From positions 378,385-442,384 of the forward strand of contig NZ_KQ483358.1 of assembly GCF_001432305.1 (NCBI RefSeq): a stretch of DNA of 64,000 bases, read 5' to 3'. The notes under the pieces were generated by a model. It saw only the letters and a list, made by a program, of their open reading frames with translations. It was not told the DNA's origin and made no database searches. The translations under genes were made by a program, and so were the position numbers. Source of the DNA: Curvibacter sp. PAE-UM (GTDB taxonomy: Bacteria; Pseudomonadota; Gammaproteobacteria; Burkholderiales; Burkholderiaceae_C). Below, one piece after another: positions 1 to 64,000 of the stretch (the first letter of the stretch is position 1; every line of letters begins with the position of its first letter).

Positions 1-63
1 CGCGCGCCTAGATTGGCGCCGTTTGCACCCCGTTCGCACTTGAGAAATCAGTGTGAACAGGCC

Positions 64-2172
64 CTACGCCTTCAGGTAATCCGTTCGGCTGCCCAGCCAG
101 CGCATCACGTGCCGTTCGGCCAGGTCCGGGTGCCGGTCCAGCATCACGGGCGCCGCATCGCGGGCCCAGGCCAGCAGGTGGCTGTCTTCCGCCAGGTCGG
201 CAAAACGCAGCAGGGCTGCACCGGACTGGCGCGCGCCCAGGAACTCGCCCGGCCCGCGGATGTCCAGGTCGCGCCGCGCGATCTCGAAGCCGTCGCTCGT
301 CTCGGCCATGGCTTTCAGGCGCTCGCGCGCCGTCTCACCCAGGCGTGGTGCGTCACCGGTGGAATACAGCAGCACGCAGGCCGAAGCCGCCGCCCCGCGC
401 CCCACCCGCCCACGCAGCTGGTGCAGCTGCGACAGGCCGAAGCGCTCGGCATGCTCGATCACCATCAGCGTGGCATTGGGCACATCCACCCCCACCTCGA
501 TCACCGTGGTGCTGACCAGCACGCCCATCTGCCCGCTGGTGAAGAGCGACATCACGGCCTTCTTCTCGGCCACGGGCATGCGCGAATGCAGCAGGCCCAC
601 CAGCACGCCGGGCAGAGCTGCGCTGAGCTCCGCGTGCGTCTCGGTCGCGTTGCTCAGGTCCAGCATCTCGCTCTCCTCGATCAGCGGGCAGACCCAGTAC
701 ACCTGCCGCCCCTGCGCCAGCTGGCCGCGGATGCGCTGGATCACCTCGTCGCGCCGCTGCTCGGACACCACCTTGGTCACGATGGGGCTGCGGCCCGGCG
801 GCAGCTCGTCGATGGTGGAGACGTCGAGGTCCGCGTAATAACTCATGGCCAGCGTCCTCGGTATCGGGGTCGCCGTCATCATCAACATGTGTGGCTCCAG
901 GTCCTCGCCGTTGGTCTTGCTGCGCAGGGCCAGGCGTTGCGCAACGCCAAAGCGGTGCTGCTCGTCGATGATGGCCAGCGCCAGGTTCTTGAACTGCACC
1001 TGCTCCTGGATCACCGCGTGTGTGCCCACCACCAGGCCGGCCTCACCGCGCTCGATCAGGCCCAGCATCTCGGTGCGCTCTTTTTTCTTCTGGCTGCCCG
1101 TGAGCCAGGCCACGCGCACGCCCAGCGGCTCCAGCCAGCCCACCAGCTTGCGGAAATGCTGGTCGGCCAGGATCTCGGTGGGCGCCATCAGCGCGCACTG
1201 CCAGCCCGCATCCATGCAGATCGTGGCGGCCAGTGCGGCCACCACCGTCTTGCCGGAGCCCACGTCGCCCTGCAGCAGGCGGTGCATCGGTTGGTGCAAG
1301 GCCAGATCCTGTGCAATCTCCGTGCACACGCGGCGCTGCGCTGCGGTCAGCTGGAACGGCAGCGCGGCCAGCAGGCGTTCGTGCAGCGCACCCGCGCCCC
1401 GGGTGTGCAGCTCGGGCGCGCGCAGGTGCTCGCGCTCACGCCGCGACTGCAGTTGCGAAAGCTGCTGGGCCAGCAACTCCTCGGCCTTCAGGCGCAGCCA
1501 GGCGGGGTGCGTGTGGTCTTCCAGCTGGGCCAGCGAGACATCGGGGGTGGGGTGGTGCAAAAAGGTCAAGGCCTGGCGCAGGTCCCACAGCGGCTTGAAC
1601 CTGAGCCCGGCCGCCAGCTCGGGCGCAAAGGTGTCGGACAACTCCGCGCGCGCCAGGCCGCTGAGCACGGCCTTGCGCAGATAGGCCTGGGGCAGCGCGG
1701 CCACCGTGGGGTAGACGGGCGTGAGCGCCGTGGGCAGTTCGCCACTGGCGGCCCGGGTGTGCGGGTGCATCATGGTCCAGCCCAGGAAACCGCCACGCAG
1801 TTCACCCCGCGCGCGGATGCGCGTGCCCACGGCCAGGGCCTTCTGTTGCGAGGGGTAGAAATTGAAGAAGCGCAGCACGCAGGTGTCGCTGCCGTCGTTC
1901 ACCGTCACCAGCAGCTGGCGGCGCGGGCGGTAAGCCACCTCACAGGCCGTGACCTCGGCCTCGATCTGCGCCGTGTCGCCTTCGCGCGCGTCGGCCAGCC
2001 TGGTGATGCGCGTCTCGTCCTCGTAGCGCAGGGGCAGGTGCAGGGCCAGGTCGATGTCGCGCCGCAGGTTGAGCTTTTCCAGCGCCTTCTGCGGCAGGCT
2101 CTTGGCCGGCACGCCAGCGGCCGAGGCCCTGGGGGCTTTTTTCTCGGCGGTAGCGGGTCGCTTGGCGGGCAT
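64..2172 (-). CDS. recG: ATP-dependent DNA helicase RecG
   Basis: RecG is a superfamily 2 helicase that remodels stalled replication forks and branch-migrates Holliday junctions in the cytoplasm. The 702-residue product has the expected order: an N-terminal OB-fold wedge domain (about 45-250), a Walker A motif GDVGSGKT (302-309), the DEQH box (403-406), the TATPIPRTLAM motif, and the C-terminal helicase lobe ending in QLRGRVGRG and the RecG tail. A Lys/Ala-rich extension of about 25 residues precedes the wedge domain. Length is normal for the family. The ATG at 2172 is the first in frame. The gene is divergent from queA across a 114-bp region with two palindromes. Confidence 0.97.
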   Translation of the reverse strand: MPAKRPATAEKKAPRASAAGVPAKSLPQKALEKLNLRRDIDLALHLPLRYEDETRITRLADAREGDTAQIEAEVTACEVAYRPRRQLLVTVNDGSDTCVLRFFNFYPSQQKALAVGTRIRARGELRGGFLGWTMMHPHTRAASGELPTALTPVYPTVAALPQAYLRKAVLSGLARAELSDTFAPELAAGLRFKPLWDLRQALTFLHHPTPDVSLAQLEDHTHPAWLRLKAEELLAQQLSQLQSRREREHLRAPELHTRGAGALHERLLAALPFQLTAAQRRVCTEIAQDLALHQPMHRLLQGDVGSGKTVVAALAATICMDAGWQCALMAPTEILADQHFRKLVGWLEPLGVRVAWLTGSQKKKERTEMLGLIERGEAGLVVGTHAVIQEQVQFKNLALAIIDEQHRFGVAQRLALRSKTNGEDLEPHMLMMTATPIPRTLAMSYYADLDVSTIDELPPGRSPIVTKVVSEQRRDEVIQRIRGQLAQGRQVYWVCPLIEESEMLDLSNATETHAELSAALPGVLVGLLHSRMPVAEKKAVMSLFTSGQMGVLVSTTVIEVGVDVPNATLMVIEHAERFGLSQLHQLRGRVGRGAAASACVLLYSTGDAPRLGETARERLKAMAETSDGFEIARRDLDIRGPGEFLGARQSGAALLRFADLAEDSHLLAWARDAAPVMLDRHPDLAERHVMRWLGSRTDYLKA

Positions 2173-2204
2173 GGGACAATTCTGCCTTCTCTTTCACTTG
2201 GAAT

Positions 2205-2270
2205 GGGTTTCTCCGCCTTGCGGCGAAACCCGAAGGGTGTTTCATGAAATGCATCGCGACCGCGATGCAT
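2205..2270. promoter_or_regulatory. Two adjacent palindromes between recG and queA
   Basis: A hairpin-forming segment has arms GGGTTT (2205-2210) and AAACCC (2226-2231), with inner CGCC/GGCG pairing. It is followed by a perfect 10-bp inverted repeat, ATGCATCGCG (2249-2258) and CGCGATGCAT (2261-2270), with a 2-nt gap, ending 16 bp before the queA ATG. The position between divergent genes suggests an operator or a dispersed palindromic repeat; the function is inferred only. Confidence 0.45.
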
Positions 2271-2286
2271 AGCAACCCTCAAGCAC

Positions 2287-3336
2287 ATGCCTACCGTCTC
2301 CGGCGCCCAACGCGCCCACACCCTCAGCGATTTCGACTTCGAGCTCCCGCCCGAACTCATCGCCCAGCACCCCACAGCCGAACGCAGCGCCTCGCGCCTG
2401 CTCGACGGCCGTGGCGCGCAACCGGTGGACCGTATCTTCCGAGAGCTGCCTGGTCTGCTGCAGGCCGGTGACCTGCTGGTCTTCAACGACACCAAGGTGG
2501 TGAAAGCGCGCCTCTTTGGGGAGAAGCCCACCGGCGGCAAGCTGGAGCTGCTGATCGAACGTGTGCTGACCGGCCACGAGGTGGTGGCCCACATGAAGGT
2601 CAGCAAAAGACCGGCCGTGGGCACGGTGCTGCAGATGACCGGGGGCTACACGGCAGAGCTGCTGGGCCGCTGGCCCGATGAAGACGGGCAACTCTTCCGC
2701 CTGCGTTTCAGCGATGAGCCGCACCAGTTGATGGAGCAGCACGGCCACGTGCCGCTTCCTCCCTACATCGAACACGGCGACAGCGCCGAAGACGTGGCGC
2801 GTTACCAGACCGTCTTCGCCGCCAAACCCGGCGCCGCCGCCGCACCCACCGCCGCCCTGCACTTCGACGAAAGTCTGCTGGCCGCACTGGAAGCGCGCGG
2901 CGTGCAGCGTGCCAGCGTCACCCTGCACGTGGGCGCCGGCACCTTCTCGCCCGTGAAGACCGAGAACCTGGCCGAGCACCGCATGCACCGCGAGTGGTAC
3001 GAAGTGCCCGCCGCCACGCAGCAGGCCATTGCGGAAACGAAAGCGCGCGGCGGCCGCATCGTGGCCGTGGGCACCACCACCATCCGCACCCTCGAATCCT
3101 GGGCCAGGACGGGCCAGGCCAGCGGCGACACCGAAATCTTCATCACCCCGGGCTTCGCGTTCAAGGTGGCTGACCTGCTGGTCACCAACTTCCATCTGCC
3201 CAAGTCCACGCTCATGATGCTGGTCAGCGCCTTTGCGGGCTACGAGCACATCATGGGGCTGTACCGGCATGCGATCAGCGAGCGCTACCGCTTCTTCAGT
3301 TATGGGGATGCGATGCTGCTGGAGCGGTTGCGGTAG
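2287..3336 (+). CDS. queA: S-adenosylmethionine:tRNA ribosyltransferase-isomerase QueA
   Basis: QueA transfers and isomerises the ribosyl moiety of SAM onto 7-aminomethyl-7-deazaguanine in tRNA, giving epoxyqueuosine. The 349-residue protein has the family signatures: an N-terminal [14 protein letters not shown]-type segment, DTKVVKARL, an internal LHVGAGTF block, and a C-terminal [11 protein letters not shown]...NFHLPKSTL...AFAGYE stretch that ends the family. Length is normal. Tgt, which acts earlier in the same queuosine pathway, lies in the same window at 10714. The last ~200 bp of this gene is repeated in decayed form at 3972-4036 and 6501-6696, so the downstream region is a likely insertion site. 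Confidence 0.97.
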
Positions 3337-3429
3337 TCACAACTGTTACGGATGCGCCGCTGGCGGCCAGGAACGGCCTGCAGCAGGCGCCCGTAGAATA
3401 CATAAGACAACCTGCATGGATAAACCCCC

Positions 3430-3924
3430 GTGTTGAACACCGACTTCCGCCCCTCCCAGCTCCCCGAGTTCACCCCACCTTCGGTGCCGCAAACGAAGCT
3501 CAAAAGAGCGGCGGCCGAATACGCGCTGGTTGCGCTCGCCGCGGGCATCGGGGGCGTGCATGTGCTGGTGACCAGTTACCTGACCCGCCTCGCGCTGGCG
3601 CCTGCCATCGCCATCGGGGTGCTGCTGACCCTGCACCTGGGCACGGTGTTCGTGGCACGACTGCGGCAAGGCGAATGGCTGGGGCTGACCGGGCTTCTGA
3701 TCACCCTGCTGGCGGCCCTGGTGGCACCGGCTACCGCCGGCCTGGCCGACCCCACGGACCACATGGCCCCGGCGGGCGGCTACGTGCCCCTGCCCACCGC
3801 GTCCACGGACCACTCGATCGCGGGCAGCGCCCGCGCCCTGGCCGACAACGCCGGCCCCATCGTGGTGATCATCGGCGCCCTCATCAGCAGCTGGTTCGCG
3901 GTGCACAACGCCAAGCCGAGATAG
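3430..3924 (+). CDS. Small multi-pass membrane protein of unknown function
   Basis: The 164-residue product has a polar N-terminus (to about 25), then hydrophobic segments near residues 32-52, 55-75 and 80-100, a Pro/Ala/Thr-rich probably extracytoplasmic loop (about 105-135), and a final segment near 140-160. This suggests an inner-membrane protein. I do not recognise the family. The start used is GTG at 3430; the upstream Shine-Dalgarno is weak, so the start is uncertain. It is the only gene between intact queA and the first decayed copy of the queA 3' end at 3972, which makes it a candidate insert at that locus. Confidence 0.7.
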   Translation: MLNTDFRPSQLPEFTPPSVPQTKLKRAAAEYALVALAAGIGGVHVLVTSYLTRLALAPAIAIGVLLTLHLGTVFVARLRQGEWLGLTGLLITLLAALVAPATAGLADPTDHMAPAGGYVPLPTASTDHSIAGSARALADNAGPIVVIIGALISSWFAVHNAKPR

Positions 3925-3971
3925 GCTGCGGGGATAGCCCCGGGCCCGGCAGCCGGGCTGCTTTCTGGCTT

Positions 3972-4036
3972 GCGGCGACGCCGAGATCTTCATCACCCCG
4001 GGCTTCGCGTTCAAGGTGGCCGACCTGCTGGTCACC
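3972..4036 (+). pseudogene. Decayed copy of the queA 3' region (fragment 1)
   Basis: Sixty-five bases match queA 3122-3186 with three substitutions, encoding the [20 protein letters not shown] block. Immediately downstream the sequence diverges, but ATCAATTTACC resembles the corresponding ATCCAATTTACC of the second fragment at 6501-6696 rather than queA itself. It has no start codon or upstream queA sequence. It lies between the membrane protein gene and the 3' end of the oxidase gene, marking a boundary of an insertion. See the finding on queA 3' duplications. Confidence 0.8.
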
Positions 4037-4122
4037 CCATCAATTTACCGTCGTCCTCTCAGGGAAGCCAAGCGCACCGTATCAAGCGCTACCTTTGGGT
4101 GACATCAGACCTCGCTGGCTTA

Positions 4123-5544
4123 TCAAGCCGTAACCCTCTTCGTATGGCGGAAGAAATTGCCGGGGTCGTATTGCTGCTTCAGTGCCGCGAGCTTGTCCAG
4201 GTTGGCCTTGCCATACGCGGCTTCGATGCGGTCCGCCCCCTCCTCTTCGGTCAGGAAATTGATGTAGGTGCCTCCCGTCGAACAGGGTCGCATGGCCTCA
4301 AAGCAGGCGCGGGCCCACTGCATATGAAGGTCATCCTCCCCTGGCTTCTCCCAGGATGCCGCAATGTTCAAGACATAGGCCGCGTCGCGATTGCCAGCGG
4401 GAGAATGCCCGGCCGGCAACTCGCCCAATGCCCCCTGTATCTGGAACAGAAGAATGGCTGAATGGGGTGATTGAATTCGGCCCGCATGTTCCACGGCGAG
4501 GTCTATGGTTTTTTGCTCGATGCCGGCCAGGTAGTGTGACTTCCAGTAATAACGCCGACCCTTGGGCTGCGTGCCATCCAGCAAGGATTGCATTTGCGCA
4601 TAGGGCCGACGCGTCACGATGTCGGCCACGGGCTGCCCGATGGCACGCAGCGTCTTCATGAGGGCTTCACCCTCTTCGACCTTGCCGGTATGACACACGA
4701 AAATGGCCACGATGGGCTTGCCATGCACCTCCTTGGGCAGCCAGGGTGCCGGTGGCGCAATCCGGAGCACGGCCACACTGGTCAGTTCCCGTGGTGCTGC
4801 AGCGCTGAATGCCCGATAGGCCTGGAGAACCTCCTGGGCCTTGTCGCCGGTCCAGGCCATGGCACCCCCGAGGATTTCGGGCCCGACGGGAAAGAGCTGG
4901 TATTCAAAGGACGTGACGATGCCGAAATTGCCGCCGCCGCCCCGCAAGGCCCAGAACAGGTCTTGGTTCTCGTCGGCCGATGCACGCAACACCGTGCCGT
5001 CTGCGCTGACCACTTCCATCGACACCACGTTGTCGCACGTCCAGCCATGGCGGCGCGTCAGGTAGCCAAATCCACCACCCACTGTGAGGCCCGCGATCCC
5101 CGTGGCCGAGACAAAACCCAGCACGGCGGCGAGACCGTGCAGTTGCGTCTCGCGGTCGACGTCAGCCAGTGTGCAACCCGCTTGAGCGCGCGCCCTGCGG
5201 TTCACCGGATCGACCCAGACGGCACGCAGGAAAGACATGTCGATCATGAGCCCGCCGTCGCAGACGGAAAGCCCGGCAATATTGTGGCCACCGCCGCGCA
5301 CAGAACTGAGCAGACCGTGTTGTCGTGCGAAACGCACGGCCTGCACCACATCGGCCGTGCCGGTGCAGCGCGCCACCAGGCCGGGCCGCCGGTCGATCAT
5401 CGCGTTCCAGATCGTGCGGGACTCCTCATACTCCGGGTCGTCTGCCGTCAGAACCCGTCCCTTGAATGCAGTCTTGAAGGCCTGCAGGGTCTCCGGTGCC
5501 AGGTCGACGGTGCCGCCGTCCAGTGTCGCGAGCTTGATGGTCAT
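4123..5544 (-). CDS. FAD-linked oxidase with BBE domain
   Basis: This is a VAO/BBE-type flavoprotein oxidoreductase that would oxidise an alcohol or sugar-like substrate using covalently bound FAD; the substrate is unknown. The 473-residue product has an FAD-binding PCMH domain (about 35-210) with RGGGHN, whose His is the usual 8-alpha flavin attachment site, and a VGGGFGYLTRRHG segment. It ends in a berberine-bridge C-terminal domain with YINF and YDPGNFFR. The second covalent Cys of bicovalent members appears to be Ser in the VSATG segment, so attachment is probably monocovalent. Start at 5544 is preceded by AAGGCGG on the minus strand. It is divergent from an HxlR regulator, and both lie between two queA fragments. 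Confidence 0.88.
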   Translation of the reverse strand: MTIKLATLDGGTVDLAPETLQAFKTAFKGRVLTADDPEYEESRTIWNAMIDRRPGLVARCTGTADVVQAVRFARQHGLLSSVRGGGHNIAGLSVCDGGLMIDMSFLRAVWVDPVNRRARAQAGCTLADVDRETQLHGLAAVLGFVSATGIAGLTVGGGFGYLTRRHGWTCDNVVSMEVVSADGTVLRASADENQDLFWALRGGGGNFGIVTSFEYQLFPVGPEILGGAMAWTGDKAQEVLQAYRAFSAAAPRELTSVAVLRIAPPAPWLPKEVHGKPIVAIFVCHTGKVEEGEALMKTLRAIGQPVADIVTRRPYAQMQSLLDGTQPKGRRYYWKSHYLAGIEQKTIDLAVEHAGRIQSPHSAILLFQIQGALGELPAGHSPAGNRDAAYVLNIAASWEKPGEDDLHMQWARACFEAMRPCSTGGTYINFLTEEEGADRIEAAYGKANLDKLAALKQQYDPGNFFRHTKRVTA

Positions 5545-5744
5545 GGTGATCCGCCTTGGGTGTGTTGAAGTCTCAGGCTGCCCCATCGGCCACGATGTAC
5601 CGATGCAGTCAGCCGCCTGGTTTCTCCCTACCCGCGCGTACCGGTTCAAGGTCTACGCGATGTAGGGCAGGGCCAGCTTGCGCGTGACAAGCCACGGTGA
5701 CCAGTCCAGAATCTGAAGTGTTTCCAGTTTTCGGAGGCGATGCG

Positions 5745-6449
5745 ATGGAAGCCAGCTACGGCCAGTTCTGTACCGTTGCACGGGGTGCGGAGGTCTTGTG
5801 CGAGCGATGGACGCCGCTGGTGGTGCGCGAGCTGCTGTGCGGAAGCAGGCGCTTCAACGACCTGCACCGGGGCGTGCCGCGCATGTCCACCAGCCTGCTG
5901 GTGCAGCGGCTTCAGCGCCTGGAAGAATTCGGGATCGTGCGCCGCACTGCTGTCGGCAAAGTCTGGGAATACAGCCTCACGGCCGCCGGCGAGGATTTGC
6001 GTCCGATTGTGATGGCGCTGGGCCATTGGGGCGCGCAGTGGATAGGCAGCCGCTTGCGCGACGATGAACTGGATGCCGGCCTGCTCATGTGGGACATCCG
6101 CCGATTCGCGCGCGTCCAGGAGTTCCCGGAGAAGCCCGTGGTGATCAACTTCCAGTTCCGGGACGCACGCATACGCGAGGATGCATGGTGGCTCGTGGTG
6201 GAAAGCCGTGTGGCCGACCTGTGCCGCGATGACCCCGGGCGCGAATTGACCCTGGTGGTGGATGCCTCCGTGCGTGCGCTGACCGAGGTATGGGCCGGCG
6301 ACCTGACCCCCCAACAGGCCCTGCGTTCGCGCGAAATCCGTGTGGACGGGCCGAAGCGTGACGCGGAAGACCTGTGGCGATGGCTGGGAACCAGTGCGTT
6401 TGCCCCAACACGCCTGAAAAGAGGTGGCTCATCGAAGAGGATGCGCTGA
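5745..6449 (+). CDS. HxlR-family winged-helix transcriptional regulator
   Basis: The 234-residue protein starts with an HxlR DNA-binding domain (about 1-100): CTVARGAEVLCERWTPLVVREL, then RRFNDLHRGVPRMSTSLLVQRLQRLEEFGIVRR and a YSLTAAGEDL wing. HxlR proteins usually end near residue 110-120. This one has a further ~120 residues resembling an SCP2-type ligand pocket, as in longer HxlR members. Start at 5745 is chosen because GGAGG lies at 5733-5737. It is divergent from the FAD-linked oxidase, which it probably regulates from the 200-bp intergenic region. Confidence 0.88.
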   Translation: MEASYGQFCTVARGAEVLCERWTPLVVRELLCGSRRFNDLHRGVPRMSTSLLVQRLQRLEEFGIVRRTAVGKVWEYSLTAAGEDLRPIVMALGHWGAQWIGSRLRDDELDAGLLMWDIRRFARVQEFPEKPVVINFQFRDARIREDAWWLVVESRVADLCRDDPGRELTLVVDASVRALTEVWAGDLTPQQALRSREIRVDGPKRDAEDLWRWLGTSAFAPTRLKRGGSSKRMR

Positions 6450-6500
6450 ATTTCTGCGGGGTTCAAGGGCCTGCGTTAGCAGCAAGGCTGCATCCGGCTG

Positions 6501-6696
6501 GTGACACCGAAATCTTCATCACCCCGGGCTTTGAGTTCCAGGTGGCCGACCTGCTGGTCACCAAATCCAATTTACCAAAGTCCCCCCTCATGGTGCTCGT
6601 CAGCACCTTTGCGGGCTACGAACACATCATGGGGCTGTACCGACATGCGATCGCGCAGCACAATCGGTTTTTAGTTATAGGGATGCGATGGTGCTG
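6501..6696 (+). pseudogene. Decayed copy of the queA 3' region (fragment 2)
   Basis: About 196 bases correspond to queA 3124-3320. In frame they read [21 protein letters not shown], then [20 protein letters not shown] and GLYRHAI, before the homology breaks down near the queA terminus. It lacks the upstream three quarters of the gene and cannot encode QueA. It follows the HxlR gene and precedes the TIR-domain gene, so it forms the right boundary of the oxidase/HxlR block. It also shares the AATTTACC variant with fragment 1. Confidence 0.85.
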
Positions 6697-6907
6697 AAAA
6701 ATCAGCGCTAATTTTTTTTACAGCCTAAGGTCAGAGGCAGTTTGAAGTACCGTCGAAGCTAATCAACCACGCGGCCCCGCAAAAAAGTGAATCCACCTAA
6801 GTGGGCACGGCTCTTAGAATCAGTCGTAGTGTTTCCGTCAGGTGCAAATGCTGCTTAGCCCCGCTCTCTTCAAACGTTGTCAGCCCTAGCGGGATGGAGA
6901 AAATGAA
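6697..6907. other. Intergenic AT-rich stretch before the TIR gene
   Basis: This 211-bp stretch holds a T-run at 6712-6719 just after the queA fragment, then low-complexity non-coding sequence. No coding feature is supported here. Its base composition is visibly less GC-rich than the core genes. Confidence 0.5.
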
Positions 6908-7726
6908 ATGGCATCTTTGAAGTTTCGGGAGAGGAAAGTTCTTGAGGATTTCCTTGAGATGGGTAGCGGCTATGTCTTGAATTTCAGTGATCGCACGTTT
7001 GCTGAATTCTTTCGGGACTTTGGCGTCGATATTGACGATGCTCAGTACCTTGAAGGACATAGCGGCTCCAAAGCCAATCGGATGCGTAGCTTCTTAGATC
7101 GTGCACCGGACTTGTTGGCAGGGGAAGTAATCGAAGAGCTTATTGGCTACGCAGAGTCGTACCGAATAGGCCACAAAACTGCCAGTCAATGCCTGTCTAT
7201 CGCTGCTCGACTACGGGAAACGCAATCGAATCCGTCTAAACCTTCGGCGACCGCAGCCGCTAGCCCTTACGGAATACAACGATTCAGTGCGCGCCCAATC
7301 GAAATCTTCTTCTCTTACGCACATGAGGATGAAGCGCTGATGGATGTTATTCGCCTTCAGCTCGTAGTGCGAGAACGCATCGGCGAGATCGTAAAGTGGC
7401 ATGACCGCATGATTCCTGCGGGCGACGAATGGCGAACCCAGATTGACAAGAGGATTGAAAGCTCTCACGTCATCCTGCTCTTCATAAGCCCTCACTTCCT
7501 CGCTTCTCGCTACTGCTACGAAATTGAAGGTGAGATCGCCCTTCGCAGACACCGAGAAGGCACTGCACGGGTCATCCCCGTGATACTGAGAGCCTGTGAT
7601 TGGACCGTTACTCCTTTTGCTGAGCTTCAAGCGCTCCCCAGGGATGGCATTCCGATCACACAATGGCCCGATCGAGATCAGGCATCTCTAGATGTCGCGC
7701 GTGGGATCATGGAAAGTGTCCAGTGA
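6908..7726 (+). CDS. TIR-domain protein with AbiJ-like N-terminal region
   Basis: The 272-residue protein has an N-terminal helical region (about 1-105) with MGSGYVLNFSDRTFAEFF and GHSGSKANRMRSFLD, which resembles AbiJ N-terminal domains found in abortive-infection proteins. A linker rich in Ser, Ala and Pro follows, then a TIR domain (about 131-250) beginning IEIFFSYAHEDE and containing the SRYCYEIE segment. Glu205 sits where the catalytic Glu of NAD-cleaving TIR enzymes is found. An anti-phage or stress-triggered NADase is therefore plausible but inferred. GGAG precedes the ATG. Base composition is less GC-rich than its neighbours, and it sits just after a queA fragment, consistent with transfer. 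No partner gene is adjacent. Confidence 0.8.
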   Translation: MASLKFRERKVLEDFLEMGSGYVLNFSDRTFAEFFRDFGVDIDDAQYLEGHSGSKANRMRSFLDRAPDLLAGEVIEELIGYAESYRIGHKTASQCLSIAARLRETQSNPSKPSATAAASPYGIQRFSARPIEIFFSYAHEDEALMDVIRLQLVVRERIGEIVKWHDRMIPAGDEWRTQIDKRIESSHVILLFISPHFLASRYCYEIEGEIALRRHREGTARVIPVILRACDWTVTPFAELQALPRDGIPITQWPDRDQASLDVARGIMESVQ

Positions 7727-7825
7727 TTATTTTGCCAAGGGCTCTAAACCAAGCGCTTTGGCAAGCTTAGTTTGATCGAAAACCAGCGTTCCATCACTAA
7801 GCAACGCTTCAGTTTCGGTGGCCAT
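7727..7825 (-). CDS. Possible 32-residue small ORF, doubtful
   Basis: An ATG-initiated minus-strand frame ends immediately after the TIR gene stop on the other strand. Its translation ends in KLAKALGLEPLAK and looks protein-like, possibly the C-terminus of a lost gene. No clear ribosome-binding site was seen. It may be a remnant or chance. Confidence 0.2.
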   Translation of the reverse strand: MATETEALLSDGTLVFDQTKLAKALGLEPLAK

Positions 7826-7842
7826 TAGCCTACCAATCACTA

Positions 7843-8676
7843 CTAGCCTTTAAGGCCCTGCGCATGATGCGCAAAATGGTCCGCCATGAAGCTCGCAATG
7901 AAGTAATAGCTGTGGTCATAACCCGCATGGCGGCGCAGCGTGAGCGGATGGCCCGCGGCAGTGCAGGCAGCCTCCAGCAGCTCCGGCCGTAGCTGCTTGC
8001 GCAAAAACTCATCGGTCTCGCCCTGGTCCACCAGGATAGGCAGACGTTCCTGCGCGGTGGCGACCAGTTCCACCGCATCCCATTCCTTCCACGCTGAAGC
8101 GTCCGCGCCCAGATAGGCCGTGAAGGCCTTCTGGCCCCAGGGCACCTGGCTGGGGGCGACCACGGGGGCGAAGGCCGAGACGCTGCGGTAACGGCCGGGG
8201 TTGCGAAGGGCGGTGACGAGCGCGCCGTGGCCGCCCATGCTGTGGCCGAAGATGCCGCGCGCATCGGTGGCGGGGAAGTTCTGCTCGATCAGTGCGGGCA
8301 GCTCCTGCGCCACGTAATCCTGCATGCGGTAGTGCTGGGACCAGGGGGCCTGGGTGGCGTTCACATAAAAGCCCGCGCCTTCGCCCAGGTCGTAGCTGTC
8401 TTCATTGGGCACGCCGGGGCCGCGTGGACTGGTGTCGGGGGCGACGAGGATGAAGCCGTGGCGCGCGGCGTGTTCCTGCGCGCCGGCCTTGGTGATGAAG
8501 GTCTGTTCGTTGCAGGTCAGGCCGGCCAGCCAGTAGAGCACGGGGCAGCGCTGGCCCTCGACAGCAGCGGGCGGCAGGTAGATGCCGAACTTCATGTCGC
8601 AGCCCAGCACTTGGGACTGATGTTTCCAGACTTCCTGGCGGCCGCCAAAGCTGGCGTGTTTCTCAACGCGGTTCAT
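7843..8676 (-). CDS. fghA: S-formylglutathione hydrolase
   Basis: This serine hydrolase releases formate and glutathione from S-formylglutathione in glutathione-dependent formaldehyde detoxification. The 277-residue product matches the esterase D family in length. It has LAGLTCNEQTF near the oxyanion region, the nucleophile elbow GHSMGGHGAL (Ser146), a downstream Asp in the DQGETDEFL segment, and the catalytic His in GYDHSYYF. The start at 8676 has GAGGAAACCC upstream. The usual partner, glutathione-dependent formaldehyde dehydrogenase, is not adjacent. Confidence 0.95.
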   Translation of the reverse strand: MNRVEKHASFGGRQEVWKHQSQVLGCDMKFGIYLPPAAVEGQRCPVLYWLAGLTCNEQTFITKAGAQEHAARHGFILVAPDTSPRGPGVPNEDSYDLGEGAGFYVNATQAPWSQHYRMQDYVAQELPALIEQNFPATDARGIFGHSMGGHGALVTALRNPGRYRSVSAFAPVVAPSQVPWGQKAFTAYLGADASAWKEWDAVELVATAQERLPILVDQGETDEFLRKQLRPELLEAACTAAGHPLTLRRHAGYDHSYYFIASFMADHFAHHAQGLKG

Positions 8677-8712
8677 GGGTTTCCTCGGGGTGAATCACGA
8701 AATTATCCCTTC

Positions 8713-8748
8713 GGGCCTGGCCCTTCGCCAGGCCCAGGGCAAACGGCG
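8713..8748. repeat. REP-like palindromic repeat, degenerate
   Basis: A hairpin has arms GGGCCTGGC (8713-8721) and GCCAGGCCC (8727-8735). The right half, CCTTCGCCAGGCCCAGGG followed by CAAACGG, is a diverged version of the repeat at 10655-10678. It lies between fghA and the Bug gene terminator. Confidence 0.5.
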
Positions 8749-8751
8749 AGC

Positions 8752-8777
8752 ACAAAGAAAAGCCCGGCGTACCGGGC
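8752..8777 (-). terminator. Rho-independent terminator of the Bug protein gene
   Basis: Read on the minus strand, the hairpin GCCCGG-TACG-CCGGGC (8777-8762) is followed by TTTTCTTTG. It lies about 30 bp past the stop of the solute-binding protein gene at 8810 and so fits its termination. Confidence 0.75.
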
Positions 8778-8809
8778 CAGGCCTGGATGCGGCCGCAGGC
8801 CGCTGCCGC

Positions 8810-9778
8810 TTATTCAGCCTTGATGCCCGCATGCGCGGCCACGCGCGACCAGCGCACCAGCTCGGAGCGCATGAAGTCGGTGGCCTCGTCCGGGCTGGCG
8901 TAGACGATGTCGAAACCCATGCCTTCGAGCTTGGCCTTGGTCTCGGGCTGCTTGAGCACCTTGGTGTAGGCAGCGTGCAGGCTCTTGACCACGGCCGGCG
9001 GCGTGGAAGCCGGGGCGTAGAGCGCGAACCAGTTGGAGACCTCGGCGCCGGGGTAGCCGGACTCGATCAGCGTGGGCGTCTGGGGCAGTTCGCGGTGGCG
9101 CTGCTTGGCGGCCACGGCCAGCACGCGGATACGGCCCTGCTTGATGAAAGGCAGGGCGTTCTGCAGCGGGCTGAACATGTAATCCAGCTGGCCGCCCACC
9201 AGGTCGTTCATGGCCTGTGACTGGCCCTTGTAGGGGATGTGGTTGGAGCGGGTGTTGGCGAGCTGGTTGAAGTACTCGGCCGTGAGGTGCTGCGAGCTGC
9301 CCGTCCCGGCCGAGCCGTAGTTGAGCGCGCCGGCCTTGCTGCGTGCCAGCTCGACGAACTCTTTCACGTTCGCCGCCTTGACCGAGGCGTGCACCACCAG
9401 GGCCACGTCGGTCTGACCGACCAGGGCCACGGTCTGGAAATCCTTGAGCAGGTCGTAGGGCAGCTTGCGGTAGACCGCCACATTGGTGGCGATGGTGCTG
9501 GGCGAGAACAGCAGGGTGTAGCCGTCGGCCTTGGCCTTGGCCACGTACTCGGTGCCGATGTTGCCGCCGGCGCCCGTCTTGTTCTCCACCACCACGGGCT
9601 GGCCCAGCAGCTCACCTACCTTCTGGCCGACCGCGCGGGCCATCACGTCGGTGCCGCCACCGGCCGAGACGGGCACGATGAGCTGGATGGGGCGTTGCGG
9701 GAAGCCCTGCGCCAGGGCTTGCGAGAAGCCCAGCGCTCCCAGCACCAGGCCAGCGGACATGCGATGCAGAAAGTTCAT
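8810..9778 (-). CDS. Bug/TctC-family periplasmic solute-binding protein
   Basis: Members bind carboxylates or related small molecules in the periplasm, and some feed tripartite tricarboxylate transporters. The 322-residue product has a signal peptide (about 1-24, ending ALAQ), the FPQRPIQLIVPVSAGGGTDVMAR opening typical of Bug proteins, and the GNIGTEYVAKAKADGYTLLF and PYKGQSQAMNDLVGGQ blocks. No TctA/TctB permease genes are adjacent, as is common for orphan Bug proteins. AAGGAG precedes the ATG. It is divergent from a class II aldolase gene, which hints that its ligand is a substrate or precursor for that enzyme. Confidence 0.93.
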   Translation of the reverse strand: MNFLHRMSAGLVLGALGFSQALAQGFPQRPIQLIVPVSAGGGTDVMARAVGQKVGELLGQPVVVENKTGAGGNIGTEYVAKAKADGYTLLFSPSTIATNVAVYRKLPYDLLKDFQTVALVGQTDVALVVHASVKAANVKEFVELARSKAGALNYGSAGTGSSQHLTAEYFNQLANTRSNHIPYKGQSQAMNDLVGGQLDYMFSPLQNALPFIKQGRIRVLAVAAKQRHRELPQTPTLIESGYPGAEVSNWFALYAPASTPPAVVKSLHAAYTKVLKQPETKAKLEGMGFDIVYASPDEATDFMRSELVRWSRVAAHAGIKAE

Positions 9779-9810
9779 GGCGGTCTCCTTATGTTGTCGA
9801 AATCGATCTT

Positions 9811-9836
9811 ATGACGATAATCATACTTATCATCAA
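9811..9836. promoter_or_regulatory. Imperfect inverted repeat in the Bug/aldolase divergent promoter
   Basis: ATGACGATAA and TTATCATCAA are separated by TCATAC. Eight of ten arm positions are complementary. Placed between divergent genes, this may be an operator for a GntR-like repressor; the binding protein is unknown and not encoded next to it. Confidence 0.4.
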
Positions 9837-9875
9837 TGCAAGTCAGGAAAACACTGACTGCCCAGGAGACCCGAC

Positions 9876-10595
9876 ATGAACCCCACAGCCAACCCCGCGC
9901 TGATCGACGACCTCGTCATCGCCAACCACATCCTCGTCAACGAGGGCGTGCTCGACGGCTTCGGCCACATCAGCGTGCGCCATGACAAAAATCCCGACCG
10001 CTTCCTGATCGCACGCAGCATGGCGCCGGGCCTGGTGACGGCCGACGACATCGTGGCCTGTGACCTGGACGGCAACGTGCACGACGAGCGCGGCCGCAAG
10101 ACCTATGTGGAGCGCTTCATCCACAGCGAGATCTACCGTTGCCGCCCCGACGTGATGGCCGTCATCCACAGCCACTCGCCGGCGGTCATCCCCTTTGGCG
10201 TCACGGGCGCGCGCCTGCGGCCCATCTGCCACATGAGCGGCTTTCTCGGCGCGCAGGTGCCGGTGTTCGAGATCCGGCACACGGCCGGCGAGAGCAGCGA
10301 CCTGCTGATCCGCAACCAGGCGCTGGGCAAAGCCCTGGCGGCCAGCCTGGGGCAGCAAGCCGTGGCCCTGCTGCGCGGGCACGGCAATGTGGTGGTGGGC
10401 TTCTCCATCCAGCAGGTGGTGTTCCGCGCCATCTACACCGAGAGCAATGCCCGCCTGCAGAGCGAGGCCATGCGCCTGGGCGAGATCAACTACCTGACGC
10501 CCGAAGAAGCCCAGGCCACTTCGGACATGAACGACGAACACCTGGGCCGCCCCTGGGAAGTCTGGAAGAAGCGGGCGCTGCAAAACCGCTTCTGA
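9876..10595 (+). CDS. Class II aldolase/adducin family protein
   Basis: Class II aldolases use a divalent metal to cleave or decarboxylate sugar- or hydroxyacid-type substrates. The 239-residue protein has ILVNEGVLDGFGHISVR at the N-terminus, the metal-binding HSHSPAVIPFG pair of His residues, the third His in RGHGNVVVG, and a candidate acid/base Glu in ERFIHSEIY. Length fits the fuculose-phosphate aldolase-like subgroup, but the substrate cannot be assigned. AGGAG precedes the ATG. It is divergent from the Bug-type binding protein, suggesting a small catabolic unit. Confidence 0.9.
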   Translation: MNPTANPALIDDLVIANHILVNEGVLDGFGHISVRHDKNPDRFLIARSMAPGLVTADDIVACDLDGNVHDERGRKTYVERFIHSEIYRCRPDVMAVIHSHSPAVIPFGVTGARLRPICHMSGFLGAQVPVFEIRHTAGESSDLLIRNQALGKALAASLGQQAVALLRGHGNVVVGFSIQQVVFRAIYTESNARLQSEAMRLGEINYLTPEEAQATSDMNDEHLGRPWEVWKKRALQNRF

Positions 10596-10612
10596 TCTCT
10601 GCACGGGCCCGG

Positions 10613-10678
10613 CCGTTCGGGCTGAGCCTGTCGAAGCCTGGCCTGCGCAGAACCCTTCGACAAGCTCAGGGTGAACGG
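10613..10678. repeat. REP-like inverted repeat upstream of tgt
   Basis: The left arm CCGTTCGGGCTGAGCCTG continues as TCGAAG (10613-10636). It pairs with CTTCGACAAGCTCAGGG followed by TGAACGG (10655-10678), 21 of 24 positions. The core TTCGACAAGCTCAGGG is a dispersed palindrome type known from Burkholderiales genomes. A diverged relative occurs at 8713-8748. Confidence 0.75.
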
Positions 10679-10698
10679 GGAACAGGTGTGGCGCCTAA

Positions 10699-11895
<1,197 letters not shown>

Positions 11896-11937
11896 GTTCC
11901 TGTAAGAAACCCGCGCCCCGCGCGACCAAGGTATCGA

Positions 11938-12543
11938 ATGGACACTGACCAGACCACGCGCGAGCCCATCGCCAACGAGCACCTGGCCGCCATCCGCCCC
12001 GACATGCTGCGCTTCGCCCGCCTGCAGCTGCGCGACGCGGCGGCCGCCGAAGACGCGGTGCAGGAAGCCCTGCTGGCCGCGCTGGCCAACGCCCGGCAGT
12101 TCGCCGGCCGCTCCGAGGCCAAGACCTGGGTCTTCGGCATCCTCAAGAACAAGATCGTGGATGTGATCCGCCAGCAGAGCCGCAGTTGCAACATCTCGTC
12201 CTTCTCGGATGGCGAGGAAAGCCTGGACCAGACCTTCGAGTCCCTGTTCCGCGAGAACGCGCACTGGACACCGGCCTCGCGCCCGCGCGACTGGGGCAGC
12301 CCCGAAGCCGCCCTGCGACAGCAGCACTTCTGGGGCGTGTTCGAAGTCTGCCTCAACCACCTGCCCGAGAACACGGCGCGCGTCTTCATGATGCGCGAGT
12401 TCCTCGATTTCGAAACGCCCGAGGTCTGCCAGGAGCTGGGCATCACGGTGAGCAACTGCAACGTCATCCTGCACCGCGCACGCAATGCCCTGCGCCTGTG
12501 TCTGGAACGCGGTTGGTTCACCGCAGGAGAAAAAACATGCTGA
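11938..12543 (+). CDS. ECF-type RNA polymerase sigma factor
   Basis: The 201-residue protein has a region 2 fold (about 15-85) with AEDAVQEALLAALANARQF and AKTWVFGILKNKIVDVIRQ, followed by a variable linker. Region 4 (about 130-190) holds LPENTARVFMMREFLDFETPEVCQELGI, the helix-turn-helix recognition segment VSNCNVILHRARNALR, and a short C-terminal tail. It overlaps the start of a zinc-binding anti-sigma gene by a few bases, so the two are translated together. The regulon cannot be read from this window. Confidence 0.93.
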   Translation: MDTDQTTREPIANEHLAAIRPDMLRFARLQLRDAAAAEDAVQEALLAALANARQFAGRSEAKTWVFGILKNKIVDVIRQQSRSCNISSFSDGEESLDQTFESLFRENAHWTPASRPRDWGSPEAALRQQHFWGVFEVCLNHLPENTARVFMMREFLDFETPEVCQELGITVSNCNVILHRARNALRLCLERGWFTAGEKTC

Positions 12544-12731
12544 ACTGCAAGCAAGCCACGCAACTCATGTCCGAAGCCCAGGACCGCAAGCTCGCCCTGG
12601 GCGAGCAACTACCGCTGCGCCTGCACCTTTTCATGTGCGTGGGCTGCCGCAACTACGGCAGGCAGCTGGATTTCCTGCGGGCCGCCACCCGGGAACTCAA
12701 GGCCGGCAGCGAGCCGGCTCCCAAGGACTAG
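12537..12731 (+). CDS. Small zinc-finger anti-sigma factor
   Basis: The 64-residue product has His30-x3-Cys34-x2-Cys37 (HLFMCVGC), the zinc-binding anti-sigma signature, plus Cys4 near the N-terminus. It has no membrane segment, so it would be a cytoplasmic anti-sigma factor, possibly redox-responsive. Its ATG overlaps the sigma gene stop, and AGGAG lies upstream. It is too short for many gene callers. Confidence 0.85.
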   Translation: MLNCKQATQLMSEAQDRKLALGEQLPLRLHLFMCVGCRNYGRQLDFLRAATRELKAGSEPAPKD

Positions 12732-12738
12732 GGCCTGT

Positions 12739-14604
12739 TCAACGCCATTGGTCTCTTAGCACCCAGGCAAACGCCGCCAGCAAGACCACGGCCACGATGC
12801 CAAAGTACAGGGCCCAGGGCTTTTTCTTCTCGGCGTAGGGATCGGTCAGCGCGCGCTCGGCATTGGGCGGCAGGTGCGCCACCTGCGTGAGCGAGGTACC
12901 GAAGGGGATGTTGATCTTGGCGCGCGCATTGATGGCCCAGCCATTGGCATCCAGGATGGGGCCCAGGTTACGGCTGCGCAGCTTGAACCAGGCCAGGATG
13001 ACCGCGGGGCCCGAGATCGCCAGCATCAGCCCGGCCAGCGCGAATGGCACCTGCCACCATTTGAGCGCCAGCAGGCCCACCAGCACCGAGGCCAGCGCCG
13101 TGCCGATGGCGCCCACGGCCAGGCCGATGGCGGCAAAGATACCGGCGAACTTGCCCACGTCGAAAGGCGGCGGGGGCGTTGCCGGTGCGGCGGGGGCCGC
13201 GGCCACCTTCTTGGTGCCGTCGACCACGGCGGTGGTGAGCTTCTCGTCCGAGGCCTTGGCCTTGCTGGCGGCGATCTTCTGCAGCTGCTCGCCGACGAAA
13301 CGCGCCAGCCGCTTGTAGGGCGACCAGAAGGCCTGGCGCAGGCTGATCGGGTGGTCGATGATCTTGGTGATGGTGGCGTCCCAGTCGCGGCCCAGGCGGT
13401 CGTAGAACACGCCGTTGCGGCTCACCATGAGCTGGTCCGAATCGCCCGCGGTGAAAGCCGCAGCGATGCTCAGCTTCTCGGCGCCGCGCGTGCAGTCGCA
13501 ATAGACCAGGCACATGCGCGAGAGCGTGGCCAGCGTGGCATGGCGAGCCGCGTCGTTGACCGCCACGCAGAGTTCGGCCGAGCGGCCGTCCAGGTAGAGC
13601 GTGCCAACCTGGAAAGTGGCCTTGCCCTGGCGGGTGTAGAAATCGCGGAAGGCAACGAAGTTGTTGGCGAGTGACAGCAGGTCGCGCACGTAATGCGCCA
13701 ACCGCTCCAGCTGACGCACGGCATCGGCCTCGACAGCCGCATCGGGTTTGGCGGCCAGCCAGGCGGCATAGGGCGCGAGCTTGTCTTTCAGCGCCGCCCA
13801 GTCGGCCTCGGTCAGCAGCGCGCGATCACCCAGCAGCGGCTGGACGGCGGCCTGCTGCAAGGTGGCCATGCGGGCCGCCCAGGCCGGGTTGAGCCCCGTG
13901 CCCAGCGGCAGCGCCACACCGGCCTGCACGTGCGCCAGCGGCAGCGCGGCAATGCTCTCGGTATCGGTCTTCAAGGTGACGCTGCCCAGCGCGACCAGCG
14001 TCGCATCGGCCGCGTTGAGGGCCGCACCGGCACGCGCATCGAAGGCCGCCAGACGGCAGCGCACGAACCAGTCTTCCACCTTCTCGGCCACGGCCACCAG
14101 GGCCTCGTGGGCCGCGGCGGTGGCGTCGCCCAGCGGGCGGGCGGCCTGGCCGGCCGCTTCCCAGGCGGCCAGCGCGCGTTGGGCGTGGCGGGTCTGCGCG
14201 GCATTGGCGGCGGCGACCGTCACCAGGCCGTCAGTGCTGCCGATGTCGGCGAGCAGCTCGCGCGCGGCGGTGGCGATGGCGGCGCCCTCTTCGTCCTCGT
14301 CACGGATGGCCGCCAGCGGCACACCCGGGAGTTTCTGCGCCAGCACATTGGTGTCTTTCAGGCGCCCGGCAGCCCACTGCACCGCAGCGATCAGTTCGGG
14401 AGCGCGCACCTGGCCGTCGCCATCACCATCGACAAAGGACAAGGTGCGGGCGTCGAACTCGATGCCCTTGACGGGGCAGGACAGGGCCACCCAGAGTTTC
14501 TGGTCGAGGGCGCCGATGTTGAGCAGTTCGGCCGCGGTGTCCAGGCGGACCTGGTCAAAACCGCCGGCACGGAAGAAACGCCAATGGGGCTGGGGTGAGG
14601 TCAT
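12739..14604 (-). CDS. Large membrane-anchored protein with EF-hand-like loop
   Basis: The 621-residue protein is not assigned to a named family. Near residues 55-75 it has DGDGDGQVRAPEL, an EF-hand-type calcium loop. The middle is Ala-rich and mostly helical. The C-terminal part has two membrane segments close together (about 488-535) after an Ala/Pro-rich linker, a globular portion with an RAKINIPFGTSL segment, and a final hydrophobic helix (about 600-617). Topology suggests a large N-terminal domain on one side of the inner membrane. GGAGG precedes the ATG at 14604. The preceding gene on this strand is the Kef-type antiporter. Confidence 0.8.
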   Translation of the reverse strand: MTSPQPHWRFFRAGGFDQVRLDTAAELLNIGALDQKLWVALSCPVKGIEFDARTLSFVDGDGDGQVRAPELIAAVQWAAGRLKDTNVLAQKLPGVPLAAIRDEDEEGAAIATAARELLADIGSTDGLVTVAAANAAQTRHAQRALAAWEAAGQAARPLGDATAAAHEALVAVAEKVEDWFVRCRLAAFDARAGAALNAADATLVALGSVTLKTDTESIAALPLAHVQAGVALPLGTGLNPAWAARMATLQQAAVQPLLGDRALLTEADWAALKDKLAPYAAWLAAKPDAAVEADAVRQLERLAHYVRDLLSLANNFVAFRDFYTRQGKATFQVGTLYLDGRSAELCVAVNDAARHATLATLSRMCLVYCDCTRGAEKLSIAAAFTAGDSDQLMVSRNGVFYDRLGRDWDATITKIIDHPISLRQAFWSPYKRLARFVGEQLQKIAASKAKASDEKLTTAVVDGTKKVAAAPAAPATPPPPFDVGKFAGIFAAIGLAVGAIGTALASVLVGLLALKWWQVPFALAGLMLAISGPAVILAWFKLRSRNLGPILDANGWAINARAKINIPFGTSLTQVAHLPPNAERALTDPYAEKKKPWALYFGIVAVVLLAAFAWVLRDQWR

Positions 14605-14659
14605 GTGCAGGTCCTCCAGGATGGTTGGATTTCATCTTACCCGCAGCCCGGGCCCGGCC

Positions 14660-16381
14660 TCAGCTGCGCAGGTTCACCGTGCCGTGGTGCGGACGCATGC
14701 GGTCCAGGACCTGCGTGCTCATGCTGCGCGACAGCTCTTCCTTGCCCAGGAAGACCGTGCCCAGGCCTTCCTGGCGCAAAAGCACGGCCTCGTCCTCGCT
14801 CAGGGTGCGCAACAGCACCTCGACCTGGGGATTGAGCGCACGGGCGGTCTCCACCATGCGACGCGCGCGCATGGAGTCGGGCGGCGTGATGACCAGCATG
14901 GCCGCGCGCGCGATGTGCGCCTGGATCAGCACCTCGGGCTCGGCGGCGTCGCCGCTGACCGCAGGAATGCCCTCCTTGCGCAGCGTCTCCACGATCTCGC
15001 GGTTCTGCTCGGCCACGACAAAGGGGATCTGCTGTTCCCGCAGCTCGGCCGCCATGCGCCGGCCCACGCTGCCGTAGCCCACCAGCACCACCTGCCCCGT
15101 CAACTGCTTCGGATCGGTGGACATGGGCAGTTCGGCCAGCGGGTCGTCGCGCTGCTCGAAACGGCGCACCCGCTCCGAGCGCTGGCGCAACCACTGCTGC
15201 AGCGGCCCGATGGCGGCAAAGACAGCCGAGTTCGCGGCAATGGAGATCAGCGCACCGGCCAGCACCAGGCTCTGCCCCTGTGCCGGCAACAGGTTCAGCG
15301 CCACACCCATGCCGGCCAGGATGAAAGAGAACTCGCCGATCTGCGCCAGGCTGGCGCCAATGGTCAGCGCCGTGTTGAGCGGGTAACGGAACAAGAGCAC
15401 CAGGCCGATGGCCGCCAGCGTCTTGCCCACCATGATGATGGCCACCACCGCCAGCACCTTGAGCGGCTCCTGCCAGAGCACGGCCGGGTCGAACAACATG
15501 CCGACCGAGACGAAAAACAGCACGGCAAAGGCGTCGCGCAGCGGCAGCGACTCGTCGGCCGCGCGGTGGCTGTACTCGGACTCGCGCATCATCATGCCGG
15601 CGAAGAAGGCGCCCAGCGCGAAGGACACGTCGAACAGCAGGGCCGCGCCAAAGGCCACGCCGATGGCCGCCGCCACCACGCACAGCGTGAACAGCTCGCG
15701 CGAACCGGTGCGCGCCACCCACCACAACAGCTTGGGGAACACGCGCCGCCCCACCACCAGCATCACGGCGATGAAGGCCGCCACCTTGGCCAGCGTCAGG
15801 CCCATGGCGGTCCAGAGCTCGCCGGCGTCGGCCGAGCGGCCGGCGCCCGCCCCGCCCCTGACACCCGCCAGGGCCGGCACCAGCACGAGCACCAGCACCA
15901 TGACCAGGTCTTCCACCACCAGCCAGCCCACGGCGATGCGGCCGTTGATGCTGTCGAGCAGGCCCTTGGCTTCGAGCGCGCGCAGCAGCACCACCGTGCT
16001 GGCCACCGACAGGCACAGGCCGAAGATCAGCGCCCCGCCCCAGTGCCAGCCCCAGCTCATGGCCACGCCCATGCCCAGGACCACGGCCACCGCGATCTGG
16101 ACGATGGCGCCCGGCACCGCGATGCGCCGCACCGCCAGCAGCTCGCGCAGGGAAAAATGCAGGCCCACGCCGAACATCAGCAGCATCACGCCGATCTCGG
16201 CCAGCTGGCCGGCCAGGCCGACATCGCCCACGAAACCCGGCGTGGCCGGGCTGATCACCACACCGGCCAGCAGGTAGCCCACCAGCGGCGGCATCCTGAG
16301 CTGGATGGCCAGCAGGCCCAGGATCATCGCCAGGCCGAAACCGGTGGCGATGGTGGCGATGAGACTGACGTCGTGGGGCAT
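14660..16381 (-). CDS. Kef/YbaL-type monovalent cation:proton antiporter
   Basis: This is an inner-membrane CPA2 antiporter, expected to exchange K+ or Na+ for H+. The 573-residue product has about 12 hydrophobic segments (residues 1-390) with GYLLAGVVISPATPGFVGD and LAEIGVMLLMFGVGLHFSLREL. A cytoplasmic RCK/TrkA-N nucleotide-binding domain (about 410-530) contains the VLVGYGSVGRRMA dinucleotide loop. The domain order and length match YbaL rather than KefB/C, since the glutathione-gating features are not obvious. Start at 16381 (MPHDVSL) is chosen by family alignment; ATG at 16393 is an alternative, and neither has a clear Shine-Dalgarno. It is divergent from the PhnD-like gene. Confidence 0.9.
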   Translation of the reverse strand: MPHDVSLIATIATGFGLAMILGLLAIQLRMPPLVGYLLAGVVISPATPGFVGDVGLAGQLAEIGVMLLMFGVGLHFSLRELLAVRRIAVPGAIVQIAVAVVLGMGVAMSWGWHWGGALIFGLCLSVASTVVLLRALEAKGLLDSINGRIAVGWLVVEDLVMVLVLVLVPALAGVRGGAGAGRSADAGELWTAMGLTLAKVAAFIAVMLVVGRRVFPKLLWWVARTGSRELFTLCVVAAAIGVAFGAALLFDVSFALGAFFAGMMMRESEYSHRAADESLPLRDAFAVLFFVSVGMLFDPAVLWQEPLKVLAVVAIIMVGKTLAAIGLVLLFRYPLNTALTIGASLAQIGEFSFILAGMGVALNLLPAQGQSLVLAGALISIAANSAVFAAIGPLQQWLRQRSERVRRFEQRDDPLAELPMSTDPKQLTGQVVLVGYGSVGRRMAAELREQQIPFVVAEQNREIVETLRKEGIPAVSGDAAEPEVLIQAHIARAAMLVITPPDSMRARRMVETARALNPQVEVLLRTLSEDEAVLLRQEGLGTVFLGKEELSRSMSTQVLDRMRPHHGTVNLRS

Positions 16382-16527
16382 GGGTTCTATCATGAAGGAT
16401 TCGTGAAATCGTAGCGTCCTGGAGGGATACGACGGTGCCGCGCTCTGGCGTGCGCACCCTGGCGGGAGTAAGCTTGAACTGAGCGCATTGGCCCATGCGT
16501 CGTCGCCTGCAAAAAAGACCTTAGACC

Positions 16528-17370
16528 ATGAAAAAACACCTGATGGCGCTTGCCGCCTTCCTGTTGACACTCACACCGGCCTGGGGCCAGCCTGCCAATG
16601 CCGGCTACCGTTTCTCGCCGGTCAACCAGTTCGACATCAACCTGACGGCGGCCTACTGGAACCCGATCATCCAGCACGTCTCCGAGAAAAGCGGTGTCAA
16701 GCTGAGCCTGAAGATCGGCCGCACTTCGGCCGACACCACGGCCTATGTGCTGACGCAGGAAGTCGAGTTCGTCTTCACGAACCACCTGTTCAGCCCCGAA
16801 CGCGAGCAGCTCGGCTGGAAGGTTTTCGGCCGGCGCCAGATGCCCGCCATCGTCGGACAGATCGTGGTGCCCGCCGATTCGCCCATCACCGATCTGGCGC
16901 AACTCAAGGGTGAAGAGGTCGCCTTCGCCGGCCCCGAGGCCTTCGTCGGCTACAAGGTGCCTTACGCACAGTTGCTCAACCGCGGCATCGACATCAAGGT
17001 CGTGTTTGGCGGCAACCAGAACGGCGCGCTGGCCCAGCTCTTCGCCGGCAAGGTCAAGGCGGTCGGCGGCAACTCGCAGCTGATCGAAGGTTATGCCAAG
17101 CGGGAGAACCGCAAGTTCCGCGTGCTGTGGTCCTCCGAGACCTTCCACGACCTGGCGCTCATGGTCTCGGGCAAGGTGCCGGAGAAGGACGCCCAGGCCG
17201 TGGCGCAGGCCTTCCTGAACATGCACAAGGACCCCAGGGGCCGCGACATCCTGCACCAGACCTCGCAAAAGGTGGGGCTGCCGGTCGACGCCTACTTCAT
17301 TCCCGCCAGCGCGGCCGACTACGATTCCTATCGCAAGTTCTACCAGTCGGCACCGCCCTCGCTGCGCTGA
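16528..17370 (+). CDS. PhnD/SsuA-like periplasmic binding protein
   Basis: The 280-residue protein has a signal peptide (about 1-20, ending AWGQ) and a phosphonate-binding-protein-like fold. Recognisable parts are [59 protein letters not shown] and [14 protein letters not shown]. No permease or ATPase genes follow. Instead it sits 2 bp before a hybrid histidine kinase gene with a short periplasmic domain, so it probably presents a ligand to that sensor, as PhnD-like proteins do in some two-component systems. That partnership is inferred from the spacing. Confidence 0.87.
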
Positions 17371-17372
17371 GC

Positions 17373-19829
17373 ATGCCCACGCCGCTGATCAACCTGCTGC
17401 CCAACTCGCTGGTCCAGCGGGTCTTTGCGCTGTACGCGGTCACCATGCTGCTATTTGTCGGCGCGGGTACCTGGCTGTTCCTGCATTACCAGTTCACCCA
17501 GGAGATCGAAGGCGTCCAGCAGTCCGCCACCATGATGGTGGAAGCGACCGCACAGACCATCACCGACAGCGCGGTCATCGGCGACTACGACACCATCCAG
17601 CGCACACTCGACCGCGGCATCCTCCAGTCCCAGTTCTCCTCGGCCGCCTTCATCGACCTGCGCGGCGGTGTCGTGAAAAGCCAGAATCACTCAGGCCCGG
17701 AAGGCTACGTGCCGGCCTGGCTGCGCGAGCAGGTGGGCTCGAAGCTGTACGACATCAACCGCACCATCTCGGTGGGCGGACATGACTACGGTGTGCTGCG
17801 GCTGGAATTTGCGGTGGGCGTGGTGGCCCTGCATCTCTGGAACCTGCTGCTGGCCGCGCTCGGCCTGTCCATCGCAAGCCTGCTGGGCGGCCTGCTCCTG
17901 ATCTGGTATTCGCTGCGCCGCTGGCTCTCTTCCTTCCAGCGCATGGACACGGTGCTCTCCGCCAGCGACCCGCAATTCGAGAAACTGGCCGGCGAGATGG
18001 TGCTGGCCGTGCCCGTGGAATTCCGCCCCACCTTCGAAGCCCTGCACCGCGTCTCGGGCAGCCTGCGCCTGGAGCTCAGGCAGCGTGAGCAGGCCCTGGC
18101 GGCGCTGCGCCGCGTCCTCTCCAACCTGCTGCCCGACGCGCCCTCCCCCGAATCCCAGAGCATGGACATCGCCGCCCTGTCGCGGGTGGTGCTGCAAATC
18201 ATCCAGGAGCGCGAGGGCAGCCGGCAAGCGCTGCAAGATGCCATGCAGGCGGCCGAGGCAGCCAACCGCGCCAAGAGCGAGTTCCTGGCCGTGATGAGCC
18301 ACGAGATCCGCACCCCCATGAACGGCATCATCGGCATGACGACGCTGACGCTCGAGACCGAGCTCAGCGCGCCGCAGCGCGAATACCTCAATCTGGTCAA
18401 GAAGTCGGCCGACAGCCTGCTGGCCATCATCAACGACATCCTGGACTTCTCCAAGATCGAGGCTGGCCAGCTCACGCTGGACCTGCGCCCCTTCCGGCCG
18501 CACTCGCTGGTGCGCGGCACACTCAACAGCCTGGACACCCAGGCCCGCCTCAAGGGCCTGCGCCTGGCCTACGAACCGCAGGCCACCGTGCCGCCCCACC
18601 TGATCGGCGACGCGGGCCGTCTGCGCCAGATCCTCATCAACCTGATCGGCAACGCCATCAAGTTCAGCAAGCAGGGCGTGGTGCAGGTGCGCGTGCTGCG
18701 CCAGCCCGATCAGCGGGGGCAGGCCGTGCTGCGCTTCGAGGTGCAGGACCAGGGCGTCGGCATCGTGCCCGAGAAGCAGAAGGTGATCTTCGCCCCCTTC
18801 ACCCAGGCCGATACGTCCATCACGCGCCACTTCGGCGGCACGGGCCTGGGCCTGGCCATCTGCGCGAAGCTGGTCCGCGCCATGGGCGGCGAGATCGGCG
18901 TGCACAGCACCCCGGGACAGGGCAGCACCTTTTTCTTCACGGCCGCCTTCGACATCGACCACAGCGAATCGAGCAGCGACATCATGTCCCTCTCCGACGC
19001 AGAAGAAGCGTCGGACGCGTTCGACAGCCTGCGCGTCCTGCTGGTGGAGGACAACGAGATCAACCAGAAGCTCGCCCTCAGCCTGCTGGAGCGCGAAGGC
19101 CATGAAGTCGATGTCGCCTCCGACGGCGCCCAGGCCGTGCGCATGGCAACCCAGTCCGACACCCCTTATGACCTGATCCTGATGGACATGCAGATGCCGG
19201 TCCTGGACGGCCTGGAGGCGACCCGCCGCATCCGCGCCCACGAGCGCAACACGCGCGAGCATGTGCGCATCGTGGCCATGACGGCCAACGCCATGACCGG
19301 CGACCGGGAGCGTTGCCTGGCCGCCGGCATGGACGAATACCTGGCCAAGCCGATCAAGCTCGACGAGCTGAGGGCCGCACTGCGCTGGCAGGACGCCGGC
19401 TACAGCCCCGCCACCGTGCCGGGCGCCTTGAGCGCCGTACCGCCGACGGCGCCGGCACCCCTGGTGACCGCCGCGGCGAAGCCGGCCGCGGGCCGGGCCT
19501 TCGATTACGCCGCGGCCATCGCAAGCGCCGACGCCATGGTGGTCCGCATCATTGGTGACTCCTTCCGCGGCAACTGGCCCGTCCAGGTTCAGAACCTGCA
19601 CGCGGCTGTGGCGCAAGCCGATGCGCCGCTGCTCCAGCGCAGTGCCCACACCCTGCGCGGGATCGTGGGGCATTTCGGCGCGGCACCGGTCGAGACGCTG
19701 AGCCGCCAGATCGAGCTGCTGGGCGCCAAGGGCACCGTGGACCAGGCGGCGGCCCTGGTGGCGCAGCTGGAAACCGAACTGAAAGCGCTGGACCAGGCGC
19801 TGACCCGGTTCCTGGGCCAGACGGCCTGA
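17373..19829 (+). CDS. Hybrid histidine kinase with REC and Hpt domains
   Basis: This 818-residue membrane sensor kinase has, in order: a transmembrane helix (about 18-38), a periplasmic sensor region (about 40-150), a second helix (about 152-178), a HAMP-like linker, and a HisKA domain with the phosphorylated His310 in [15 protein letters not shown]. The HATPase domain follows ([21 protein letters not shown]), then a receiver domain ([25 protein letters not shown]) and a C-terminal Hpt domain ([14 protein letters not shown]). The start at 17373 lies 2 bp after the upstream PhnD-like gene stop, consistent with coupling. A convergent HD-GYP response regulator ends 14 bp away. Confidence 0.93.
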
Positions 19830-19843
19830 AGACTCTCAGCCTC

Positions 19844-20884
19844 TCAGGCCTCGTCGGCAAAGCGCTGGCGCACGGCCAGCACCTCGTCGAAACGCTCCAG
19901 GAAAGCGTCCACGCACTGCGGATCGAAATGGATGCCGCGCTGCGAGCGCATCAACTCCACTGCGGTGTCCACGTCCCAGGCCAGCTTGTAGGGGCGCGCC
20001 GAAGTCAGCGCATCAAACACGTCGGCCACCGCCACGATGCGCCCCACCAGCGGGATCGCTTCACCGGCCAGCCCATGGGGGTAGCCGCTGCCGTCGAACT
20101 TCTCGTGGTGGCTCAGGGCGATCACGGCCGCCATCTGCAGCAGCGGCGAGCCGCTGTCCGCCAGGATCTTGTGCCCGATGATCGGATGCTGTTTCATGAT
20201 GTCGAACTCGGCCGGGTCGAGCCGGCCCGGCTTGAGCAGGATGTGGTCAGGAATGCCGACCTTGCCCACATCGTGCATGGGGGCCGCTTCCAGGATGAGC
20301 CTCTGGTGCTCCGGCGGCAAGCCCAGCCGCACGGCGATCAGCCAGGAGTAGTGCGCCATGCGCTGGATATGCGCGCCGGTCTCGGGGTCGCGGAACTCGG
20401 CCGCCTTGGACAGGCGCAGGATGGTCTCACGCTCGCGCCGCACGATCTCGTCCGTCGCCTTGAGCACCTCCTCGGCCAGCCAGCTGGCCCGGTCCTCCAG
20501 CCGCTTCTGGTTGGCGCGCAGCGCCAGCATGTTGCGCATGCGCGCCCTGAATTCGATCTTGTCCAGCGGCTTGGTCAGGAAATCGTTGGCCCCGGCTTCG
20601 AGCGCGCTGTAACGCACCGTCAGCTCGTCATTGGCCGTCACCATCAGCACCGGAATATCGGCGCGCCCCGGCGCAGCGCGAAAACGCTGGATGAAATCGA
20701 CGCCATTGAGCTCCGGCATCATGTAGTCCACGATCACCAGGTCGGGCACGGTGCCCTGGCAATGCGCCAGGGCCTGCTGCGGATCGGTGAACGCTGCGAC
20801 CTCGTGCGCCTCGCCCAACTGCGTGATGAAATGCTTGAGCAGGAGCAGATTGGCTTCCACATCGTCGACGATCACAATCTGCAT
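19844..20884 (-). CDS. Response regulator with HD-GYP domain
   Basis: The 346-residue cytoplasmic protein has an N-terminal receiver domain (about 1-120; phospho-acceptor Asp in DLVIVDYMMPELNG, Lys in FLTKPLDK) and a helical linker. The C-terminal HD-GYP domain has MHDVGKVGIPDHILLKPG and HHEKFDGSGYPHGL. HD-GYP proteins hydrolyse cyclic di-GMP; RpfG is the best-known example. Both catalytic signatures look intact. It is convergent with the hybrid kinase gene and may receive phosphate from its Hpt domain, which is inferred from proximity only. Confidence 0.95.
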   Translation of the reverse strand: MQIVIVDDVEANLLLLKHFITQLGEAHEVAAFTDPQQALAHCQGTVPDLVIVDYMMPELNGVDFIQRFRAAPGRADIPVLMVTANDELTVRYSALEAGANDFLTKPLDKIEFRARMRNMLALRANQKRLEDRASWLAEEVLKATDEIVRRERETILRLSKAAEFRDPETGAHIQRMAHYSWLIAVRLGLPPEHQRLILEAAPMHDVGKVGIPDHILLKPGRLDPAEFDIMKQHPIIGHKILADSGSPLLQMAAVIALSHHEKFDGSGYPHGLAGEAIPLVGRIVAVADVFDALTSARPYKLAWDVDTAVELMRSQRGIHFDPQCVDAFLERFDEVLAVRQRFADEA

Positions 20885-21014
20885 GGCGGGTCCGTTCGGG
20901 CATCGATACTACTGACCCTATCTTAGGCCAGTCGCAGCCAGTGGAGGAGCCGGGGCGGCAGTCACAGGCTGCCAGCGTGACGAAATACCGCCCCGATGCC
21001 TCAGACACCGCCGC

Positions 21015-21818
21015 TCAGTAGCGCAGCACCACCGGCGAGCCGCCCAGCTGGGCGCGCTGCAACCAGACGAAGACCGAATCCACCGTCACCGTCTCGATGC
21101 GGTCGCTGTAGCGCTTCTCGCCGGGGTGATCGTCGAAGGCCACGTTGGCGGCGCCCAGGCGCCCACCCAGCCGCGTCAGCGCCCCGATCTTCAGCGTCGT
21201 GGGCTGGTAGCCCTTGAACTGCAGCCAGGCCTGCGCACGCTCACGTGAGTACACCGTGGGCTCCATGGCCGCCGCCAGCGTCTCGATGGCCCACTGGTTG
21301 CTCTGCTGGTACTTCTGGCTCCAGGGGTAGCTCACGATGTTGTAGGGCCGGTGGTGTAGCGCAATGGCGCGTTGCTCGTGTTGCAGAAGCGCGTGCAGCT
21401 TGGCCTGCACTTCCGGCGTGGGCAGCACCCAGGCAGCCTCCAGGCGCCAGAGGTCGTCCAGAAAAAACTCGCCCAAGCCCTGGCGGTAGATCGCCGCCTC
21501 CTGCGTGCCACAGTGGTTGAGCTTGTGCAGCACGCGCCACACGTGGCCGCCGTTGCCATCGGGCTGCTTGTAGGCAAAACCCAGGTGCGACCAGCGCAGG
21601 CCGTACTTGCTCAAATCCTGCCCGGCGCGCGCCAGCACCACCACCTGCGCGCCGCTGGCGTCCAGCGCCTGCAGGGTGCGCTCGGCCAGTGTCAGGCCGC
21701 GCTCCACGGTGATGGCCTGCAGCGGCCGGTTTTCGCAGCTGCGTCCGGCGTGGGCTGGGGCCACGGTCAGCAGCAATGCGGTGGCCAGCAGTGCCATGAA
21801 TTTGCGCAAGGCTTTCAT
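21015..21818 (-). CDS. DUF2145 family secreted protein
   Basis: The 267-residue protein has a signal peptide (about 1-24, ending AHAG) followed by a domain matching my recollection of DUF2145. It has an RSCENRPLQAITVERGLTLAERTL opening, WSHLGFAYKQ, LNHCGTQEAAIYRQGLGEFFLD and YNIVSYPWSQKYQQSNQW. Conserved Cys, His and Asn residues suggest a papain-like or NlpC-like hydrolase fold, but activity is unproven. Its start overlaps the stop of the upstream gene (ATGA), so it is the last gene of a three-gene unit with a YiaA/YiaB-type membrane protein. Confidence 0.82.
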   Translation of the reverse strand: MKALRKFMALLATALLLTVAPAHAGRSCENRPLQAITVERGLTLAERTLQALDASGAQVVVLARAGQDLSKYGLRWSHLGFAYKQPDGNGGHVWRVLHKLNHCGTQEAAIYRQGLGEFFLDDLWRLEAAWVLPTPEVQAKLHALLQHEQRAIALHHRPYNIVSYPWSQKYQQSNQWAIETLAAAMEPTVYSRERAQAWLQFKGYQPTTLKIGALTRLGGRLGAANVAFDDHPGEKRYSDRIETVTVDSVFVWLQRAQLGGSPVVLRY

Positions 21819-22270
21819 AAGGTCACCCGCTCGTTGTGCAGCAGGGCGCGACCCAGCGCATTGGGAATGAAGGCGATGGCCTCGCCCGCCACCGAGAGCA
21901 CCACACCGGCACCGATGACACTGACCATGAGCACCGTGCCCACGCCCACTGCAGAACCAGCCAGGCCCTTGCCCACGATCTCGATGCTGGCCACCGCGCC
22001 GTCGGACGCGCGCTCCAGCACATACACCGTGCCGCGTGCGGTGGACTCGATGGTCTTCACCACCAGCACCGCGCCGGCGGCGGACAGCGCCACGGGCACC
22101 ATCACCACGGCGGCAGCCGCTGCGCTGCCCACCACGACCACCGAGGCGACGGGCAGGGCCGAGAGCGTGCTGAGCGCCGAGGCCTCGGTGTGGGCGCGGG
22201 CCGGCAGGCTGACTGCGCTGCCCAGGGCCAGGGTCACCGCCAAAGTCAGGGATACCAAACGTTGTTTCAT
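21815..22270 (-). CDS. Small Ala/Val-rich membrane protein
   Basis: The 151-residue product has a signal peptide (about 1-26, ending ARAH) and two long hydrophobic Ala/Val/Gly-rich stretches (about 38-68 and 92-125) with short polar connections. It is an exported or inner-membrane protein of unknown function. The start at 22270 is chosen for the AGGAGT upstream. The stop overlaps the DUF2145 gene start by 4 bp, which implies coupled translation. Confidence 0.78.
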   Translation of the reverse strand: MKQRLVSLTLAVTLALGSAVSLPARAHTEASALSTLSALPVASVVVVGSAAAAAVVMVPVALSAAGAVLVVKTIESTARGTVYVLERASDGAVASIEIVGKGLAGSAVGVGTVLMVSVIGAGVVLSVAGEAIAFIPNALGRALLHNERVTL

Positions 22271-22296
22271 GATGACTCCTTGTGTCGCGGTGTCAT

Positions 22297-22758
22297 TCAT
22301 TCGCCGCGCATCGCGCTGCGGCGGCCGTCCAGGCGGGCTTCGGCCAGATCGGCTTCGTGGCGGTCACGCAGGGTCTTGGCCAGCGTGAAGGTGGTGGTGA
22401 TCAGGTAGAGCCAGCTCACGCCCAGGAAGGCCTTGTAGGTCTCGCTGATCTCCATGCGCAGCAGGCCCCAGCCCGTGAGCGCCATGGCCAGGAAGAAACC
22501 GATCCAGACCACGAACTTGAACATGGGGGAGTCGGCCGCCTTGCCTTCGGCTTCGGCCTTCTCGTTGTCGCGCACGAACTTGGCCAGCACGAAGGCGGCC
22601 GAGAGGCAGAAGAAGTAGCCCATGACCATGAAGGCGCGGTCCAGGTCCTTGCCTGGCAGCCAGGCCAGGCCCACGCCGCAGAGGAAAACGGCCAGCAGGA
22701 AGGAAACCCAGACCTGGAGGGACCAGGCTTTGGAATCGCGGTGGATGAGCACTTGCAT
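22297..22758 (-). CDS. YiaA/YiaB-like inner-membrane protein
   Basis: The 153-residue protein has four hydrophobic segments in two pairs (about 13-35, 40-60, 78-98, 104-126). The pairs are separated by charged loops, and each pair has a W-x-S/G-F pattern, resembling the duplicated YiaA/YiaB domain. The function of this family is unknown. Start at 22758 has AAGGGG upstream on the minus strand. It is first in the three-gene unit with the Ala/Val-rich protein and DUF2145 protein, and it lies about 100 bp outside the left end of the IS1595-family transposon. Confidence 0.82.
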   Translation of the reverse strand: MQVLIHRDSKAWSLQVWVSFLLAVFLCGVGLAWLPGKDLDRAFMVMGYFFCLSAAFVLAKFVRDNEKAEAEGKAADSPMFKFVVWIGFFLAMALTGWGLLRMEISETYKAFLGVSWLYLITTTFTLAKTLRDRHEADLAEARLDGRRSAMRGE

Positions 22759-22862
22759 GTAAGACCCCTTGGGGTTGTTGAACATGCAGCGGAGTGTGCC
22801 GATGGCCTTTCAAAAAGGAGGCATCTGGATAGCCCGGTCCGAACTATGCAAACTAAAAGTAT

Positions 22863-22871
22863 CTCTAATCG
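22863..22871. repeat. Left 9-bp target-site duplication of the IS1595-family element
   Basis: CTCTAATCG lies immediately outside the left inverted repeat and is repeated at 26536-26544. IS1595-family elements usually make 8-bp duplications; the ninth base depends on where the element end is drawn. Confidence 0.85.
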
Positions 22872-22885
22872 AGACTTATATACTT
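22872..22885 (+). repeat. Left terminal inverted repeat of the transposon
   Basis: AGACTTATATACTT is identical to the reverse complement of 26522-26535. Partial similarity continues inward (A-rich, then AAACC) on both sides. Confidence 0.88.
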
Positions 22886-22935
22886 GACAAACCCTTAAAA
22901 AGGGCGCATAGTGCTACCCATACCGGAGCACAACC

Positions 22936-23889
22936 ATGGCCGAATCCATCCTGAACCAGCCGCAATTCCAAGACGCAGACAAGGCGCGTGAGCACCTGGA
23001 AGCACTGCGCTGGCCCAATGGTCCAGTCTGCCCGCACTGTGGTTCTGTCCGTGCTCCGTTGAAGCTGGAAGGCAAGTCCTACCGTCCCGGTCTGTTCAAG
23101 TGCAATGACTGCTATGAGCAGTTCACCGTGACTGTCGGCACCGTGTTTGAGCGCTCCAAGATCGGCCTGAACGTCTGGCTCCAAGCCGTCCACCTGATGT
23201 GCGCCAGCAAGAAGGGCATCAGCGCGAAGCAACTGGAGCGCATGCTGGGCGTTACATATAAGACTGCCTGGTTCATGGCTCACCGCATCCGTGAGGCCAT
23301 GACTTCCGAATTGGCTGGACCGCTCGGTGGTTCCGGCAAGATCGTTGAAGCCGATGAAACCTATTGGGGCTCTGAGGCTGGGAGCAAGGCAAACGCCAAG
23401 AAGTCCGGCGCTCGTCGTGCTGGTGGTGCTCTCAAGGACTCCAACAAGGTTGTTGCCCTAGTCGAGCGCGGCGGCAATGTCCGAACCTTCCATGTCCCCA
23501 GCGTATCCGGCCAAAACCTCAAGTTGGTTCTTGAGTCTCAGATCCACCCTGATACGCACGTCATGACGGATAGCAGCCCGCGCTACAACCTTCTCAAGCG
23601 TGAAAACGGTTTCAAGGCCTATGAGCAAGTGAATCACTCCAAGGCTGAGTACGTGCGAGGCATCGCTCACACGAACACGGTGGAAGGTTTCTTCTCGGTT
23701 TTCAAGCGCGGCCTGATCGGCACGTTCCACCACGTTGCCCCGAAGCACCTGCAACGCTACAGCGAGGAATTCAGCTTCCGCTACAACACCCGCACTTCGC
23801 TGGGCTACAGCGATACGGACCGCGCTAATCTGGCGCTCAAAGGTATCACCGGCAAGCGCCTGACATATCGGCGGACTGCTGGAGAGTGA
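22936..23889 (+). CDS. IS1595-family (ISXO2-like) transposase
   Basis: The 317-residue transposase has an N-terminal zinc ribbon (CPHCGSVRAPLKLEG...FKCNDCYEQFTVTVGTVFE), then the linker KKGISAKQLERMLGVTYKTAWFMAHRIREAM. The DDE catalytic core has first Asp in IVEADETYWG and second Asp in HVMTDSSPRYNLL. The third acidic region is near HTNTVEGFFSVFKRGLIGTFH, which in this family ends the active site. No frameshift is visible. GGAG precedes the ATG. It reads inward from the left inverted repeat and is the only transposition gene in the element. Confidence 0.95.
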   Translation: MAESILNQPQFQDADKAREHLEALRWPNGPVCPHCGSVRAPLKLEGKSYRPGLFKCNDCYEQFTVTVGTVFERSKIGLNVWLQAVHLMCASKKGISAKQLERMLGVTYKTAWFMAHRIREAMTSELAGPLGGSGKIVEADETYWGSEAGSKANAKKSGARRAGGALKDSNKVVALVERGGNVRTFHVPSVSGQNLKLVLESQIHPDTHVMTDSSPRYNLLKRENGFKAYEQVNHSKAEYVRGIAHTNTVEGFFSVFKRGLIGTFHHVAPKHLQRYSEEFSFRYNTRTSLGYSDTDRANLALKGITGKRLTYRRTAGE

Positions 23890-23927
23890 ATTCCCGACAA
23901 CGGAAAAAGTTCTCGTCCGACTTTTGA

Positions 23928-24392
23928 TTAAGAAAGCTTAGCGAGTTCGTTGCAAAGCGGCTGCGTCAAATTCGGAGCTATGGTGCTTGATGTAGTCAGG
24001 GACGTGACGATTCTGTCTCGTAGCTCAAGAGAAATCGCACCCAACATCCATTCAGTGCGCTCCATTAAGTCGCTAACAACCTGACTGGTTTCGAAGGTCT
24101 TTGTCTGTGTGCAGTCAACGAAAGAATCATGGTCCATGAAGACATGCGAGCTAGCATCCATTGGGACATGGTGTCGCGCAAGTGTCGGACGTGCTTGCAC
24201 AAACGCATTTTTTTCTGAGTTGACAACACAGCAGACAGTTTTTGCAGTCACACTTAGCACAACATAACGCTTCTCTTTGACGTTGCCGTCATTCATGCGT
24301 GCGTTGAGTTTGATGACAGCGCCAGGTTTGAGGCGCTGAACTATTCTCTCCCGCAGGATCTGCGGAGGCAGCTTTGCGCCAATAGTTGCCAT
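23928..24392 (-). CDS. Candidate toxin partner of a Panacea-type antitoxin
   Basis: The 154-residue protein follows the Panacea-domain gene by 10 bp on the same strand. Its first half reads like a small beta-barrel (KPGAVIKLNARMND, KRYVVLSVTAKTVCCVVNSEK), loosely similar to PemK/MazF-type folds, and then has HHVPMDASSHVFMDHDSFVDC. Panacea antitoxins pair with many unrelated toxins, so position is the main evidence. No clear Shine-Dalgarno was seen, consistent with coupling to the upstream gene. The toxin role is inferred. Composition is less GC-rich than the chromosome around the element. Confidence 0.7.
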   Translation of the reverse strand: MATIGAKLPPQILRERIVQRLKPGAVIKLNARMNDGNVKEKRYVVLSVTAKTVCCVVNSEKNAFVQARPTLARHHVPMDASSHVFMDHDSFVDCTQTKTFETSQVVSDLMERTEWMLGAISLELRDRIVTSLTTSSTIAPNLTQPLCNELAKLS

Positions 24393-24402
24393 ATTTCAGG
24401 CT

Positions 24403-24963
24403 TTAGGCGGAAAGGCTTTCGAGAACTTCTTGAGCGTTTGGTAATGTACCTGCAATGGCCTCTAGTGCCATTGGGTAGCGTCGAGTCTGCTTCTGTTTTG
24501 CGATGGCCCATGCTTCTTCATAAGCTTGGTCATGGCTCAGTTTAGTTCTCTCCTCAAAAGACAATGCGCCGTACTCGGCAATTGCTTTTTCTATTGATTC
24601 AACATCAGACGGAGACAAAAAATCAGTATCGGCATCCCGCAGCACATGCACGCCATGCGGTTTCGTGGAGTCAACTTTCAGCGCACCCTTGACTAGAGAC
24701 CCAAAACGACGCGCATCATAGTCACTCCCGTTTCCTCGGGCGACTTTGAGCAAGTCGTAAATATTCGTCGCAACGGGGCCAAAATCCATTGCGAAATACT
24801 CATCGCCACTTGCAGGGAATCCGTATTCAGAAAAATGGAGTTTGTCCGCAAAATAGCGAATCTTCAGCACCTCGTGGACATCAGGCTTTGTGAGCCGCGA
24901 GGCGATATATAGAACAGTCTCAAGTGCACGACGGGGTGAGATACCAAGCTCTTTGACAGCCAT
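24403..24963 (-). CDS. Panacea (DUF4065/SocA-like) domain protein, probable antitoxin
   Basis: The 186-residue protein has the Panacea/DUF4065 pattern. ALETVLYIASRLTKPDVHEVLKIRYFADKLHF is followed by YGFPASGDEYFAMDFGPVATNIYDLL, then a helical C-terminus with LSFEERTKLSHDQAYEEAW. Panacea-domain antitoxins (SocA, PanA) neutralise diverse toxins encoded beside them. Start at 24963 has AAGGAG upstream on the minus strand. The gene after it, 10 bp downstream, is the probable toxin. Ninety-six bases separate it from the upstream three-gene cassette, so co-transcription is possible. Confidence 0.85.
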   Translation of the reverse strand: MAVKELGISPRRALETVLYIASRLTKPDVHEVLKIRYFADKLHFSEYGFPASGDEYFAMDFGPVATNIYDLLKVARGNGSDYDARRFGSLVKGALKVDSTKPHGVHVLRDADTDFLSPSDVESIEKAIAEYGALSFEERTKLSHDQAYEEAWAIAKQKQTRRYPMALEAIAGTLPNAQEVLESLSA

Positions 24964-25059
24964 GTTTCTCCTTCGGTGGTCACTTAGATAAGCAATGCAT
25001 GTTAGCACTTGCTATCCATCTTGTCAATTTCTAAGCATGCATGCCTTCCTGACTAGAGA

Positions 25060-25185
25060 TTAGCTGTCGGCTGGCTGCGTCTTTTCTGGCTTGGATGGAA
25101 TGTGCGGCTTCGGCGGGGTCTGTAGCATCCGCTTGAGAACGTCATCCATCGGCGGAGTGGCAGGTGTTGGATTCTCTTTTTTCAT
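25060..25185 (-). CDS. Short Pro/Lys-rich protein, third gene of the passenger cassette
   Basis: The 41-residue product reads MKKENPTPATPPMDDVLKRM, followed by a Pro/Lys-rich tail. Its ATG overlaps the stop of the 252-residue gene by 4 bp (ATGA), which strongly supports coupled translation despite the small size. The PPMDDVLKRML core looks like a short helix that could dock on a partner. Function is unknown. Confidence 0.7.
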   Translation of the reverse strand: MKKENPTPATPPMDDVLKRMLQTPPKPHIPSKPEKTQPADS

Positions 25186-25940
25186 GCTCGCCTCTGGTTG
25201 GCCCACGCACTTAGCCTGGAGTAGCGAACGACCGGTGAACTATCGGACAGCAAAGAAATTGCTGTATTCATTTCAGAATCATTTGCAGACTCTTGAAGAA
25301 CGATCAGGCGCTGAGAGTCGCCACTCTTCGAATGCTTGATGTCCGTCATGCGACCCCAGGCCTCATAGACACGCTTCCAATCCATGGTGTTTTCATCGGA
25401 AGCTGCAATTGGTTGGACATAGATAAGTTCAACTCCATTCCTAATTGCCAATGGCAATTCAAGCTGATGACCGCTCGCGCCTAGTACAGCCACCTTTTTA
25501 AGCACTCGCTCACCAAAAGAATTCTCTAGAGTTCTCTCCACGTCTCGCAGGAAAGACTCCGCCTTTTGGCGTGGCTTCCAAGCTGGTTGAAAGTGCGATA
25601 CGGCCAAGGCAGCATTTAAGACGGCCGCCATCGCGGCTCCAAAATTTTCACTTGAAGAGTAAGCAGAAATCTCCCCGCCATCAGACAGTGTTGCGCTGTC
25701 ACCGACTGCGCGGCGAACGGCTTCCATTCGAGGATTCGTCAATTGAATTCCCATGGATGCAGCGTGCATGAGCGCCTCGCATCCGTCTGTCACTCGATAG
25801 CCGTTGCGCGTTTGTTCAACATAAAAGCCAACACGCTCTCCGTCACCTGTGTAGGTGAATGGCGACCAGACGCGCAGAGTCCCCTCGCCTAAGTCTCGGC
25901 AAGAAAATCCTAAGCTAGAAATAACGGTTTCACAGTTCAT
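25182..25940 (-). CDS. DUF1828-like protein, middle gene of the passenger cassette
   Basis: The 252-residue protein has an N-terminal domain (about 1-95) resembling DUF1828: LRVWSPFTYTGDGERVGFYVEQTRNGYRVTDGCEALMHA. A helical middle and a C-terminal region (about 150-245) follow, with LPLAIRNGVELIYVQPI. The function of DUF1828-type proteins is unknown to me, though some lie near toxin-antitoxin or defence genes. It overlaps both its upstream neighbour and the 41-residue gene by ATGA, giving a tightly coupled trio. GC content is lower than in chromosomal neighbours. Confidence 0.75.
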   Translation of the reverse strand: MNCETVISSLGFSCRDLGEGTLRVWSPFTYTGDGERVGFYVEQTRNGYRVTDGCEALMHAASMGIQLTNPRMEAVRRAVGDSATLSDGGEISAYSSSENFGAAMAAVLNAALAVSHFQPAWKPRQKAESFLRDVERTLENSFGERVLKKVAVLGASGHQLELPLAIRNGVELIYVQPIAASDENTMDWKRVYEAWGRMTDIKHSKSGDSQRLIVLQESANDSEMNTAISLLSDSSPVVRYSRLSAWANQRRA

Positions 25941-26449
25941 AGCTCCAGCTCCGGCTGGTTGTCATCTGGATGAAAAAAATCATGTTCGCCAATATTGGCA
26001 CGCTTAAGAAAAATCTTCCAAATCACTTCTGGCTGATCAAGTGGGACTTGTATTGGCTCAGCATATCCGTCCCCCTCTTCAACCCAAACGTGTTCGTGGA
26101 CTCCATCTATCTCCATCTCAAAATATGACCGTCCTCTGCCAACTTGATTTGAGTGCTTAGATGTTGGCTGCGCATGCAGTGCATAAATCCGATTCCCTTG
26201 GTAGATCAGATTGAACACCCAATGTTCCGGGACCTTGTTGCCTCTTTTTCTCCATTGGCATTCCACGAAGAATTGTTCTCGCACTTCAGCCTCTTGATCC
26301 AACTGGACAGCCATGCGAGATGAGTGCCACTGAAACTCAATCTTGCCCCGCTTCCCGCTCCAGACCATTTCCGACACCAAACTCTTTGGCTGAGAAATTA
26401 GATCCTTGACTTCCGATAGTGTTATCAAGTCGCCCCCTTTTCTGGGCAT
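25937..26449 (-). CDS. Unknown protein, first gene of the passenger cassette
   Basis: The 170-residue product is not recognised. It looks like a mixed alpha/beta soluble protein with repeated aromatic and acidic residues: GKRGKIEFQWHSSRMAV, EQFFVECQWRKRG, HVWVEEGDGYAEPIQVPLDQPEVIWKIFLKR, and an acidic C-terminus. ATG at 26449 is used; an upstream in-frame TTG at 26458 is an alternative. Its stop overlaps the next gene by 4 bp. Being first and translationally coupled, it probably forms a complex or two-step system with the DUF1828-like protein. Confidence 0.75.
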   Translation of the reverse strand: MPRKGGDLITLSEVKDLISQPKSLVSEMVWSGKRGKIEFQWHSSRMAVQLDQEAEVREQFFVECQWRKRGNKVPEHWVFNLIYQGNRIYALHAQPTSKHSNQVGRGRSYFEMEIDGVHEHVWVEEGDGYAEPIQVPLDQPEVIWKIFLKRANIGEHDFFHPDDNQPELEL

Positions 26450-26521
26450 CGTACTCAAACACTACACTCACGCCAAGCAGGCTAACCATGGGCCTACTCA
26501 TTAAAAACCTCGTGGTTTTTT

Positions 26522-26535
26522 AAGTATATAAGTCT
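26522..26535 (-). repeat. Right terminal inverted repeat of the transposon
   Basis: AAGTATATAAGTCT is the exact reverse complement of the left repeat at 22872-22885. Confidence 0.88.
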
Positions 26536-26544
26536 CTCTAATCG
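26536..26544. repeat. Right 9-bp target-site duplication
   Basis: CTCTAATCG is identical to 22863-22871. It is followed by ATACTTTT, which completes the right arm of the interrupted palindrome. Confidence 0.85.
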
Positions 26545-26592
26545 ATACTTTTTAGCGGCGCATAGGCGCGGTGGCGGCCAAGAGCAGAGGGC

Positions 26593-27150
26593 TCAGCGGA
26601 CGGGAAAGGTGGGCCCTTGCCTGCTACCGCCCTCCAAGACCGCAGCCCTCAGATCCGTCAACGCGGCCAGGATGGCCTGCGCCACGGGCGGCGATGCCAG
26701 CATGCCCTCTTCCGTCAGCGTATCGGCTGTCAGCTGAATGCTGACCGATGCGGACTCGACCACAGTGGCAGACATGGTCTTGAGCGTTTCCCGCAACGCG
26801 GTGTCAGAAAAGTGGGCACGGGGCTGCGCGTTCAGCAGAGCAACCGGTTTGCAGACAAAGGACTCCAGGCTCACCAGCCAGTCGAGTGCGTTCTTCATGA
26901 CACCCGAGACGCCGTGGGCGTACTCCGGACTGGCAATCAAAAGGGCGTCTGCGCCGCTCACAGCCGCGCGCAGCGTGACCACGGCTGGGGGAACAGACGA
27001 CTCCAGATCGATGTTGAACAGCGGCAGATCACCCACCCCGTGGAACACCTCGATCTGCAGGCCCGGTGGCGCGAGCCTTGCTGCGGCACGCAGCAAGGCG
27101 GAGTTGATGGAGGCCGCGCGCAGGCTGCCGGACAAGGCGATCACTTTCAT
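26593..27150 (-). CDS. NADPH-dependent FMN reductase family protein
   Basis: The 185-residue flavodoxin-like protein has the FMN phosphate loop GSLRAASINSALLR at the N-terminus and SPEYAHGVSGVMKNALDWLVS in the middle, as in ChrR/YieF-type quinone or chromate reductases. Start at 27150 follows from the family N-terminus (MKVIALSGSLR). It ends about 50 bp outside the right end of the transposon and is probably a chromosomal gene. Substrate is not determined. Confidence 0.9.
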   Translation of the reverse strand: MKVIALSGSLRAASINSALLRAAARLAPPGLQIEVFHGVGDLPLFNIDLESSVPPAVVTLRAAVSGADALLIASPEYAHGVSGVMKNALDWLVSLESFVCKPVALLNAQPRAHFSDTALRETLKTMSATVVESASVSIQLTADTLTEEGMLASPPVAQAILAALTDLRAAVLEGGSRQGPTFPVR

Positions 27151-27220
27151 CTCAGTCCAGGTTGAACAAACCAATCGTGACCGGGCGCCAGCAAATCCAG
27201 CACCTTCCCGCATGGCGTCT

Positions 27221-28483
27221 CTAATCAATAGCGGCCACGACCTCTGCCACCAGCTCATCTCTCAGCACCAGTTGAGGCGTACCTTCCTGGCTCAGCACGA
27301 ATACGCCGCGGCCGTTGGAGTAGATGATCGTGCCATCGGGGCTGATGTCGTAAGACGCCACATTCGTGGCCAGCACCCGCTCCGCGCCTTGCTGATCACG
27401 CCTGACCAGTTCCCAGCTATCAGGCACCAGCGAAGGAACGCCCTGTACGGGGCGCGCGCTACGCACCGCCTTTTCCGCGTCGACACGGCGCCCTTGCAGC
27501 AATATGTTCTTGACGTCGGCCTGCACTGCCGGCCCGTTGGCACTGGTCAGTGGCTTGCGCGAGTACATCAGCGAAAAAAAGTTGAGATAGTGGAACGCCG
27601 CGCGCAGCAGGCGGAAAGGAAACAGCAGCGTATCGGCAAGCATGCTGCCGTAACCATAGTGCGGCGCCTCGAACGGTCGGCGGATGTAGAGCAGATCTCC
27701 TGCCGGGGAGACGCGCGGCTTGAGATGATCGTAGCGCGGGTCATCCAGTATCGGTGTCACGCTGCCAGACTCCATATCCAGCTTCTGGATGCTCGCCGGC
27801 CCCTGCGCGACGATGTAGCCCTCCGCGTTGCGCGCCAGCCCTGACGACTGGAACAGCAGGCGATTGGATGCACCAGGAATCCACGCCGGAGCGCAATCCA
27901 CCGAGTCTCCCCCGGTCAACTCGCGCATGTTCGCGCCGTCATCCTTCAACAGGACGATATTGGCCACACCTGCAGTTTGCCGGGCGGAAGCCGCCAGCAG
28001 GCCTCCTTCGGGCGAGGGATTCAGGTCACCAAGGTGCAAGTTCTGCTTGAGCAGCACCCGCTGCTCTGTACCACTGGCCGCCTCGCGCCGGAACAGGCCG
28101 CCGATGGCCTCGTCCTTGAGGAAGTACAGCAAATTCCCATTGGCCTCGTAGGCCGCAGACGTCACCAGCAGCGGCACGCCACCCGCCTCGAAACTGCGCA
28201 TGCCACCGCCGGCCGCAATACCGAAACTCGTACCCTTCTTCCAACTATGCCGCTCGCGGGTACGCTCGAGGCGATCCAGCACCTCCTGCACATAGGTGCT
28301 ATGCACCTGCTTCAACTCTCCGCCGCGTTCACGGCAAAAAAGCTGCCCGTTCGAGAGGAAAGCAACTCCCCGCTCACTGCGCGGAGTTGCGGCATCGGTG
28401 GTGGCAGCTGCCGAAGCGAAATATGCGCGGTAAACCAGATAGCCCAGCAGTGCTGCGACCAACAAGCCAACGATGACATGCAT
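27221..28483 (-). CDS. Membrane-anchored beta-propeller (TolB/WD40-like) protein
   Basis: The 420-residue protein begins with a signal anchor (about 3-26). Repeated short blades follow, such as SYDISPDGTIIYSNGRGVFVL, NLHLGDLNPSPEGGLLAAS and LKPRVSPAGDLLYIRRP, suggesting a periplasmic beta-propeller of six or seven blades. A hydrophobic insertion (about 277-310) interrupts the propeller and may be a second membrane contact. No enzymatic motif was seen. A G-rich Shine-Dalgarno precedes the ATG. It lies between two flavin-related genes but has no evident link to them. Confidence 0.8.
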   Translation of the reverse strand: MHVIVGLLVAALLGYLVYRAYFASAAATTDAATPRSERGVAFLSNGQLFCRERGGELKQVHSTYVQEVLDRLERTRERHSWKKGTSFGIAAGGGMRSFEAGGVPLLVTSAAYEANGNLLYFLKDEAIGGLFRREAASGTEQRVLLKQNLHLGDLNPSPEGGLLAASARQTAGVANIVLLKDDGANMRELTGGDSVDCAPAWIPGASNRLLFQSSGLARNAEGYIVAQGPASIQKLDMESGSVTPILDDPRYDHLKPRVSPAGDLLYIRRPFEAPHYGYGSMLADTLLFPFRLLRAAFHYLNFFSLMYSRKPLTSANGPAVQADVKNILLQGRRVDAEKAVRSARPVQGVPSLVPDSWELVRRDQQGAERVLATNVASYDISPDGTIIYSNGRGVFVLSQEGTPQLVLRDELVAEVVAAID

Positions 28484-28601
28484 GAAGCCCCCCTTCGTCT
28501 TCTAATGTTATGAATCGGCATCCCGGCACTCAGGCGCCCATACCGGCCGCCAGATGCGGTCACTCAGATACTAAACCAGCCAGTCCTGCGTGAACCAGAC
28601 C

Positions 28602-29144
28602 CTAGACGCCCGCCGGGAGCTTGGAGGCCATCGCCTTGCGGCGGTCCAACTTGCGGCCGTCGGCGATGAAAGTGCCGTCGCCCACGGCGTGCAGCAAACG
28701 CCGTTCCTTGCGCGCGGTGTCCAGCCAGGCGGCCACGCCCTGCAGGAAAACGACGCCGTGTTTCCTGTTGTAGTCGATCAGCTTGCACTCGATGTTGGCC
28801 AAGCACTCCTGGATCAGCGGCGCCTGTACCTTGCTGGCCTTGAGCGGCGTGAGCTTGAATTGGGCGAACTTGTCCGTGTCGGTGCCCGAACAGGTGCCCA
28901 CGCCCACCACCTGGTCCAGCAAATCCACCGCAGGGATGGCGATCACACATTCTTTGGTCTTGCGCAGCGCGGCAAAGGAATGGTTCCAAGGCCCGGTGGT
29001 GATGGCAAACACCGGCGTGAAGTCCACGACCATCGTCCATGAGATCGTCATGATGTTGGGCTGCTTGCCGTCATGGGTGGTGATGAGCACCACGGGGCCG
29101 GGTTCGAGCAGAGTGAAGGCTTTGTGGAGTGGGAGTTTTTTCAT
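28602..29144 (-). CDS. Flavin reductase-like FMN-binding protein
   Basis: The 180-residue protein matches the flavin reductase domain: PGPVVLITTHDGKQPNIMTISWTMVVDFTPVFAI near the FMN site, then FAALRKTKECVIAIPAVDLLDQVVGVGTCSGTDTDKF. Such proteins reduce FMN with NAD(P)H for partner monooxygenases or act alone. No monooxygenase gene is adjacent. GAGGA precedes the ATG on the minus strand. Confidence 0.9.
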   Translation of the reverse strand: MKKLPLHKAFTLLEPGPVVLITTHDGKQPNIMTISWTMVVDFTPVFAITTGPWNHSFAALRKTKECVIAIPAVDLLDQVVGVGTCSGTDTDKFAQFKLTPLKASKVQAPLIQECLANIECKLIDYNRKHGVVFLQGVAAWLDTARKERRLLHAVGDGTFIADGRKLDRRKAMASKLPAGV

Positions 29145-29410
29145 CCGTCCTCGTTTTCTATTCGACTGCGTAACGCGATCTGTTTGAAACTGAACGCCCC
29201 CGTGTTCTGCTCAGTGGCATTGCACCGCGACCCCGTTGCGCGAGATCTGTTGCGGGAGAGTTTGCATCTTGGACTCGGTCAATGAGTGTTGACTTCGAGA
29301 CTTGATCCCAAGGCTTTCACTTTCGGGGCGTCGTACCAAGTTGCTGCTGTTGGTTCGTGCCCCAATTTGCTCCCTACCTTAGGCCCACCTGAGAACTGGG
29401 ATGTTGAATG
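29145..29410. other. Intergenic region, nothing assigned
   Basis: This 266-bp stretch between the flavin reductase and the ATPase gene has no convincing gene. A short plus-strand frame ending near 29285 has no start signal and may be a remnant. No repeat or hairpin of note was seen. Confidence 0.4.
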
Positions 29411-30778
29411 CTAATCCCTGCTAACAATGGATTTGGTCACTACCCTGAGCTTCATTGAAGAACCATTCGCCGCCTGGAGTTCAAGAAACTGCCGCAAAAG
29501 CTTCTCTAACTCCGTTGACAACGTCTCAGACTGACGATGTCCCATTTTTTCTTCAAACAACACCATCCCAAAGACTTTATAGAACGGATCAGCGTAAGAG
29601 TAGCAATTTGACATTGGCGAAAAACGGATTAATGCACCGTAGTCGTCAAGCTGCAGTTTGTGGAGAAAGTACTCTAAGTTTGAGTTTGGATAGTTGGGAT
29701 GAGTTTTTCGAATTGATTGCAGAAGTGATGCTCTTGCCAGTCCATCTTCGCCAACCTTGCACAGTGCTTTTAAAATAATTCGAGCGTTATCGAACTTGTT
29801 TTTTCGCTCCTCCTTTAACGCTTTGTCAAATGCACTCTTAATACTGTCGGACGCCTCTTGAACATAGAGCTTCAATGCCTCCTTGAGAGCATCTGCCGGG
29901 ATGGGAACCGGCGTTGCAGAAGTCTGGGTAATTCCGGCCGCATCGCACAAGTTCAAGCACAAATGATGGCAAACAGAGGCCAATCCGCTCGAATAGCTCA
30001 CGATTGAATCTTTTACGCCCGTGCTAAATGTAATATTTAATGCGGACTCTCCCTTGCGAATTATTTCTCGAATCTCGCTCGGCTCCATCAAGTCCACACG
30101 TATCTCGGCGATACGATTCTTCATTTCTCCATCGTAATCAACGACTTGCCGCGCGGTATCAACCGCGCCGAGCGCGATAATTTTCAGTGCAGGGAAGTCA
30201 TCTGACATATCCATAAAGACTTTCATTAGCTGGGACAGACGCGGTTTTTCCGCATCGTCTATTTTGTGAAAGTCTTCCAGAACCCAGCAGCAATTGGCTG
30301 CGCCAATAAAACGGGCCAAGTTTTGTGGCGTCAATTGAGGCGGCAAAATTCGTTTATATATCTCACCAGACTCTTGCGTCGTCGAGCCCGCAAGCTTCGA
30401 GGCAATCAACTGGTATGACGCCGATAGCTCCACCGTATTAGTCACCTTCTCCGCCTGAGAAGCCTCTGACACGTAGAAGGGCGAGAGTTGATCAAACGCA
30501 TCCAAGATGAGTTGATCGAACGTCAAACCTCGCATGCATCTTGTCGTGATGTGTCGTTCGTATAGTTGATGTAACTTGTTAACCAATAGCGTGGTTTTCC
30601 CTGACCCGGAATGACCATAGACAACGACCTGCTTTCCAGGCGTCTGCATTGCATTTACCAACTTCGTGTTTATGCTTTCTCGCTCGATAAACGTTACCCG
30701 TGCCGGAGTTGTTGGAGTAAAGACTTGGCGGACTTGATAGATATCGTCAGGCATATAGGTTTTCCGGGAAATTTGCAT
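29411..30778 (-). CDS. P-loop ATPase, AAA/STAND-like, solitary
   Basis: The 455-residue protein has a Walker A motif GHSGSGKTTLL (about residue 55) and a Walker B-like CCWVLEDFHKIDD (about 165). An AAA-type arrangement follows (IIALGAVDTARQVV) with a helical winged-helix-like C-terminus. The overall layout resembles ORC/Cdc6- or STAND-type ATPases used as signal switches, and the C-terminal part has no recognisable effector or repeat domain. The start is uncertain: GTG at 30781, ATG at 30778 or ATG at 30754. GC content is clearly lower than in flanking genes, suggesting transfer. No partner gene is adjacent. Confidence 0.75.
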   Translation of the reverse strand: MQISRKTYMPDDIYQVRQVFTPTTPARVTFIERESINTKLVNAMQTPGKQVVVYGHSGSGKTTLLVNKLHQLYERHITTRCMRGLTFDQLILDAFDQLSPFYVSEASQAEKVTNTVELSASYQLIASKLAGSTTQESGEIYKRILPPQLTPQNLARFIGAANCCWVLEDFHKIDDAEKPRLSQLMKVFMDMSDDFPALKIIALGAVDTARQVVDYDGEMKNRIAEIRVDLMEPSEIREIIRKGESALNITFSTGVKDSIVSYSSGLASVCHHLCLNLCDAAGITQTSATPVPIPADALKEALKLYVQEASDSIKSAFDKALKEERKNKFDNARIILKALCKVGEDGLARASLLQSIRKTHPNYPNSNLEYFLHKLQLDDYGALIRFSPMSNCYSYADPFYKVFGMVLFEEKMGHRQSETLSTELEKLLRQFLELQAANGSSMKLRVVTKSIVSRD

Positions 30779-30910
30779 CACACTTCGTTCACCAGAACTT
30801 CCTCGACGACGTAAGGCGGGAGGATTCCAAATACAAGAGAAGAGAACATCCTAGGCGAATTTTTTCGCGTTGACCATCCCACAAATGGGGGTGCGCGCGA
30901 CACCTCATGC

Positions 30911-32866
30911 CTACGCTAACAACCCCTCCACCTGCGCCCGCAAGCCCTCCAGCTGCACCTCCCCCGCCGCCAGCGGCTCCCCCACATTCAGCCCCACCGT
31001 ATTGAAGATGCCCCGCCGAAACGGCTTGGCCATCGCCGTCGGCTTGCCTCCCACCAGTTCGGCACGGCTAAAAAAGGAGCCCCAGAGGTTCGTCAGCGCC
31101 ATGGGCACCACGGGCGCGGGTTGCAACTCCAGGATCTTCATGAGGCCGCCCTTGAACTCCTGCAGGGTGCCGTCGTGGGTGATGCCGCCTTCGGGGAAGA
31201 TGGCCAGCAGGTCGCCCTCTTTCAGCACCTGGGCGGCGGCGGTGAAAGCCGCGTCGTAGGCCGCCGGGTCTTCCGCACGCGGGGCGATGGGGATGGCCTT
31301 GGCCAGCTTGAAGAGCCAGCCCAGCACCGGGATCTTGAAGATGCGGTGGTCCATGATGAAACGGATGGGCCGCGGGCTGGCCGCCATGAGCAGCACCGCG
31401 TCCACGAAGCTCACGTGGTTGCAGGCCAGGATGGCGGGGCCGGTGGTGGGGATGTTTTCATCGCCCGTGACCTTGAAACGGTAGACGAAGTGGCTCATGA
31501 CCCAGGCCACGAAGCGCAGCAGGTATTCGGGCACCAGCAGGAAGATGTAGAGCGCCACCACGGCGTTGGCCAGGCCCACCAGGAAGAAGATCTGGGGGAT
31601 GGTGACGTCCATGGCCAGCAGGGCGCCAGCGATCAACGAGCTGGCGATCATGAACAGGGCGTTGAGGATGTTGTTGGCCGCGATGATGCGCGCGCGGTGC
31701 GTGGCCGGGCTGCGCAGCTGGATCAGCGCGTACATGGGCACGCTGTAGAGGCCGGCGAACAAACTCAGCAGCAGCAGGTCGGCCATGACGCGCCAGTGTG
31801 CGCCCTGGGCCAGGAAGGCGGCCAGGCCCATCACGTCCGACGCCGGCAGGCCGCGCGAGGCGAAGTAGAGGTCGATGGCGAAGACCGTCATGCCGATGGC
31901 ACCCAGGGGCACCAGGCCGATTTCCACATGGCGGCGGCTGAGCATTTCGCACATGAGCGAGCCGATGCCGATGCCGATGGAGAACACCACCAGCAGCAGC
32001 GAGGCCACGTGTGCATCACCGTGCAGCACCTCCTTGGCGAAGCTGGGGAACTGGCTGAGGAAGACCGCGCCGAAGAACCACATCCAGCTGATGCCCAGCA
32101 GGGAACGGTAGACCACGATGTTGCCGTGCGCGAGCTTGAGGTTGCGCCAGGTCTCGGACACCGGGTTCCAGTTGATCTTGAGGCCGGGGTCGGTGGCCGG
32201 TGCGGCAGGGATACGCGCCGCCGCGGCGCGGCCGACCACGGCCAGGGCCACGCAGGCGAAGGCCACGTTCTGGTGGCCCACCTCGGGGATGGCGACGATG
32301 AGGCCGCCCACCACATTGCCCAGCAGGATGGCCACGAAGGTGCCCATCTCCACCATGCCGTTGCCGCCCGTGAGCTCACGCTCGCTCAGCACCTGGGGCA
32401 GGTAGGCGAACTTGACCGGACCGAAGAGCGTGGAGTGCAGGCCCATCATGAAGGTACACAGCAGCAGGGCCGGCACATTGGCCATGATGAAACCCCAGCC
32501 CGCCACCAGCATGATGGCGATCTCCAGGTTCTTGACGAAGCGGATCATGGCCGTCTTCTCGAACTTGTCGGTCAGCTGGCCGCTGGTCGCACTGAAGAGC
32601 AGGAAGGGCAGGATGAACAGCGCGCCGATCACCAGGCCCGCCATGGCCGGGGGCAACCAGCTCACCTGCAGCTGGTAGGTCACCATGACGGTGAAGGCGA
32701 ACTTGAAGAGGTTGTCGTTGGCGGCGCCGCTGAACTGCGTCCAGAAGAAGGGCGCGAAGCGGCGCTGGCGCAGCAGGGCGAACTGGTTGGGGTGTTCGTC
32801 GTGCGGCGCAGCGGCCGACGGGGTGTTGTTCTTGTCCAAAGCGGTCTCCTCTTTATTGTTTGGCAT
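30911..32866 (-). CDS. LplT-like transporter fused to a PlsC-type acyltransferase
   Basis: The 651-residue fusion has an N-terminal MFS transporter with about 12 membrane segments (about 20-420), resembling the lysophospholipid flippase LplT. The C-terminal acyltransferase (about 435-651) has NHVSFVD, the HX4D catalytic motif, and FPEGGITHDGTLQEFKGG. In many bacteria a third acyl-ACP synthetase (AMP-ligase) domain follows; here it is missing, so the protein would flip and re-acylate lysophospholipids without activating fatty acid itself. ATG at 32866 is used; an in-frame TTG at 32839 has a better Shine-Dalgarno (GAGGAG). It overlaps the ceramidase-like gene. Confidence 0.9.
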   Translation of the reverse strand: MPNNKEETALDKNNTPSAAAPHDEHPNQFALLRQRRFAPFFWTQFSGAANDNLFKFAFTVMVTYQLQVSWLPPAMAGLVIGALFILPFLLFSATSGQLTDKFEKTAMIRFVKNLEIAIMLVAGWGFIMANVPALLLCTFMMGLHSTLFGPVKFAYLPQVLSERELTGGNGMVEMGTFVAILLGNVVGGLIVAIPEVGHQNVAFACVALAVVGRAAAARIPAAPATDPGLKINWNPVSETWRNLKLAHGNIVVYRSLLGISWMWFFGAVFLSQFPSFAKEVLHGDAHVASLLLVVFSIGIGIGSLMCEMLSRRHVEIGLVPLGAIGMTVFAIDLYFASRGLPASDVMGLAAFLAQGAHWRVMADLLLLSLFAGLYSVPMYALIQLRSPATHRARIIAANNILNALFMIASSLIAGALLAMDVTIPQIFFLVGLANAVVALYIFLLVPEYLLRFVAWVMSHFVYRFKVTGDENIPTTGPAILACNHVSFVDAVLLMAASPRPIRFIMDHRIFKIPVLGWLFKLAKAIPIAPRAEDPAAYDAAFTAAAQVLKEGDLLAIFPEGGITHDGTLQEFKGGLMKILELQPAPVVPMALTNLWGSFFSRAELVGGKPTAMAKPFRRGIFNTVGLNVGEPLAAGEVQLEGLRAQVEGLLA

Positions 32867-33614
32867 TCTGCCCGAGCAGATGCAGCGCGCTGATGACAGG
32901 CCATGCGGCGAACGCGGCCACCAGGTGCTTGAGGCTGTGGCCGGAGACGAGCTGCCCCGTCCACTCGAACACCGCCGCGTCGTACTGCTCCAGCGCCTTG
33001 GCCACGGCGTAGATGGCGACGACCAGGCCCCAACGCACGGCCAGTGCGCCAGGCAGAGGTTTCATCACGGCCAGGACGAGCAGCAGCAGCAAACCACCGC
33101 CCTGCAGCAGGGCCCAGGGCAAGAGGTTGCCGCTGGCCGTCCAGACCCACACGCTCAACGGTCCGCACAGCAAGACGGCCCAGGCGAAACACTGTCCGGC
33201 ACGCGTGCTGACATGGCTGGCCACGCCCAGACCCAGCAGGCCGGCGAAGGCCACCGTCATGCCCAGGCGGTCCACCGCCAGGCCCGCGTTGTCCGGCGCC
33301 CAGTGGTACCAGGACGAGCACAGGGCCGTGAGGATGAGGCCGGCAAAAAACAGCGTGGCCAGCTGGCGCTGCGCTGCGGGCAGCGCCGTGGCCGGCACGC
33401 GGCCCAGCGCACGCAGGCCCCAGGCGCCGAAGAGCGCAAAGGGCAGGTTGCTCAGCACGTCGAGCGCGCAAGGCAGGCCCAGCCAGCTGCGCTGGTCGGC
33501 GAAGTCATGGAAGTGCGGGGCTTGCGCCAGCGGCGGGGCGAAGATGGCCAGCAGGCCGAGCAGCAGCACGGCGCCCAGCAGAACAGCTTCGGCGCGGGAG
33601 AACGATGGAAACAT
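32853..33614 (-). CDS. Ceramidase-like (CREST) membrane protein
   Basis: The 253-residue integral membrane protein has about seven hydrophobic segments and the scattered polar motifs of the alkaline ceramidase/CREST family. LCSSWYHWAPDN and VDRLGMT hold Ser, His and Asp near the membrane face, and HSLKHLVAAFAAWPV lies near the C-terminus. The family uses a metal bound by such residues to hydrolyse amide or related bonds in lipids; the substrate here is unknown. Start at 33614 has GGAG upstream. It overlaps the LplT-acyltransferase gene by 14 bp, so the two are probably a lipid-modifying pair. Confidence 0.83.
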   Translation of the reverse strand: MFPSFSRAEAVLLGAVLLLGLLAIFAPPLAQAPHFHDFADQRSWLGLPCALDVLSNLPFALFGAWGLRALGRVPATALPAAQRQLATLFFAGLILTALCSSWYHWAPDNAGLAVDRLGMTVAFAGLLGLGVASHVSTRAGQCFAWAVLLCGPLSVWVWTASGNLLPWALLQGGGLLLLLVLAVMKPLPGALAVRWGLVVAIYAVAKALEQYDAAVFEWTGQLVSGHSLKHLVAAFAAWPVISALHLLGQNAKQ

Positions 33615-33708
33615 GAAGGGCTCCGGGAATGACGATGGCCGCACTGTGGGGCGCACGCGTCGCCACCGGGGCTATTTCATGCGACTCCTGCGCATTTGTC
33701 TACCGGGA

Positions 33709-33725
33709 GTATCGATAATCGATAC
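33709..33725. promoter_or_regulatory. Perfect 17-bp palindrome in the divergent ceramidase/XRE promoter
   Basis: GTATCGATAATCGATAC is symmetric about one central base. It lies 27 bp upstream of the XRE-type regulator start and about 95 bp from the ceramidase-like gene start. It is probably the operator bound by the divergently encoded regulator (autoregulation), inferred from position and symmetry. Confidence 0.6.
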
Positions 33726-33751
33726 CACCGCGACACCCCCGAGAACAAGCC

Positions 33752-34483
33752 ATGAGCACCACCGCCGACCTCGTCCTGGCCCTGAAGAAGGAGCTCAAGG
33801 CCGCCCACCTGACCTATGCCGACCTGGCGAAGAAGCTGGGCATGGCGGAAAGCAGCGTCAAGCGCATGCTGGCCCGGGGCGACATGCCGCTGTCACGCAT
33901 CGACGCGATCTGCCGCGCGCTCAAGCTGGACTTCGGCGAGCTGGCGCGCCGCGTGGCCGACGCCCAGCCCCTGCTGGCCGAGCTGACACAGCAGCAGGAA
34001 AAGGCCGTGGTGGCCGACAAGAAGCTGCTGCTGGTGGCCATCTGCGTGCTGAGCCAGTGGACGCTGGAGCAGATGGTGGCGAGCTACCGGCTCAGCGAGG
34101 CCGAGTGCGTGAAGTACCTGGCGCAGCTGGACCGCATCGGCATCATCGAGCTGCGGCCGCTCAACCGCTACCGCCTGAAACTGGCCAAGACCTTCCGCTG
34201 GCGCCCGCACGGCGCGGTGATGGACTATTTCCGCGAGCACGCGCTGCTGGACTATTACAGCGGCGGTTTCGACGGCCACGGCGAGGGCCTGCTGCTGGTG
34301 CACGGCAGCATCAGCCGCAGCCTGGCGCCTTCATTCATGGAGCGCCTGCAGCGCGTGGCGCAAGACTTTGCCCAGCAACACCAGGCCGACCAGAAGCTGC
34401 CCGAGAAGGACCGCGAGGGTTACACCCTGCTGCTGGCCATGCGGAGCTGGGAGTTCGAGGCCTTTGCCGCCTTGCGGCGTTGA
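33752..34483 (+). CDS. XRE-type helix-turn-helix regulator
   Basis: The 243-residue protein starts with a helix-turn-helix domain (about 7-62): TYADLAKKLGMAESSVKRMLARGDMPLSRIDAICRAL. A helical effector-like domain (about 75-240) of unknown ligand follows, with a winged-helix feel around WTLEQMVASYRLSEAECVKYLAQLDRIGIIEL. It is divergent from the ceramidase/LplT unit, with a perfect palindrome between them, so it probably controls that unit and itself. Its last 109 bp are duplicated in diverged form at 36026-36134, after two secreted-protein genes. Confidence 0.88.
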   Translation: MSTTADLVLALKKELKAAHLTYADLAKKLGMAESSVKRMLARGDMPLSRIDAICRALKLDFGELARRVADAQPLLAELTQQQEKAVVADKKLLLVAICVLSQWTLEQMVASYRLSEAECVKYLAQLDRIGIIELRPLNRYRLKLAKTFRWRPHGAVMDYFREHALLDYYSGGFDGHGEGLLLVHGSISRSLAPSFMERLQRVAQDFAQQHQADQKLPEKDREGYTLLLAMRSWEFEAFAALRR

Positions 34484-34504
34484 GGGTGATTGCGATGCCT
34501 GGCG

Positions 34505-34954
34505 TTAACGCGGAAGGGTTCCCAGCACCCACGGCTTGAACACCGGCCCGGAAGCCAGCGGAAAGTTGGCTGTGCCGTTGTCGGGAAGGTATTGCAGGTA
34601 GGGAACCCCGCGCCCATTGTCCAGAACCACGTTGCATCTGTAGTTGGTCGCATTCGCCGGATGGGCAAATGGATCTCTTGCCGTCGTTACCGTCACATTG
34701 ACCACGACGCTGGTGTTCACGGCCCCGCCGCTGATGGCGCCGCTTGTCGTCCCGCTGGCCATGGTGAGGCTGCGCGCCGTGCCAACGGAGCAATTGACGT
34801 TGTATTGGCTGATTTCCGGCGCCAGGTTGGCGAGTTGCAGCGGCACGGTAAACGTGAAATGCGGACCGGGTGGCAACTGCGCTTGTGTCATGGTGGCAAA
34901 AACCATTGCCACCATACCCAACAAGACAGCGGTGAGTTGACGTGTCATTTGCAT
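34505..34954 (-). CDS. Secreted protein of unknown function
   Basis: The 149-residue product has a signal peptide (about 1-25, ending TQAQ) and a mature part with many Thr, Val and Asn residues, two Cys residues, and alternating hydrophobic patterns suggesting beta-sheet (HFTFTVPLQLANL, SVVVNVTVTT, YRCNVVLDNGRG). It may be an extracellular or fimbrial-like subunit, but I do not recognise the family. It lies between the XRE gene and the duplicated XRE 3' end, in the candidate insertion. Confidence 0.65.
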   Translation of the reverse strand: MQMTRQLTAVLLGMVAMVFATMTQAQLPPGPHFTFTVPLQLANLAPEISQYNVNCSVGTARSLTMASGTTSGAISGGAVNTSVVVNVTVTTARDPFAHPANATNYRCNVVLDNGRGVPYLQYLPDNGTANFPLASGPVFKPWVLGTLPR

Positions 34955-34995
34955 TTCCTCCTGTGCTCCAGATTGAACTCCGCAAACCCTGATTC

Positions 34996-35922
34996 CTAGC
35001 GAACCGAACCGGTGCCGGTCACGGCCATGCCGTCAGTACGCACGCTTTTCGGCGTGAACGGCAGATTTACCGTCACGCGCCCCGTACCCGTCACTGTCAT
35101 CGCTTCGGTACGGATGTCTTTGCGCGTATAGGCCAGCCGATCGATCAGCCGCCCCGTGCCAGTCACGGCCATGGCTTCTGTCCGGATACTCACCGGATAG
35201 CTGCGCGAACCGGGCACCGATGGCGCCGCCGTCCCCACGGGAGGTGGCTGCGGCGTGGCAACGCCGTCGCCCTGTGCGGCAGCTTGCGTTGTGCCTTTTG
35301 CACCAGCCGGCTTCTTCACCGGATTGGTCGTTGTTGTCGGCTTCGTCGTGGCCGATGGTGAGCCGGAAGTGTTGGTGGACGGCGTACGCGGCGATGCCGC
35401 AGCCCGGTGTGGCGCATCCGGAAGCGGCTGTGCGCGCAGCGTGAGGTCATCGGCGGTGATCAGACGTTTCGAGTGAGGGCTGGCACTCGATGCCGGATCG
35501 GGTGTTGTTGTCGGCTTCGCCGGAACTTGCGGTTTCTTCACATCGGGTTTCGCAGCTTCGACCACGGCCGCCACGCTGTTGCATTGCTGAAGTTCCTGGG
35601 GGCTCAAGGCGTGGTTCGCGACCTTGAAGCTTTTGATCACACCGACTTCACGCGCAAGCGCTTGGCACGCCGTCATTGGTGCGGCCACGGTCGAGGGCGT
35701 GACCGAGGCGCTGCAGTGCAGCTTTTTGCACGTCCAGTTGACGCCGCTGGCCTTGAATGCGCCCTGGTGACGTGCACTGTCCCGTGTATCGGCCACGGCA
35801 CTGACCGGCTTTGTCGAGATGGGTTTTGGGGCGTCGCTTACCGCGGCATGGGCACCCAGACTGCCCGCCAGCGCGGCCAGCAGCACGCACTGCATGGCTC
35901 CAGATGATTGAGTCCCTCGCAT
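34996..35922 (-). CDS. Secreted protein with C-terminal RTxxMxVTGTG repeats
   Basis: The 308-residue product has a signal peptide (about 1-25, ending GAHA), a short domain with VNWTCKKLHCSASV and two further Cys residues, and a long low-complexity Thr/Pro/Ser/Ala linker (about 115-230). The tail has three tandem repeats of about 24 residues, each with RTEAM-VTGTG or RTDGM-VTGTG. Start at 35922 has GGAGG upstream. It is likely exported or surface-attached. It lies with the 149-residue secreted protein between the two copies of the XRE 3' end. Confidence 0.7.
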   Translation of the reverse strand: MRGTQSSGAMQCVLLAALAGSLGAHAAVSDAPKPISTKPVSAVADTRDSARHQGAFKASGVNWTCKKLHCSASVTPSTVAAPMTACQALAREVGVIKSFKVANHALSPQELQQCNSVAAVVEAAKPDVKKPQVPAKPTTTPDPASSASPHSKRLITADDLTLRAQPLPDAPHRAAASPRTPSTNTSGSPSATTKPTTTTNPVKKPAGAKGTTQAAAQGDGVATPQPPPVGTAAPSVPGSRSYPVSIRTEAMAVTGTGRLIDRLAYTRKDIRTEAMTVTGTGRVTVNLPFTPKSVRTDGMAVTGTGSVR

Positions 35923-36025
35923 ATCCCAGCCTCCGCCTCTCGAGTCGTTGGTCGTGATCCGCGTAGCTGCCGCTGCACGCATGCGCCGGTGTAGCAATGG
36001 CGCAGTATGCTCTTCAAGGAAGGGG

Positions 36026-36134
36026 GCAACAAGCCCCGGCCAGGAGCCGCCTGACAGGCCCCCGTGAGAGCGGCACCCTGCTGCCAGCAATGCGCAGCTG
36101 GGAGTTCCAAGCCTTGGCTGCACTGCGGCGCTGA
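36026..36134 (+). pseudogene. Diverged duplicate of the XRE regulator 3' end
   Basis: 109 bases align with 34375-34483, the end of the XRE gene including its stop codon. The last 23 codons read [23 protein letters not shown] against REGYTLLLAMRSWEF-EAFAALRR. Many differences are third-position changes, so the copy seems to derive from a gene diverging under selection, rather than from a fresh duplication. It has no start or upstream domain. See the finding. Confidence 0.8.
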
Positions 36135-36246
36135 CTTTCCTTGCGTCTGGATTGATATGGATCAAGCCGGATTGATACCCCGGTGCCTATAACTGTTGCA
36201 CAGCCGCGCCCGATGGCAGGCGCGACACACACCAGGAGACAGGACC

Positions 36247-37521
36247 ATGGCCCATATCGTGATACTCGGCGCAGGCATCGGCGGCATGCCGATGGCGTAT
36301 GAGATGCGTGCGCTAGCGCGCGCGGAAGACAAGATCACCGTCATTTCGAACAACCCCAAGTTCCACTTCGTGCCCTCCAACCCTTGGGTGGCGGTGGACT
36401 GGCGCAAGCGCGACGATATCGAGATCGAGATTGCGCCGGTGCTGGCGAAGAAGAAGATCGACTTCATCGGCGTGGGGGCCAAGCGCCTGCACCCGGAGAA
36501 GAACCAGGTCGAGCTGGACGACGGCCGCACGGTGGACTACGACTATCTGGTGATCGCCACCGGCCCCAAGCTGGCTTTCGACGAGATCGAGGGCCTGGGC
36601 CCCAAGGGCCACACGCAGTCGATCTGCCATGTGGACCACGCGGTGGAGGCGGAAAAGGGCTGGCAGGATTTCGTGAAGAACCCGGGCCATGTGGTGGTGG
36701 GCGCGGTGCAGGGGGCATCCTGCTACGGCCCGGCCTACGAGTACGCCATGATCATGGACACCGACCTGCGCAAGCGCAAGATCCGCGACAAGGTGCCCAT
36801 GACTTTCGTGACGGCCGAGCCCTACATCGGCCACCTGGGCCTGGGCGGGGTGGGCGACTCCAAGGGCCTGCTTGAATCGGTCATGCGCGACCGCCACATC
36901 AAGTGGATCTGCAATGCCAAGACCACCAAGGTGGAAGCCGGCAAGATGTACGTGACCGAGCACAACGAGGACGGCACGCCCAAGAAGGAACATGTGCTGG
37001 ACTTCAAGTTCTCCATGATGCTGCCGGCCTTCAAGGGCATCGACGCGGTGTTCGGCATCGAGGGGTTGACCAACCCGCGCGGTTTCATCCTGATCGATCC
37101 GCAGCAGCGCAATCCCAAGTTCAAGAACATCTACGCCGTGGGCGTGTGCGTGGCCATTCCGCCGGTGGAAGCCACACCGGTGCCCACGGGTGCTCCCAAG
37201 ACGGGCTACATGATCGAGTCCATGGTGACGGCCACGGCGCACAACATCCGCGACGAGCTCGACGGCAAGCAGCCCTCCACCAAGGCCACCTGGAACGCCG
37301 TGTGCCTGGCCGACTTCGGCGACACCGGCGCCTGCTTCGTGGCGCTGCCGCAGATTCCGCCGCGCAACGTGAACTGGTTCTCGCAGGGCAAGTGGGTACA
37401 CCTGGCCAAGATCGCCTTCGAGAAATACTTCATGCGCAAGATGAAGGCCGGCACTTCGGAGCCGCTGTTCGAGAAGATGGTCATGAATGCCCTGGGCATC
37501 ATGAAGCTCAAGGACAAATAA
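36247..37521 (+). CDS. sqr: Sulfide:quinone oxidoreductase-like flavoprotein
   Basis: The 424-residue membrane-associated flavoprotein has an N-terminal FAD-binding GAGIGGMPMAYEMRAL motif, YDYLVIATGPKLAF, a mid-sequence Cys in GASCYGPAYEY, and a second Cys in YAVGVCVAIPPVE. These Cys residues match the redox-active pair expected for sulfide:quinone oxidoreductases, which oxidise sulfide and pass electrons to quinone. Start at 36247 has AGGAGACAGG upstream. A small unknown gene follows after 10 bp. It lies just downstream of the duplicated XRE 3' end. Confidence 0.88.
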   Translation: MAHIVILGAGIGGMPMAYEMRALARAEDKITVISNNPKFHFVPSNPWVAVDWRKRDDIEIEIAPVLAKKKIDFIGVGAKRLHPEKNQVELDDGRTVDYDYLVIATGPKLAFDEIEGLGPKGHTQSICHVDHAVEAEKGWQDFVKNPGHVVVGAVQGASCYGPAYEYAMIMDTDLRKRKIRDKVPMTFVTAEPYIGHLGLGGVGDSKGLLESVMRDRHIKWICNAKTTKVEAGKMYVTEHNEDGTPKKEHVLDFKFSMMLPAFKGIDAVFGIEGLTNPRGFILIDPQQRNPKFKNIYAVGVCVAIPPVEATPVPTGAPKTGYMIESMVTATAHNIRDELDGKQPSTKATWNAVCLADFGDTGACFVALPQIPPRNVNWFSQGKWVHLAKIAFEKYFMRKMKAGTSEPLFEKMVMNALGIMKLKDK

Positions 37522-37531
37522 GCCCCACACC

Positions 37532-37966
37532 ATGGCCACCGGCTATGTGTTCTTCGAGACCGATCTGCGCGATCGCTTCGTGCAGGGGCTGGTCGCGCGT
37601 GCGCTGGAGAGCAGCACACGCGAGGACGTCATGGAAGGCTGGGTGGTCGAACTGGCGGCTGAGCCGTCCGACGAGGTGATGGAGGCCATCGAGGCCGACT
37701 ACGAGGCGCTGATGCAGGAGCAGATGCAACGCGCCGAGGCGCGGCCCGACTGGGGCAGCCACCAAGTGGCCAGCCTGAACATCACGCGCGCCGATGGCAG
37801 CCCCGCCGTGGTGCGGCTGCCGCCGGCGGTGGCGCGGCCGCTGATGGAGCACTTCAGCGCCGAGGAAGCGCACGCGCTGGTGACGGCGATAGCGCACAGC
37901 CTGGAGAACCCGGTGGACGGGCCGCTGTGCCGCAAGGACCTGCTGAAGACCCGGCCACAGGGCTGA
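37532..37966 (+). CDS. Unknown protein following the SQR-like gene
   Basis: The 144-residue product is acidic and helical, with no signal peptide or membrane segment. Recognisable parts are FFETDLRDRFVQGLVARAL, WVVELAAEPSDEVMEAIEADYEALMQEQ and LMEHFSAEEAHALVTAIAHSLENPVDG. I do not recognise a family. The 10-bp gap from the SQR-like gene suggests coupled expression and a possible role with it. Confidence 0.7.
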   Translation: MATGYVFFETDLRDRFVQGLVARALESSTREDVMEGWVVELAAEPSDEVMEAIEADYEALMQEQMQRAEARPDWGSHQVASLNITRADGSPAVVRLPPAVARPLMEHFSAEEAHALVTAIAHSLENPVDGPLCRKDLLKTRPQG

Positions 37967-37977
37967 AGCGCCGGGCG

Positions 37978-39234
37978 CTACGCCGAGAGGAAGACCGTCA
38001 GCACGCCGGTGTAGCCATAGATGTGGTGGCGCGCGATCTCGCCGCCGGCGAAGAAGCCGATCAGCGGCACATCGCCCAGGGCGTGGCGCACGATCTGCAG
38101 CTCGGCGCTGGGGCCGCCGAAATGCGGGCCGCCACGGCCGGAGCAGCTGACGTAGACGGCGCCCACCATGCGCTGCGGTGTCTGCACCGGGGGCTCGGCC
38201 TCCAGGCCGCCCGCGGTGAGCGGCAGTTCCTCCGGCTCCAGTTCCTCGCGGATTTCGGCGCAGATGCGCATGAGGTCGGCGCGCGCGGCCTGCACATTGC
38301 GCTGGCAGAAGGCCAGCTGCATGCCCGTCTCCACCAGCTCGGCCAGGGCCACGCCGCCGCGCTGCGGATCGAGGCCCACGATGTGGCGCACACGCACGTC
38401 GCTGCCGAAGTTGCCGGTGCGGCTGATGGCGCGGCCGTCGGCCGCCACGTCCTGCAGATGCACCAGGCCGGCCAGCGTGGCGCGCACGGTGTTGATGGCC
38501 TGCTCGGGTTCGTCCAGCGTGACATCCAGCTCGCGCAGCAGCACCTGCAGCGCGGGTTCGCCGTCGAGCTGGTAGACCACGTTGCGCTCGGCTTCGGTGA
38601 TGGTGTGGCTGCCGGCCACCGGGCAGCAGCCCTGGGTAACGCGCGAAACCACCTGCACGCCTTCGCTGAAAGCCACGCCGCTCAGGCCGCCGTGGAAGAC
38701 GCCGGTGGAGCGGCCCTGGCCGCGGATGAAACCGTCTCCGCCCAGCGCGAACTGCACGCTCTCGCCGCGGCTGGCGGCCAGGCCGCCGAAGAGGTAGCCG
38801 CTGTCGGTGCGCGCGGCCATCTCGTCGATGAGTTCGGAGAGTTCGGGCGTGTGGCCGTCGGCATGCACCAGCGCGGTGTGCGCCTGGAAGCCCAGGCCCA
38901 GGGGCGCCACGCCGGAGAAGACACGGTACTGGTCGGCGGGCAGATCACACAACATCACAGCCAGGGCCGGCTCGTCGAAGTATTCGACATTGGTGGCCGC
39001 TATGCCCACGCCCACGGTGCCAGCCCAGTCGGTGACCTCGGGCAGCTCGGCACTCAGGTGGGCGAGGATGGCCTCGGCCTCGGCGGCGTAGTGGTCGGTG
39101 ATGTAGAGCAGGGCCAGCGTGGGGCTTTGCGCGGCACCGGGCAGGGCCAGCTGCGCGCGCAGCTGCGCCAGCACCAGCGCGGCGGCCATGCGCCATTGCG
39201 GGTGGGTGGCGTGGGCCAGGGGAAAGTTTTTCAT
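37978..39234 (-). CDS. FIST-domain sensor protein
   Basis: The 418-residue protein has a FIST N-terminal domain (about 30-220; LFGGLAASRGESVQFALGGDGFIRGQG, GVFHGGLSGVAFSEGV) and a FIST C-terminal domain (about 230-415; IGFFAGGEIARHHIYGYTGVLTVF). FIST domains are thought to bind small ligands and often occur with signalling modules; here no output domain is fused. It is followed on the other strand by nothing related, and PhaM-like and GGDEF-EAL genes lie upstream on the same strand. Confidence 0.9.
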   Translation of the reverse strand: MKNFPLAHATHPQWRMAAALVLAQLRAQLALPGAAQSPTLALLYITDHYAAEAEAILAHLSAELPEVTDWAGTVGVGIAATNVEYFDEPALAVMLCDLPADQYRVFSGVAPLGLGFQAHTALVHADGHTPELSELIDEMAARTDSGYLFGGLAASRGESVQFALGGDGFIRGQGRSTGVFHGGLSGVAFSEGVQVVSRVTQGCCPVAGSHTITEAERNVVYQLDGEPALQVLLRELDVTLDEPEQAINTVRATLAGLVHLQDVAADGRAISRTGNFGSDVRVRHIVGLDPQRGGVALAELVETGMQLAFCQRNVQAARADLMRICAEIREELEPEELPLTAGGLEAEPPVQTPQRMVGAVYVSCSGRGGPHFGGPSAELQIVRHALGDVPLIGFFAGGEIARHHIYGYTGVLTVFLSA

Positions 39235-39241
39235 CGGCGTC

Positions 39242-39802
39242 TCAAACAGGCTTGGGCTTGCGCGGGGCGGCTTTTTTCGCAGCCTTGGCGGCGGGCTTGG
39301 GTGCGGCTGCCGCAGCCGCGGCGCTGCGCTCGGCCGCGTCTTTCATGGCCTGGCCGGCGATCTGCTGGAACTGCTGCGTCAGCGCGCCCCAGTACTGCAT
39401 GGGGTCGGCCATCGGTGTGGCGCTGGCAGCGGGGCTTTCTGTCTTGGCGGCAGGCGCGGCCTTGGGCGCCTGTGCTGCAGCAGGCTGGGCCGCCGGCGCA
39501 GCGCCCGGCACGGGCCAGGCCATGCCGGCGCCGGGCATGGGCACGTTCATGCTCTTGAGCGTGGCCAGTGTCATCTTCTGCACTTCCAGGGCCTGGATGG
39601 TGGCCTTGAGCGCGGCGGCGTTCTGGTCCAGCCAGAACTGCACGGCCTTGAGTTCGGTGATGCGCTTGTCCAGCGCCTCGGCGTCCAGGGTGGGTGCCAC
39701 CCAGCTGGCCATGGACGCGTTGCCGCCCTGGGCCAGTTTCTGCAGGAAGTCGAAACCCGGCACGAATGGGCCGAAGCCGGCGGGGTCTGCCTTGTTGCTC
39801 AT
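39242..39802 (-). CDS. phaM: PhaM-like polyhydroxyalkanoate granule protein
   Basis: The 186-residue protein matches PhaM, which activates PHA synthase and tethers granules to the nucleoid. The N-terminus has LDAEALDKRITELKAVQFWLDQNAAALKATIQALEVQKMTLATLKSM, a Pro/Ala linker follows, and the C-terminus is Lys/Ala-rich (PAAKAAKKAAPRKPKP), as expected for DNA binding. It is 7 bp from the FIST gene start on the same strand. The symbol rests on pattern recognition, not a search. Confidence 0.82.
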   Translation of the reverse strand: MSNKADPAGFGPFVPGFDFLQKLAQGGNASMASWVAPTLDAEALDKRITELKAVQFWLDQNAAALKATIQALEVQKMTLATLKSMNVPMPGAGMAWPVPGAAPAAQPAAAQAPKAAPAAKTESPAASATPMADPMQYWGALTQQFQQIAGQAMKDAAERSAAAAAAAPKPAAKAAKKAAPRKPKPV

Positions 39803-39835
39803 GGTGGCACTCCTCTGATACGCGCTGTTGCCAGC

Positions 39836-42433
39836 TTACTCCATGACCGTCGACAAGGGCAGGGACTGCGCTGCGAGGCCCTCGAAGACCGCAGCCGGCA
39901 CCGGCCGGCTGAAGTAGAAGCCCTGGTAGACCGGGCAGCCTTCGTCGGCGAGGGCCTGGCGCTGGGCCTCGGTTTCCACGCCCTCGGCCACCACCTGCAG
40001 GCCCAGGCTGCGCGCCAGGGCGATGATGGTGCGCACGATGGCCGCATCGTTGGGATCTCTCAGCAGGTCGCGCACGAAGGAGGCATCGATCTTGAGCTGG
40101 TCCAGCGGCAGGCGCTTGAGGTAGCTCAGCGAGGAGTAGCCGGTGCCGAAATCGTCGAGCGAGAAGCTCACGCCGTGCGCGCGCAGAGCCTCCATCTTGA
40201 CGATCACGTCCTCCACGTCTTCCATCAGCAGGCTCTCCGTGATCTCCAGCTTGAGCCGCGCAGCCACGGCCCCGGTGCGCATCAGGGTTTCGAGCACGTG
40301 CGAGACGAAATCCGGGTGACGGAACTGCTGCACACTGACGTTGACGGCCAGGCTGAGCTTGCGCAGCGCCGGCTGGCCGGCCCAGGCCACCAGCAGTTCG
40401 CAGGCGCGCTGCAGCACCCACAGCCCCAGTTCGTGCATCATGCCGCCCTCTTCGGCCACGGGAATGAATTCGACCGGTGAGACGTACCCGCGTACCGGAT
40501 GCGCCCAGCGCAGCAGGGCCTCGGCACCCACCACACGGCCCGCCGTATCTACCTGCGGCTGGATGTGCAGCGCCAGCTGCCCCGTGTGCATGGCCTCGCG
40601 CAGGTCGCTTTGCAGCGAGGCGCGCGCCGCCACCACGGTCTGCATGCGCGGATCGAAGAAACGCAGGCTGTTGCGGCCCGCCGCCTTGGCCTGGTACATG
40701 GCCAGGTCCGCCTGCTTGAGGAGTTCGTCGCCCTGGACCTGGCCGTTCGTGAACAGGGCCACGCCGATGCTGGGGGTGCTGTGGTGCTGGCTGTTGCCCA
40801 GGCGGTAGGGCTGGCTGAGCGCGGCCATGATCTTGCGGCCCACCGCCTCGGCCTGGCCGGCGGCCACTTCGGCCACCTCGCCGAGGTCTTCGATCAGCAC
40901 GATGAACTCATCGCCGCCCAGACGCGCCACTGTGTCGCCCACCCGCACGCAGTAGCTGATGCGCGCCGCCACTTCGCGCAGCAGCTGGTCGCCGACGTCG
41001 TGGCCCAGGGTGTCGTTGATGGTCTTGAAGTGGTCGAGGTCGATGAACAGCACGGCCCCGCCGCCGCCGTGTCGCGCACTGGCGGCCAGCGCATGCTCCA
41101 GGTGGTCCATCAGCAGGCGCCGGTTGGGCAGGCCGGTGAGGACGTCGTAGAAAGCGAGCTGGTGGATCTTTTCCGCGGCCGCCTTGCGGTCGCTGATGTC
41201 GACCGCGGTGCAGGCCAGCAGCTCGGGGCGGCCCTGGGCATCACGCAGCAGCAGGCCGCTGCTGAGCATGGGCAGCTCGCGGCCATCGCCCGCCAGCTGC
41301 AGCAGCTCGTGCGGCGCGCCGTCCCCGCCTTCGCGCACGCTGCGCCAATAGGCTTCGGCCGTGTCCTGCCCCGCGGGGGCATACAGGGTGAGGTAACGCT
41401 GGCCGATCAGCTCCTGCGGCTTGCGCCCCTGCAGGGCCGCGCAGCGCGCGTTCACATAGACCAGCAGGCCGTCCAGGCCGGCAATCCAGGCGGCGAAGGT
41501 GGACTGGTCGAAGATGGCCTTGAAGCGGCTCACCTCCTCGTTGGCGGCCTGCAGGGTGCGGGTGCGGGCGACCACCTGGCCGCGCAGCAGCCACGCCAGC
41601 AGCATGGCCAGCAGCAGCAGGCCGCCGACCGCGGCCAGCCCCCACCAGAAGGCGCGCGGCACGGCGGGCTCGGCAACCTGGCCGCCCCACTGCCGGATGA
41701 TGGCGAAATACATGGAGCGTGGATCGTTCTGCCAGTCGCGCAGGTAGCGGTCGATCGTTGCCAGCAGCTCGGGGTTGCGGTCCTGCCCGGCGGCAAAAAA
41801 CAGGCGCGACGGCTGGAACACGATGGGCGTTTCGACCAGCCGGTAGCGCGGGCTGAGGCGGTTGCCGAAGAAGTGGTTGGCGATGGCCGCATCGGCCTTG
41901 CCGGCGGCCACCTGGCGGAAGGCCTCGTCCAGCGAGGGCACCGGCATGAGCACCGGCTTCACGCCGAAGCCCGTCACCAGCTCTTTGAACAGGGCGGTCT
42001 GGATGGAGCCTTCGAGCAGGGCCACCCGTTTGCCATCAAGATCCAGGATGGAGTTGATCGACACGGACGGATGCCGGTAGAGCTGCGACCAGCTGTGCAT
42101 GACCGGAACCTGGTGGAAGTCGAAGCGCTGGTCGCGCTGGGCGCTGTAGGCCACATCGGGCATCAGGTCGATGCGGTCGGCCTCCAGCGCATCCAGGCAG
42201 GCCTGCCACTCGCAGGGCACGAACTCCAGGGTCCAGCCCTCACCCTTGGCGATTTCGCCCAGCAGGTCCGCGAAGATGCCCGTGGCGCGGCCCGCCGCGC
42301 TGAAATAGATCTTGGGTTCGTTGGCATAGACGCCGACGCGCACGGTGCGCGGTTGCGCCCAGGCCGCCGCAGACTGCAGGCCCAACAGCAGGACCAGCAG
42401 CCACGCGCCCCAACGAGGATGGATATACGACAA
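39836..42433 (-). CDS. SBP-PAS-GGDEF-EAL cyclic di-GMP signalling protein
   Basis: This 865-residue membrane protein has a signal peptide (about 1-26), a periplasmic bacterial solute-binding domain (about 30-250; RVGVYANEPKIYFSAAGRATGIFADLL), a transmembrane helix (about 263-288) and a PAS domain (about 305-420). A GGDEF domain (about 435-595) has an intact RLGGDEF, and an EAL domain (about 605-850) has an intact EALLRW and DDFGTGYSSLSYLKRLPLDQLKID. Both synthesis and hydrolysis motifs look complete, so it may do either, depending on ligand. The periplasmic domain would sense a small solute. Confidence 0.93.
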   Translation of the reverse strand: MSYIHPRWGAWLLVLLLGLQSAAAWAQPRTVRVGVYANEPKIYFSAAGRATGIFADLLGEIAKGEGWTLEFVPCEWQACLDALEADRIDLMPDVAYSAQRDQRFDFHQVPVMHSWSQLYRHPSVSINSILDLDGKRVALLEGSIQTALFKELVTGFGVKPVLMPVPSLDEAFRQVAAGKADAAIANHFFGNRLSPRYRLVETPIVFQPSRLFFAAGQDRNPELLATIDRYLRDWQNDPRSMYFAIIRQWGGQVAEPAVPRAFWWGLAAVGGLLLLAMLLAWLLRGQVVARTRTLQAANEEVSRFKAIFDQSTFAAWIAGLDGLLVYVNARCAALQGRKPQELIGQRYLTLYAPAGQDTAEAYWRSVREGGDGAPHELLQLAGDGRELPMLSSGLLLRDAQGRPELLACTAVDISDRKAAAEKIHQLAFYDVLTGLPNRRLLMDHLEHALAASARHGGGGAVLFIDLDHFKTINDTLGHDVGDQLLREVAARISYCVRVGDTVARLGGDEFIVLIEDLGEVAEVAAGQAEAVGRKIMAALSQPYRLGNSQHHSTPSIGVALFTNGQVQGDELLKQADLAMYQAKAAGRNSLRFFDPRMQTVVAARASLQSDLREAMHTGQLALHIQPQVDTAGRVVGAEALLRWAHPVRGYVSPVEFIPVAEEGGMMHELGLWVLQRACELLVAWAGQPALRKLSLAVNVSVQQFRHPDFVSHVLETLMRTGAVAARLKLEITESLLMEDVEDVIVKMEALRAHGVSFSLDDFGTGYSSLSYLKRLPLDQLKIDASFVRDLLRDPNDAAIVRTIIALARSLGLQVVAEGVETEAQRQALADEGCPVYQGFYFSRPVPAAVFEGLAAQSLPLSTVME

Positions 42434-42513
42434 AACCGCCTCCCGACAGCCCCGGATTCAGGGCCCATCTTAGGCCCTTTCACCCCGGGGCCGCAGGCCC
42501 GCGGCCCGCCGCC

Positions 42514-43491
42514 TTACTCGACGCGACCGATGCGCTGCACCAGCGCTGCCATGGCCTTGGCGTCCGTCTGCACGAAACGCTCGAACTCGGGCGCGTCCTG
42601 GTACATGAAGGAGGTGCCCGCGGCCAGCAGCGACTGCTTGGCGCGCGCATCTTCGGAGGCCGCCTTGGCGGCCTGGCGCAGCCGGGTCACCACGGCCTCG
42701 GGCGTGCCTGCCGGCACGAACAGGCCGGACCACTGCGAGTAGCTGATGGGCACGCCGAGTTCCTTGAAGCTGGGCACGTCCGGCAGCGCGGCCAGTCGGC
42801 CTTCGCCCCAGTGTGCCAGCACGCGCAGCTTGCCGGCGCGCACGTGCTGCATCACGCTGGACGGGCCGGTGGACAGCGCGTCGATCTGGCCGGCCAGCAG
42901 GGCCAGCACGGCCGGGCCAGCGCCGGTGTAAGGCACGTGCAGCATGAAGGTACCGGTGGCGACCTTGAGCTGCTCCATGGGCACGTGCATGGTGCCGTAG
43001 TTGCCCGAAGAGCCGAAGGTGACCTGGCCGGGTCTGGCCTTCACATGGGCGATGAAGTCCTTGTAGGTCTTCCAGGGGCTGTCGGCACGCACCACCAGGG
43101 CGGTGGGGTCGGCGGTGAAACGCGCCACGGGCTTGAGCTGGTCCAGCGTGAACATGGGGTTGCGCTTGAGCACCTTGTCGGCTTCGGGCAGCACGACGAC
43201 GGACGAGAGCGACATGAGCACGCTGTAGCCGTCGGCACGCGACTTGGCCACTTGCGCCATGCCGATGCCGCCACCGGCGCCGCCCTTGTTCTCGACGATC
43301 ATGGTCTGGCCCAGCGCGCGGCCCATGGCCTCGGCCACGGGGCGGCCCACGGTGTCGGCCACGCCGCCCGGCGGGAAGGGCACGAGCATGGTGACGGGCT
43401 TGCTGGGGTAGGCGTCCTGCGCGAAGGCGGGCAGGCCGGCAGTGGCCAGCGCGGCTGCGCCCAGTTGCAGGAATTCACGGCGTTGGGTCAT
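42514..43491 (-). CDS. Bug/TctC-family periplasmic solute-binding protein
   Basis: The 325-residue product has a twin-arginine-like signal peptide (MTQRREFLQLGAAALATAGL, ending AFAQ), then DAYPSKPVTMLVPFPPGGVADTVGRPVAEAMG and NKGGAGGGIGMAQVAKSRADGYSVL, the Bug signatures. Start at 43491 has GAGGAGACAACC upstream. It lies 46 bp downstream of an FAA-hydrolase gene on the same strand, so the two probably form an operon for uptake and breakdown of an organic acid, controlled by the divergent GntR gene. Confidence 0.92.
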   Translation of the reverse strand: MTQRREFLQLGAAALATAGLPAFAQDAYPSKPVTMLVPFPPGGVADTVGRPVAEAMGRALGQTMIVENKGGAGGGIGMAQVAKSRADGYSVLMSLSSVVVLPEADKVLKRNPMFTLDQLKPVARFTADPTALVVRADSPWKTYKDFIAHVKARPGQVTFGSSGNYGTMHVPMEQLKVATGTFMLHVPYTGAGPAVLALLAGQIDALSTGPSSVMQHVRAGKLRVLAHWGEGRLAALPDVPSFKELGVPISYSQWSGLFVPAGTPEAVVTRLRQAAKAASEDARAKQSLLAAGTSFMYQDAPEFERFVQTDAKAMAALVQRIGRVE

Positions 43492-43537
43492 GGTTGTCTC
43501 CTCGTTGTGGAACGAAAGTCTCGGTCGGAACCTGGGT

Positions 43538-44419
43538 TCAGATTTCCTGGACAGGATTATTGAGCTCACCCAGGCCGCTGATGGCCACGCGCACCACGTC
43601 GCCGTGCTTGAGGAACTTCGGGGGGGTGAAACCGATGCCCACACCCACCGAGGTGCCGGTGAGGATGATGTCGCCGGGCAGCAGGGTCATGGCCGCGCTC
43701 ATCTGCTCGATCAGGGTGGGCACGTCGAAGATCAGCTGCGAGATGTGGGCGTTCTGGCGCTGCTCGCCGTTGACCCAGGTCTGCATGCGCATGTCGGTGG
43801 GGGCTTCGTCGGTGCTGGTCATCCAGGGGCCGATGGGGCAGAAGCCGTCGAGCGATTTGCCCAGGAACCACTGCGCGTGGTTCTTCTGCAGGTCACGCGC
43901 GGTCACGTCGTTGGTGGCCACAAAACCCCAGACCTGTTTCATGGCGTCGGCCTTGCTGACGTTGCGGCAGGTGGTGCCGATGACGACACCGATCTCGCCC
44001 TCGTAGTCCACCGACTGGGTGTGCTTGGGGTTGAACTGGATCGGGTCGGTGGGGCCGTTGAGCGTGAGCGTGGCCTTGGTGAAGATCTGCGGGAAGGCGG
44101 GAATGGCCGAGGCGCCGCCGGTGGTGGCGTTGAAGCCGCTCTTGTCGAACTCCATGGCGTGCTCGTGGTAGTTCTTGCCCACGGCGAAGGGGTTGCGCAG
44201 GAAGGCCGAGAGCGGCGCCATGAATTTCACCTGGGCCATGGGCACGCGCGCCGTGACGGCGGCCTGCAGCTGCGCTGCGCTCACGCCGAGCTGGATGACA
44301 TTGAGCACCGGGTTGGGATGCTGGGCCAGCGGGCCGCCGACCAGGGCGACTTGCTGTTTGGCTTCATCGACCAGGGCCAGGTGGATCTGGCCGTCTTTTT
44401 GCACACGTGCGATTTTCAT
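43538..44419 (-). CDS. Fumarylacetoacetate hydrolase family protein
   Basis: The 293-residue cytoplasmic protein has FAA-fold signatures: PFAVGKNYHEHAMEF, YEGEIGVVIGTTCRNVSKADAMKQVWGFVATNDVTARDLQ (acidic metal ligands), KSLDGFCPIGPW and LLPGDIILTGTSVGVGIGFTPPKFLKHGDVV. The substrate of this family varies (acylpyruvates, fumarylpyruvate and related compounds). Start at 44419 has AGGAG. It is divergent from a FadR-type regulator and co-oriented with a Bug protein gene. Confidence 0.93.
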   Translation of the reverse strand: MKIARVQKDGQIHLALVDEAKQQVALVGGPLAQHPNPVLNVIQLGVSAAQLQAAVTARVPMAQVKFMAPLSAFLRNPFAVGKNYHEHAMEFDKSGFNATTGGASAIPAFPQIFTKATLTLNGPTDPIQFNPKHTQSVDYEGEIGVVIGTTCRNVSKADAMKQVWGFVATNDVTARDLQKNHAQWFLGKSLDGFCPIGPWMTSTDEAPTDMRMQTWVNGEQRQNAHISQLIFDVPTLIEQMSAAMTLLPGDIILTGTSVGVGIGFTPPKFLKHGDVVRVAISGLGELNNPVQEI

Positions 44420-44439
44420 GCGAACTCCTGCAGCAAAGG

Positions 44440-44458
44440 GCAACCGGTGATTGGTTGC
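44440..44458. promoter_or_regulatory. Possible operator in the FAA/GntR divergent promoter
   Basis: GCAACC (44440-44445) and GGTTGC (44453-44458) are inverted around GGTGATT, close to the FAA gene start. Related ATTGGTT copies occur at 44460-44466 and near 44536. A FadR-type GntR regulator could bind here; this is inferred. Confidence 0.35.
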
Positions 44459-44597
44459 CATTGGTTTATCTTGGATGAAAATTATAAAGACCGGACTCCA
44501 CTCTGAGCCCAGTGGAAAACACGTAGACCGTGTTTGCATTGGTTGGATTTGGTTGTTTGCTTGCTAAGATCACGGCTTCACCGCCCGCCCCCGCACC

Positions 44598-45266
44598 ATG
44601 GACCCGTCTGCCCTGCTCCGCGAAACCCTGCTCGACAAGCTCAAATCCGGCATCTGGCGCGCCGGCCACCGCATCCCGACCGAACGCGCGCTGTGCGCCG
44701 AATACGGCCTGGGCCGCTCGGCCGTGCGGCGGGTGCTGGGGCAGCTCAAGGCGCTCGGCCTGATCACACAGACGGTGGGCAGCGGCACCTATGTGAGCGA
44801 ACGCATCGCAGCCCTGCTGCCGGCACTGGAAGCCCCGGCCGTCGCGGCCGTGAGCCCGGCCGAGCTGATGGAAGTGCGCATGGCGCTGGAGCCGGCCATC
44901 GTGGAGATGGTGATCCGCAATGCCACGCCGGCCGATTTCACACGCATGGCCCAATGCTGCGAACGCGCCGAACAGGCCCGCTCGCTGGAGGACTTCGAGC
45001 ACTGGGACGGCCTGCTGCACGAGGTGATCGCCGAGGCCGCGCACAACAGCTTCGTGGGCCAGGTCTTCAAGCTCATGAACCAGGCCCGCATGCAGGGCGA
45101 GTGGGGCATGCTCAAGCGCAAGAGCGTCACGCCGGAGCGGCGCGCGGCCTACCAGCAGGAACACCGCCAGCTGGTCGCCGCGCTGCGCGAGCGCGACCTG
45201 GAGCGCGCGCTGGAGTGCACGCGCGGCCACCTGCAGCACGTGCAGCGCAACCTGCTGGGCCGCTAA
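44598..45266 (+). CDS. GntR-family (FadR-type) transcriptional regulator
   Basis: The 222-residue protein has an N-terminal winged-helix domain (about 10-75): LRETLLDKLKSGIWRAGHRIPTERALCAEYGLGRSAVRRVLGQLKALGLITQTVGSGTYV. An all-helical FCD ligand-binding domain (about 90-215) follows, with Arg/Asp/His residues that can bind metal plus a carboxylate. It is divergent from the FAA-hydrolase/Bug operon and is the most likely local repressor. Confidence 0.92.
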   Translation: MDPSALLRETLLDKLKSGIWRAGHRIPTERALCAEYGLGRSAVRRVLGQLKALGLITQTVGSGTYVSERIAALLPALEAPAVAAVSPAELMEVRMALEPAIVEMVIRNATPADFTRMAQCCERAEQARSLEDFEHWDGLLHEVIAEAAHNSFVGQVFKLMNQARMQGEWGMLKRKSVTPERRAAYQQEHRQLVAALRERDLERALECTRGHLQHVQRNLLGR

Positions 45267-45269
45267 ACC

Positions 45270-45725
45270 TCAGTGCTTCGCGGGCATGGCAGCACCGGGC
45301 GCCATGCTGCGCACCGGCAGCTGCACCTCGACCTTGCTCTCCACCCCCTTGGCGTCCTTGAAGAGCAGGGTCAGGAGAATGGTGCTGTCCTTCTTCAGCG
45401 CGGTCTTGAGGTCCATCAGCATGACGTGGTAGCCGCCGGGCTTGAGCTCCACGGTCTGGCCGGCCGGCAGCTCCAGCGCGGAGACGGCGCGCATCTTCAT
45501 CACGTCGCCCTCCATCTTCATCTCATGCACCTCGGTGATGCCAGCCACCGGAGAATCCGCGCCGACCAGGCGCGTGCCCTCCTTCGCCGTGAGCTTCATG
45601 AAGGCGCCGCTGGACTTCTGGTTCGGTACGGTGCTGCGGGCCCAGGCGTCGCGCACTTCGACGTTCTGCGCGTGGGCGGCGGCGGCCATGACGAAGGCCG
45701 CGAGTGTGATGATGATGCGTTTCAT
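45270..45725 (-). CDS. PCuAC-type periplasmic copper chaperone
   Basis: The 151-residue protein has a signal peptide (about 1-19, ending AHAQ) and a PCuAC domain. EVHEMKMEGDVMKMR and the later GGYHVMLMDL contain the Met/His copper ligands expected for HxM-type Cu(I) binding, which supplies copper for cytochrome oxidase. Start at 45725 has AGGAC upstream. Two other exported proteins on the same strand, one DUF2946-like, suggest a small metal-handling group. Confidence 0.9.
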   Translation of the reverse strand: MKRIIITLAAFVMAAAAHAQNVEVRDAWARSTVPNQKSSGAFMKLTAKEGTRLVGADSPVAGITEVHEMKMEGDVMKMRAVSALELPAGQTVELKPGGYHVMLMDLKTALKKDSTILLTLLFKDAKGVESKVEVQLPVRSMAPGAAMPAKH

Positions 45726-45774
45726 GGTGAAGTCCTGATGGTTGAAATATAGGGAGTTTGGATAGTCGCTCGGC

Positions 45775-46194
45775 TTACCAGCTGAGCGCGCGGGCGTGCT
45801 CACGAAACAGTGCCTCGCCCGTGAGTTTGCGGTTGCTGATCTGCAGACCGGGCATCAGGTCACTCTCGCTGACACCGTGATGCTTCATGGACAACGGCGC
45901 CACGAGGACGGTGGCGCCCTGTTGCAGCAATTCGGCCAGCATGGCCTGCTGCGCGGCGTAGCGCCCGGAGTGCGCCTTCGAGCCCAGCAGCACGCCTTTG
46001 TCGTTGAGGAAGAGGGTCAGCGGGTGCCCGCCTTGCTGCTGGTGCAGGCCGAAGGTCAGGCCAGCAGCAGCGCGATGAGCTTCGTCGGTGCTCAGGTTGA
46101 TGAAAAGCGGGTCGCTCGCCCCGGCGTGCGCCGGGGCCATGGCAAAACCGGCTGCCACGGCCAGCGCCAAAAATAATGTGCACACGAACCTCAT
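45775..46194 (-). CDS. DsrE/DsrF-like exported protein
   Basis: The 139-residue product has a signal peptide (about 1-26, ending AHAG) and a DsrE-like fold: DPLFINLSTDEAHRAAAGLTFGLHQQQGGHPLTLFLNDKGVLLGSKA and MLAELLQQGATVLVAPLSMKHHGV. The sulfur-carrier Cys of true DsrE proteins is not seen, so transfer of sulfur is unlikely. Start at 46194 is the first Met before the signal peptide. It lies with the copper chaperone and DUF2946 genes. Confidence 0.72.
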   Translation of the reverse strand: MRFVCTLFLALAVAAGFAMAPAHAGASDPLFINLSTDEAHRAAAGLTFGLHQQQGGHPLTLFLNDKGVLLGSKAHSGRYAAQQAMLAELLQQGATVLVAPLSMKHHGVSESDLMPGLQISNRKLTGEALFREHARALSW

Positions 46195-46309
46195 GGTGGG
46201 TTTCCTCGCGTTCGAACAGGGCCTTGGAGCCTGGGGCTCCACAATCCGCGCAGCCGGTCGGCGGGCGCGGCAAGTCTCCCGCCGGCAGACGGGCGGGATG
46301 GACGGGGAC

Positions 46310-46675
46310 TCAGGCGAGGAAAGGCGGGCCGCGTGGCGGCAGCGGCGCAGCCGTGCGGCTGGCGATGTGTGCAGCGGTGACAGGGCGCGAGGCCTGCGCC
46401 AGGGACGAAGGCGGGGACGCTTGCACCCGGGCCAGAGGAGGCGGTGCGCCGACCGTGGCGCACAGGGGGCAATCCAGCGTGTGGCTGGATGAGGTCTGGC
46501 TGCCGTCATCGCTCTTGACGATGAGCTTCATGGCCCCGCCGCTGGCGCAGACCAGCTCGATGGCCTGCGGCTTCACGATGGGAGAAGCGATGGCCACCCC
46601 CAGCGCCAGCGCAAACCACACCAGCACGAGGCGGGCGAGGAAACGGGTTTGGCGCAGGGTCTGCATGCCTTGCAT
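46310..46675 (-). CDS. DUF2946 family protein
   Basis: The 121-residue product has an N-terminal membrane segment (about 12-32), then AIELVCASGGAMKLIVKSDDG and the LDCPLCATVGAPPP motif with its CPLC pair, then a Pro/Ala-rich tail. DUF2946 proteins often accompany copper chaperones and TonB-dependent copper receptors, and the Cys residues may bind copper. ATG at 46675 or 46666 could be the start. It is close to the PCuAC gene, supporting that role. Confidence 0.75.
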   Translation of the reverse strand: MQGMQTLRQTRFLARLVLVWFALALGVAIASPIVKPQAIELVCASGGAMKLIVKSDDGSQTSSSHTLDCPLCATVGAPPPLARVQASPPSSLAQASRPVTAAHIASRTAAPLPPRGPPFLA

Positions 46676-46782
46676 TATCGCCGACCGTCCCCGGGCCGCG
46701 GCCGGCACCGGTCTTGACCTGCGTCAAAGACCGGCGCAGAGTGGGAGCGCATGATGAAGTTTGACCGACCAGGAGATACCGC

Positions 46783-47154
46783 ATGAGCACCCAGATCACC
46801 GCGCCCTTCAAGCAGCAATTGCTGCAGCAGCGCACCACCCTGCTGGCCCAGCTGGCCAGCCTGCGCGGCGGCAACGTCGGCCGCGCGCAAGCTTCGGCCG
46901 ACCATTTCGGCGGCCAGAAGGAAGACTCCCGCGCCCAGATGGAAACCGAGCGCGACCTGGAGTTCACGCTCGACGCCCGCGAAAGCGCCGAGCTCGACGC
47001 CGTGGACGCCGCGCTCAAGCGCATCGAGGCCGGAACCTATGGCGTGTGCACCGATTGCGGCACCGACATCCCGGCCGCGCGCCTGCACGCGGCACCCGAG
47101 ACGCCGCGCTGCCTCGCCTGCCAGGACAAGCTCGAACACAGCCGGCGCGCCTGA
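46783..47154 (+). CDS. DksA/TraR-family zinc-finger protein
   Basis: The 123-residue protein has a coiled-coil front part (about 8-75) and a C-terminal C4 zinc finger, GVCTDCGTDIPAARLHAAPETPRCLACQ. Such proteins enter the RNA polymerase secondary channel or otherwise modulate transcription. The acidic tip residues of true DksA are not clearly present, so it is more like the short DksA/TraR relatives. AGGAG precedes the ATG. A small His/Gly-rich protein gene follows after 45 bp. Confidence 0.9.
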   Translation: MSTQITAPFKQQLLQQRTTLLAQLASLRGGNVGRAQASADHFGGQKEDSRAQMETERDLEFTLDARESAELDAVDAALKRIEAGTYGVCTDCGTDIPAARLHAAPETPRCLACQDKLEHSRRA

Positions 47155-47199
47155 AGCGCGCGCCCTTCACCTCTTCACGACACCGAGAAAGAACCCACC

Positions 47200-47637
47200 A
47201 TGCCCACCTTCCACGCCATCGTCTGGCTCGACCGTTCCGAAGCCCACATCATCCTGTTCGACCGCGAGCACATCGCCGCGCAGAAGATCAAATCGCGCAG
47301 CCACCACAAGGCCACGGGCGGCCACACCGGCTCGCACCAGGGCTCGGGCCGCGGTGACAGCGCCAGCGGCCACCACAGCCCCGCCGGCGGCCACTCAACG
47401 CACGACGAAACCTACTACCACTCGATCGCCGAAGCGCTCAAGGGCGTGCACGAGATCCTGGTGACCGGCCCGGCCCAGGCCAAGGATGAGTTCAAGGCGC
47501 ATTGCGCACGCCACGACAAGGCCATCGACCAGGCCATCGTCGGCGTCGTCACCAGCGACCACCCGAGCGACGGCCAGCTGGTGGCCATGGCCAAGCAGTA
47601 TTTCCTGAAACACGACAAGATGAACGGCCAGGCCTGA
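47200..47637 (+). CDS. Small protein resembling the bacterial eRF1-like fold
   Basis: The 145-residue protein reads HAIVWLDRSEAHIILFDREHIAAQKIKS, then a Gly/His/Ser-rich insert (about 45-68), then YYHSIAEALKGVHEILVTGPAQAKDEFKAHCARH and IVGVVTSDHPSDGQLVAMAKQYF. The beginning and end fit a bacterial eRF1/Pelota-like domain 3 fold described for small translation-related proteins. The His/Gly insert might bind metal. Function is not known. It follows the DksA-like gene. Confidence 0.7.
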   Translation: MPTFHAIVWLDRSEAHIILFDREHIAAQKIKSRSHHKATGGHTGSHQGSGRGDSASGHHSPAGGHSTHDETYYHSIAEALKGVHEILVTGPAQAKDEFKAHCARHDKAIDQAIVGVVTSDHPSDGQLVAMAKQYFLKHDKMNGQA

Positions 47638-47673
47638 GTCCTGCGCCGGCACCCCGCCTGCGCCCGGGCGGGA

Positions 47674-48840
47674 TCAGGCAGAGAGTGCCTGCATATGGCT
47701 GTACAGATCGGCCTTGCCCTCGAAGCCGATGCCCGGCAGATCGGGCAGGGTCACATGGCCGTCGACCACCTTCACGCCATCGGGGAAACCACCGAAGGGC
47801 TGGAACAGGTCCGGGTAGGACTCATTGCCGCCCAAGCCCAGGCCGGCGGCGATGTTCAGTGACATCTGGTGTCCCCCGTGCGGGATGCAGCGGCTGGGCG
47901 ACCAGCCGTGCTCCTTGAGCATGTCGAGGGTGCGCAGGTATTCGACAAGGCCGTAGCTCAATGCGCAGTCGAACTGCAGCCAGTCGCGGTCGGGGCGCAT
48001 GCCGCCATAACGGATCAGGTTGCGCGCATCCTGCATGGAGAACAGGTTTTCGCCGGTCGCCATCGGGTTCTTGTAATAGTTGCGCAGCGTGGCCTGCAAT
48101 TCGAAGTCCAGCGGGTCGCCCGCCTCTTCGTACCAGAAGAGGTCGTACCGGGACAGGGCCTTGGCGTACTGGATGGCGGTGTCCAGGTCGAAGCGGCCGT
48201 TGGCATCCACGCAAAGCTTCTGTCCGTCCTGCAGCACGCTCAGGATCGAGTCGATACGACGCAGATCCTCGTCCAGCGAGGCGCCGCCGATCTTCTTCTT
48301 CACCACGGTGTAGCCGCGGTCGATGTAGCTGCGCATCTCGTCTTTCAGCTTGCCGTGGTCCTGCCCGGGGTAGTAATAACCACCGGCGGCATACACAAAG
48401 ATTTTCCGGTTCGGCTTGCCGTTGCCGTAGCGGTCGGCAAGAAGCTGGAAGAGCGGCTTGCCTTCGATCTTGGCCACGGCGTCCCACACCGCCATGTCGA
48501 TGGTGCCGATGGCGACCGAGCGCTCACCATGGCCGCCGGGCTTTTCGTTGGTGAACATGGTGTTCCATATCTTGTGCGGATCCAGATTCTTGCCACTGTC
48601 ATCCATCAGGGCATCCGGCCTGGCTTCAAGCACACGCGGGATGAAGCGCTCACGCATCAGCTTGCCCTGCCCGTAGCGGCCGTTGGAGTTGAAGCCGTAG
48701 CCGATCACTGGTTTACCATCACGAATGACATCGGTGATGACCGCCACCAGGCTCAGCGTCATCTTGCTGAAGTCGATGTAGGCGTTGCGGATGGGGGAGC
48801 TGATCGGCAGGGTGATTTCACGGATGTCTACGATTTTCAT
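47674..48840 (-). CDS. tarD: D(-)-tartrate dehydratase
   Basis: The 388-residue enolase-superfamily enzyme closely follows the D-tartrate dehydratase pattern: SSPIRNAYIDFSKMT, GYGFNSNGRYGQG, NEKPGGHGERSVAIGTIDMAVWDA, VVKKKIGGASL with the catalytic Lys, CVDANGRFDLDTA, and the C-terminal HGGHQMSLNIAAGLGLGGNESYPDLFQPFGGF. The enzyme converts D-tartrate to oxaloacetate with Mg2+. Start at 48840 is the Met before KIVDIREIT. It is divergent from a LysR regulator 105 bp away. Confidence 0.93.
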   Translation of the reverse strand: MKIVDIREITLPISSPIRNAYIDFSKMTLSLVAVITDVIRDGKPVIGYGFNSNGRYGQGKLMRERFIPRVLEARPDALMDDSGKNLDPHKIWNTMFTNEKPGGHGERSVAIGTIDMAVWDAVAKIEGKPLFQLLADRYGNGKPNRKIFVYAAGGYYYPGQDHGKLKDEMRSYIDRGYTVVKKKIGGASLDEDLRRIDSILSVLQDGQKLCVDANGRFDLDTAIQYAKALSRYDLFWYEEAGDPLDFELQATLRNYYKNPMATGENLFSMQDARNLIRYGGMRPDRDWLQFDCALSYGLVEYLRTLDMLKEHGWSPSRCIPHGGHQMSLNIAAGLGLGGNESYPDLFQPFGGFPDGVKVVDGHVTLPDLPGIGFEGKADLYSHMQALSA

Positions 48841-48945
48841 GGCGCTCACTTCTGAGGTGTTGGTGGACAAGCAAATTGTCATCAGAAGGGGATCGCTGGA
48901 CCAATGCTGTTTTTTTTGACTTCCATGCTTTGAAAGCACCGCCCC

Positions 48946-49863
48946 ATGATTTCAATGAATTTTTCATGGCTGGATGACTTTCGCGCGCTGGCGGACAGCG
49001 GGAATTTTTCGCGGGCAGCCGAAGAACGGCACATGACCCAACCGGCTTTCAGCCGCAGGATCCGTGCGCTGGAGGAGTGGCTCGGGACGGATCTGTTTGA
49101 CCGCAGCAGCCAGCCAGCAAAGCTGACGCCTGCGGGCGTATGGTTCCAGGGCGTGGCGCAAGATCTGACCTCACGCGCCTTGCGCATCCCCGGCGAAGCG
49201 CGTGCGGTCGCTGATGCTCACGCGACCACCCTGCGTTTCGCGGCCACGCACGCCCTCTCTTTCACCTTCATGCCCGGTTGGCTGCGCGGACTGGAAACAC
49301 GCCACTCGGTGGGCCCCATCAGCCTGGTCTCCGATGTACTGGCGCGCTGCGAGTCACAGCTGCTCCAAGGGGATGTGCAGTTCGTGCTTTGTCATGCGCA
49401 CCCGCTATCCACCAGTGAGCTTCAGGCGCACAGTTATCCCTGCGCACGCGTTGGGACCGACGTGCTCGTTCCCGTATCGGCACCAGATGCAGAAGGAAAA
49501 CCGCGACATTCTCTTTTTGGCGAAGCTGGCGAAACCCCTGCCCACGTTCTAAGCTACAGCGCAGAGTCCGGGCTGGGCCGCATCCTTCGTGAGGTTCACG
49601 GTGCGGCCCTCGACCGTCACTTGGCCCAAAGTGTCTTCACGGCCCACCTGGCCTCCGTGCTGCGAACCATGGCGCTGGACGGCCGCGGACTGGCATGGCT
49701 GCCCAGAACCTTGGTCGCAGAAGACCTTCAGCAAGGGCGCCTGCTTGAGGCAGCACCTCCCGAAGGGTTCATCGAGTTGGAGGTACGCCTCTATCGCGAC
49801 CGCGGTCCGCTGGGTACGGCGGCGGAAGACTTCTGGCAGGCCGTTCTCGCTTCAGATCAGTAG
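48946..49863 (+). CDS. LysR-family transcriptional regulator
   Basis: The 305-residue protein has an N-terminal helix-turn-helix (about 5-65: FRALADSGNFSRAAEERHMTQPAFSRRIRALEEWLGTDLFDR) and a periplasmic-binding-like effector domain (about 90-300). It is divergent from tarD and probably activates it in response to tartrate or a related acid, as is usual for such LysR pairs. The intergenic region between them is short (105 bp), so the operator should lie there. Confidence 0.93.
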   Translation: MISMNFSWLDDFRALADSGNFSRAAEERHMTQPAFSRRIRALEEWLGTDLFDRSSQPAKLTPAGVWFQGVAQDLTSRALRIPGEARAVADAHATTLRFAATHALSFTFMPGWLRGLETRHSVGPISLVSDVLARCESQLLQGDVQFVLCHAHPLSTSELQAHSYPCARVGTDVLVPVSAPDAEGKPRHSLFGEAGETPAHVLSYSAESGLGRILREVHGAALDRHLAQSVFTAHLASVLRTMALDGRGLAWLPRTLVAEDLQQGRLLEAAPPEGFIELEVRLYRDRGPLGTAAEDFWQAVLASDQ

Positions 49864-49874
49864 CGCCTTGGCGC

Positions 49875-50885
49875 TTACCTGGCCAAAGGCACGATCTTCT
49901 GTTCGATGGCGCCGAAGACCGACTGGCCGTCGCGGCCTTTCATCTCGATGCGGATGGTGTCGCCGAACTTCATGTAGTCGGTGGCGGGCTGGCCGTCCTG
50001 GATGGTCTCGATGGCGCGTTTCTCGGCAATGCAGCTGTAGCCCTTGCTCCATTCCTTCTTGCCGTTGACCTCGGTGGCGCGGTTGCTCACCGTGCCGGAA
50101 CCGATGATGCTGCCGGCGCGCACATTGCGCGTCTTGGCCAGGTGAGCGATGAGCTGGCCGAAGTGGAAGGTCATCTCCTCGCCGGCTTCGCACATGCCGA
50201 CCGTGCGGCCATTCCAGGCGCTTTGCAGCGTGAGGTGCAGCTTGCCACCCTGCCACGCATCCCCCAGCTCATCGAGCGTGACGGCCACCGGGCCGAAGGC
50301 GGTAGCGGGTTTGCTCTGCAGGAAGCCGAAGCTCTTGGCCAGCTCGTCGGGGATCAGATGACGCAGGCTGACGTCGTTGGCGATCATCACCAGGCGGATG
50401 CCATCGAGCGCTTGCTCTGGCCCGGCGCCCATGGGCACGTCGGCGGTGACCACGGCGACCTCGGCCTCGAAGTCGATGCCGTGGTCTTCAGTGACACAGA
50501 CCACGTCGTCGCGCGGGCCCAGGAAGTCGTCGCTGCCGCCCTGGTACATGAGCGGCTCGGTGTAGTAGTTGGCCGGCACTTCCGAGCCGCGTGCCAGGCG
50601 CACCAGTTCCACGTGGTTGATGTAGGCCGAACCGTCGGCCCACTGGTAGGCACGCGGCAGCGGGGCCATGCACAGCGCCGGATCAAAGGGGAAGGCATGG
50701 CGTGCCTTGCCCTGGTTGAGCGTGACGTAGAGGTCCTGCAGTTGCGGGGAGAGGAAGTTCCAGTCGTCCAGCACCGGCTGCAGATGGTGGGCGATGCCGG
50801 TCGCATAATGCGCCGTGCTCAGGTCGCGCGAGACGACGACCAGCTGGCCGTCGCGCGAACCGTCCTTGTAGGTGGCAAGCTTCAT
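49875..50885 (-). CDS. Fumarylacetoacetate hydrolase family protein
   Basis: The 336-residue protein has an N-terminal region reading MKLATYKDGSRDGQLVVVSRDL, and an FAA core with ELVRLARGSEVP, GIDFEAEVAVVTADVPMG, MIANDVSLRHLIPDELAKSFGFLQSKPATAFGPVAVT and GSIIGSGTVSNR. It is longer than the FAA protein at 43538. It may cleave maleyl- or fumarylacetoacetate-like compounds. Start at 50885 is the first Met of the family N-terminus. It is divergent from an IclR regulator. Confidence 0.9.
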   Translation of the reverse strand: MKLATYKDGSRDGQLVVVSRDLSTAHYATGIAHHLQPVLDDWNFLSPQLQDLYVTLNQGKARHAFPFDPALCMAPLPRAYQWADGSAYINHVELVRLARGSEVPANYYTEPLMYQGGSDDFLGPRDDVVCVTEDHGIDFEAEVAVVTADVPMGAGPEQALDGIRLVMIANDVSLRHLIPDELAKSFGFLQSKPATAFGPVAVTLDELGDAWQGGKLHLTLQSAWNGRTVGMCEAGEEMTFHFGQLIAHLAKTRNVRAGSIIGSGTVSNRATEVNGKKEWSKGYSCIAEKRAIETIQDGQPATDYMKFGDTIRIEMKGRDGQSVFGAIEQKIVPLAR

Positions 50886-50916
50886 CGAAGGTTTCTCGAA
50901 TGACGTATCGTTAAGG

Positions 50917-50930
50917 CCTGTCGGAACAGG
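50917..50930. promoter_or_regulatory. Inverted repeat in the FAA/IclR divergent promoter
   Basis: CCTGT and ACAGG are separated by CGGA, between the divergent FAA and IclR gene starts. IclR-family regulators bind palindromes in such positions. The assignment to this regulator is inferred. Confidence 0.4.
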
Positions 50931-50948
50931 TACCCCTCCAATTACATC

Positions 50949-51728
50949 ATGGTCAAGACACGCGCAGGCATCCAGTCGGTCGAGGTGGGCTTTGCCCTGG
51001 TCGACGCGCTGGCGCGCGCGCCAGGCCCGCTGATGCTGCGCGACCTGGCCGCCGCCGCCGGCATGAGCGCGGCCAAGGCGCACCGCTACCTGGTGAGCTT
51101 CCAGCGCCTGGGCCTGGTCAGCCAGGATGCGGCCAGCGCGCGCTACGACCTGGGCCCGGCCGCATTGCGCATGGGCCTGGCCGCCATCACGCGGCTGGAC
51201 GCCGTGAAGCTGGCACGTGAACGGATGCCGGCGCTGATGCAGCACATCGGCCACACACTGGCGCTCGCGGTCTGGGGCAACCATGGCCCGACCATCGTGC
51301 ACTGGGAAGAGTCGCCGCAATCCGTCACGGTGAACCTGCGCCTGGGCGATGTGATGCCCCTGCTGTCCTCGGCCACCGGGCGCTGTTTTGCGGCGCACGT
51401 CTCGCGCGAGGCCATCGCGCCGCTGCTGCGCGCCGAGCTGGCACGCAGCAGGCAGTTGGGCCGCACCGACCTGCCGCGCAACCAGGCCGAACTCGGCGCC
51501 TTGCTCAAGGACGTGCGCACCCACGGCATGGCCCGCGTGGTGGACACGCTGCTGCCGGGCATCGCGGGCTTTTGCGCACCGGTGTTCGACTTCGACGGCC
51601 ACATGGTGCTGGGCATCGTGGCCATGGGCTCGGTGGCCACGGTCGACACGGCCTGGAACGGCACGGTCGCCACGGCCCTGGGCCAGGCCGCGCGCCAGCT
51701 CTCGCACGAGTTGGGTCATACCCGCTGA
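50949..51728 (+). CDS. IclR-family transcriptional regulator
   Basis: The 259-residue protein has an N-terminal winged helix (about 8-70: GFALVDALARAPGPLMLRDLAAAAGMSAAKAHRYLVSFQRLGLV) and the IclR effector domain (about 85-255; MPLLSSATGRCFAAH, GFCAPVFDFDGHMVLGIVAMG). It is divergent from the FAA hydrolase gene and is its likely regulator. A DUF3108 gene begins 2 bp after its stop. Confidence 0.92.
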   Translation: MVKTRAGIQSVEVGFALVDALARAPGPLMLRDLAAAAGMSAAKAHRYLVSFQRLGLVSQDAASARYDLGPAALRMGLAAITRLDAVKLARERMPALMQHIGHTLALAVWGNHGPTIVHWEESPQSVTVNLRLGDVMPLLSSATGRCFAAHVSREAIAPLLRAELARSRQLGRTDLPRNQAELGALLKDVRTHGMARVVDTLLPGIAGFCAPVFDFDGHMVLGIVAMGSVATVDTAWNGTVATALGQAARQLSHELGHTR

Positions 51729-51730
51729 GC

Positions 51731-52753
51731 ATGACGACCGCCGGCGATACCGCGGCCCGTCGGCGCCGGCTGCTGCTGCCAGTCCTGCTGGCGCTGCTCA
51801 TCCACCTGCTGGTGCTGCTGCTCGTGAACCCGCGGCCTGCCCCCGTGGCCCCGACGACCATCCTGCGCTCGCTCATCTACGACGCCCCACCCGAGCCTGT
51901 CACGGCCGCCCCGGCACCGCGGCCCCGGGCCGCCCCCACCCGCAGGCCGCGCCCCGTGGCAGCGCCGGAACAGCCGGCGGCCGTGTCGGACGCGCCTGGG
52001 GCGGCGCCAGCCCCGGCCGCCGCCGAACCCCCTCCCGCGGTGGAGCCAGCAGCAGCCCCTGTGCCCGCAGCCGCTGCATCGGCTGCGGCCGCGCCACCCC
52101 CGGTGGCGGTGCAGGCCGTCATCCCCGGCTCGCTGCGCCTGAAGTACACACTCCGCGGCGAGCTCAGCAGCCTGTCCTATCAGGCCAGCGGGGAACTGCT
52201 GTGGGCGCACGACGGCCAGAACTACGAGGCGCGCATGGAAGTGGGCGCCTTCCTGCTGGGCTCGCGCGTGCAGCACAGCCGGGGCCGCATCACGCCCGCC
52301 GGCCTGCAGCCGCTGCGCTTCGCCGACCGGGTGCGCCAGGACCGCGTGGCAGAGTTCGACCACGCGCAACAGCAGATCCGCTTCAGCGAAGGGGCGCCAC
52401 CCGTGGCCCTGCCGCCAGACGCCCAGGACCAGCTCAGCGTCTTCGTGCAGCTGGGCAGCCTGATCAGCACGACACCGCAGCACTACCCGCGCGGGACGGC
52501 CATCACGCTGCCGGCCGTGGGGGTCTACGGACCGGAAAGCTGGAGTGTCGTCGTCGAAGGCGAGGAAACACTCGGTCTGCCCGGCGGGGAGTTGCGCACA
52601 CTCAAACTCTCGCGGGCGCCCACGCGCGCCGATGAACCGCGAGCCGAGATCTGGCTGGCACCGGCGCTGGGCTGGCTGCCGGTGCGCATCCGCCTGTCAC
52701 AAGAGAACGGCGACTTCATCGACCAGCAGTGGCGCGGCAGCGAGACACCCTGA
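51731..52753 (+). CDS. DUF3108 family envelope protein
   Basis: The 340-residue product has an N-terminal membrane anchor (about 14-33), a Pro/Ala-rich spacer like that of TonB (about 35-130), and a C-terminal DUF3108-type beta-rich domain. Recognisable parts are LKYTLRGELSSLSYQASGELLWAHDGQNYEARMEVGAFLLGSRVQHSRGRITPAGLQPLRF and LPGGELRTLKLSR. It probably spans the periplasm. The start at 51731 is chosen because earlier in-frame sequence overlaps the IclR gene. Function is unknown. Confidence 0.87.
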   Translation: MTTAGDTAARRRRLLLPVLLALLIHLLVLLLVNPRPAPVAPTTILRSLIYDAPPEPVTAAPAPRPRAAPTRRPRPVAAPEQPAAVSDAPGAAPAPAAAEPPPAVEPAAAPVPAAAASAAAAPPPVAVQAVIPGSLRLKYTLRGELSSLSYQASGELLWAHDGQNYEARMEVGAFLLGSRVQHSRGRITPAGLQPLRFADRVRQDRVAEFDHAQQQIRFSEGAPPVALPPDAQDQLSVFVQLGSLISTTPQHYPRGTAITLPAVGVYGPESWSVVVEGEETLGLPGGELRTLKLSRAPTRADEPRAEIWLAPALGWLPVRIRLSQENGDFIDQQWRGSETP

Positions 52754-52826
52754 GCGGCCCGGCCCCTTGAAATCGGCATCAGCAGCGCCAAGTACCCAGC
52801 AGGCACCTTTTGCCTCCTGACGCACC

Positions 52827-53117
52827 ATGCACACGCTCTACGACTCCGACGACTACATCGTGACCCACATGCAGGCCACGGTGGAGCCGTCGCCAACGAC
52901 CCCCGACGGCGTAGCCGTCCTGCCTGCCCTGCTGCGCCATGGCTTCGAGATCGTGGACAAGCGCGCGGGCAAGGAGCTCTACCTGGACGGTTCCTGGGCC
53001 GAACTGTTCCAACAGCGCCTGGCCGAATGGCAGCGCACCACCCCCACCCAGGAAGAGGTGGAAGACACGCTGGCCCAGTACGCCGAGCTGGCCACCATCC
53101 CGCTGCACCTGCACTGA
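52827..53117 (+). CDS. DUF3567 family protein
   Basis: The 96-residue protein has the DUF3567 pattern: MHTLYDSDDYIVTHM, ALLRHGFEIVDKRAGKELYLDGSWAELF, and PTQEEVEDTLAQYAELATIPLHLH. This small family is common in betaproteobacteria and has no assigned role. No signal peptide is present. Confidence 0.85.
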   Translation: MHTLYDSDDYIVTHMQATVEPSPTTPDGVAVLPALLRHGFEIVDKRAGKELYLDGSWAELFQQRLAEWQRTTPTQEEVEDTLAQYAELATIPLHLH

Positions 53118-53130
53118 GCCGCCTGTCCGG

Positions 53131-53196
53131 TGTGACTTAGTCCACGGCCATGGCACCCCACTGTCGTGGCCGTGCCTCTTTGTGACTTAGCTCACA
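53131..53196 (+). promoter_or_regulatory. Pair of CRP-like boxes upstream of the first LivK-like gene
   Basis: TGTGACTTAGTCCACG (53131-53146) and TGTGACTTAGCTCACA (53181-53196) are exactly 50 bp apart. The second matches TGTGA-N6-TCACA, the CRP/FNR-superfamily consensus, perfectly. The distal box lies 122 bp and the proximal box 72 bp upstream of the ATG at 53253. A matching pair precedes the paralogous gene. Confidence 0.65.
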
Positions 53197-53252
53197 GAGG
53201 AAATCCGGGTTTCCCCTTAGGCTCTGGGTTTTACACCCGTCTAGGCTTGTTC

Positions 53253-54407
53253 ATGATGTCGCCAATCATTTCCCGACTGCACCGTTGCGTGTACTGGCTC
53301 ATCCTGATGCTGGCCGGCCCCGGCACGGTGCTGGCCCAGGGTGTCACCCCGAAACAGATCCTGATCGGCCAGAGCATCACACTGCAGGCCGGCAAGAACG
53401 AGTACGGCATGGCCGTGATGGACGGCATCAACGCCTACCTGCAGGACGTTTATGCCAAGGGCGGGGTCAACGGCCGCCAGATCGTGCTCACGACCCTGGA
53501 CGACGACAACAAGGCCAGCCAGGCCGAGGCCAATGCCCGCAAGCTGATCGAGGAAGACAAGGTCTTCATCCTGTTCGGCTCCATCGAAGGCGGCCCCTCC
53601 AACGCGGTGATGAAGGTGGTCAACGAACTGAAAGTGCCCCTGTTCGGCCCCATGGCCGGCTCGCCCACCCTGCGCCGGCCGCACCAGCCGCTGGTGTTTC
53701 CGGTGCGCGCCGAGCACCGCGACGAGTTCCGCGTGCTGCTGGAGTACATCCGCTCCACCGGCGGCAAACGCGTGGCCTTCTTCCGCGCGGATTCCGAAGT
53801 GGGCCTGCAGCACCTGGAGAATTTCAGGCGCCTGTGCCAGGAGCTGGGCCTGGAGCTGGTGCTGGACCTGCCTTTCAAGTCCGACGTGACGGACGAGCAG
53901 CTCGCGACCATGGCCGGCCGCATCGCCGCGGCCAACCTGCAGGGCGTCGTCAACCACGGCAGCGCCGGTCTCTACGAAAAACTGATCCGGCAGACACGCA
54001 CCAAGGGCAGCCCCACGCCCTTCATGGCCGTCAACTCCGGCTCCACCCAGCTGGCCCGCCATCTGGGCCAGCTGGCGCACGGCATGCTGTTCGCGCAGGT
54101 GCTGCCCAGCCCCTGGGAACGCAAGACCGATCTCACGCGCGAATACCAGGATGCCTTCAAACGCCACAAACCCGGCGTGGACTTTTCCTACGGCAGCCTG
54201 GAGGGTTATATGACGGCCAAGGCCCTGGTGGCCGCCCTGCGCCTGGCCGGCCCGCAGCCCACGCGCGAGAGTTTCATCCAGGGCATCTACAAGGCCGGCG
54301 CGTTCGACCTCAATGGCCTGCGCACCAGCTACCAGCCCGGCGACCACGCGGGCCTCAAGCTGGTGGACCTGGCCATGTACACCCGCGAGAACCGCTTCCG
54401 GCACTGA
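53253..54407 (+). CDS. Leu/Ile/Val-type (Peripla_BP_6) periplasmic binding protein, copy 1
   Basis: The 384-residue protein has a signal peptide (about 1-28, ending VLAQ) and a two-lobed binding fold: GVTPKQILIGQSITLQAGKNEYG, LDDDNKASQAEANARKLIEEDKVFILFGSIEGGPSNAV and FSYGSLEGYMTAKALVAALRLAG. Such proteins usually bind branched amino acids or amides, but no transporter genes are adjacent; it may instead feed a sensor. ATG at 53253 or 53256 could start it, with no clear Shine-Dalgarno. It is about 70 percent identical by eye to the next gene. Confidence 0.9.
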   Translation: MMSPIISRLHRCVYWLILMLAGPGTVLAQGVTPKQILIGQSITLQAGKNEYGMAVMDGINAYLQDVYAKGGVNGRQIVLTTLDDDNKASQAEANARKLIEEDKVFILFGSIEGGPSNAVMKVVNELKVPLFGPMAGSPTLRRPHQPLVFPVRAEHRDEFRVLLEYIRSTGGKRVAFFRADSEVGLQHLENFRRLCQELGLELVLDLPFKSDVTDEQLATMAGRIAAANLQGVVNHGSAGLYEKLIRQTRTKGSPTPFMAVNSGSTQLARHLGQLAHGMLFAQVLPSPWERKTDLTREYQDAFKRHKPGVDFSYGSLEGYMTAKALVAALRLAGPQPTRESFIQGIYKAGAFDLNGLRTSYQPGDHAGLKLVDLAMYTRENRFRH

Positions 54408-54458
54408 GCGACTGCCGCCTCGACTGCGCGGCGCGGCTCACGGCGCCTCCTTCGCGGA

Positions 54459-54526
54459 CGTGACTTAGTTGACATTTACCGCCTTGGGTGGGCACCCTGG
54501 TCCTGCGGCGTGACTTATTCCCTGAC
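54459..54526 (+). promoter_or_regulatory. Pair of CRP-like boxes upstream of the second LivK-like gene
   Basis: CGTGACTTAGTTGACA (54459-54474) and CGTGACTTATTCCCTGAC (54509-54526) begin exactly 50 bp apart, as in the promoter of copy 1. A shared TAGGCT motif follows 35-36 bp after the second GTGACTTA in each promoter. The right half-sites here are weaker than in copy 1. Confidence 0.55.
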
Positions 54527-54579
54527 AAATCTTGGGGTTACTCGTAGGCTGATGGGCATAACACGAATGGGAGCCCCTC

Positions 54580-55749
54580 ATGCATGCAAACACACTTGTC
54601 CAATCGCTGCGCCTGGGCCTGCGAGTGCTGTGCAGCCTGCTGCTGGCCAGTGCTGCCGCGTATGCCCAGCAGGGCGTCACACCCCGACAGATCCTGATCG
54701 GCCAGAACATCTCGCTAGAAGGCGGCAAGAACGAGTACGGCACCGCCGTACTGGACGGCATCAACGCCTACCTGCAGGAAGCCAACGCCAGTGGCGGCGT
54801 ACATGGGCGCGCCATCGTGCTCAAGACCCTGGATGACGATAGCAAGACTGGCCGGGCCGAGGCCAATGCCCGCAAGCTGATCGAGGAAGACAAGGTCTTC
54901 ATCCTGTTCGGCTCCATCGAAGGAGGCCCCACCAACGCCGTGATGAAAGTCACCAACGAATTGAAGGTGCCCTTTTTCGGCCCCATGGCCGGGTCGCCCA
55001 CGCTGCGCCGGCCACACCAGCCGCTGGTGTTCCCGGTGCGCACCGAGCACCGGGATGAATTCCGTGTGCTGCTCGACTACGCCCGCCTCACGGGCGGCAA
55101 GCGCATCGCCTTCTTCCGCTCCGATACCGAGGTGGGGCGACAACATCTGGAGAACTTCCGCCTGGTGTGTGAAGAGCTGGGCCTGCAAATGGCACTGGAC
55201 CTGCCCTTCAAGTCCGACGTGAGCGACGAACAGATTGCCGCCATGGCCGCGCGCCTGCGGGCGGAGAAGATCGATGCCGTGGTCAACCACGGAACCGCCG
55301 GCATCTACGAGAAGCTGATCCGCCAGACCCGCGCGCTCGGCGCGACGACCCAATTCTTCGGTGTCAATTCCGGCTCCACCCAACTGGCCCGGCGCCTGGG
55401 CGAGCTGGCCCACGGCATGGTGTTCGCACAGGTCGTGCCCAGCCCCTGGCAGCGCCAGACCGATGTGACACGCGAGTACCAGAAGGTCTTCGGCCGCTAC
55501 AAACCGGAGGCCGGCTATTCTTACGGCAGCCTGGAGGGCTACCTGACCGCCAAGGCTCTGGTGATGGCGCTGCAGTTGGCCGGCCCCCATCCGACCCGCG
55601 AGAGCTTTGTGCAAGGCCTCTACAAAGCCGGCAGCCTGGAACTCAGCGGCCTGCAGGCCAGGTTCGAACCCGGCAACCACCGGGGCCTGAAGCTGGCCGA
55701 TCTCTCGATCTACCGCTACGAGAAAGACGACAAGCGTTTCCGTCACTGA
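54580..55749 (+). CDS. Leu/Ile/Val-type (Peripla_BP_6) periplasmic binding protein, copy 2
   Basis: The 389-residue paralogue of the preceding gene has a signal peptide (about 1-29, ending AYAQ) and the same blocks: GVTPRQILIGQNISLEGGKNEYG, FILFGSIEGGPTNAVMKVTNELKVPFFGPMAGSPTLRRPHQPLVFPVR, and YSYGSLEGYLTAKALVMALQLAG. GGGAG precedes the ATG. Differences are scattered through the protein, including part of the presumed ligand-contact region, so the two copies may bind different ligands. Again no permease or ATPase is nearby. Confidence 0.9.
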   Translation: MHANTLVQSLRLGLRVLCSLLLASAAAYAQQGVTPRQILIGQNISLEGGKNEYGTAVLDGINAYLQEANASGGVHGRAIVLKTLDDDSKTGRAEANARKLIEEDKVFILFGSIEGGPTNAVMKVTNELKVPFFGPMAGSPTLRRPHQPLVFPVRTEHRDEFRVLLDYARLTGGKRIAFFRSDTEVGRQHLENFRLVCEELGLQMALDLPFKSDVSDEQIAAMAARLRAEKIDAVVNHGTAGIYEKLIRQTRALGATTQFFGVNSGSTQLARRLGELAHGMVFAQVVPSPWQRQTDVTREYQKVFGRYKPEAGYSYGSLEGYLTAKALVMALQLAGPHPTRESFVQGLYKAGSLELSGLQARFEPGNHRGLKLADLSIYRYEKDDKRFRH

Positions 55750-55764
55750 ACCTGGAAACCCGGA

Positions 55765-56814
55765 TCAGCGCCGCCGCAGACTCCAGCGGTAGAGCGGCTC
55801 GATCAGCAGCAGGACGGCGATCAGGCGGCAGACCTGGAAGGCCGTGACCACCGGCGCGCCGAGCTGCAGCACCTTGGCCGTGATCGACATCTCGGCAATG
55901 CCGCCGGGCGCCGTGGCCAGCACCAGGGTGGCCGGGTGCAGACCCGTCAGCCAGGCCATCACGACCGCCAGCCCGGCACACAGCACCAGCAGCCCCAGCG
56001 TACCCGCGGCCACCGAGGCCAGCCAGCGCGGTGCCGTGTGCACGAAGGCCGGCGTGAAGCGCACCCCCAGGCTGACACCGATGACGAGTTGCGCCGCGTT
56101 GCTCAGCCAGGTGGGCAGGGCCGACAGCTGGATGTCGGCCATGGTCACGCCCATGGCGACCAGCAAGGCCCCCAGGAACCATGGGTTAGCGCGGTCCAGC
56201 CGCTCCAGGACCCAGGCCCCGGCGCCCCCCAGCACGAAGAGCAGCAGCAGACCGCTCCAGTTCACCACCCGGGTACCCGCCGGCAGCAGGTCCAGCCCCT
56301 GCAAGCCGCTGAACTGCATGGCGAAAGGAATGGCAAGCGTCACGATCAGCAGCCGCAGGCTGTGGGCCGCGGCCACCAGCTCGGTGCGGCCCTGGGCACG
56401 CTCGGCCAGCAGCGTCATCTCGGGCGCGCCGCCGATGGCGCCGGCAAACCAGGTGGTGGCCCGGTTCAGGCCCGGCAATCGATGCTCATTCATCTGCTGC
56501 AACCACAGGCCGAAGAGCCAGCCCAGCACGAGAGCCCACACAATGCCCAGCGCAATCGCCCACCACAGGCTGGCCACCAGGGCCGTGACCTGCGGCGTGA
56601 AATACAGGCCCAGCGCGATGCCGATGGTGCACTGCCCGGCATTGCGCAAGAGTGCCCAGCTTTCGGTGCGCGCGCGCAGCATCGAGGCGCTGGCCGTGGC
56701 CAGCAGCGGGCCGATCATCCAGGGCAAGGGGATCTTGAGCCAGACGCAGAACAGGGCAGCGAGCAAAGCCAGCAGCAGCGTGGCCGCAATACGTGCGGGG
56801 GAGGTAAAGCGCAT
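55765..56814 (-). CDS. AbrB-family putative transporter
   Basis: The 349-residue integral membrane protein has about ten hydrophobic segments arranged in two similar halves, with WFAGAIGGAPEMTLLAERAQG in the first and LATAPGGIAEMSITAKVL in the second. The PGG-x-x-EM motif in each half is typical of the AbrB (PF05145) family. The transported substrate is unknown. Start at 56814 is the Met preceding the first membrane segment. It is divergent from cutA. Confidence 0.9.
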   Translation of the reverse strand: MRFTSPARIAATLLLALLAALFCVWLKIPLPWMIGPLLATASASMLRARTESWALLRNAGQCTIGIALGLYFTPQVTALVASLWWAIALGIVWALVLGWLFGLWLQQMNEHRLPGLNRATTWFAGAIGGAPEMTLLAERAQGRTELVAAAHSLRLLIVTLAIPFAMQFSGLQGLDLLPAGTRVVNWSGLLLLFVLGGAGAWVLERLDRANPWFLGALLVAMGVTMADIQLSALPTWLSNAAQLVIGVSLGVRFTPAFVHTAPRWLASVAAGTLGLLVLCAGLAVVMAWLTGLHPATLVLATAPGGIAEMSITAKVLQLGAPVVTAFQVCRLIAVLLLIEPLYRWSLRRR

Positions 56815-56865
56815 ACGGAAGAAACGGGTCGGCGTAGTATCGCCGCATCGACGAGGACCCCTGCC

Positions 56866-57192
56866 ATGCGCGACGACCCACCCCTCCACTGCGTGGTGCA
56901 GACCACGCTGCCCAGCGAAGCCCAGGCGGCCGAGCTGGCCCGCGCCATCGTGCAAGCCCGTCTGGGCGCCTGCGTGCAGGTGCAGACCATCCGCAGCTTC
57001 TACGTCTGGCAGGAACGCGCACACGACGAAGCCGAGTGGCTGCTGGCCATCAAGACGCGCTGCGTGCTCTACGCGACGCTCGAAACCTTCATCCGCGAAC
57101 GCCACCCCTACGAGACGCCGGAGATCGTGCAGCTGCCCATTGCGGCGGGCAGCGCGGACTACCTGGGCTGGGTGGACGCGAACACGTCCTAA
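56866..57192 (+). CDS. cutA: Divalent-cation tolerance protein CutA
   Basis: The 108-residue trimer-forming protein has the CutA signatures ARAIVQARLGACVQVQTIRSFYVWQ, EAEWLLAIKT and ERHPYETPEIVQLPI. CutA is linked to copper and other divalent-metal tolerance, although its exact role is debated. The ATG at 56866 is used; family length is normal. It is convergent with ubiT, 7 bp away. Confidence 0.95.
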   Translation: MRDDPPLHCVVQTTLPSEAQAAELARAIVQARLGACVQVQTIRSFYVWQERAHDEAEWLLAIKTRCVLYATLETFIRERHPYETPEIVQLPIAAGSADYLGWVDANTS

Positions 57193-57199
57193 GCCTGGC

Positions 57200-57631
57200 C
57201 TAGGGCGTCATCCAGCGCGCCAGCGGCGTGCGGCTCCAGTCCACGCTGTCGAGCAGGTTCTTCACCACCAGGCCCAGCTCGGTATCGCCCTCGATCACCA
57301 GCCGGCGGTGAAAGAACAGGGTGTCCGGGTCTTCCTCGCGCAGCATCATGCGCGCGAAGTCGGCCAGCGTGGCCGACAGGCGCAGGTCGGGTGTGCCACC
57401 GGCCGCACTGCTGAAGCCGCGCGCACTCGCCGAGAAGGTCAGGCGCAGGCCCACATCCGTGACCACGATTTCATAACACCGGCCGGCCAGCAGCTCCATG
57501 TCGGCTTGCAGGACCCCGCGCCGCCACAACTGGTTGAGCACCTGGGCCAGGGCCCAGGACGGCGGCGCCACGGGCAGGCGGCTGATGAGGCGCGCCAGCG
57601 GTGCGGGCACGGTGATGTCAGGCACTTGCAT
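57200..57631 (-). CDS. ubiT: UbiT-like SCP2-domain lipid-binding protein
   Basis: The 143-residue protein has an SCP2 sterol-binding-type fold (PDLRLSATLADFARMMLREEDPDTLFFHRRLVIEGDTELGLVVKNLLDSVD), as in UbiT, which handles ubiquinone intermediates for the oxygen-independent hydroxylation pathway. It overlaps the ubiV stop by 14 bp and is last in the ubiU-ubiV-ubiT unit, the gene set known to work together. The order supports the assignment. Confidence 0.92.
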   Translation of the reverse strand: MQVPDITVPAPLARLISRLPVAPPSWALAQVLNQLWRRGVLQADMELLAGRCYEIVVTDVGLRLTFSASARGFSSAAGGTPDLRLSATLADFARMMLREEDPDTLFFHRRLVIEGDTELGLVVKNLLDSVDWSRTPLARWMTP

Positions 57632-58562
57632 GCGCCACCTCTTTCAGTTGAGCCATGCCGGCTTCGCCGCGCCAGTAGCCGTCCACCAGCGGGCCAGGCG
57701 CGTATGCGGCCAGTTGCGTCAACACCTCGTCGGCTGGCGCCTCACCGGCCAGCGCGCGCTGGAACAGCTGCACCACCTCGGCCGTGTGCTGCCACTGCGG
57801 GCTGATGCGCACGCTGTGCACGCCCATGGCCTGCATCTGCGCCAGGTGGGGCAGCAGCGCCGAACAACCCGCCGACAGGGTCTGGATGCCGTTGATGGCG
57901 AGGAAGTCCTGCGCGTCGCGCGTCGTCAGCGTCAGGCCGTCCGGGTGATCAAGACAGCGGAACTGGCAGTCGTCCTTGTTCAGGTTGTAGTGCCGCGCGG
58001 TGAAGCAGCGCGCCGAAAACGCCAGCGGCAGCTTGCCCCAGCCGAAGACCTCGGTCTGCAGGCTGCTGCCGCGCTGGCGCAGCGACTGCATCAGTTCGCC
58101 CAGCAACGCCTGCCCCATCTCCACCGGCGGCAGCCAGCGGCAGGCGCCCAGTTCCTCCATCAGCGCCAGCGTGGCAGCGTTGTAGATGTTCATGTGCGTG
58201 CCGGCCACGAAGGGCAGGCCGTGCTGGTGCGCCAGCCGGGCCGCGCCCAGGTCGTTGGCTTCCACACGCAGGCGGCCGTTCTCCACCAGGCGGCGCAGGC
58301 GACGCAAGTCGGTCTCGCTCTCCAGCAGGGCCTGGCAGGACAGCACCACTTCCTTGCCCGCATCGGCCAGGTCCTGGCCCAGCGCGATCCAGTCCGCGGT
58401 GCGCACCTGCTGGCGCCGCGCGCAGACCACCTCACCCAGGTAGATGGTGCCCACCGGCCACTGCATCGCTTCCGCATAGAAGCGGAAGATGTCGTCGCGC
58501 GACCAGAAAAACAGGACGGGGCCGAGCGCGAGCTGGAGCCGGTTCACGGGGGTGGTACTCAT
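57618..58562 (-). CDS. ubiV: UbiV, O2-independent ubiquinone hydroxylation protein
   Basis: The 314-residue peptidase U32-like protein has LALGPVLFFWSRDDIFRFYAEAM, YLGEVVCARR, GKLPLAFSARCFTARHYNLNKDDCQFRC, and a later Cys in NGIQTLSAGCSALL. These Cys residues match the 4Fe-4S cluster ligands of UbiV. UbiU and UbiV form a heterodimer that hydroxylates the ring without oxygen. Start at 58562 is chosen over 58571 because the Shine-Dalgarno GGAG is better spaced. It begins 5 bp after the ubiU stop. Confidence 0.94.
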   Translation of the reverse strand: MSTTPVNRLQLALGPVLFFWSRDDIFRFYAEAMQWPVGTIYLGEVVCARRQQVRTADWIALGQDLADAGKEVVLSCQALLESETDLRRLRRLVENGRLRVEANDLGAARLAHQHGLPFVAGTHMNIYNAATLALMEELGACRWLPPVEMGQALLGELMQSLRQRGSSLQTEVFGWGKLPLAFSARCFTARHYNLNKDDCQFRCLDHPDGLTLTTRDAQDFLAINGIQTLSAGCSALLPHLAQMQAMGVHSVRISPQWQHTAEVVQLFQRALAGEAPADEVLTQLAAYAPGPLVDGYWRGEAGMAQLKEVAHASA

Positions 58563-58567
58563 GCGAC

Positions 58568-59584
58568 TCATCTCCAGGGGCGGCTGTAGGCACCCAGCGT
58601 CTGCTGCTGCCCTTCGGCCACCTTGCCCAGGGCCTGCTGCCAGGCCGGCTTGACGTTGTAGCGGGCGCCGTCGTGGGCGGCAGCATCCAATGCCGCGCGC
58701 AGGGCCTGCGTGACCTGCGCCACGTAGGCCGGGCTGCGCTGGCGGCCCTCGACCTTGATGGCCGACACGCCCATGGCCATGATCTGCGGCAGCATGGTGA
58801 TGACGTTGAGGCTGGTGGGCTCCTCCAGCGCGTAATAGGTTTCGTCCTGCACAGCGAAGCGCCCCTTGCACAGCGTGGGGTAACCCGCCGGCTCATCCTT
58901 GGCGTAGCGGTCGATCAGCACGCCGTTGAGGCGCGCGTCCAGTGCCGCGGCGCCCTCCTCCCAGCGCACGTATTTGGCCGGCGAGCAGACGCCGTGCGTG
59001 TTGGGCGATTCGCCCGTGGCGTAGCTGGAGAGCAGGCAGCGCCCTTCGACCATCACGCACAGGCTGCCAAAACCGAAGACCTCGATCTGCACCGGCGTGT
59101 GCTCGATCACGTGGCGCACCTGGTCCAGCGTGAGCACGCGCGGCAGCACCGCCCGCTGCACGCCGAACAGTTCATGTGCGAGATTGACGGCCTCGTAGTT
59201 GGTGGCCGAACTCTGTACCGACATGTGCAGGCGCAGGCCCGGATGGCGCTGCGCCGCGTAGCGCATGAGGCCGATGTCGGCCAGGATGACGGCATCCACC
59301 CCCAGGTCGGCCGCCTGGTCGATGCCGCGCGTCCAGCGTGTGATGTCCACACCCTGCGCGTAGGTGTTGATGGCCATGAAGACCTTGCGCCCGCGCTGGC
59401 GGGCGTACTGGATGCCGGCGCGGGCGCTGATCTCGTCGAAATTGAGGCCCGGGAAATTGCGTGCGTTGGTCTCGTTCTTCAGGCCGATATAGACCGCATC
59501 CGCGCCATGGTCGACCGCGGCTTTGAGGGCCGGCAAACTGCCCGCCGGGCAGACCAGTTCCGGCGGTGGGGAAGACGAAGACAT
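58568..59584 (-). CDS. ubiU: UbiU, O2-independent ubiquinone hydroxylation protein
   Basis: The 338-residue peptidase U32-like protein reads PELVCPAGSLPALKAAVDHGADAVYIGLKNETNARNF, then VEIFGFG-type LCVMVEGRCLLSSYATGESPNTHGVCSPAKYVRWEE and later CKGRFAVQDETYYALEEPTSLNVI. The Cys residues fit the UbiU iron-sulfur cluster. Start at 59584 is the Met close to the conserved N-terminus. Two FNR-type boxes lie between it and the divergent DadA-like gene, consistent with induction when oxygen is low. Confidence 0.94.
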   Translation of the reverse strand: MSSSSPPPELVCPAGSLPALKAAVDHGADAVYIGLKNETNARNFPGLNFDEISARAGIQYARQRGRKVFMAINTYAQGVDITRWTRGIDQAADLGVDAVILADIGLMRYAAQRHPGLRLHMSVQSSATNYEAVNLAHELFGVQRAVLPRVLTLDQVRHVIEHTPVQIEVFGFGSLCVMVEGRCLLSSYATGESPNTHGVCSPAKYVRWEEGAAALDARLNGVLIDRYAKDEPAGYPTLCKGRFAVQDETYYALEEPTSLNVITMLPQIMAMGVSAIKVEGRQRSPAYVAQVTQALRAALDAAAHDGARYNVKPAWQQALGKVAEGQQQTLGAYSRPWR

Positions 59585-59643
59585 GCGTGACCGTGACGTG
59601 AGAGGAGTGGACGCTAAGGTACGCAAAGCGCCTGTCGTCGGGT

Positions 59644-59728
59644 TTGTGCTGGATCAAACAGCACCGTGGTATTCCGATGGATTGACCGAGGTCATGTCGC
59701 GACGGTGGCGCTGTTTGTTCTGCATCAA
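59644..59728. promoter_or_regulatory. Two FNR/Anr-like boxes between ubiU and the DadA-like gene
   Basis: TTGTGCTGGATCAA (59644-59657) and TTGTTCTGCATCAA (59715-59728) both fit TTG-N6-ATCAA, close to the FNR consensus TTGAT-N4-ATCAA. They are 71 bp apart, one nearer to each of the divergent genes. Both have the same variant left half-site. The binding regulator is inferred from the known oxygen control of ubiUV in other bacteria. Confidence 0.6.
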
Positions 59729-59830
59729 ACCCGGTGATGGCAGGGCGCGGGCAACATGCGTTTCCCCCAGTCGGCACGCATGTCCCCATGGCCGGCAGGT
59801 GTTTTCCATCTCCTGCGGAACCCTCATCTC

Positions 59831-61093
59831 ATGCGCGTCATCGTGCTCGGCGCCGGCCTGCTGGGCGTCACCTCAGCCTATTACCTGCTGCAGCACGGCC
59901 ACGAGGTGACCGTCATCGATCGCCAGGCCCACCCCGCGGCCGAGACCAGCTTTGCCAATGGCGGACAGATCTCCGTCTGCCATGCCGAGCCCTGGGCCAA
60001 CCCGCACGCACCGCTCAAGCTGCTGCACTGGCTGGGCCGGGACGACGCGCCGCTGCTGTTCCGCCTGCGCGCCGATGCGCACCAGTGGCTGTGGGGCCTG
60101 CGCTTCCTGCGCGAATGCACGCCGACGCGCACCCGCCGCAACGTGGAGCAGTTGCTGCGCCTGGGCACCTACAGCCGCGGCCAGTTGCAGGCCTTGCGCG
60201 CGGCCACCGGCATCGAGTACGAGCAGCGCCTGCAGGGCATCCTGCACTTCTACACCAGCCAGGCGGCCTTCGACAGCGCGCTGGCACCGGCCGCGCTGAT
60301 GCGGGAACTGGGCTGCGAGCGCCGCCTGCTCACGCCGCGCGAGGCGGTGCAGATCGAGCCGGCGCTGCGCTTCATCGAGCCGCAACTGACGGGAGCCACC
60401 TACACCGCGCAGGACGAATCGGGCAACGCGCAGCGCTTCGTGCGCGAACTGGCGCGGCACTGCGAGGCGGCGGGCGCGCGCTTCCTGTTCAGCCACACGG
60501 TGACGGCGCTGCGCGCCGCGCAGGGCCGTCTGGACCACGTCGAGGCCACCGATGCCGAAGGCCGCTACCAGCGTCTGAGCGCCGACGCCTACGTGCTGGC
60601 CCTGGGTTGTTACAGCCCCCTGCTGGTCGCACCGCTGGGCCTGCGCCTGCCCGTCTATCCAGCCAAGGGGTACTCGGTCACGCTGCCGGTGGCCGATGCG
60701 GCACAGGCCTTCGAGGTCTCGATGATCGACGAGGAGTACAAGCTGGTGTACTCGCGCCTGGGCGAGCAGCTGCGCATCGCCGGCACGGCCGAGTTCAACG
60801 GCTACGAGCGCCAGCTCAACCCGCGGCGCTGCCGGGCCATCGTGCAGCGCTTCGAACAGCTCTTCCCCGGCGCGGGCGACACCCGCGCGCCGCAGTTCTG
60901 GAGCGGGCTGCGCCCGGCCACGCCCTCGAACGTGCCCATCATCGGCCGCAGCCGCCTGCCCAACCTCTACCTCAACACCGGCCACGGCACGCTGGGCTGG
61001 ACGCATGCCTGCGGCTCGGGGCAATCGATCGCCCGCATCGTCAGCGGCCTCAAGCCCGAAGTGGCCTTCGCTTTCACCGGACTGGAACCCTGA
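59831..61093 (+). CDS. DadA-like D-amino-acid dehydrogenase/FAD oxidoreductase
   Basis: The 420-residue protein has an N-terminal FAD-binding motif VIVLGAGLLGVTSAYYLLQHGHEVTVID, then RQAHPAAETSFANGGQISVCHAEPWANP. The C-terminal part is GRSRLPNLYLNTGHGTLGWTHACGSGQSIARIVSGLKPE. These fit the DAO-fold DadA family, which oxidises D-amino acids and passes electrons to quinone. Start at 59831 follows from this N-terminus. It ends 2 bp before ubiD, so the two are probably co-transcribed. Confidence 0.9.
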   Translation: MRVIVLGAGLLGVTSAYYLLQHGHEVTVIDRQAHPAAETSFANGGQISVCHAEPWANPHAPLKLLHWLGRDDAPLLFRLRADAHQWLWGLRFLRECTPTRTRRNVEQLLRLGTYSRGQLQALRAATGIEYEQRLQGILHFYTSQAAFDSALAPAALMRELGCERRLLTPREAVQIEPALRFIEPQLTGATYTAQDESGNAQRFVRELARHCEAAGARFLFSHTVTALRAAQGRLDHVEATDAEGRYQRLSADAYVLALGCYSPLLVAPLGLRLPVYPAKGYSVTLPVADAAQAFEVSMIDEEYKLVYSRLGEQLRIAGTAEFNGYERQLNPRRCRAIVQRFEQLFPGAGDTRAPQFWSGLRPATPSNVPIIGRSRLPNLYLNTGHGTLGWTHACGSGQSIARIVSGLKPEVAFAFTGLEP

Positions 61094-61095
61094 CC

Positions 61096-62595
61096 ATGCA
61101 CTTCCCCGATCTGCGCGCCTTTCTTCAATTCCTGCGCGAACAGCAGCACCTCGTCGAGGTGGAGACCCCGGTCAGCGCCGCCTACGAGATCACCGAAATC
61201 CACCGCCGCGTGCTGCAGCAGGGCGGCCCGGCCCTGCTGTTCAAGCAGGTGCTGGATGCGCAGGGGCGGCCCTACGACTTCCCGGTGCTGGTCAACCTCT
61301 TCGGCCACCGCCAGCGCGTGGCCTGGGCGCTGGGGCGCGAGCCCGATGGCTTGCGCGAGCTGGGTGAGATGCTGGCCTTCTTCCGCCAGCCCCGCCTGCC
61401 CGACAACTGGTCGCTGGCCGACAGCCCGGCCTTGCTGCGCAAACTCAAGCAGATCGGCGCCACGCGCCCGCGCATCGTCAGCCAGGCCCCCTGCCAGGAG
61501 GTGGTGTGGCGCGGCGACGAGGTCAATCTGGCGCGCCTTCCCATCCAGCACCTGTGGCCCGGCGAACCGGCGCCGCTGATCACCTGGGGCATGGTGGTGA
61601 CGCGCGGCCCCAGCGACGCGCCCAACGACAAGGACAACCTGGGCATCTACCGCATGCAGGTGCTGGGCCGCAACCGGGTCATCATGCGCTGGCTGCCGCA
61701 CCGCGGCGGCGCCCAGCACTTCGCCCGCTGGAAGCAGACCCGCAAGGAGCCCTTCCCCGTGGCCGTGGCACTTGGGCCGGACCCGACCACGCTGCTGTCG
61801 GCCGTGATCCCGGCACCCGACACCATTTCCGAATACCAGCTCGCCGGCCTGATCAGCGGCAAAAAATGCGAGCTCGTGCCCTGCCTGGGCGTGCCGCTGC
61901 AGGTGCCGGCGAATGCCGAGATCGTGCTCGAAGGCCATGTGTCGCTGAGCGAGACGGCGGAAGAGGGGCCGTACGCCGACCACACCGGCTATTTCAATTC
62001 GATCGAGCGCTTTCCGGTCTTCACCATCGAGACCATCACCATGCGCCGCCAACCCATCTACATGTCCACCCTGCTGAGCCGTCCGCCGGACGAGCCTTCG
62101 GTCATCAGCGAGGCGCTCAACGACGTCTTCATCCCCTTGCTGCGCCAGCAGTTCCCCGAGGTGGTGGATTTCTGGCTGCCGCCCGAGGCCTGCTCCTACC
62201 GCATGGCCATCGTCTCGATCCGCAAGGCCTACCCGGGCCATGCGCGGCGCATCATGATGGGCGTGTGGTCCTACCTGCGGCAGTTCGCCTATACCAAGTA
62301 CGTGGTCATCGTCGACGAGGACATCAACGCGCGCGACTGGAAGGACGTGATCTGGGCCATCACCACGCGCGCCGACCCGGTGCGCGACACCGTGCTGGTG
62401 GAGGACACACCCATCGACTACCTGGACTTCGCCTCCCCGGTCTCGGGCCTGGGCGGCAAGCTCGGCATCGATGCGACCAACAAGGTGCCGCCCGAGACCA
62501 ACCGCCGCTGGGGCCGCCCGATCCGCATGGACGAGGCGGTCGTCGAACAGGTCACGCGCCGCTGGCAGGACTATGGCATCCCGCTGACACCCTGA
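61096..62595 (+). CDS. ubiD: 3-octaprenyl-4-hydroxybenzoate decarboxylase UbiD
   Basis: The 499-residue prenylated-FMN-dependent decarboxylase has FPDLRAFLQFLREQQHLVEVETPV, GMVVTRGPSDAPNDKDNLGIYRMQVLGRNRVIMRWLPHRGGA, EIVLEGHVSLSETAEEGPYADHTGYFN and the C-terminal DPVRDTVLVEDTPIDYLDFASPVSGLGGKLGIDATNK. The catalytic Glu-Arg-Glu set lies in conserved blocks. UbiD acts early in ubiquinone synthesis. It lies on the strand opposite ubiT-ubiV-ubiU, so both clusters serve quinone formation. Confidence 0.96.
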   Translation: MHFPDLRAFLQFLREQQHLVEVETPVSAAYEITEIHRRVLQQGGPALLFKQVLDAQGRPYDFPVLVNLFGHRQRVAWALGREPDGLRELGEMLAFFRQPRLPDNWSLADSPALLRKLKQIGATRPRIVSQAPCQEVVWRGDEVNLARLPIQHLWPGEPAPLITWGMVVTRGPSDAPNDKDNLGIYRMQVLGRNRVIMRWLPHRGGAQHFARWKQTRKEPFPVAVALGPDPTTLLSAVIPAPDTISEYQLAGLISGKKCELVPCLGVPLQVPANAEIVLEGHVSLSETAEEGPYADHTGYFNSIERFPVFTIETITMRRQPIYMSTLLSRPPDEPSVISEALNDVFIPLLRQQFPEVVDFWLPPEACSYRMAIVSIRKAYPGHARRIMMGVWSYLRQFAYTKYVVIVDEDINARDWKDVIWAITTRADPVRDTVLVEDTPIDYLDFASPVSGLGGKLGIDATNKVPPETNRRWGRPIRMDEAVVEQVTRRWQDYGIPLTP

Positions 62596-62728
62596 AGCGT
62601 GACCGGCAGCTCGGATGGCCGACTTCTCCCACCGGGGCCGTCGGTCTCCAAAAATTGAGACAATTGATCCCTGCGTCCGTCAAAAGCGGGCCGCAGGTAT
62701 CAATCCACACACCTGCCACCAGGGTTTT

Positions 62729-63577
62729 ATGAGCCAGACCTACATCCTCACCCTCTCCTGCCCGGACCGCCTGGGCCTCGTCCACGCCGTCTCCGGTTTC
62801 CTGCTCGAACGCGGCGGCAATATCGAAGAAGCCGCCCAGTACAACGACCACGCCACCGGCCTGTTTTTCATGCGCGTGCAGTTTTCCTGCGGCCAGGTAA
62901 CGTACGAGGACCTGCAGGTCCAGCTCAAGCTCTTCGCCGAGCCCTATGCCATGCAGTGGAGCCTGCACGCAGCGGCCACTGCCATGCGCGCCGTCATATT
63001 TGTCAGCAAGGAAGGCCACTGCCTCAACGACCTGCTGTTCCGCTGGAAGATCGGTCTGCTGCCCATCGACATCCGCGCCATCGTCTCGAACCACCGCGAG
63101 TTCTACCAACTCGCGGCCAGCTACAACGTGCCCTTCCACCACATCCCGGTGACGGCCGCCACCAAGGCCCAGGCCGAGGCCAAGCAGTTTGAAGTGGTGC
63201 AGGCCGAAGGCGCCGAACTGGTGGTGCTGGCGCGTTACATGCAAGTGCTGAGTGATGACCTGTGCCGCAAGCTCTCGGGCAAGGCCATCAACATCCACCA
63301 CAGTTTCCTGCCCAGCTTCAAGGGCGCCAAGCCCTACTACCAGGCGCACGACCGCGGCGTGAAGCTGATCGGCGCCACCGCCCACTACGTGACGGCCGAC
63401 CTGGACGAGGGCCCCATCATCGAGCAGGACGTGGCCCGTGTGGACCACAGCAAGACGGTGGAAGACCTCACGGCCATCGGCCGCGACACCGAAAGCCAGG
63501 TGCTGGCCCGCGCCGTGAAGTGGCACAGCGAACACCGCGTGCTGCTCAACGGGCACAAGACGGTGATCTTCAAGTAA
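62729..63577 (+). CDS. purU: Formyltetrahydrofolate deformylase
   Basis: The 282-residue enzyme hydrolyses 10-formyl-tetrahydrofolate to formate and tetrahydrofolate. It has an N-terminal ACT domain (about 5-85: YILTLSCPDRLGLVHAVSGFLLERGGNIEE) and a hydrolase domain with AVIFVSKEGHCLNDLL, HHIPVTAATK and NIHHSFLPSFKGAKPYYQAHDRGVKLIGATAHYVTADLDEGPIIEQDVARVDH (catalytic Asn/His/Asp). Start at 62729 is the Met at the ACT domain. A terminator follows the stop. Confidence 0.96.
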   Translation: MSQTYILTLSCPDRLGLVHAVSGFLLERGGNIEEAAQYNDHATGLFFMRVQFSCGQVTYEDLQVQLKLFAEPYAMQWSLHAAATAMRAVIFVSKEGHCLNDLLFRWKIGLLPIDIRAIVSNHREFYQLAASYNVPFHHIPVTAATKAQAEAKQFEVVQAEGAELVVLARYMQVLSDDLCRKLSGKAINIHHSFLPSFKGAKPYYQAHDRGVKLIGATAHYVTADLDEGPIIEQDVARVDHSKTVEDLTAIGRDTESQVLARAVKWHSEHRVLLNGHKTVIFK

Positions 63578-63598
63578 GCGGTTCACCCCACAAGCAAA

Positions 63599-63629
63599 AG
63601 CCCCGGTGTCTCAGGACCCGGGGCTTTTT
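63599..63629 (+). terminator. Rho-independent terminator after purU
   Basis: A GC-rich stem AGCCCCGG (63599-63606) pairs with CCGGGGCT (63618-63625), followed by TTTTT. It lies about 20 bp past the purU stop. Confidence 0.85.
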
Positions 63630-63667
63630 GTTGGATGAAGGTCAGGCAACAACCATTGTCAGGCACC

Positions 63668-64000
63668 TCAGTCGAAGGTCGCCTTGGATCGGATCAACTC
63701 GTCCCTCGCCTCCTCGATCGCAGAGAGATGCGTGAGCCGGAACGCGTCCATCGTCATGCGCTCCGCTCGCACCGAGAGGCTCAGGGCAGCGATCGTCCTG
63801 TCGGAAGCGTTCGAGATCGGAATGGCGATCGAGCGCACGCCCAGCTCCAGCTCTTCGTCGCACTCCCCCCACCCCTGGCGGCGGCAACGTTCCACACTCT
63901 CCACAGCAGACGCGAGGTTGTCGACGGTCTTCGGTGTCCAAGGGTCCATCGGGGCAGCAGCCAGGTGATCCAGCGCCTCCTCCGCCGACAGCCTCGACAA
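63668..64000 (-). CDS. IclR-family regulator, C-terminal part (runs off the window)
   Basis: The frame is open to the window edge; only the last ~110 residues are visible. They read GVRSIAIPISNASDRTIAALSLSVRAERMTMDAF and LTHLSAIEEARDELIR, matching the end of the IclR effector domain (PcaR/PobR type). The N-terminal DNA-binding domain is outside the window, so identity and target cannot be settled. Confidence 0.75.
   Translation of the reverse strand: MSRLSAEEALDHLAAAPMDPWTPKTVDNLASAVESVERCRRQGWGECDEELELGVRSIAIPISNASDRTIAALSLSVRAERMTMDAFRLTHLSAIEEARDELIRSKATFD

Follow-up and report, generated by a model that had tools for sequence, protein, structure and literature searches.

Repeated copies of the queA 3' end behind queA in Curvibacter sp. 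PAE-UM: plausible by-products of recombination at an apparently insertion-prone spot

Partial duplication of genes can result from illegitimate (microhomology) recombination or from template switching. In homology-facilitated illegitimate recombination (HFIR), the identity at the junction usually spans a few bp. Integrative elements, on the other hand, insert at the 3' ends of conserved genes. In the Thoeris system, ThsB is encoded with an adjacent ThsA. HFIR has been described for transformable bacteria (PMC6382021). Another report gives tRNA examples of insertion at 3' ends, including a genomic island at a tRNA-Leu downstream of tgt and queA (PMC2647930). In a literature search linking queA with an integrase or an integration site, this island was the only find.

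The DNA analyzed here (the window) is a stretch of 64,000 nt from Curvibacter sp. PAE-UM, whose genome is labelled G000. Compared genomes have labels of the type G0xx, and q gives a position within the queA gene. The labels tgt, glmS, garR, sseB, glnK, BUF, DoxX, BamC, Tn7-like and ThsA are presumptive. The features are listed in Table 1. The gene order given by an earlier, sequence-only reading (queA, memb, fragment, oxidase/HxlR pair, fragment, TIR gene) agrees with Pfam, memb being without a match. That reading had seen neither tRNA nor integrase. Indeed, the window has no tRNA, and a Pfam search with six of its genes (2287-8676) gave neither an integrase nor a transposase. In much of the genus, fghA is the right landmark of a variable gap. 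The oxidase is present in 1 of the 26 genus genomes (E<=1e-60, with 0/25 matches in the others), and the local GC of the TIR gene is 0.49-0.55, against ~0.6-0.7 around it. Therefore, both the oxidase and the TIR gene look imported.

Table 1. Features from queA to fghA, with positions in the window
Feature	Position	Strand	Evidence and remarks
queA, intact, 349 aa	2287..3336	+	PF02547 E 2e-127, full profile (1-322/322); last 215 nt (3122-3336) recur
memb, gene of a membrane-like protein of 164 aa (so named in the sequence-only reading)	3430..3924	+	no Pfam/PHROG/PADLOC/NCBIfam match
memb 3' flank, with GCAGC..GCTGC inverted repeat	3925..3971	+	homologous to G022 memb flank (E 7e-7, 78%)
GCGGC, 5-nt identity at the memb flank / queA 3122-3126 junction	3972..3976	+	alignment
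f1, copy of queA 3122 to ~3220, right side cut off	3972..~4066	+	self-alignment; right limit approximate
FAD-dependent berberine-bridge-type oxidase (FAD_binding_4+BBE)	4123..5544	-	PF01565/PF08031
hxlR, HxlR-type regulator	5745..6449	+	PF01638 E 9e-23
possible second, diverged memb 3' flank copy, directly after hxlR stop	6450..6499	+	alignment; moderate evidence
f2, decayed copy of queA 3124-3321	6500..6696	+	self-alignment
protein with a C-terminal TIR domain resembling Thoeris ThsB	6908..7726	+	PF13676 (TIR_2) E 2e-17; PADLOC ThsB E 3e-49
fghA, S-formylglutathione hydrolase	7843..8676	-	TIGR02821 E 3e-127

Self-alignment confirmed the proposal that the queA 3' end recurs at two sites. Positions 3122-3186 of queA correspond to 3972-4036 in f1 (65 nt, 3 mismatches, 95.4%), and 3124-3321 to 6500-6696 in f2 (~197 nt, 86%). 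Both copies have the orientation of the intact gene and are thus direct repeats. Searched with the queA 3' end, the whole genome gives queA itself (E 1e-120), f2 (6e-59) and f1 (4e-23) as its three best matches. The fourth has just 22 nt (E 0.009), which excludes chance, and the whole G000 genome holds no further copy beyond f1 and f2. f1 continues past 4036, aligning with f2 through AATTTACC to ~4066. As had been pointed out before, AATTTACC is found in both fragments and is absent from the window queA; ATTTACC occurs at the same place in the queA of G016 and G018. The similarity of f1 and f2 also reaches left into their flanks (3949-4049 vs 6479-6576, 83%), and the memb flank and the sequence behind the hxlR stop can be aligned from the stop codons onward. 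When the left flank of f2 was compared with the G000 memb flank, 0/1000 shuffles and 4/1119 window segments scored as high; with the memb flanks from five further species, the score was reached by 77-276 shuffles in 1000. Taken alone, the alignment is moderate evidence of homology between this flank and that of memb. Since f1 and f2 have AATTTACC and a probable memb-side flank in common, they are probably related, and an independent origin of f2 is improbable. The end of f2 overlaps a terminator-like stem with a T-run (6689-6710, then T). A terminator scan found 2 cases vs 4.0 expected in shuffles, and a function of this stem is without support.

The gene memb is present in 10 of the 26 genus genomes and in 2/299 family genomes, both of this genus. 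It lies behind queA in five species (G000, G012, G013, G019 and G024), follows a garR-like gene in G011, G016 and G017 (G021 has the same upstream sequence), and follows a glmS-like gene in G022. Because relatives hold it at these other loci, memb is native to the genus and not imported cargo. Within this one genus it occupies three places, and at two of these it directly follows a housekeeping gene (glmS-like or queA). In G000, memb is missing from both the garR-like and the glmS-like locus, where the flanks of f1 and f2 gave short alignments of chance size. The f1 junction behind memb is also found in G013 and G024, its 3' part in G012 and a trace of it in G019. As relatives with the same neighbour memb have f1 in common, f1 would represent one ancestral event. 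In queA trees of 22 sequences (partial G010 and G022 dropped; G005, G006, G014 and G015 outside the tree), the five species split off with support of 0.995 for the full gene, 0.90 for the 5' part and 0.97 for the 3' part, and no foreign queA 3' end was seen in the five in the 5'- and 3'-part trees. The window memb 3' flank matches the G022 flank up to GCTTGCGGC, where G022 diverges, and past this point the window runs on in queA from GCGGCGAC. Thus GCGGC is common to both partners, and such a junction is what an illegitimate join would be expected to produce. We infer that memb moved to queA, not away from it.

On the queA side, f2 differs from the G024 fragment. At the 7 sites diagnostic of the five-species group, of which 6 lie within 15 nt and may represent one or two events, other-species states were found at 5/7 in the 3' half of f2, and group states at 6/7 in the G024 fragment. 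In a tree made without the short pieces f1, G013 and G011, with G012 left out of the alignment, f2 joins the queA of G018 (support 0.92), and the G024 fragment is placed within the five-species group. These two fragments are thus not simple orthologues. Since f2 carries other-species states and groups with the G018 queA, it can be read as an old tail or as a tail from a relative.

The queA 3' end was matched in 25/26 genus genomes, and more than once in G000, G013, G024, G011 and G012, at cargo borders in the latter four, where the sequence-only reading had expected such fragments. In comparisons of the 25 genus genomes with their own queA, the tails begin at q829 (G024) and q831 (G013), these two being the counterparts of f1, and at q836 (f1), q838 (f2, probably related to f1) and q837 (G011, bounded q824-837). 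G012 retains q978-1040 only. Other own-queA matches in these genomes are short, with E of 5e-5 or weaker, and many are inverted. On a different contig (L068), G024 carries one more complete queA, whose product shares 77% identity with the QueA of the window; 8% contamination is listed for this assembly. G011, which is outside the five, carries its tail behind unrelated cargo (L064, 8738-8827, in reverse-complemented orientation), with 14 nt between a DoxX-like gene and the start of the tail. L064 has two N runs, one of them between queA and the fragment. As an N run interrupts the DoxX-like gene, the link of this tail to queA rests on scaffolding.

At family level, the queA 3' end was matched in 290/299 genomes, with only the top two candidates scored, and seven genomes besides G000 gave short second matches. 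The six that were fetched look like chance: in 4/6 the frames read belong to a different protein, presumably BamC, in which the peptide (G)TEIFI/SEIFI also occurs, and 2/6 are in unrelated frames. The seventh (G033) has 31 nt at a contig start. The QueA C-terminus was detected in 381/399 order genomes, with three matches in G000 and one in each of the other 380. Using each genome's own queA as query, no tail was found behind queA in 40 other family genomes (0/40). These were taken from the top of the family match list, hence closer than average, and some are also in the order set; the stretch available behind queA was 1.3-18 kb, and <5 kb in four. Three of the 40 have short own-queA matches (q729-766 and two inverted ones), which we regard as chance, and nine further family genomes showed only short ones. 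In G256, 30 nt located 430 nt behind queA match q828-857 of the same gene at 80% (E 0.025); this was not counted, as 6/92 windows of that region score equally. Among 37 viral contigs with a QueA match there were 0 bare tails, the match always running upstream of the tail, although several are cut by contig ends. In 14 sampled 20-kb stretches of G000, a genome-wide habit of copying gene ends was not apparent, as few direct repeats occurred within 8 kb. Their lengths were 63 nt (L157), 50 nt (L163) and 757 nt (L169); L165 has a 149-nt pair next to an N run, and L164 an 82-nt tandem together with longer repeats of gene size. None of the repeats inspected (L157, L163 and L165) has a queA-like arrangement. 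A terminal piece of the glmS-like gene, 26-41 nt long, is repeated behind its stop in 3/21 genomes examined, at 100 nt (G000), 116 nt (G024), and 135 and 260 nt (G019). These copies are associated with palindromic spacers and not with cargo.

The interval separating queA from the conserved genes that follow tolerates insertions. The start of tgt was found behind queA in 25 of the 40 family stretches, at 2 nt to 10.9 kb, and in the genus, where found, at 12 nt to ~18 kb behind the aligned queA end. Two predictions of the sequence-only reading, variable cargo and empty sites, were borne out, the latter by G009, G020, G025 and several family genomes, in which queA and tgt are nearly adjacent without cargo or fragments. 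Its idea that each cargo leaves a queA copy is not supported, since cargo-bearing genomes of the family sample have no fragment. From the spread of tgt distances and the 0/40 tails it follows that genes are often acquired here with no queA tail left behind. Of its proposal of repeated cargo insertion at the queA end, the variable spot stands; memb is not an import, and f1 and f2, being probably related, are probably not two independent scars. We scanned 27 ORFs behind queA, from 182 candidates (103 once overlaps were removed), one of the 27 from G027, outside the genus. Among the 25 families listed, of 35 hit by these ORFs, no integrase or transposase was present; the 25 are enzyme, transporter, signalling and regulator families. 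Eight cargo proteins were examined singly: 5/8 are without Pfam match, and the remainder showed PAS-GGDEF-EAL, an AAA domain below the cut-off and an AraC-type regulator. The recombinase search covered tyrosine recombinases (PF00589, E<=1e-8) genome-wide in 26 genus genomes, 25 of them with queA. In none of the 25 does a match lie on the queA contig at a distance of 60 kb or less from queA; contig ends limit this result and several queA contigs are short. The nearest match is ~69 kb from queA (G025).

We consider it rather probable that the queA fragments are by-products of recombination at an insertion-prone spot, where an ancestral join was followed by recombination through the copy it had made. 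In the ancestor of the five Hylemonella-type species, memb would have been placed directly behind queA with its upstream region and 3' flank. The memb flank is joined to the interior of queA at q836 across GCGGC. As this join precedes the end of queA, memb would have come to be followed by a second queA tail of 215 nt. A template switch in the course of repair could yield this product, as could a transient duplication or HFIR. Later, in the window lineage, the oxidase/hxlR pair would have entered, bordered on either side by a memb flank with its queA tail. Homologous recombination through the existing tail, possibly involving a relative's DNA, may have brought this about, and the left copy would have been truncated. 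The TIR gene lies beside the right copy, and a dedicated recombinase would be needless. This account has difficulties: the G011 tail, with unrelated cargo, appears to start at q837, near f1 (q836) and f2 (q838); f2 and the G024 fragment are not simple orthologues; the evidence for the left flank of f2 is moderate; and the queA trees of both gene parts, which keep the five species together, reveal no foreign 3' end. If it holds, a conserved gene boundary has been caught collecting genes, and gene-end repeats, often read as attachment-site scars, may stem from one illegitimate join and its reuse by homologous recombination.

Other explanations were weighed against this one. An assembly artefact or a chance similarity is scarcely credible to us: several relatives are draft or metagenome assemblies and L064 of G011 has N runs, but the same junction occurs in several genomes, the fragments are present in two nearly closed ones (G000 and G012), and the E-values of f2 and f1 are far from those of chance. 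A Campbell-type or cassette-like exchange, in which circles of cargo and queA tail integrate through tail homology and queA-cargo-tail units pass between strains, seems to us fairly unlikely. It would account for the direct-repeat geometry, with queA, memb, f1, oxidase/hxlR and f2 all in the same orientation, for the putative memb flank copy starting right after the hxlR stop, as if cargo had replaced cargo, and for an f2 allele that looks foreign to the five-species group; G011, too, has different cargo followed by a tail. However, a simple single crossover predicts a full-length f1, and f1 ends at ~4066, neither a circle nor another host of the same unit was seen, and tails are absent from the 40 other family regions. 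The Campbell-type integration suggested by the sequence-only reading may still account for the second step.

The same reading had also suggested a lost integrative element with an attachment site in queA. Here an integrase would have attacked the 3' end at ~q836, each insertion displacing the old tail, which we judge unlikely. The three tails of f1, f2 and G011 begin at q836-838, queA remains intact, and f2 has the 5/7 other-species states that a displaced old tail might show. Against this stand the native memb, the GCGGC that explains the f1 junction, the single QueA C-terminus in all 380 other order genomes with a match and the viral contigs, none with a bare tail. The suggestion is also weakened by the lack of tyrosine-recombinase matches near queA, within the limits set by contig ends. 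A site-specific element is possible, yet it failed the tests that could be made. What keeps it alive, at low probability, is the G011 tail: illegitimate breakpoints coinciding within ~15 nt of a 1050-nt gene are unlikely, our own estimate being about 1-3%, so that two apparently unrelated junctions this close would be the best argument for a preferred site. A related and quite improbable idea is that the queA 3' end, from codon 279, is a target for small cassettes of cargo plus queA tail, with a recombinase that is unknown or acts in trans. If this were true, memb, the oxidase-hxlR pair and the G011 cluster would stack behind queA like gene cassettes behind an integron.

The window TIR domain matches the PADLOC ThsB model, but its tested neighbours are the HxlR regulator and fghA, with no ThsA-type gene, and the N-terminal ~120 aa of the protein have no Pfam match, unlike Thoeris ThsB. 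As in integrative elements at 3' ends, an intact gene adjoins cargo and a copy of its 3' end lies at the far border, so that the repeat stands at both borders. In contrast to such elements, no integrase was found near queA, memb is native to the genus, and no tail was detected in 380 order genomes and 40 family regions; with the oxidase in 1/26 genus genomes, its pair with hxlR looks like foreign cargo, and memb does not. With HFIR, the locus shares the possibility that one side was anchored by queA homology while the other is a short-identity join (GCGGC, 5 nt). A homologous anchor, natural competence and RecA dependence are features of HFIR, and the likeness at this locus is one of junction sequence. 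The locus also resembles microhomology-mediated partial duplication, with direct orientation, a partial 3' copy, a short junction identity and an interposed segment that sits elsewhere in the genomes of relatives. The difference is that the queA tail copy later flanks a second insertion, which gives the locus its serial arrangement.

Within the genus, the gene for the 164-aa membrane-like protein found behind queA occupies three separate loci, lying 3' of queA, of a glmS-like gene or of a garR-like gene. The TIR gene, to the right of the second copy of the queA tail, encodes a protein whose C-terminal part is a ThsB-like TIR domain; in its N-terminal approximately 120 aa, Pfam gave no match.

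Positions of the genes and of other repeats (L numbers, individual DNA stretches; G000, the genome of the window; other G numbers, other genomes of the genus)
Feature	Stretch	Position
Membrane-like protein gene	window	3430-3924 (+)
Membrane-like protein gene	L142/L153 (G022)	
Membrane-like protein gene	L138	
Membrane-like protein gene	L144-L146	
TIR gene	window	6908-7726 (+)
Adjacent paralogues	window	53166-55749
63-nt direct repeat	L157 (start of G000 contig)	2394-2456 and 5374-5436
149-nt repeat	L165 (G000:C1, about 1.90 Mb)	1844-2216

Other repeated sequences were seen in G000. Two adjacent paralogous genes, presumably periplasmic binding protein-like from their appearance, share 78.5% DNA identity across about 1 kb. 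The 63-nt direct repeat (89% identity) spans the end of one gene and the stretch upstream of another frame, and an N run sits between both copies of the 149-nt repeat (98% identity).

The end of the glmS-like gene is also repeated. Its final 26-41 nt recur 100-300 nt 3' of the stop codon in three of the 21 genomes examined, once each in G000 (L174) and G024 (L176) and twice in G019 (L183), with palindromic spacers separating the gene from its repeated end. In four genomes, G007 (L177), G023 (L178), G016 (L181) and G018 (L173), repeats of the ATTAAAGTCG(T/A)AAACA type start at most about 40 nt 3' of this gene, a placement which we take to be that expected of the end of a Tn7-like element.
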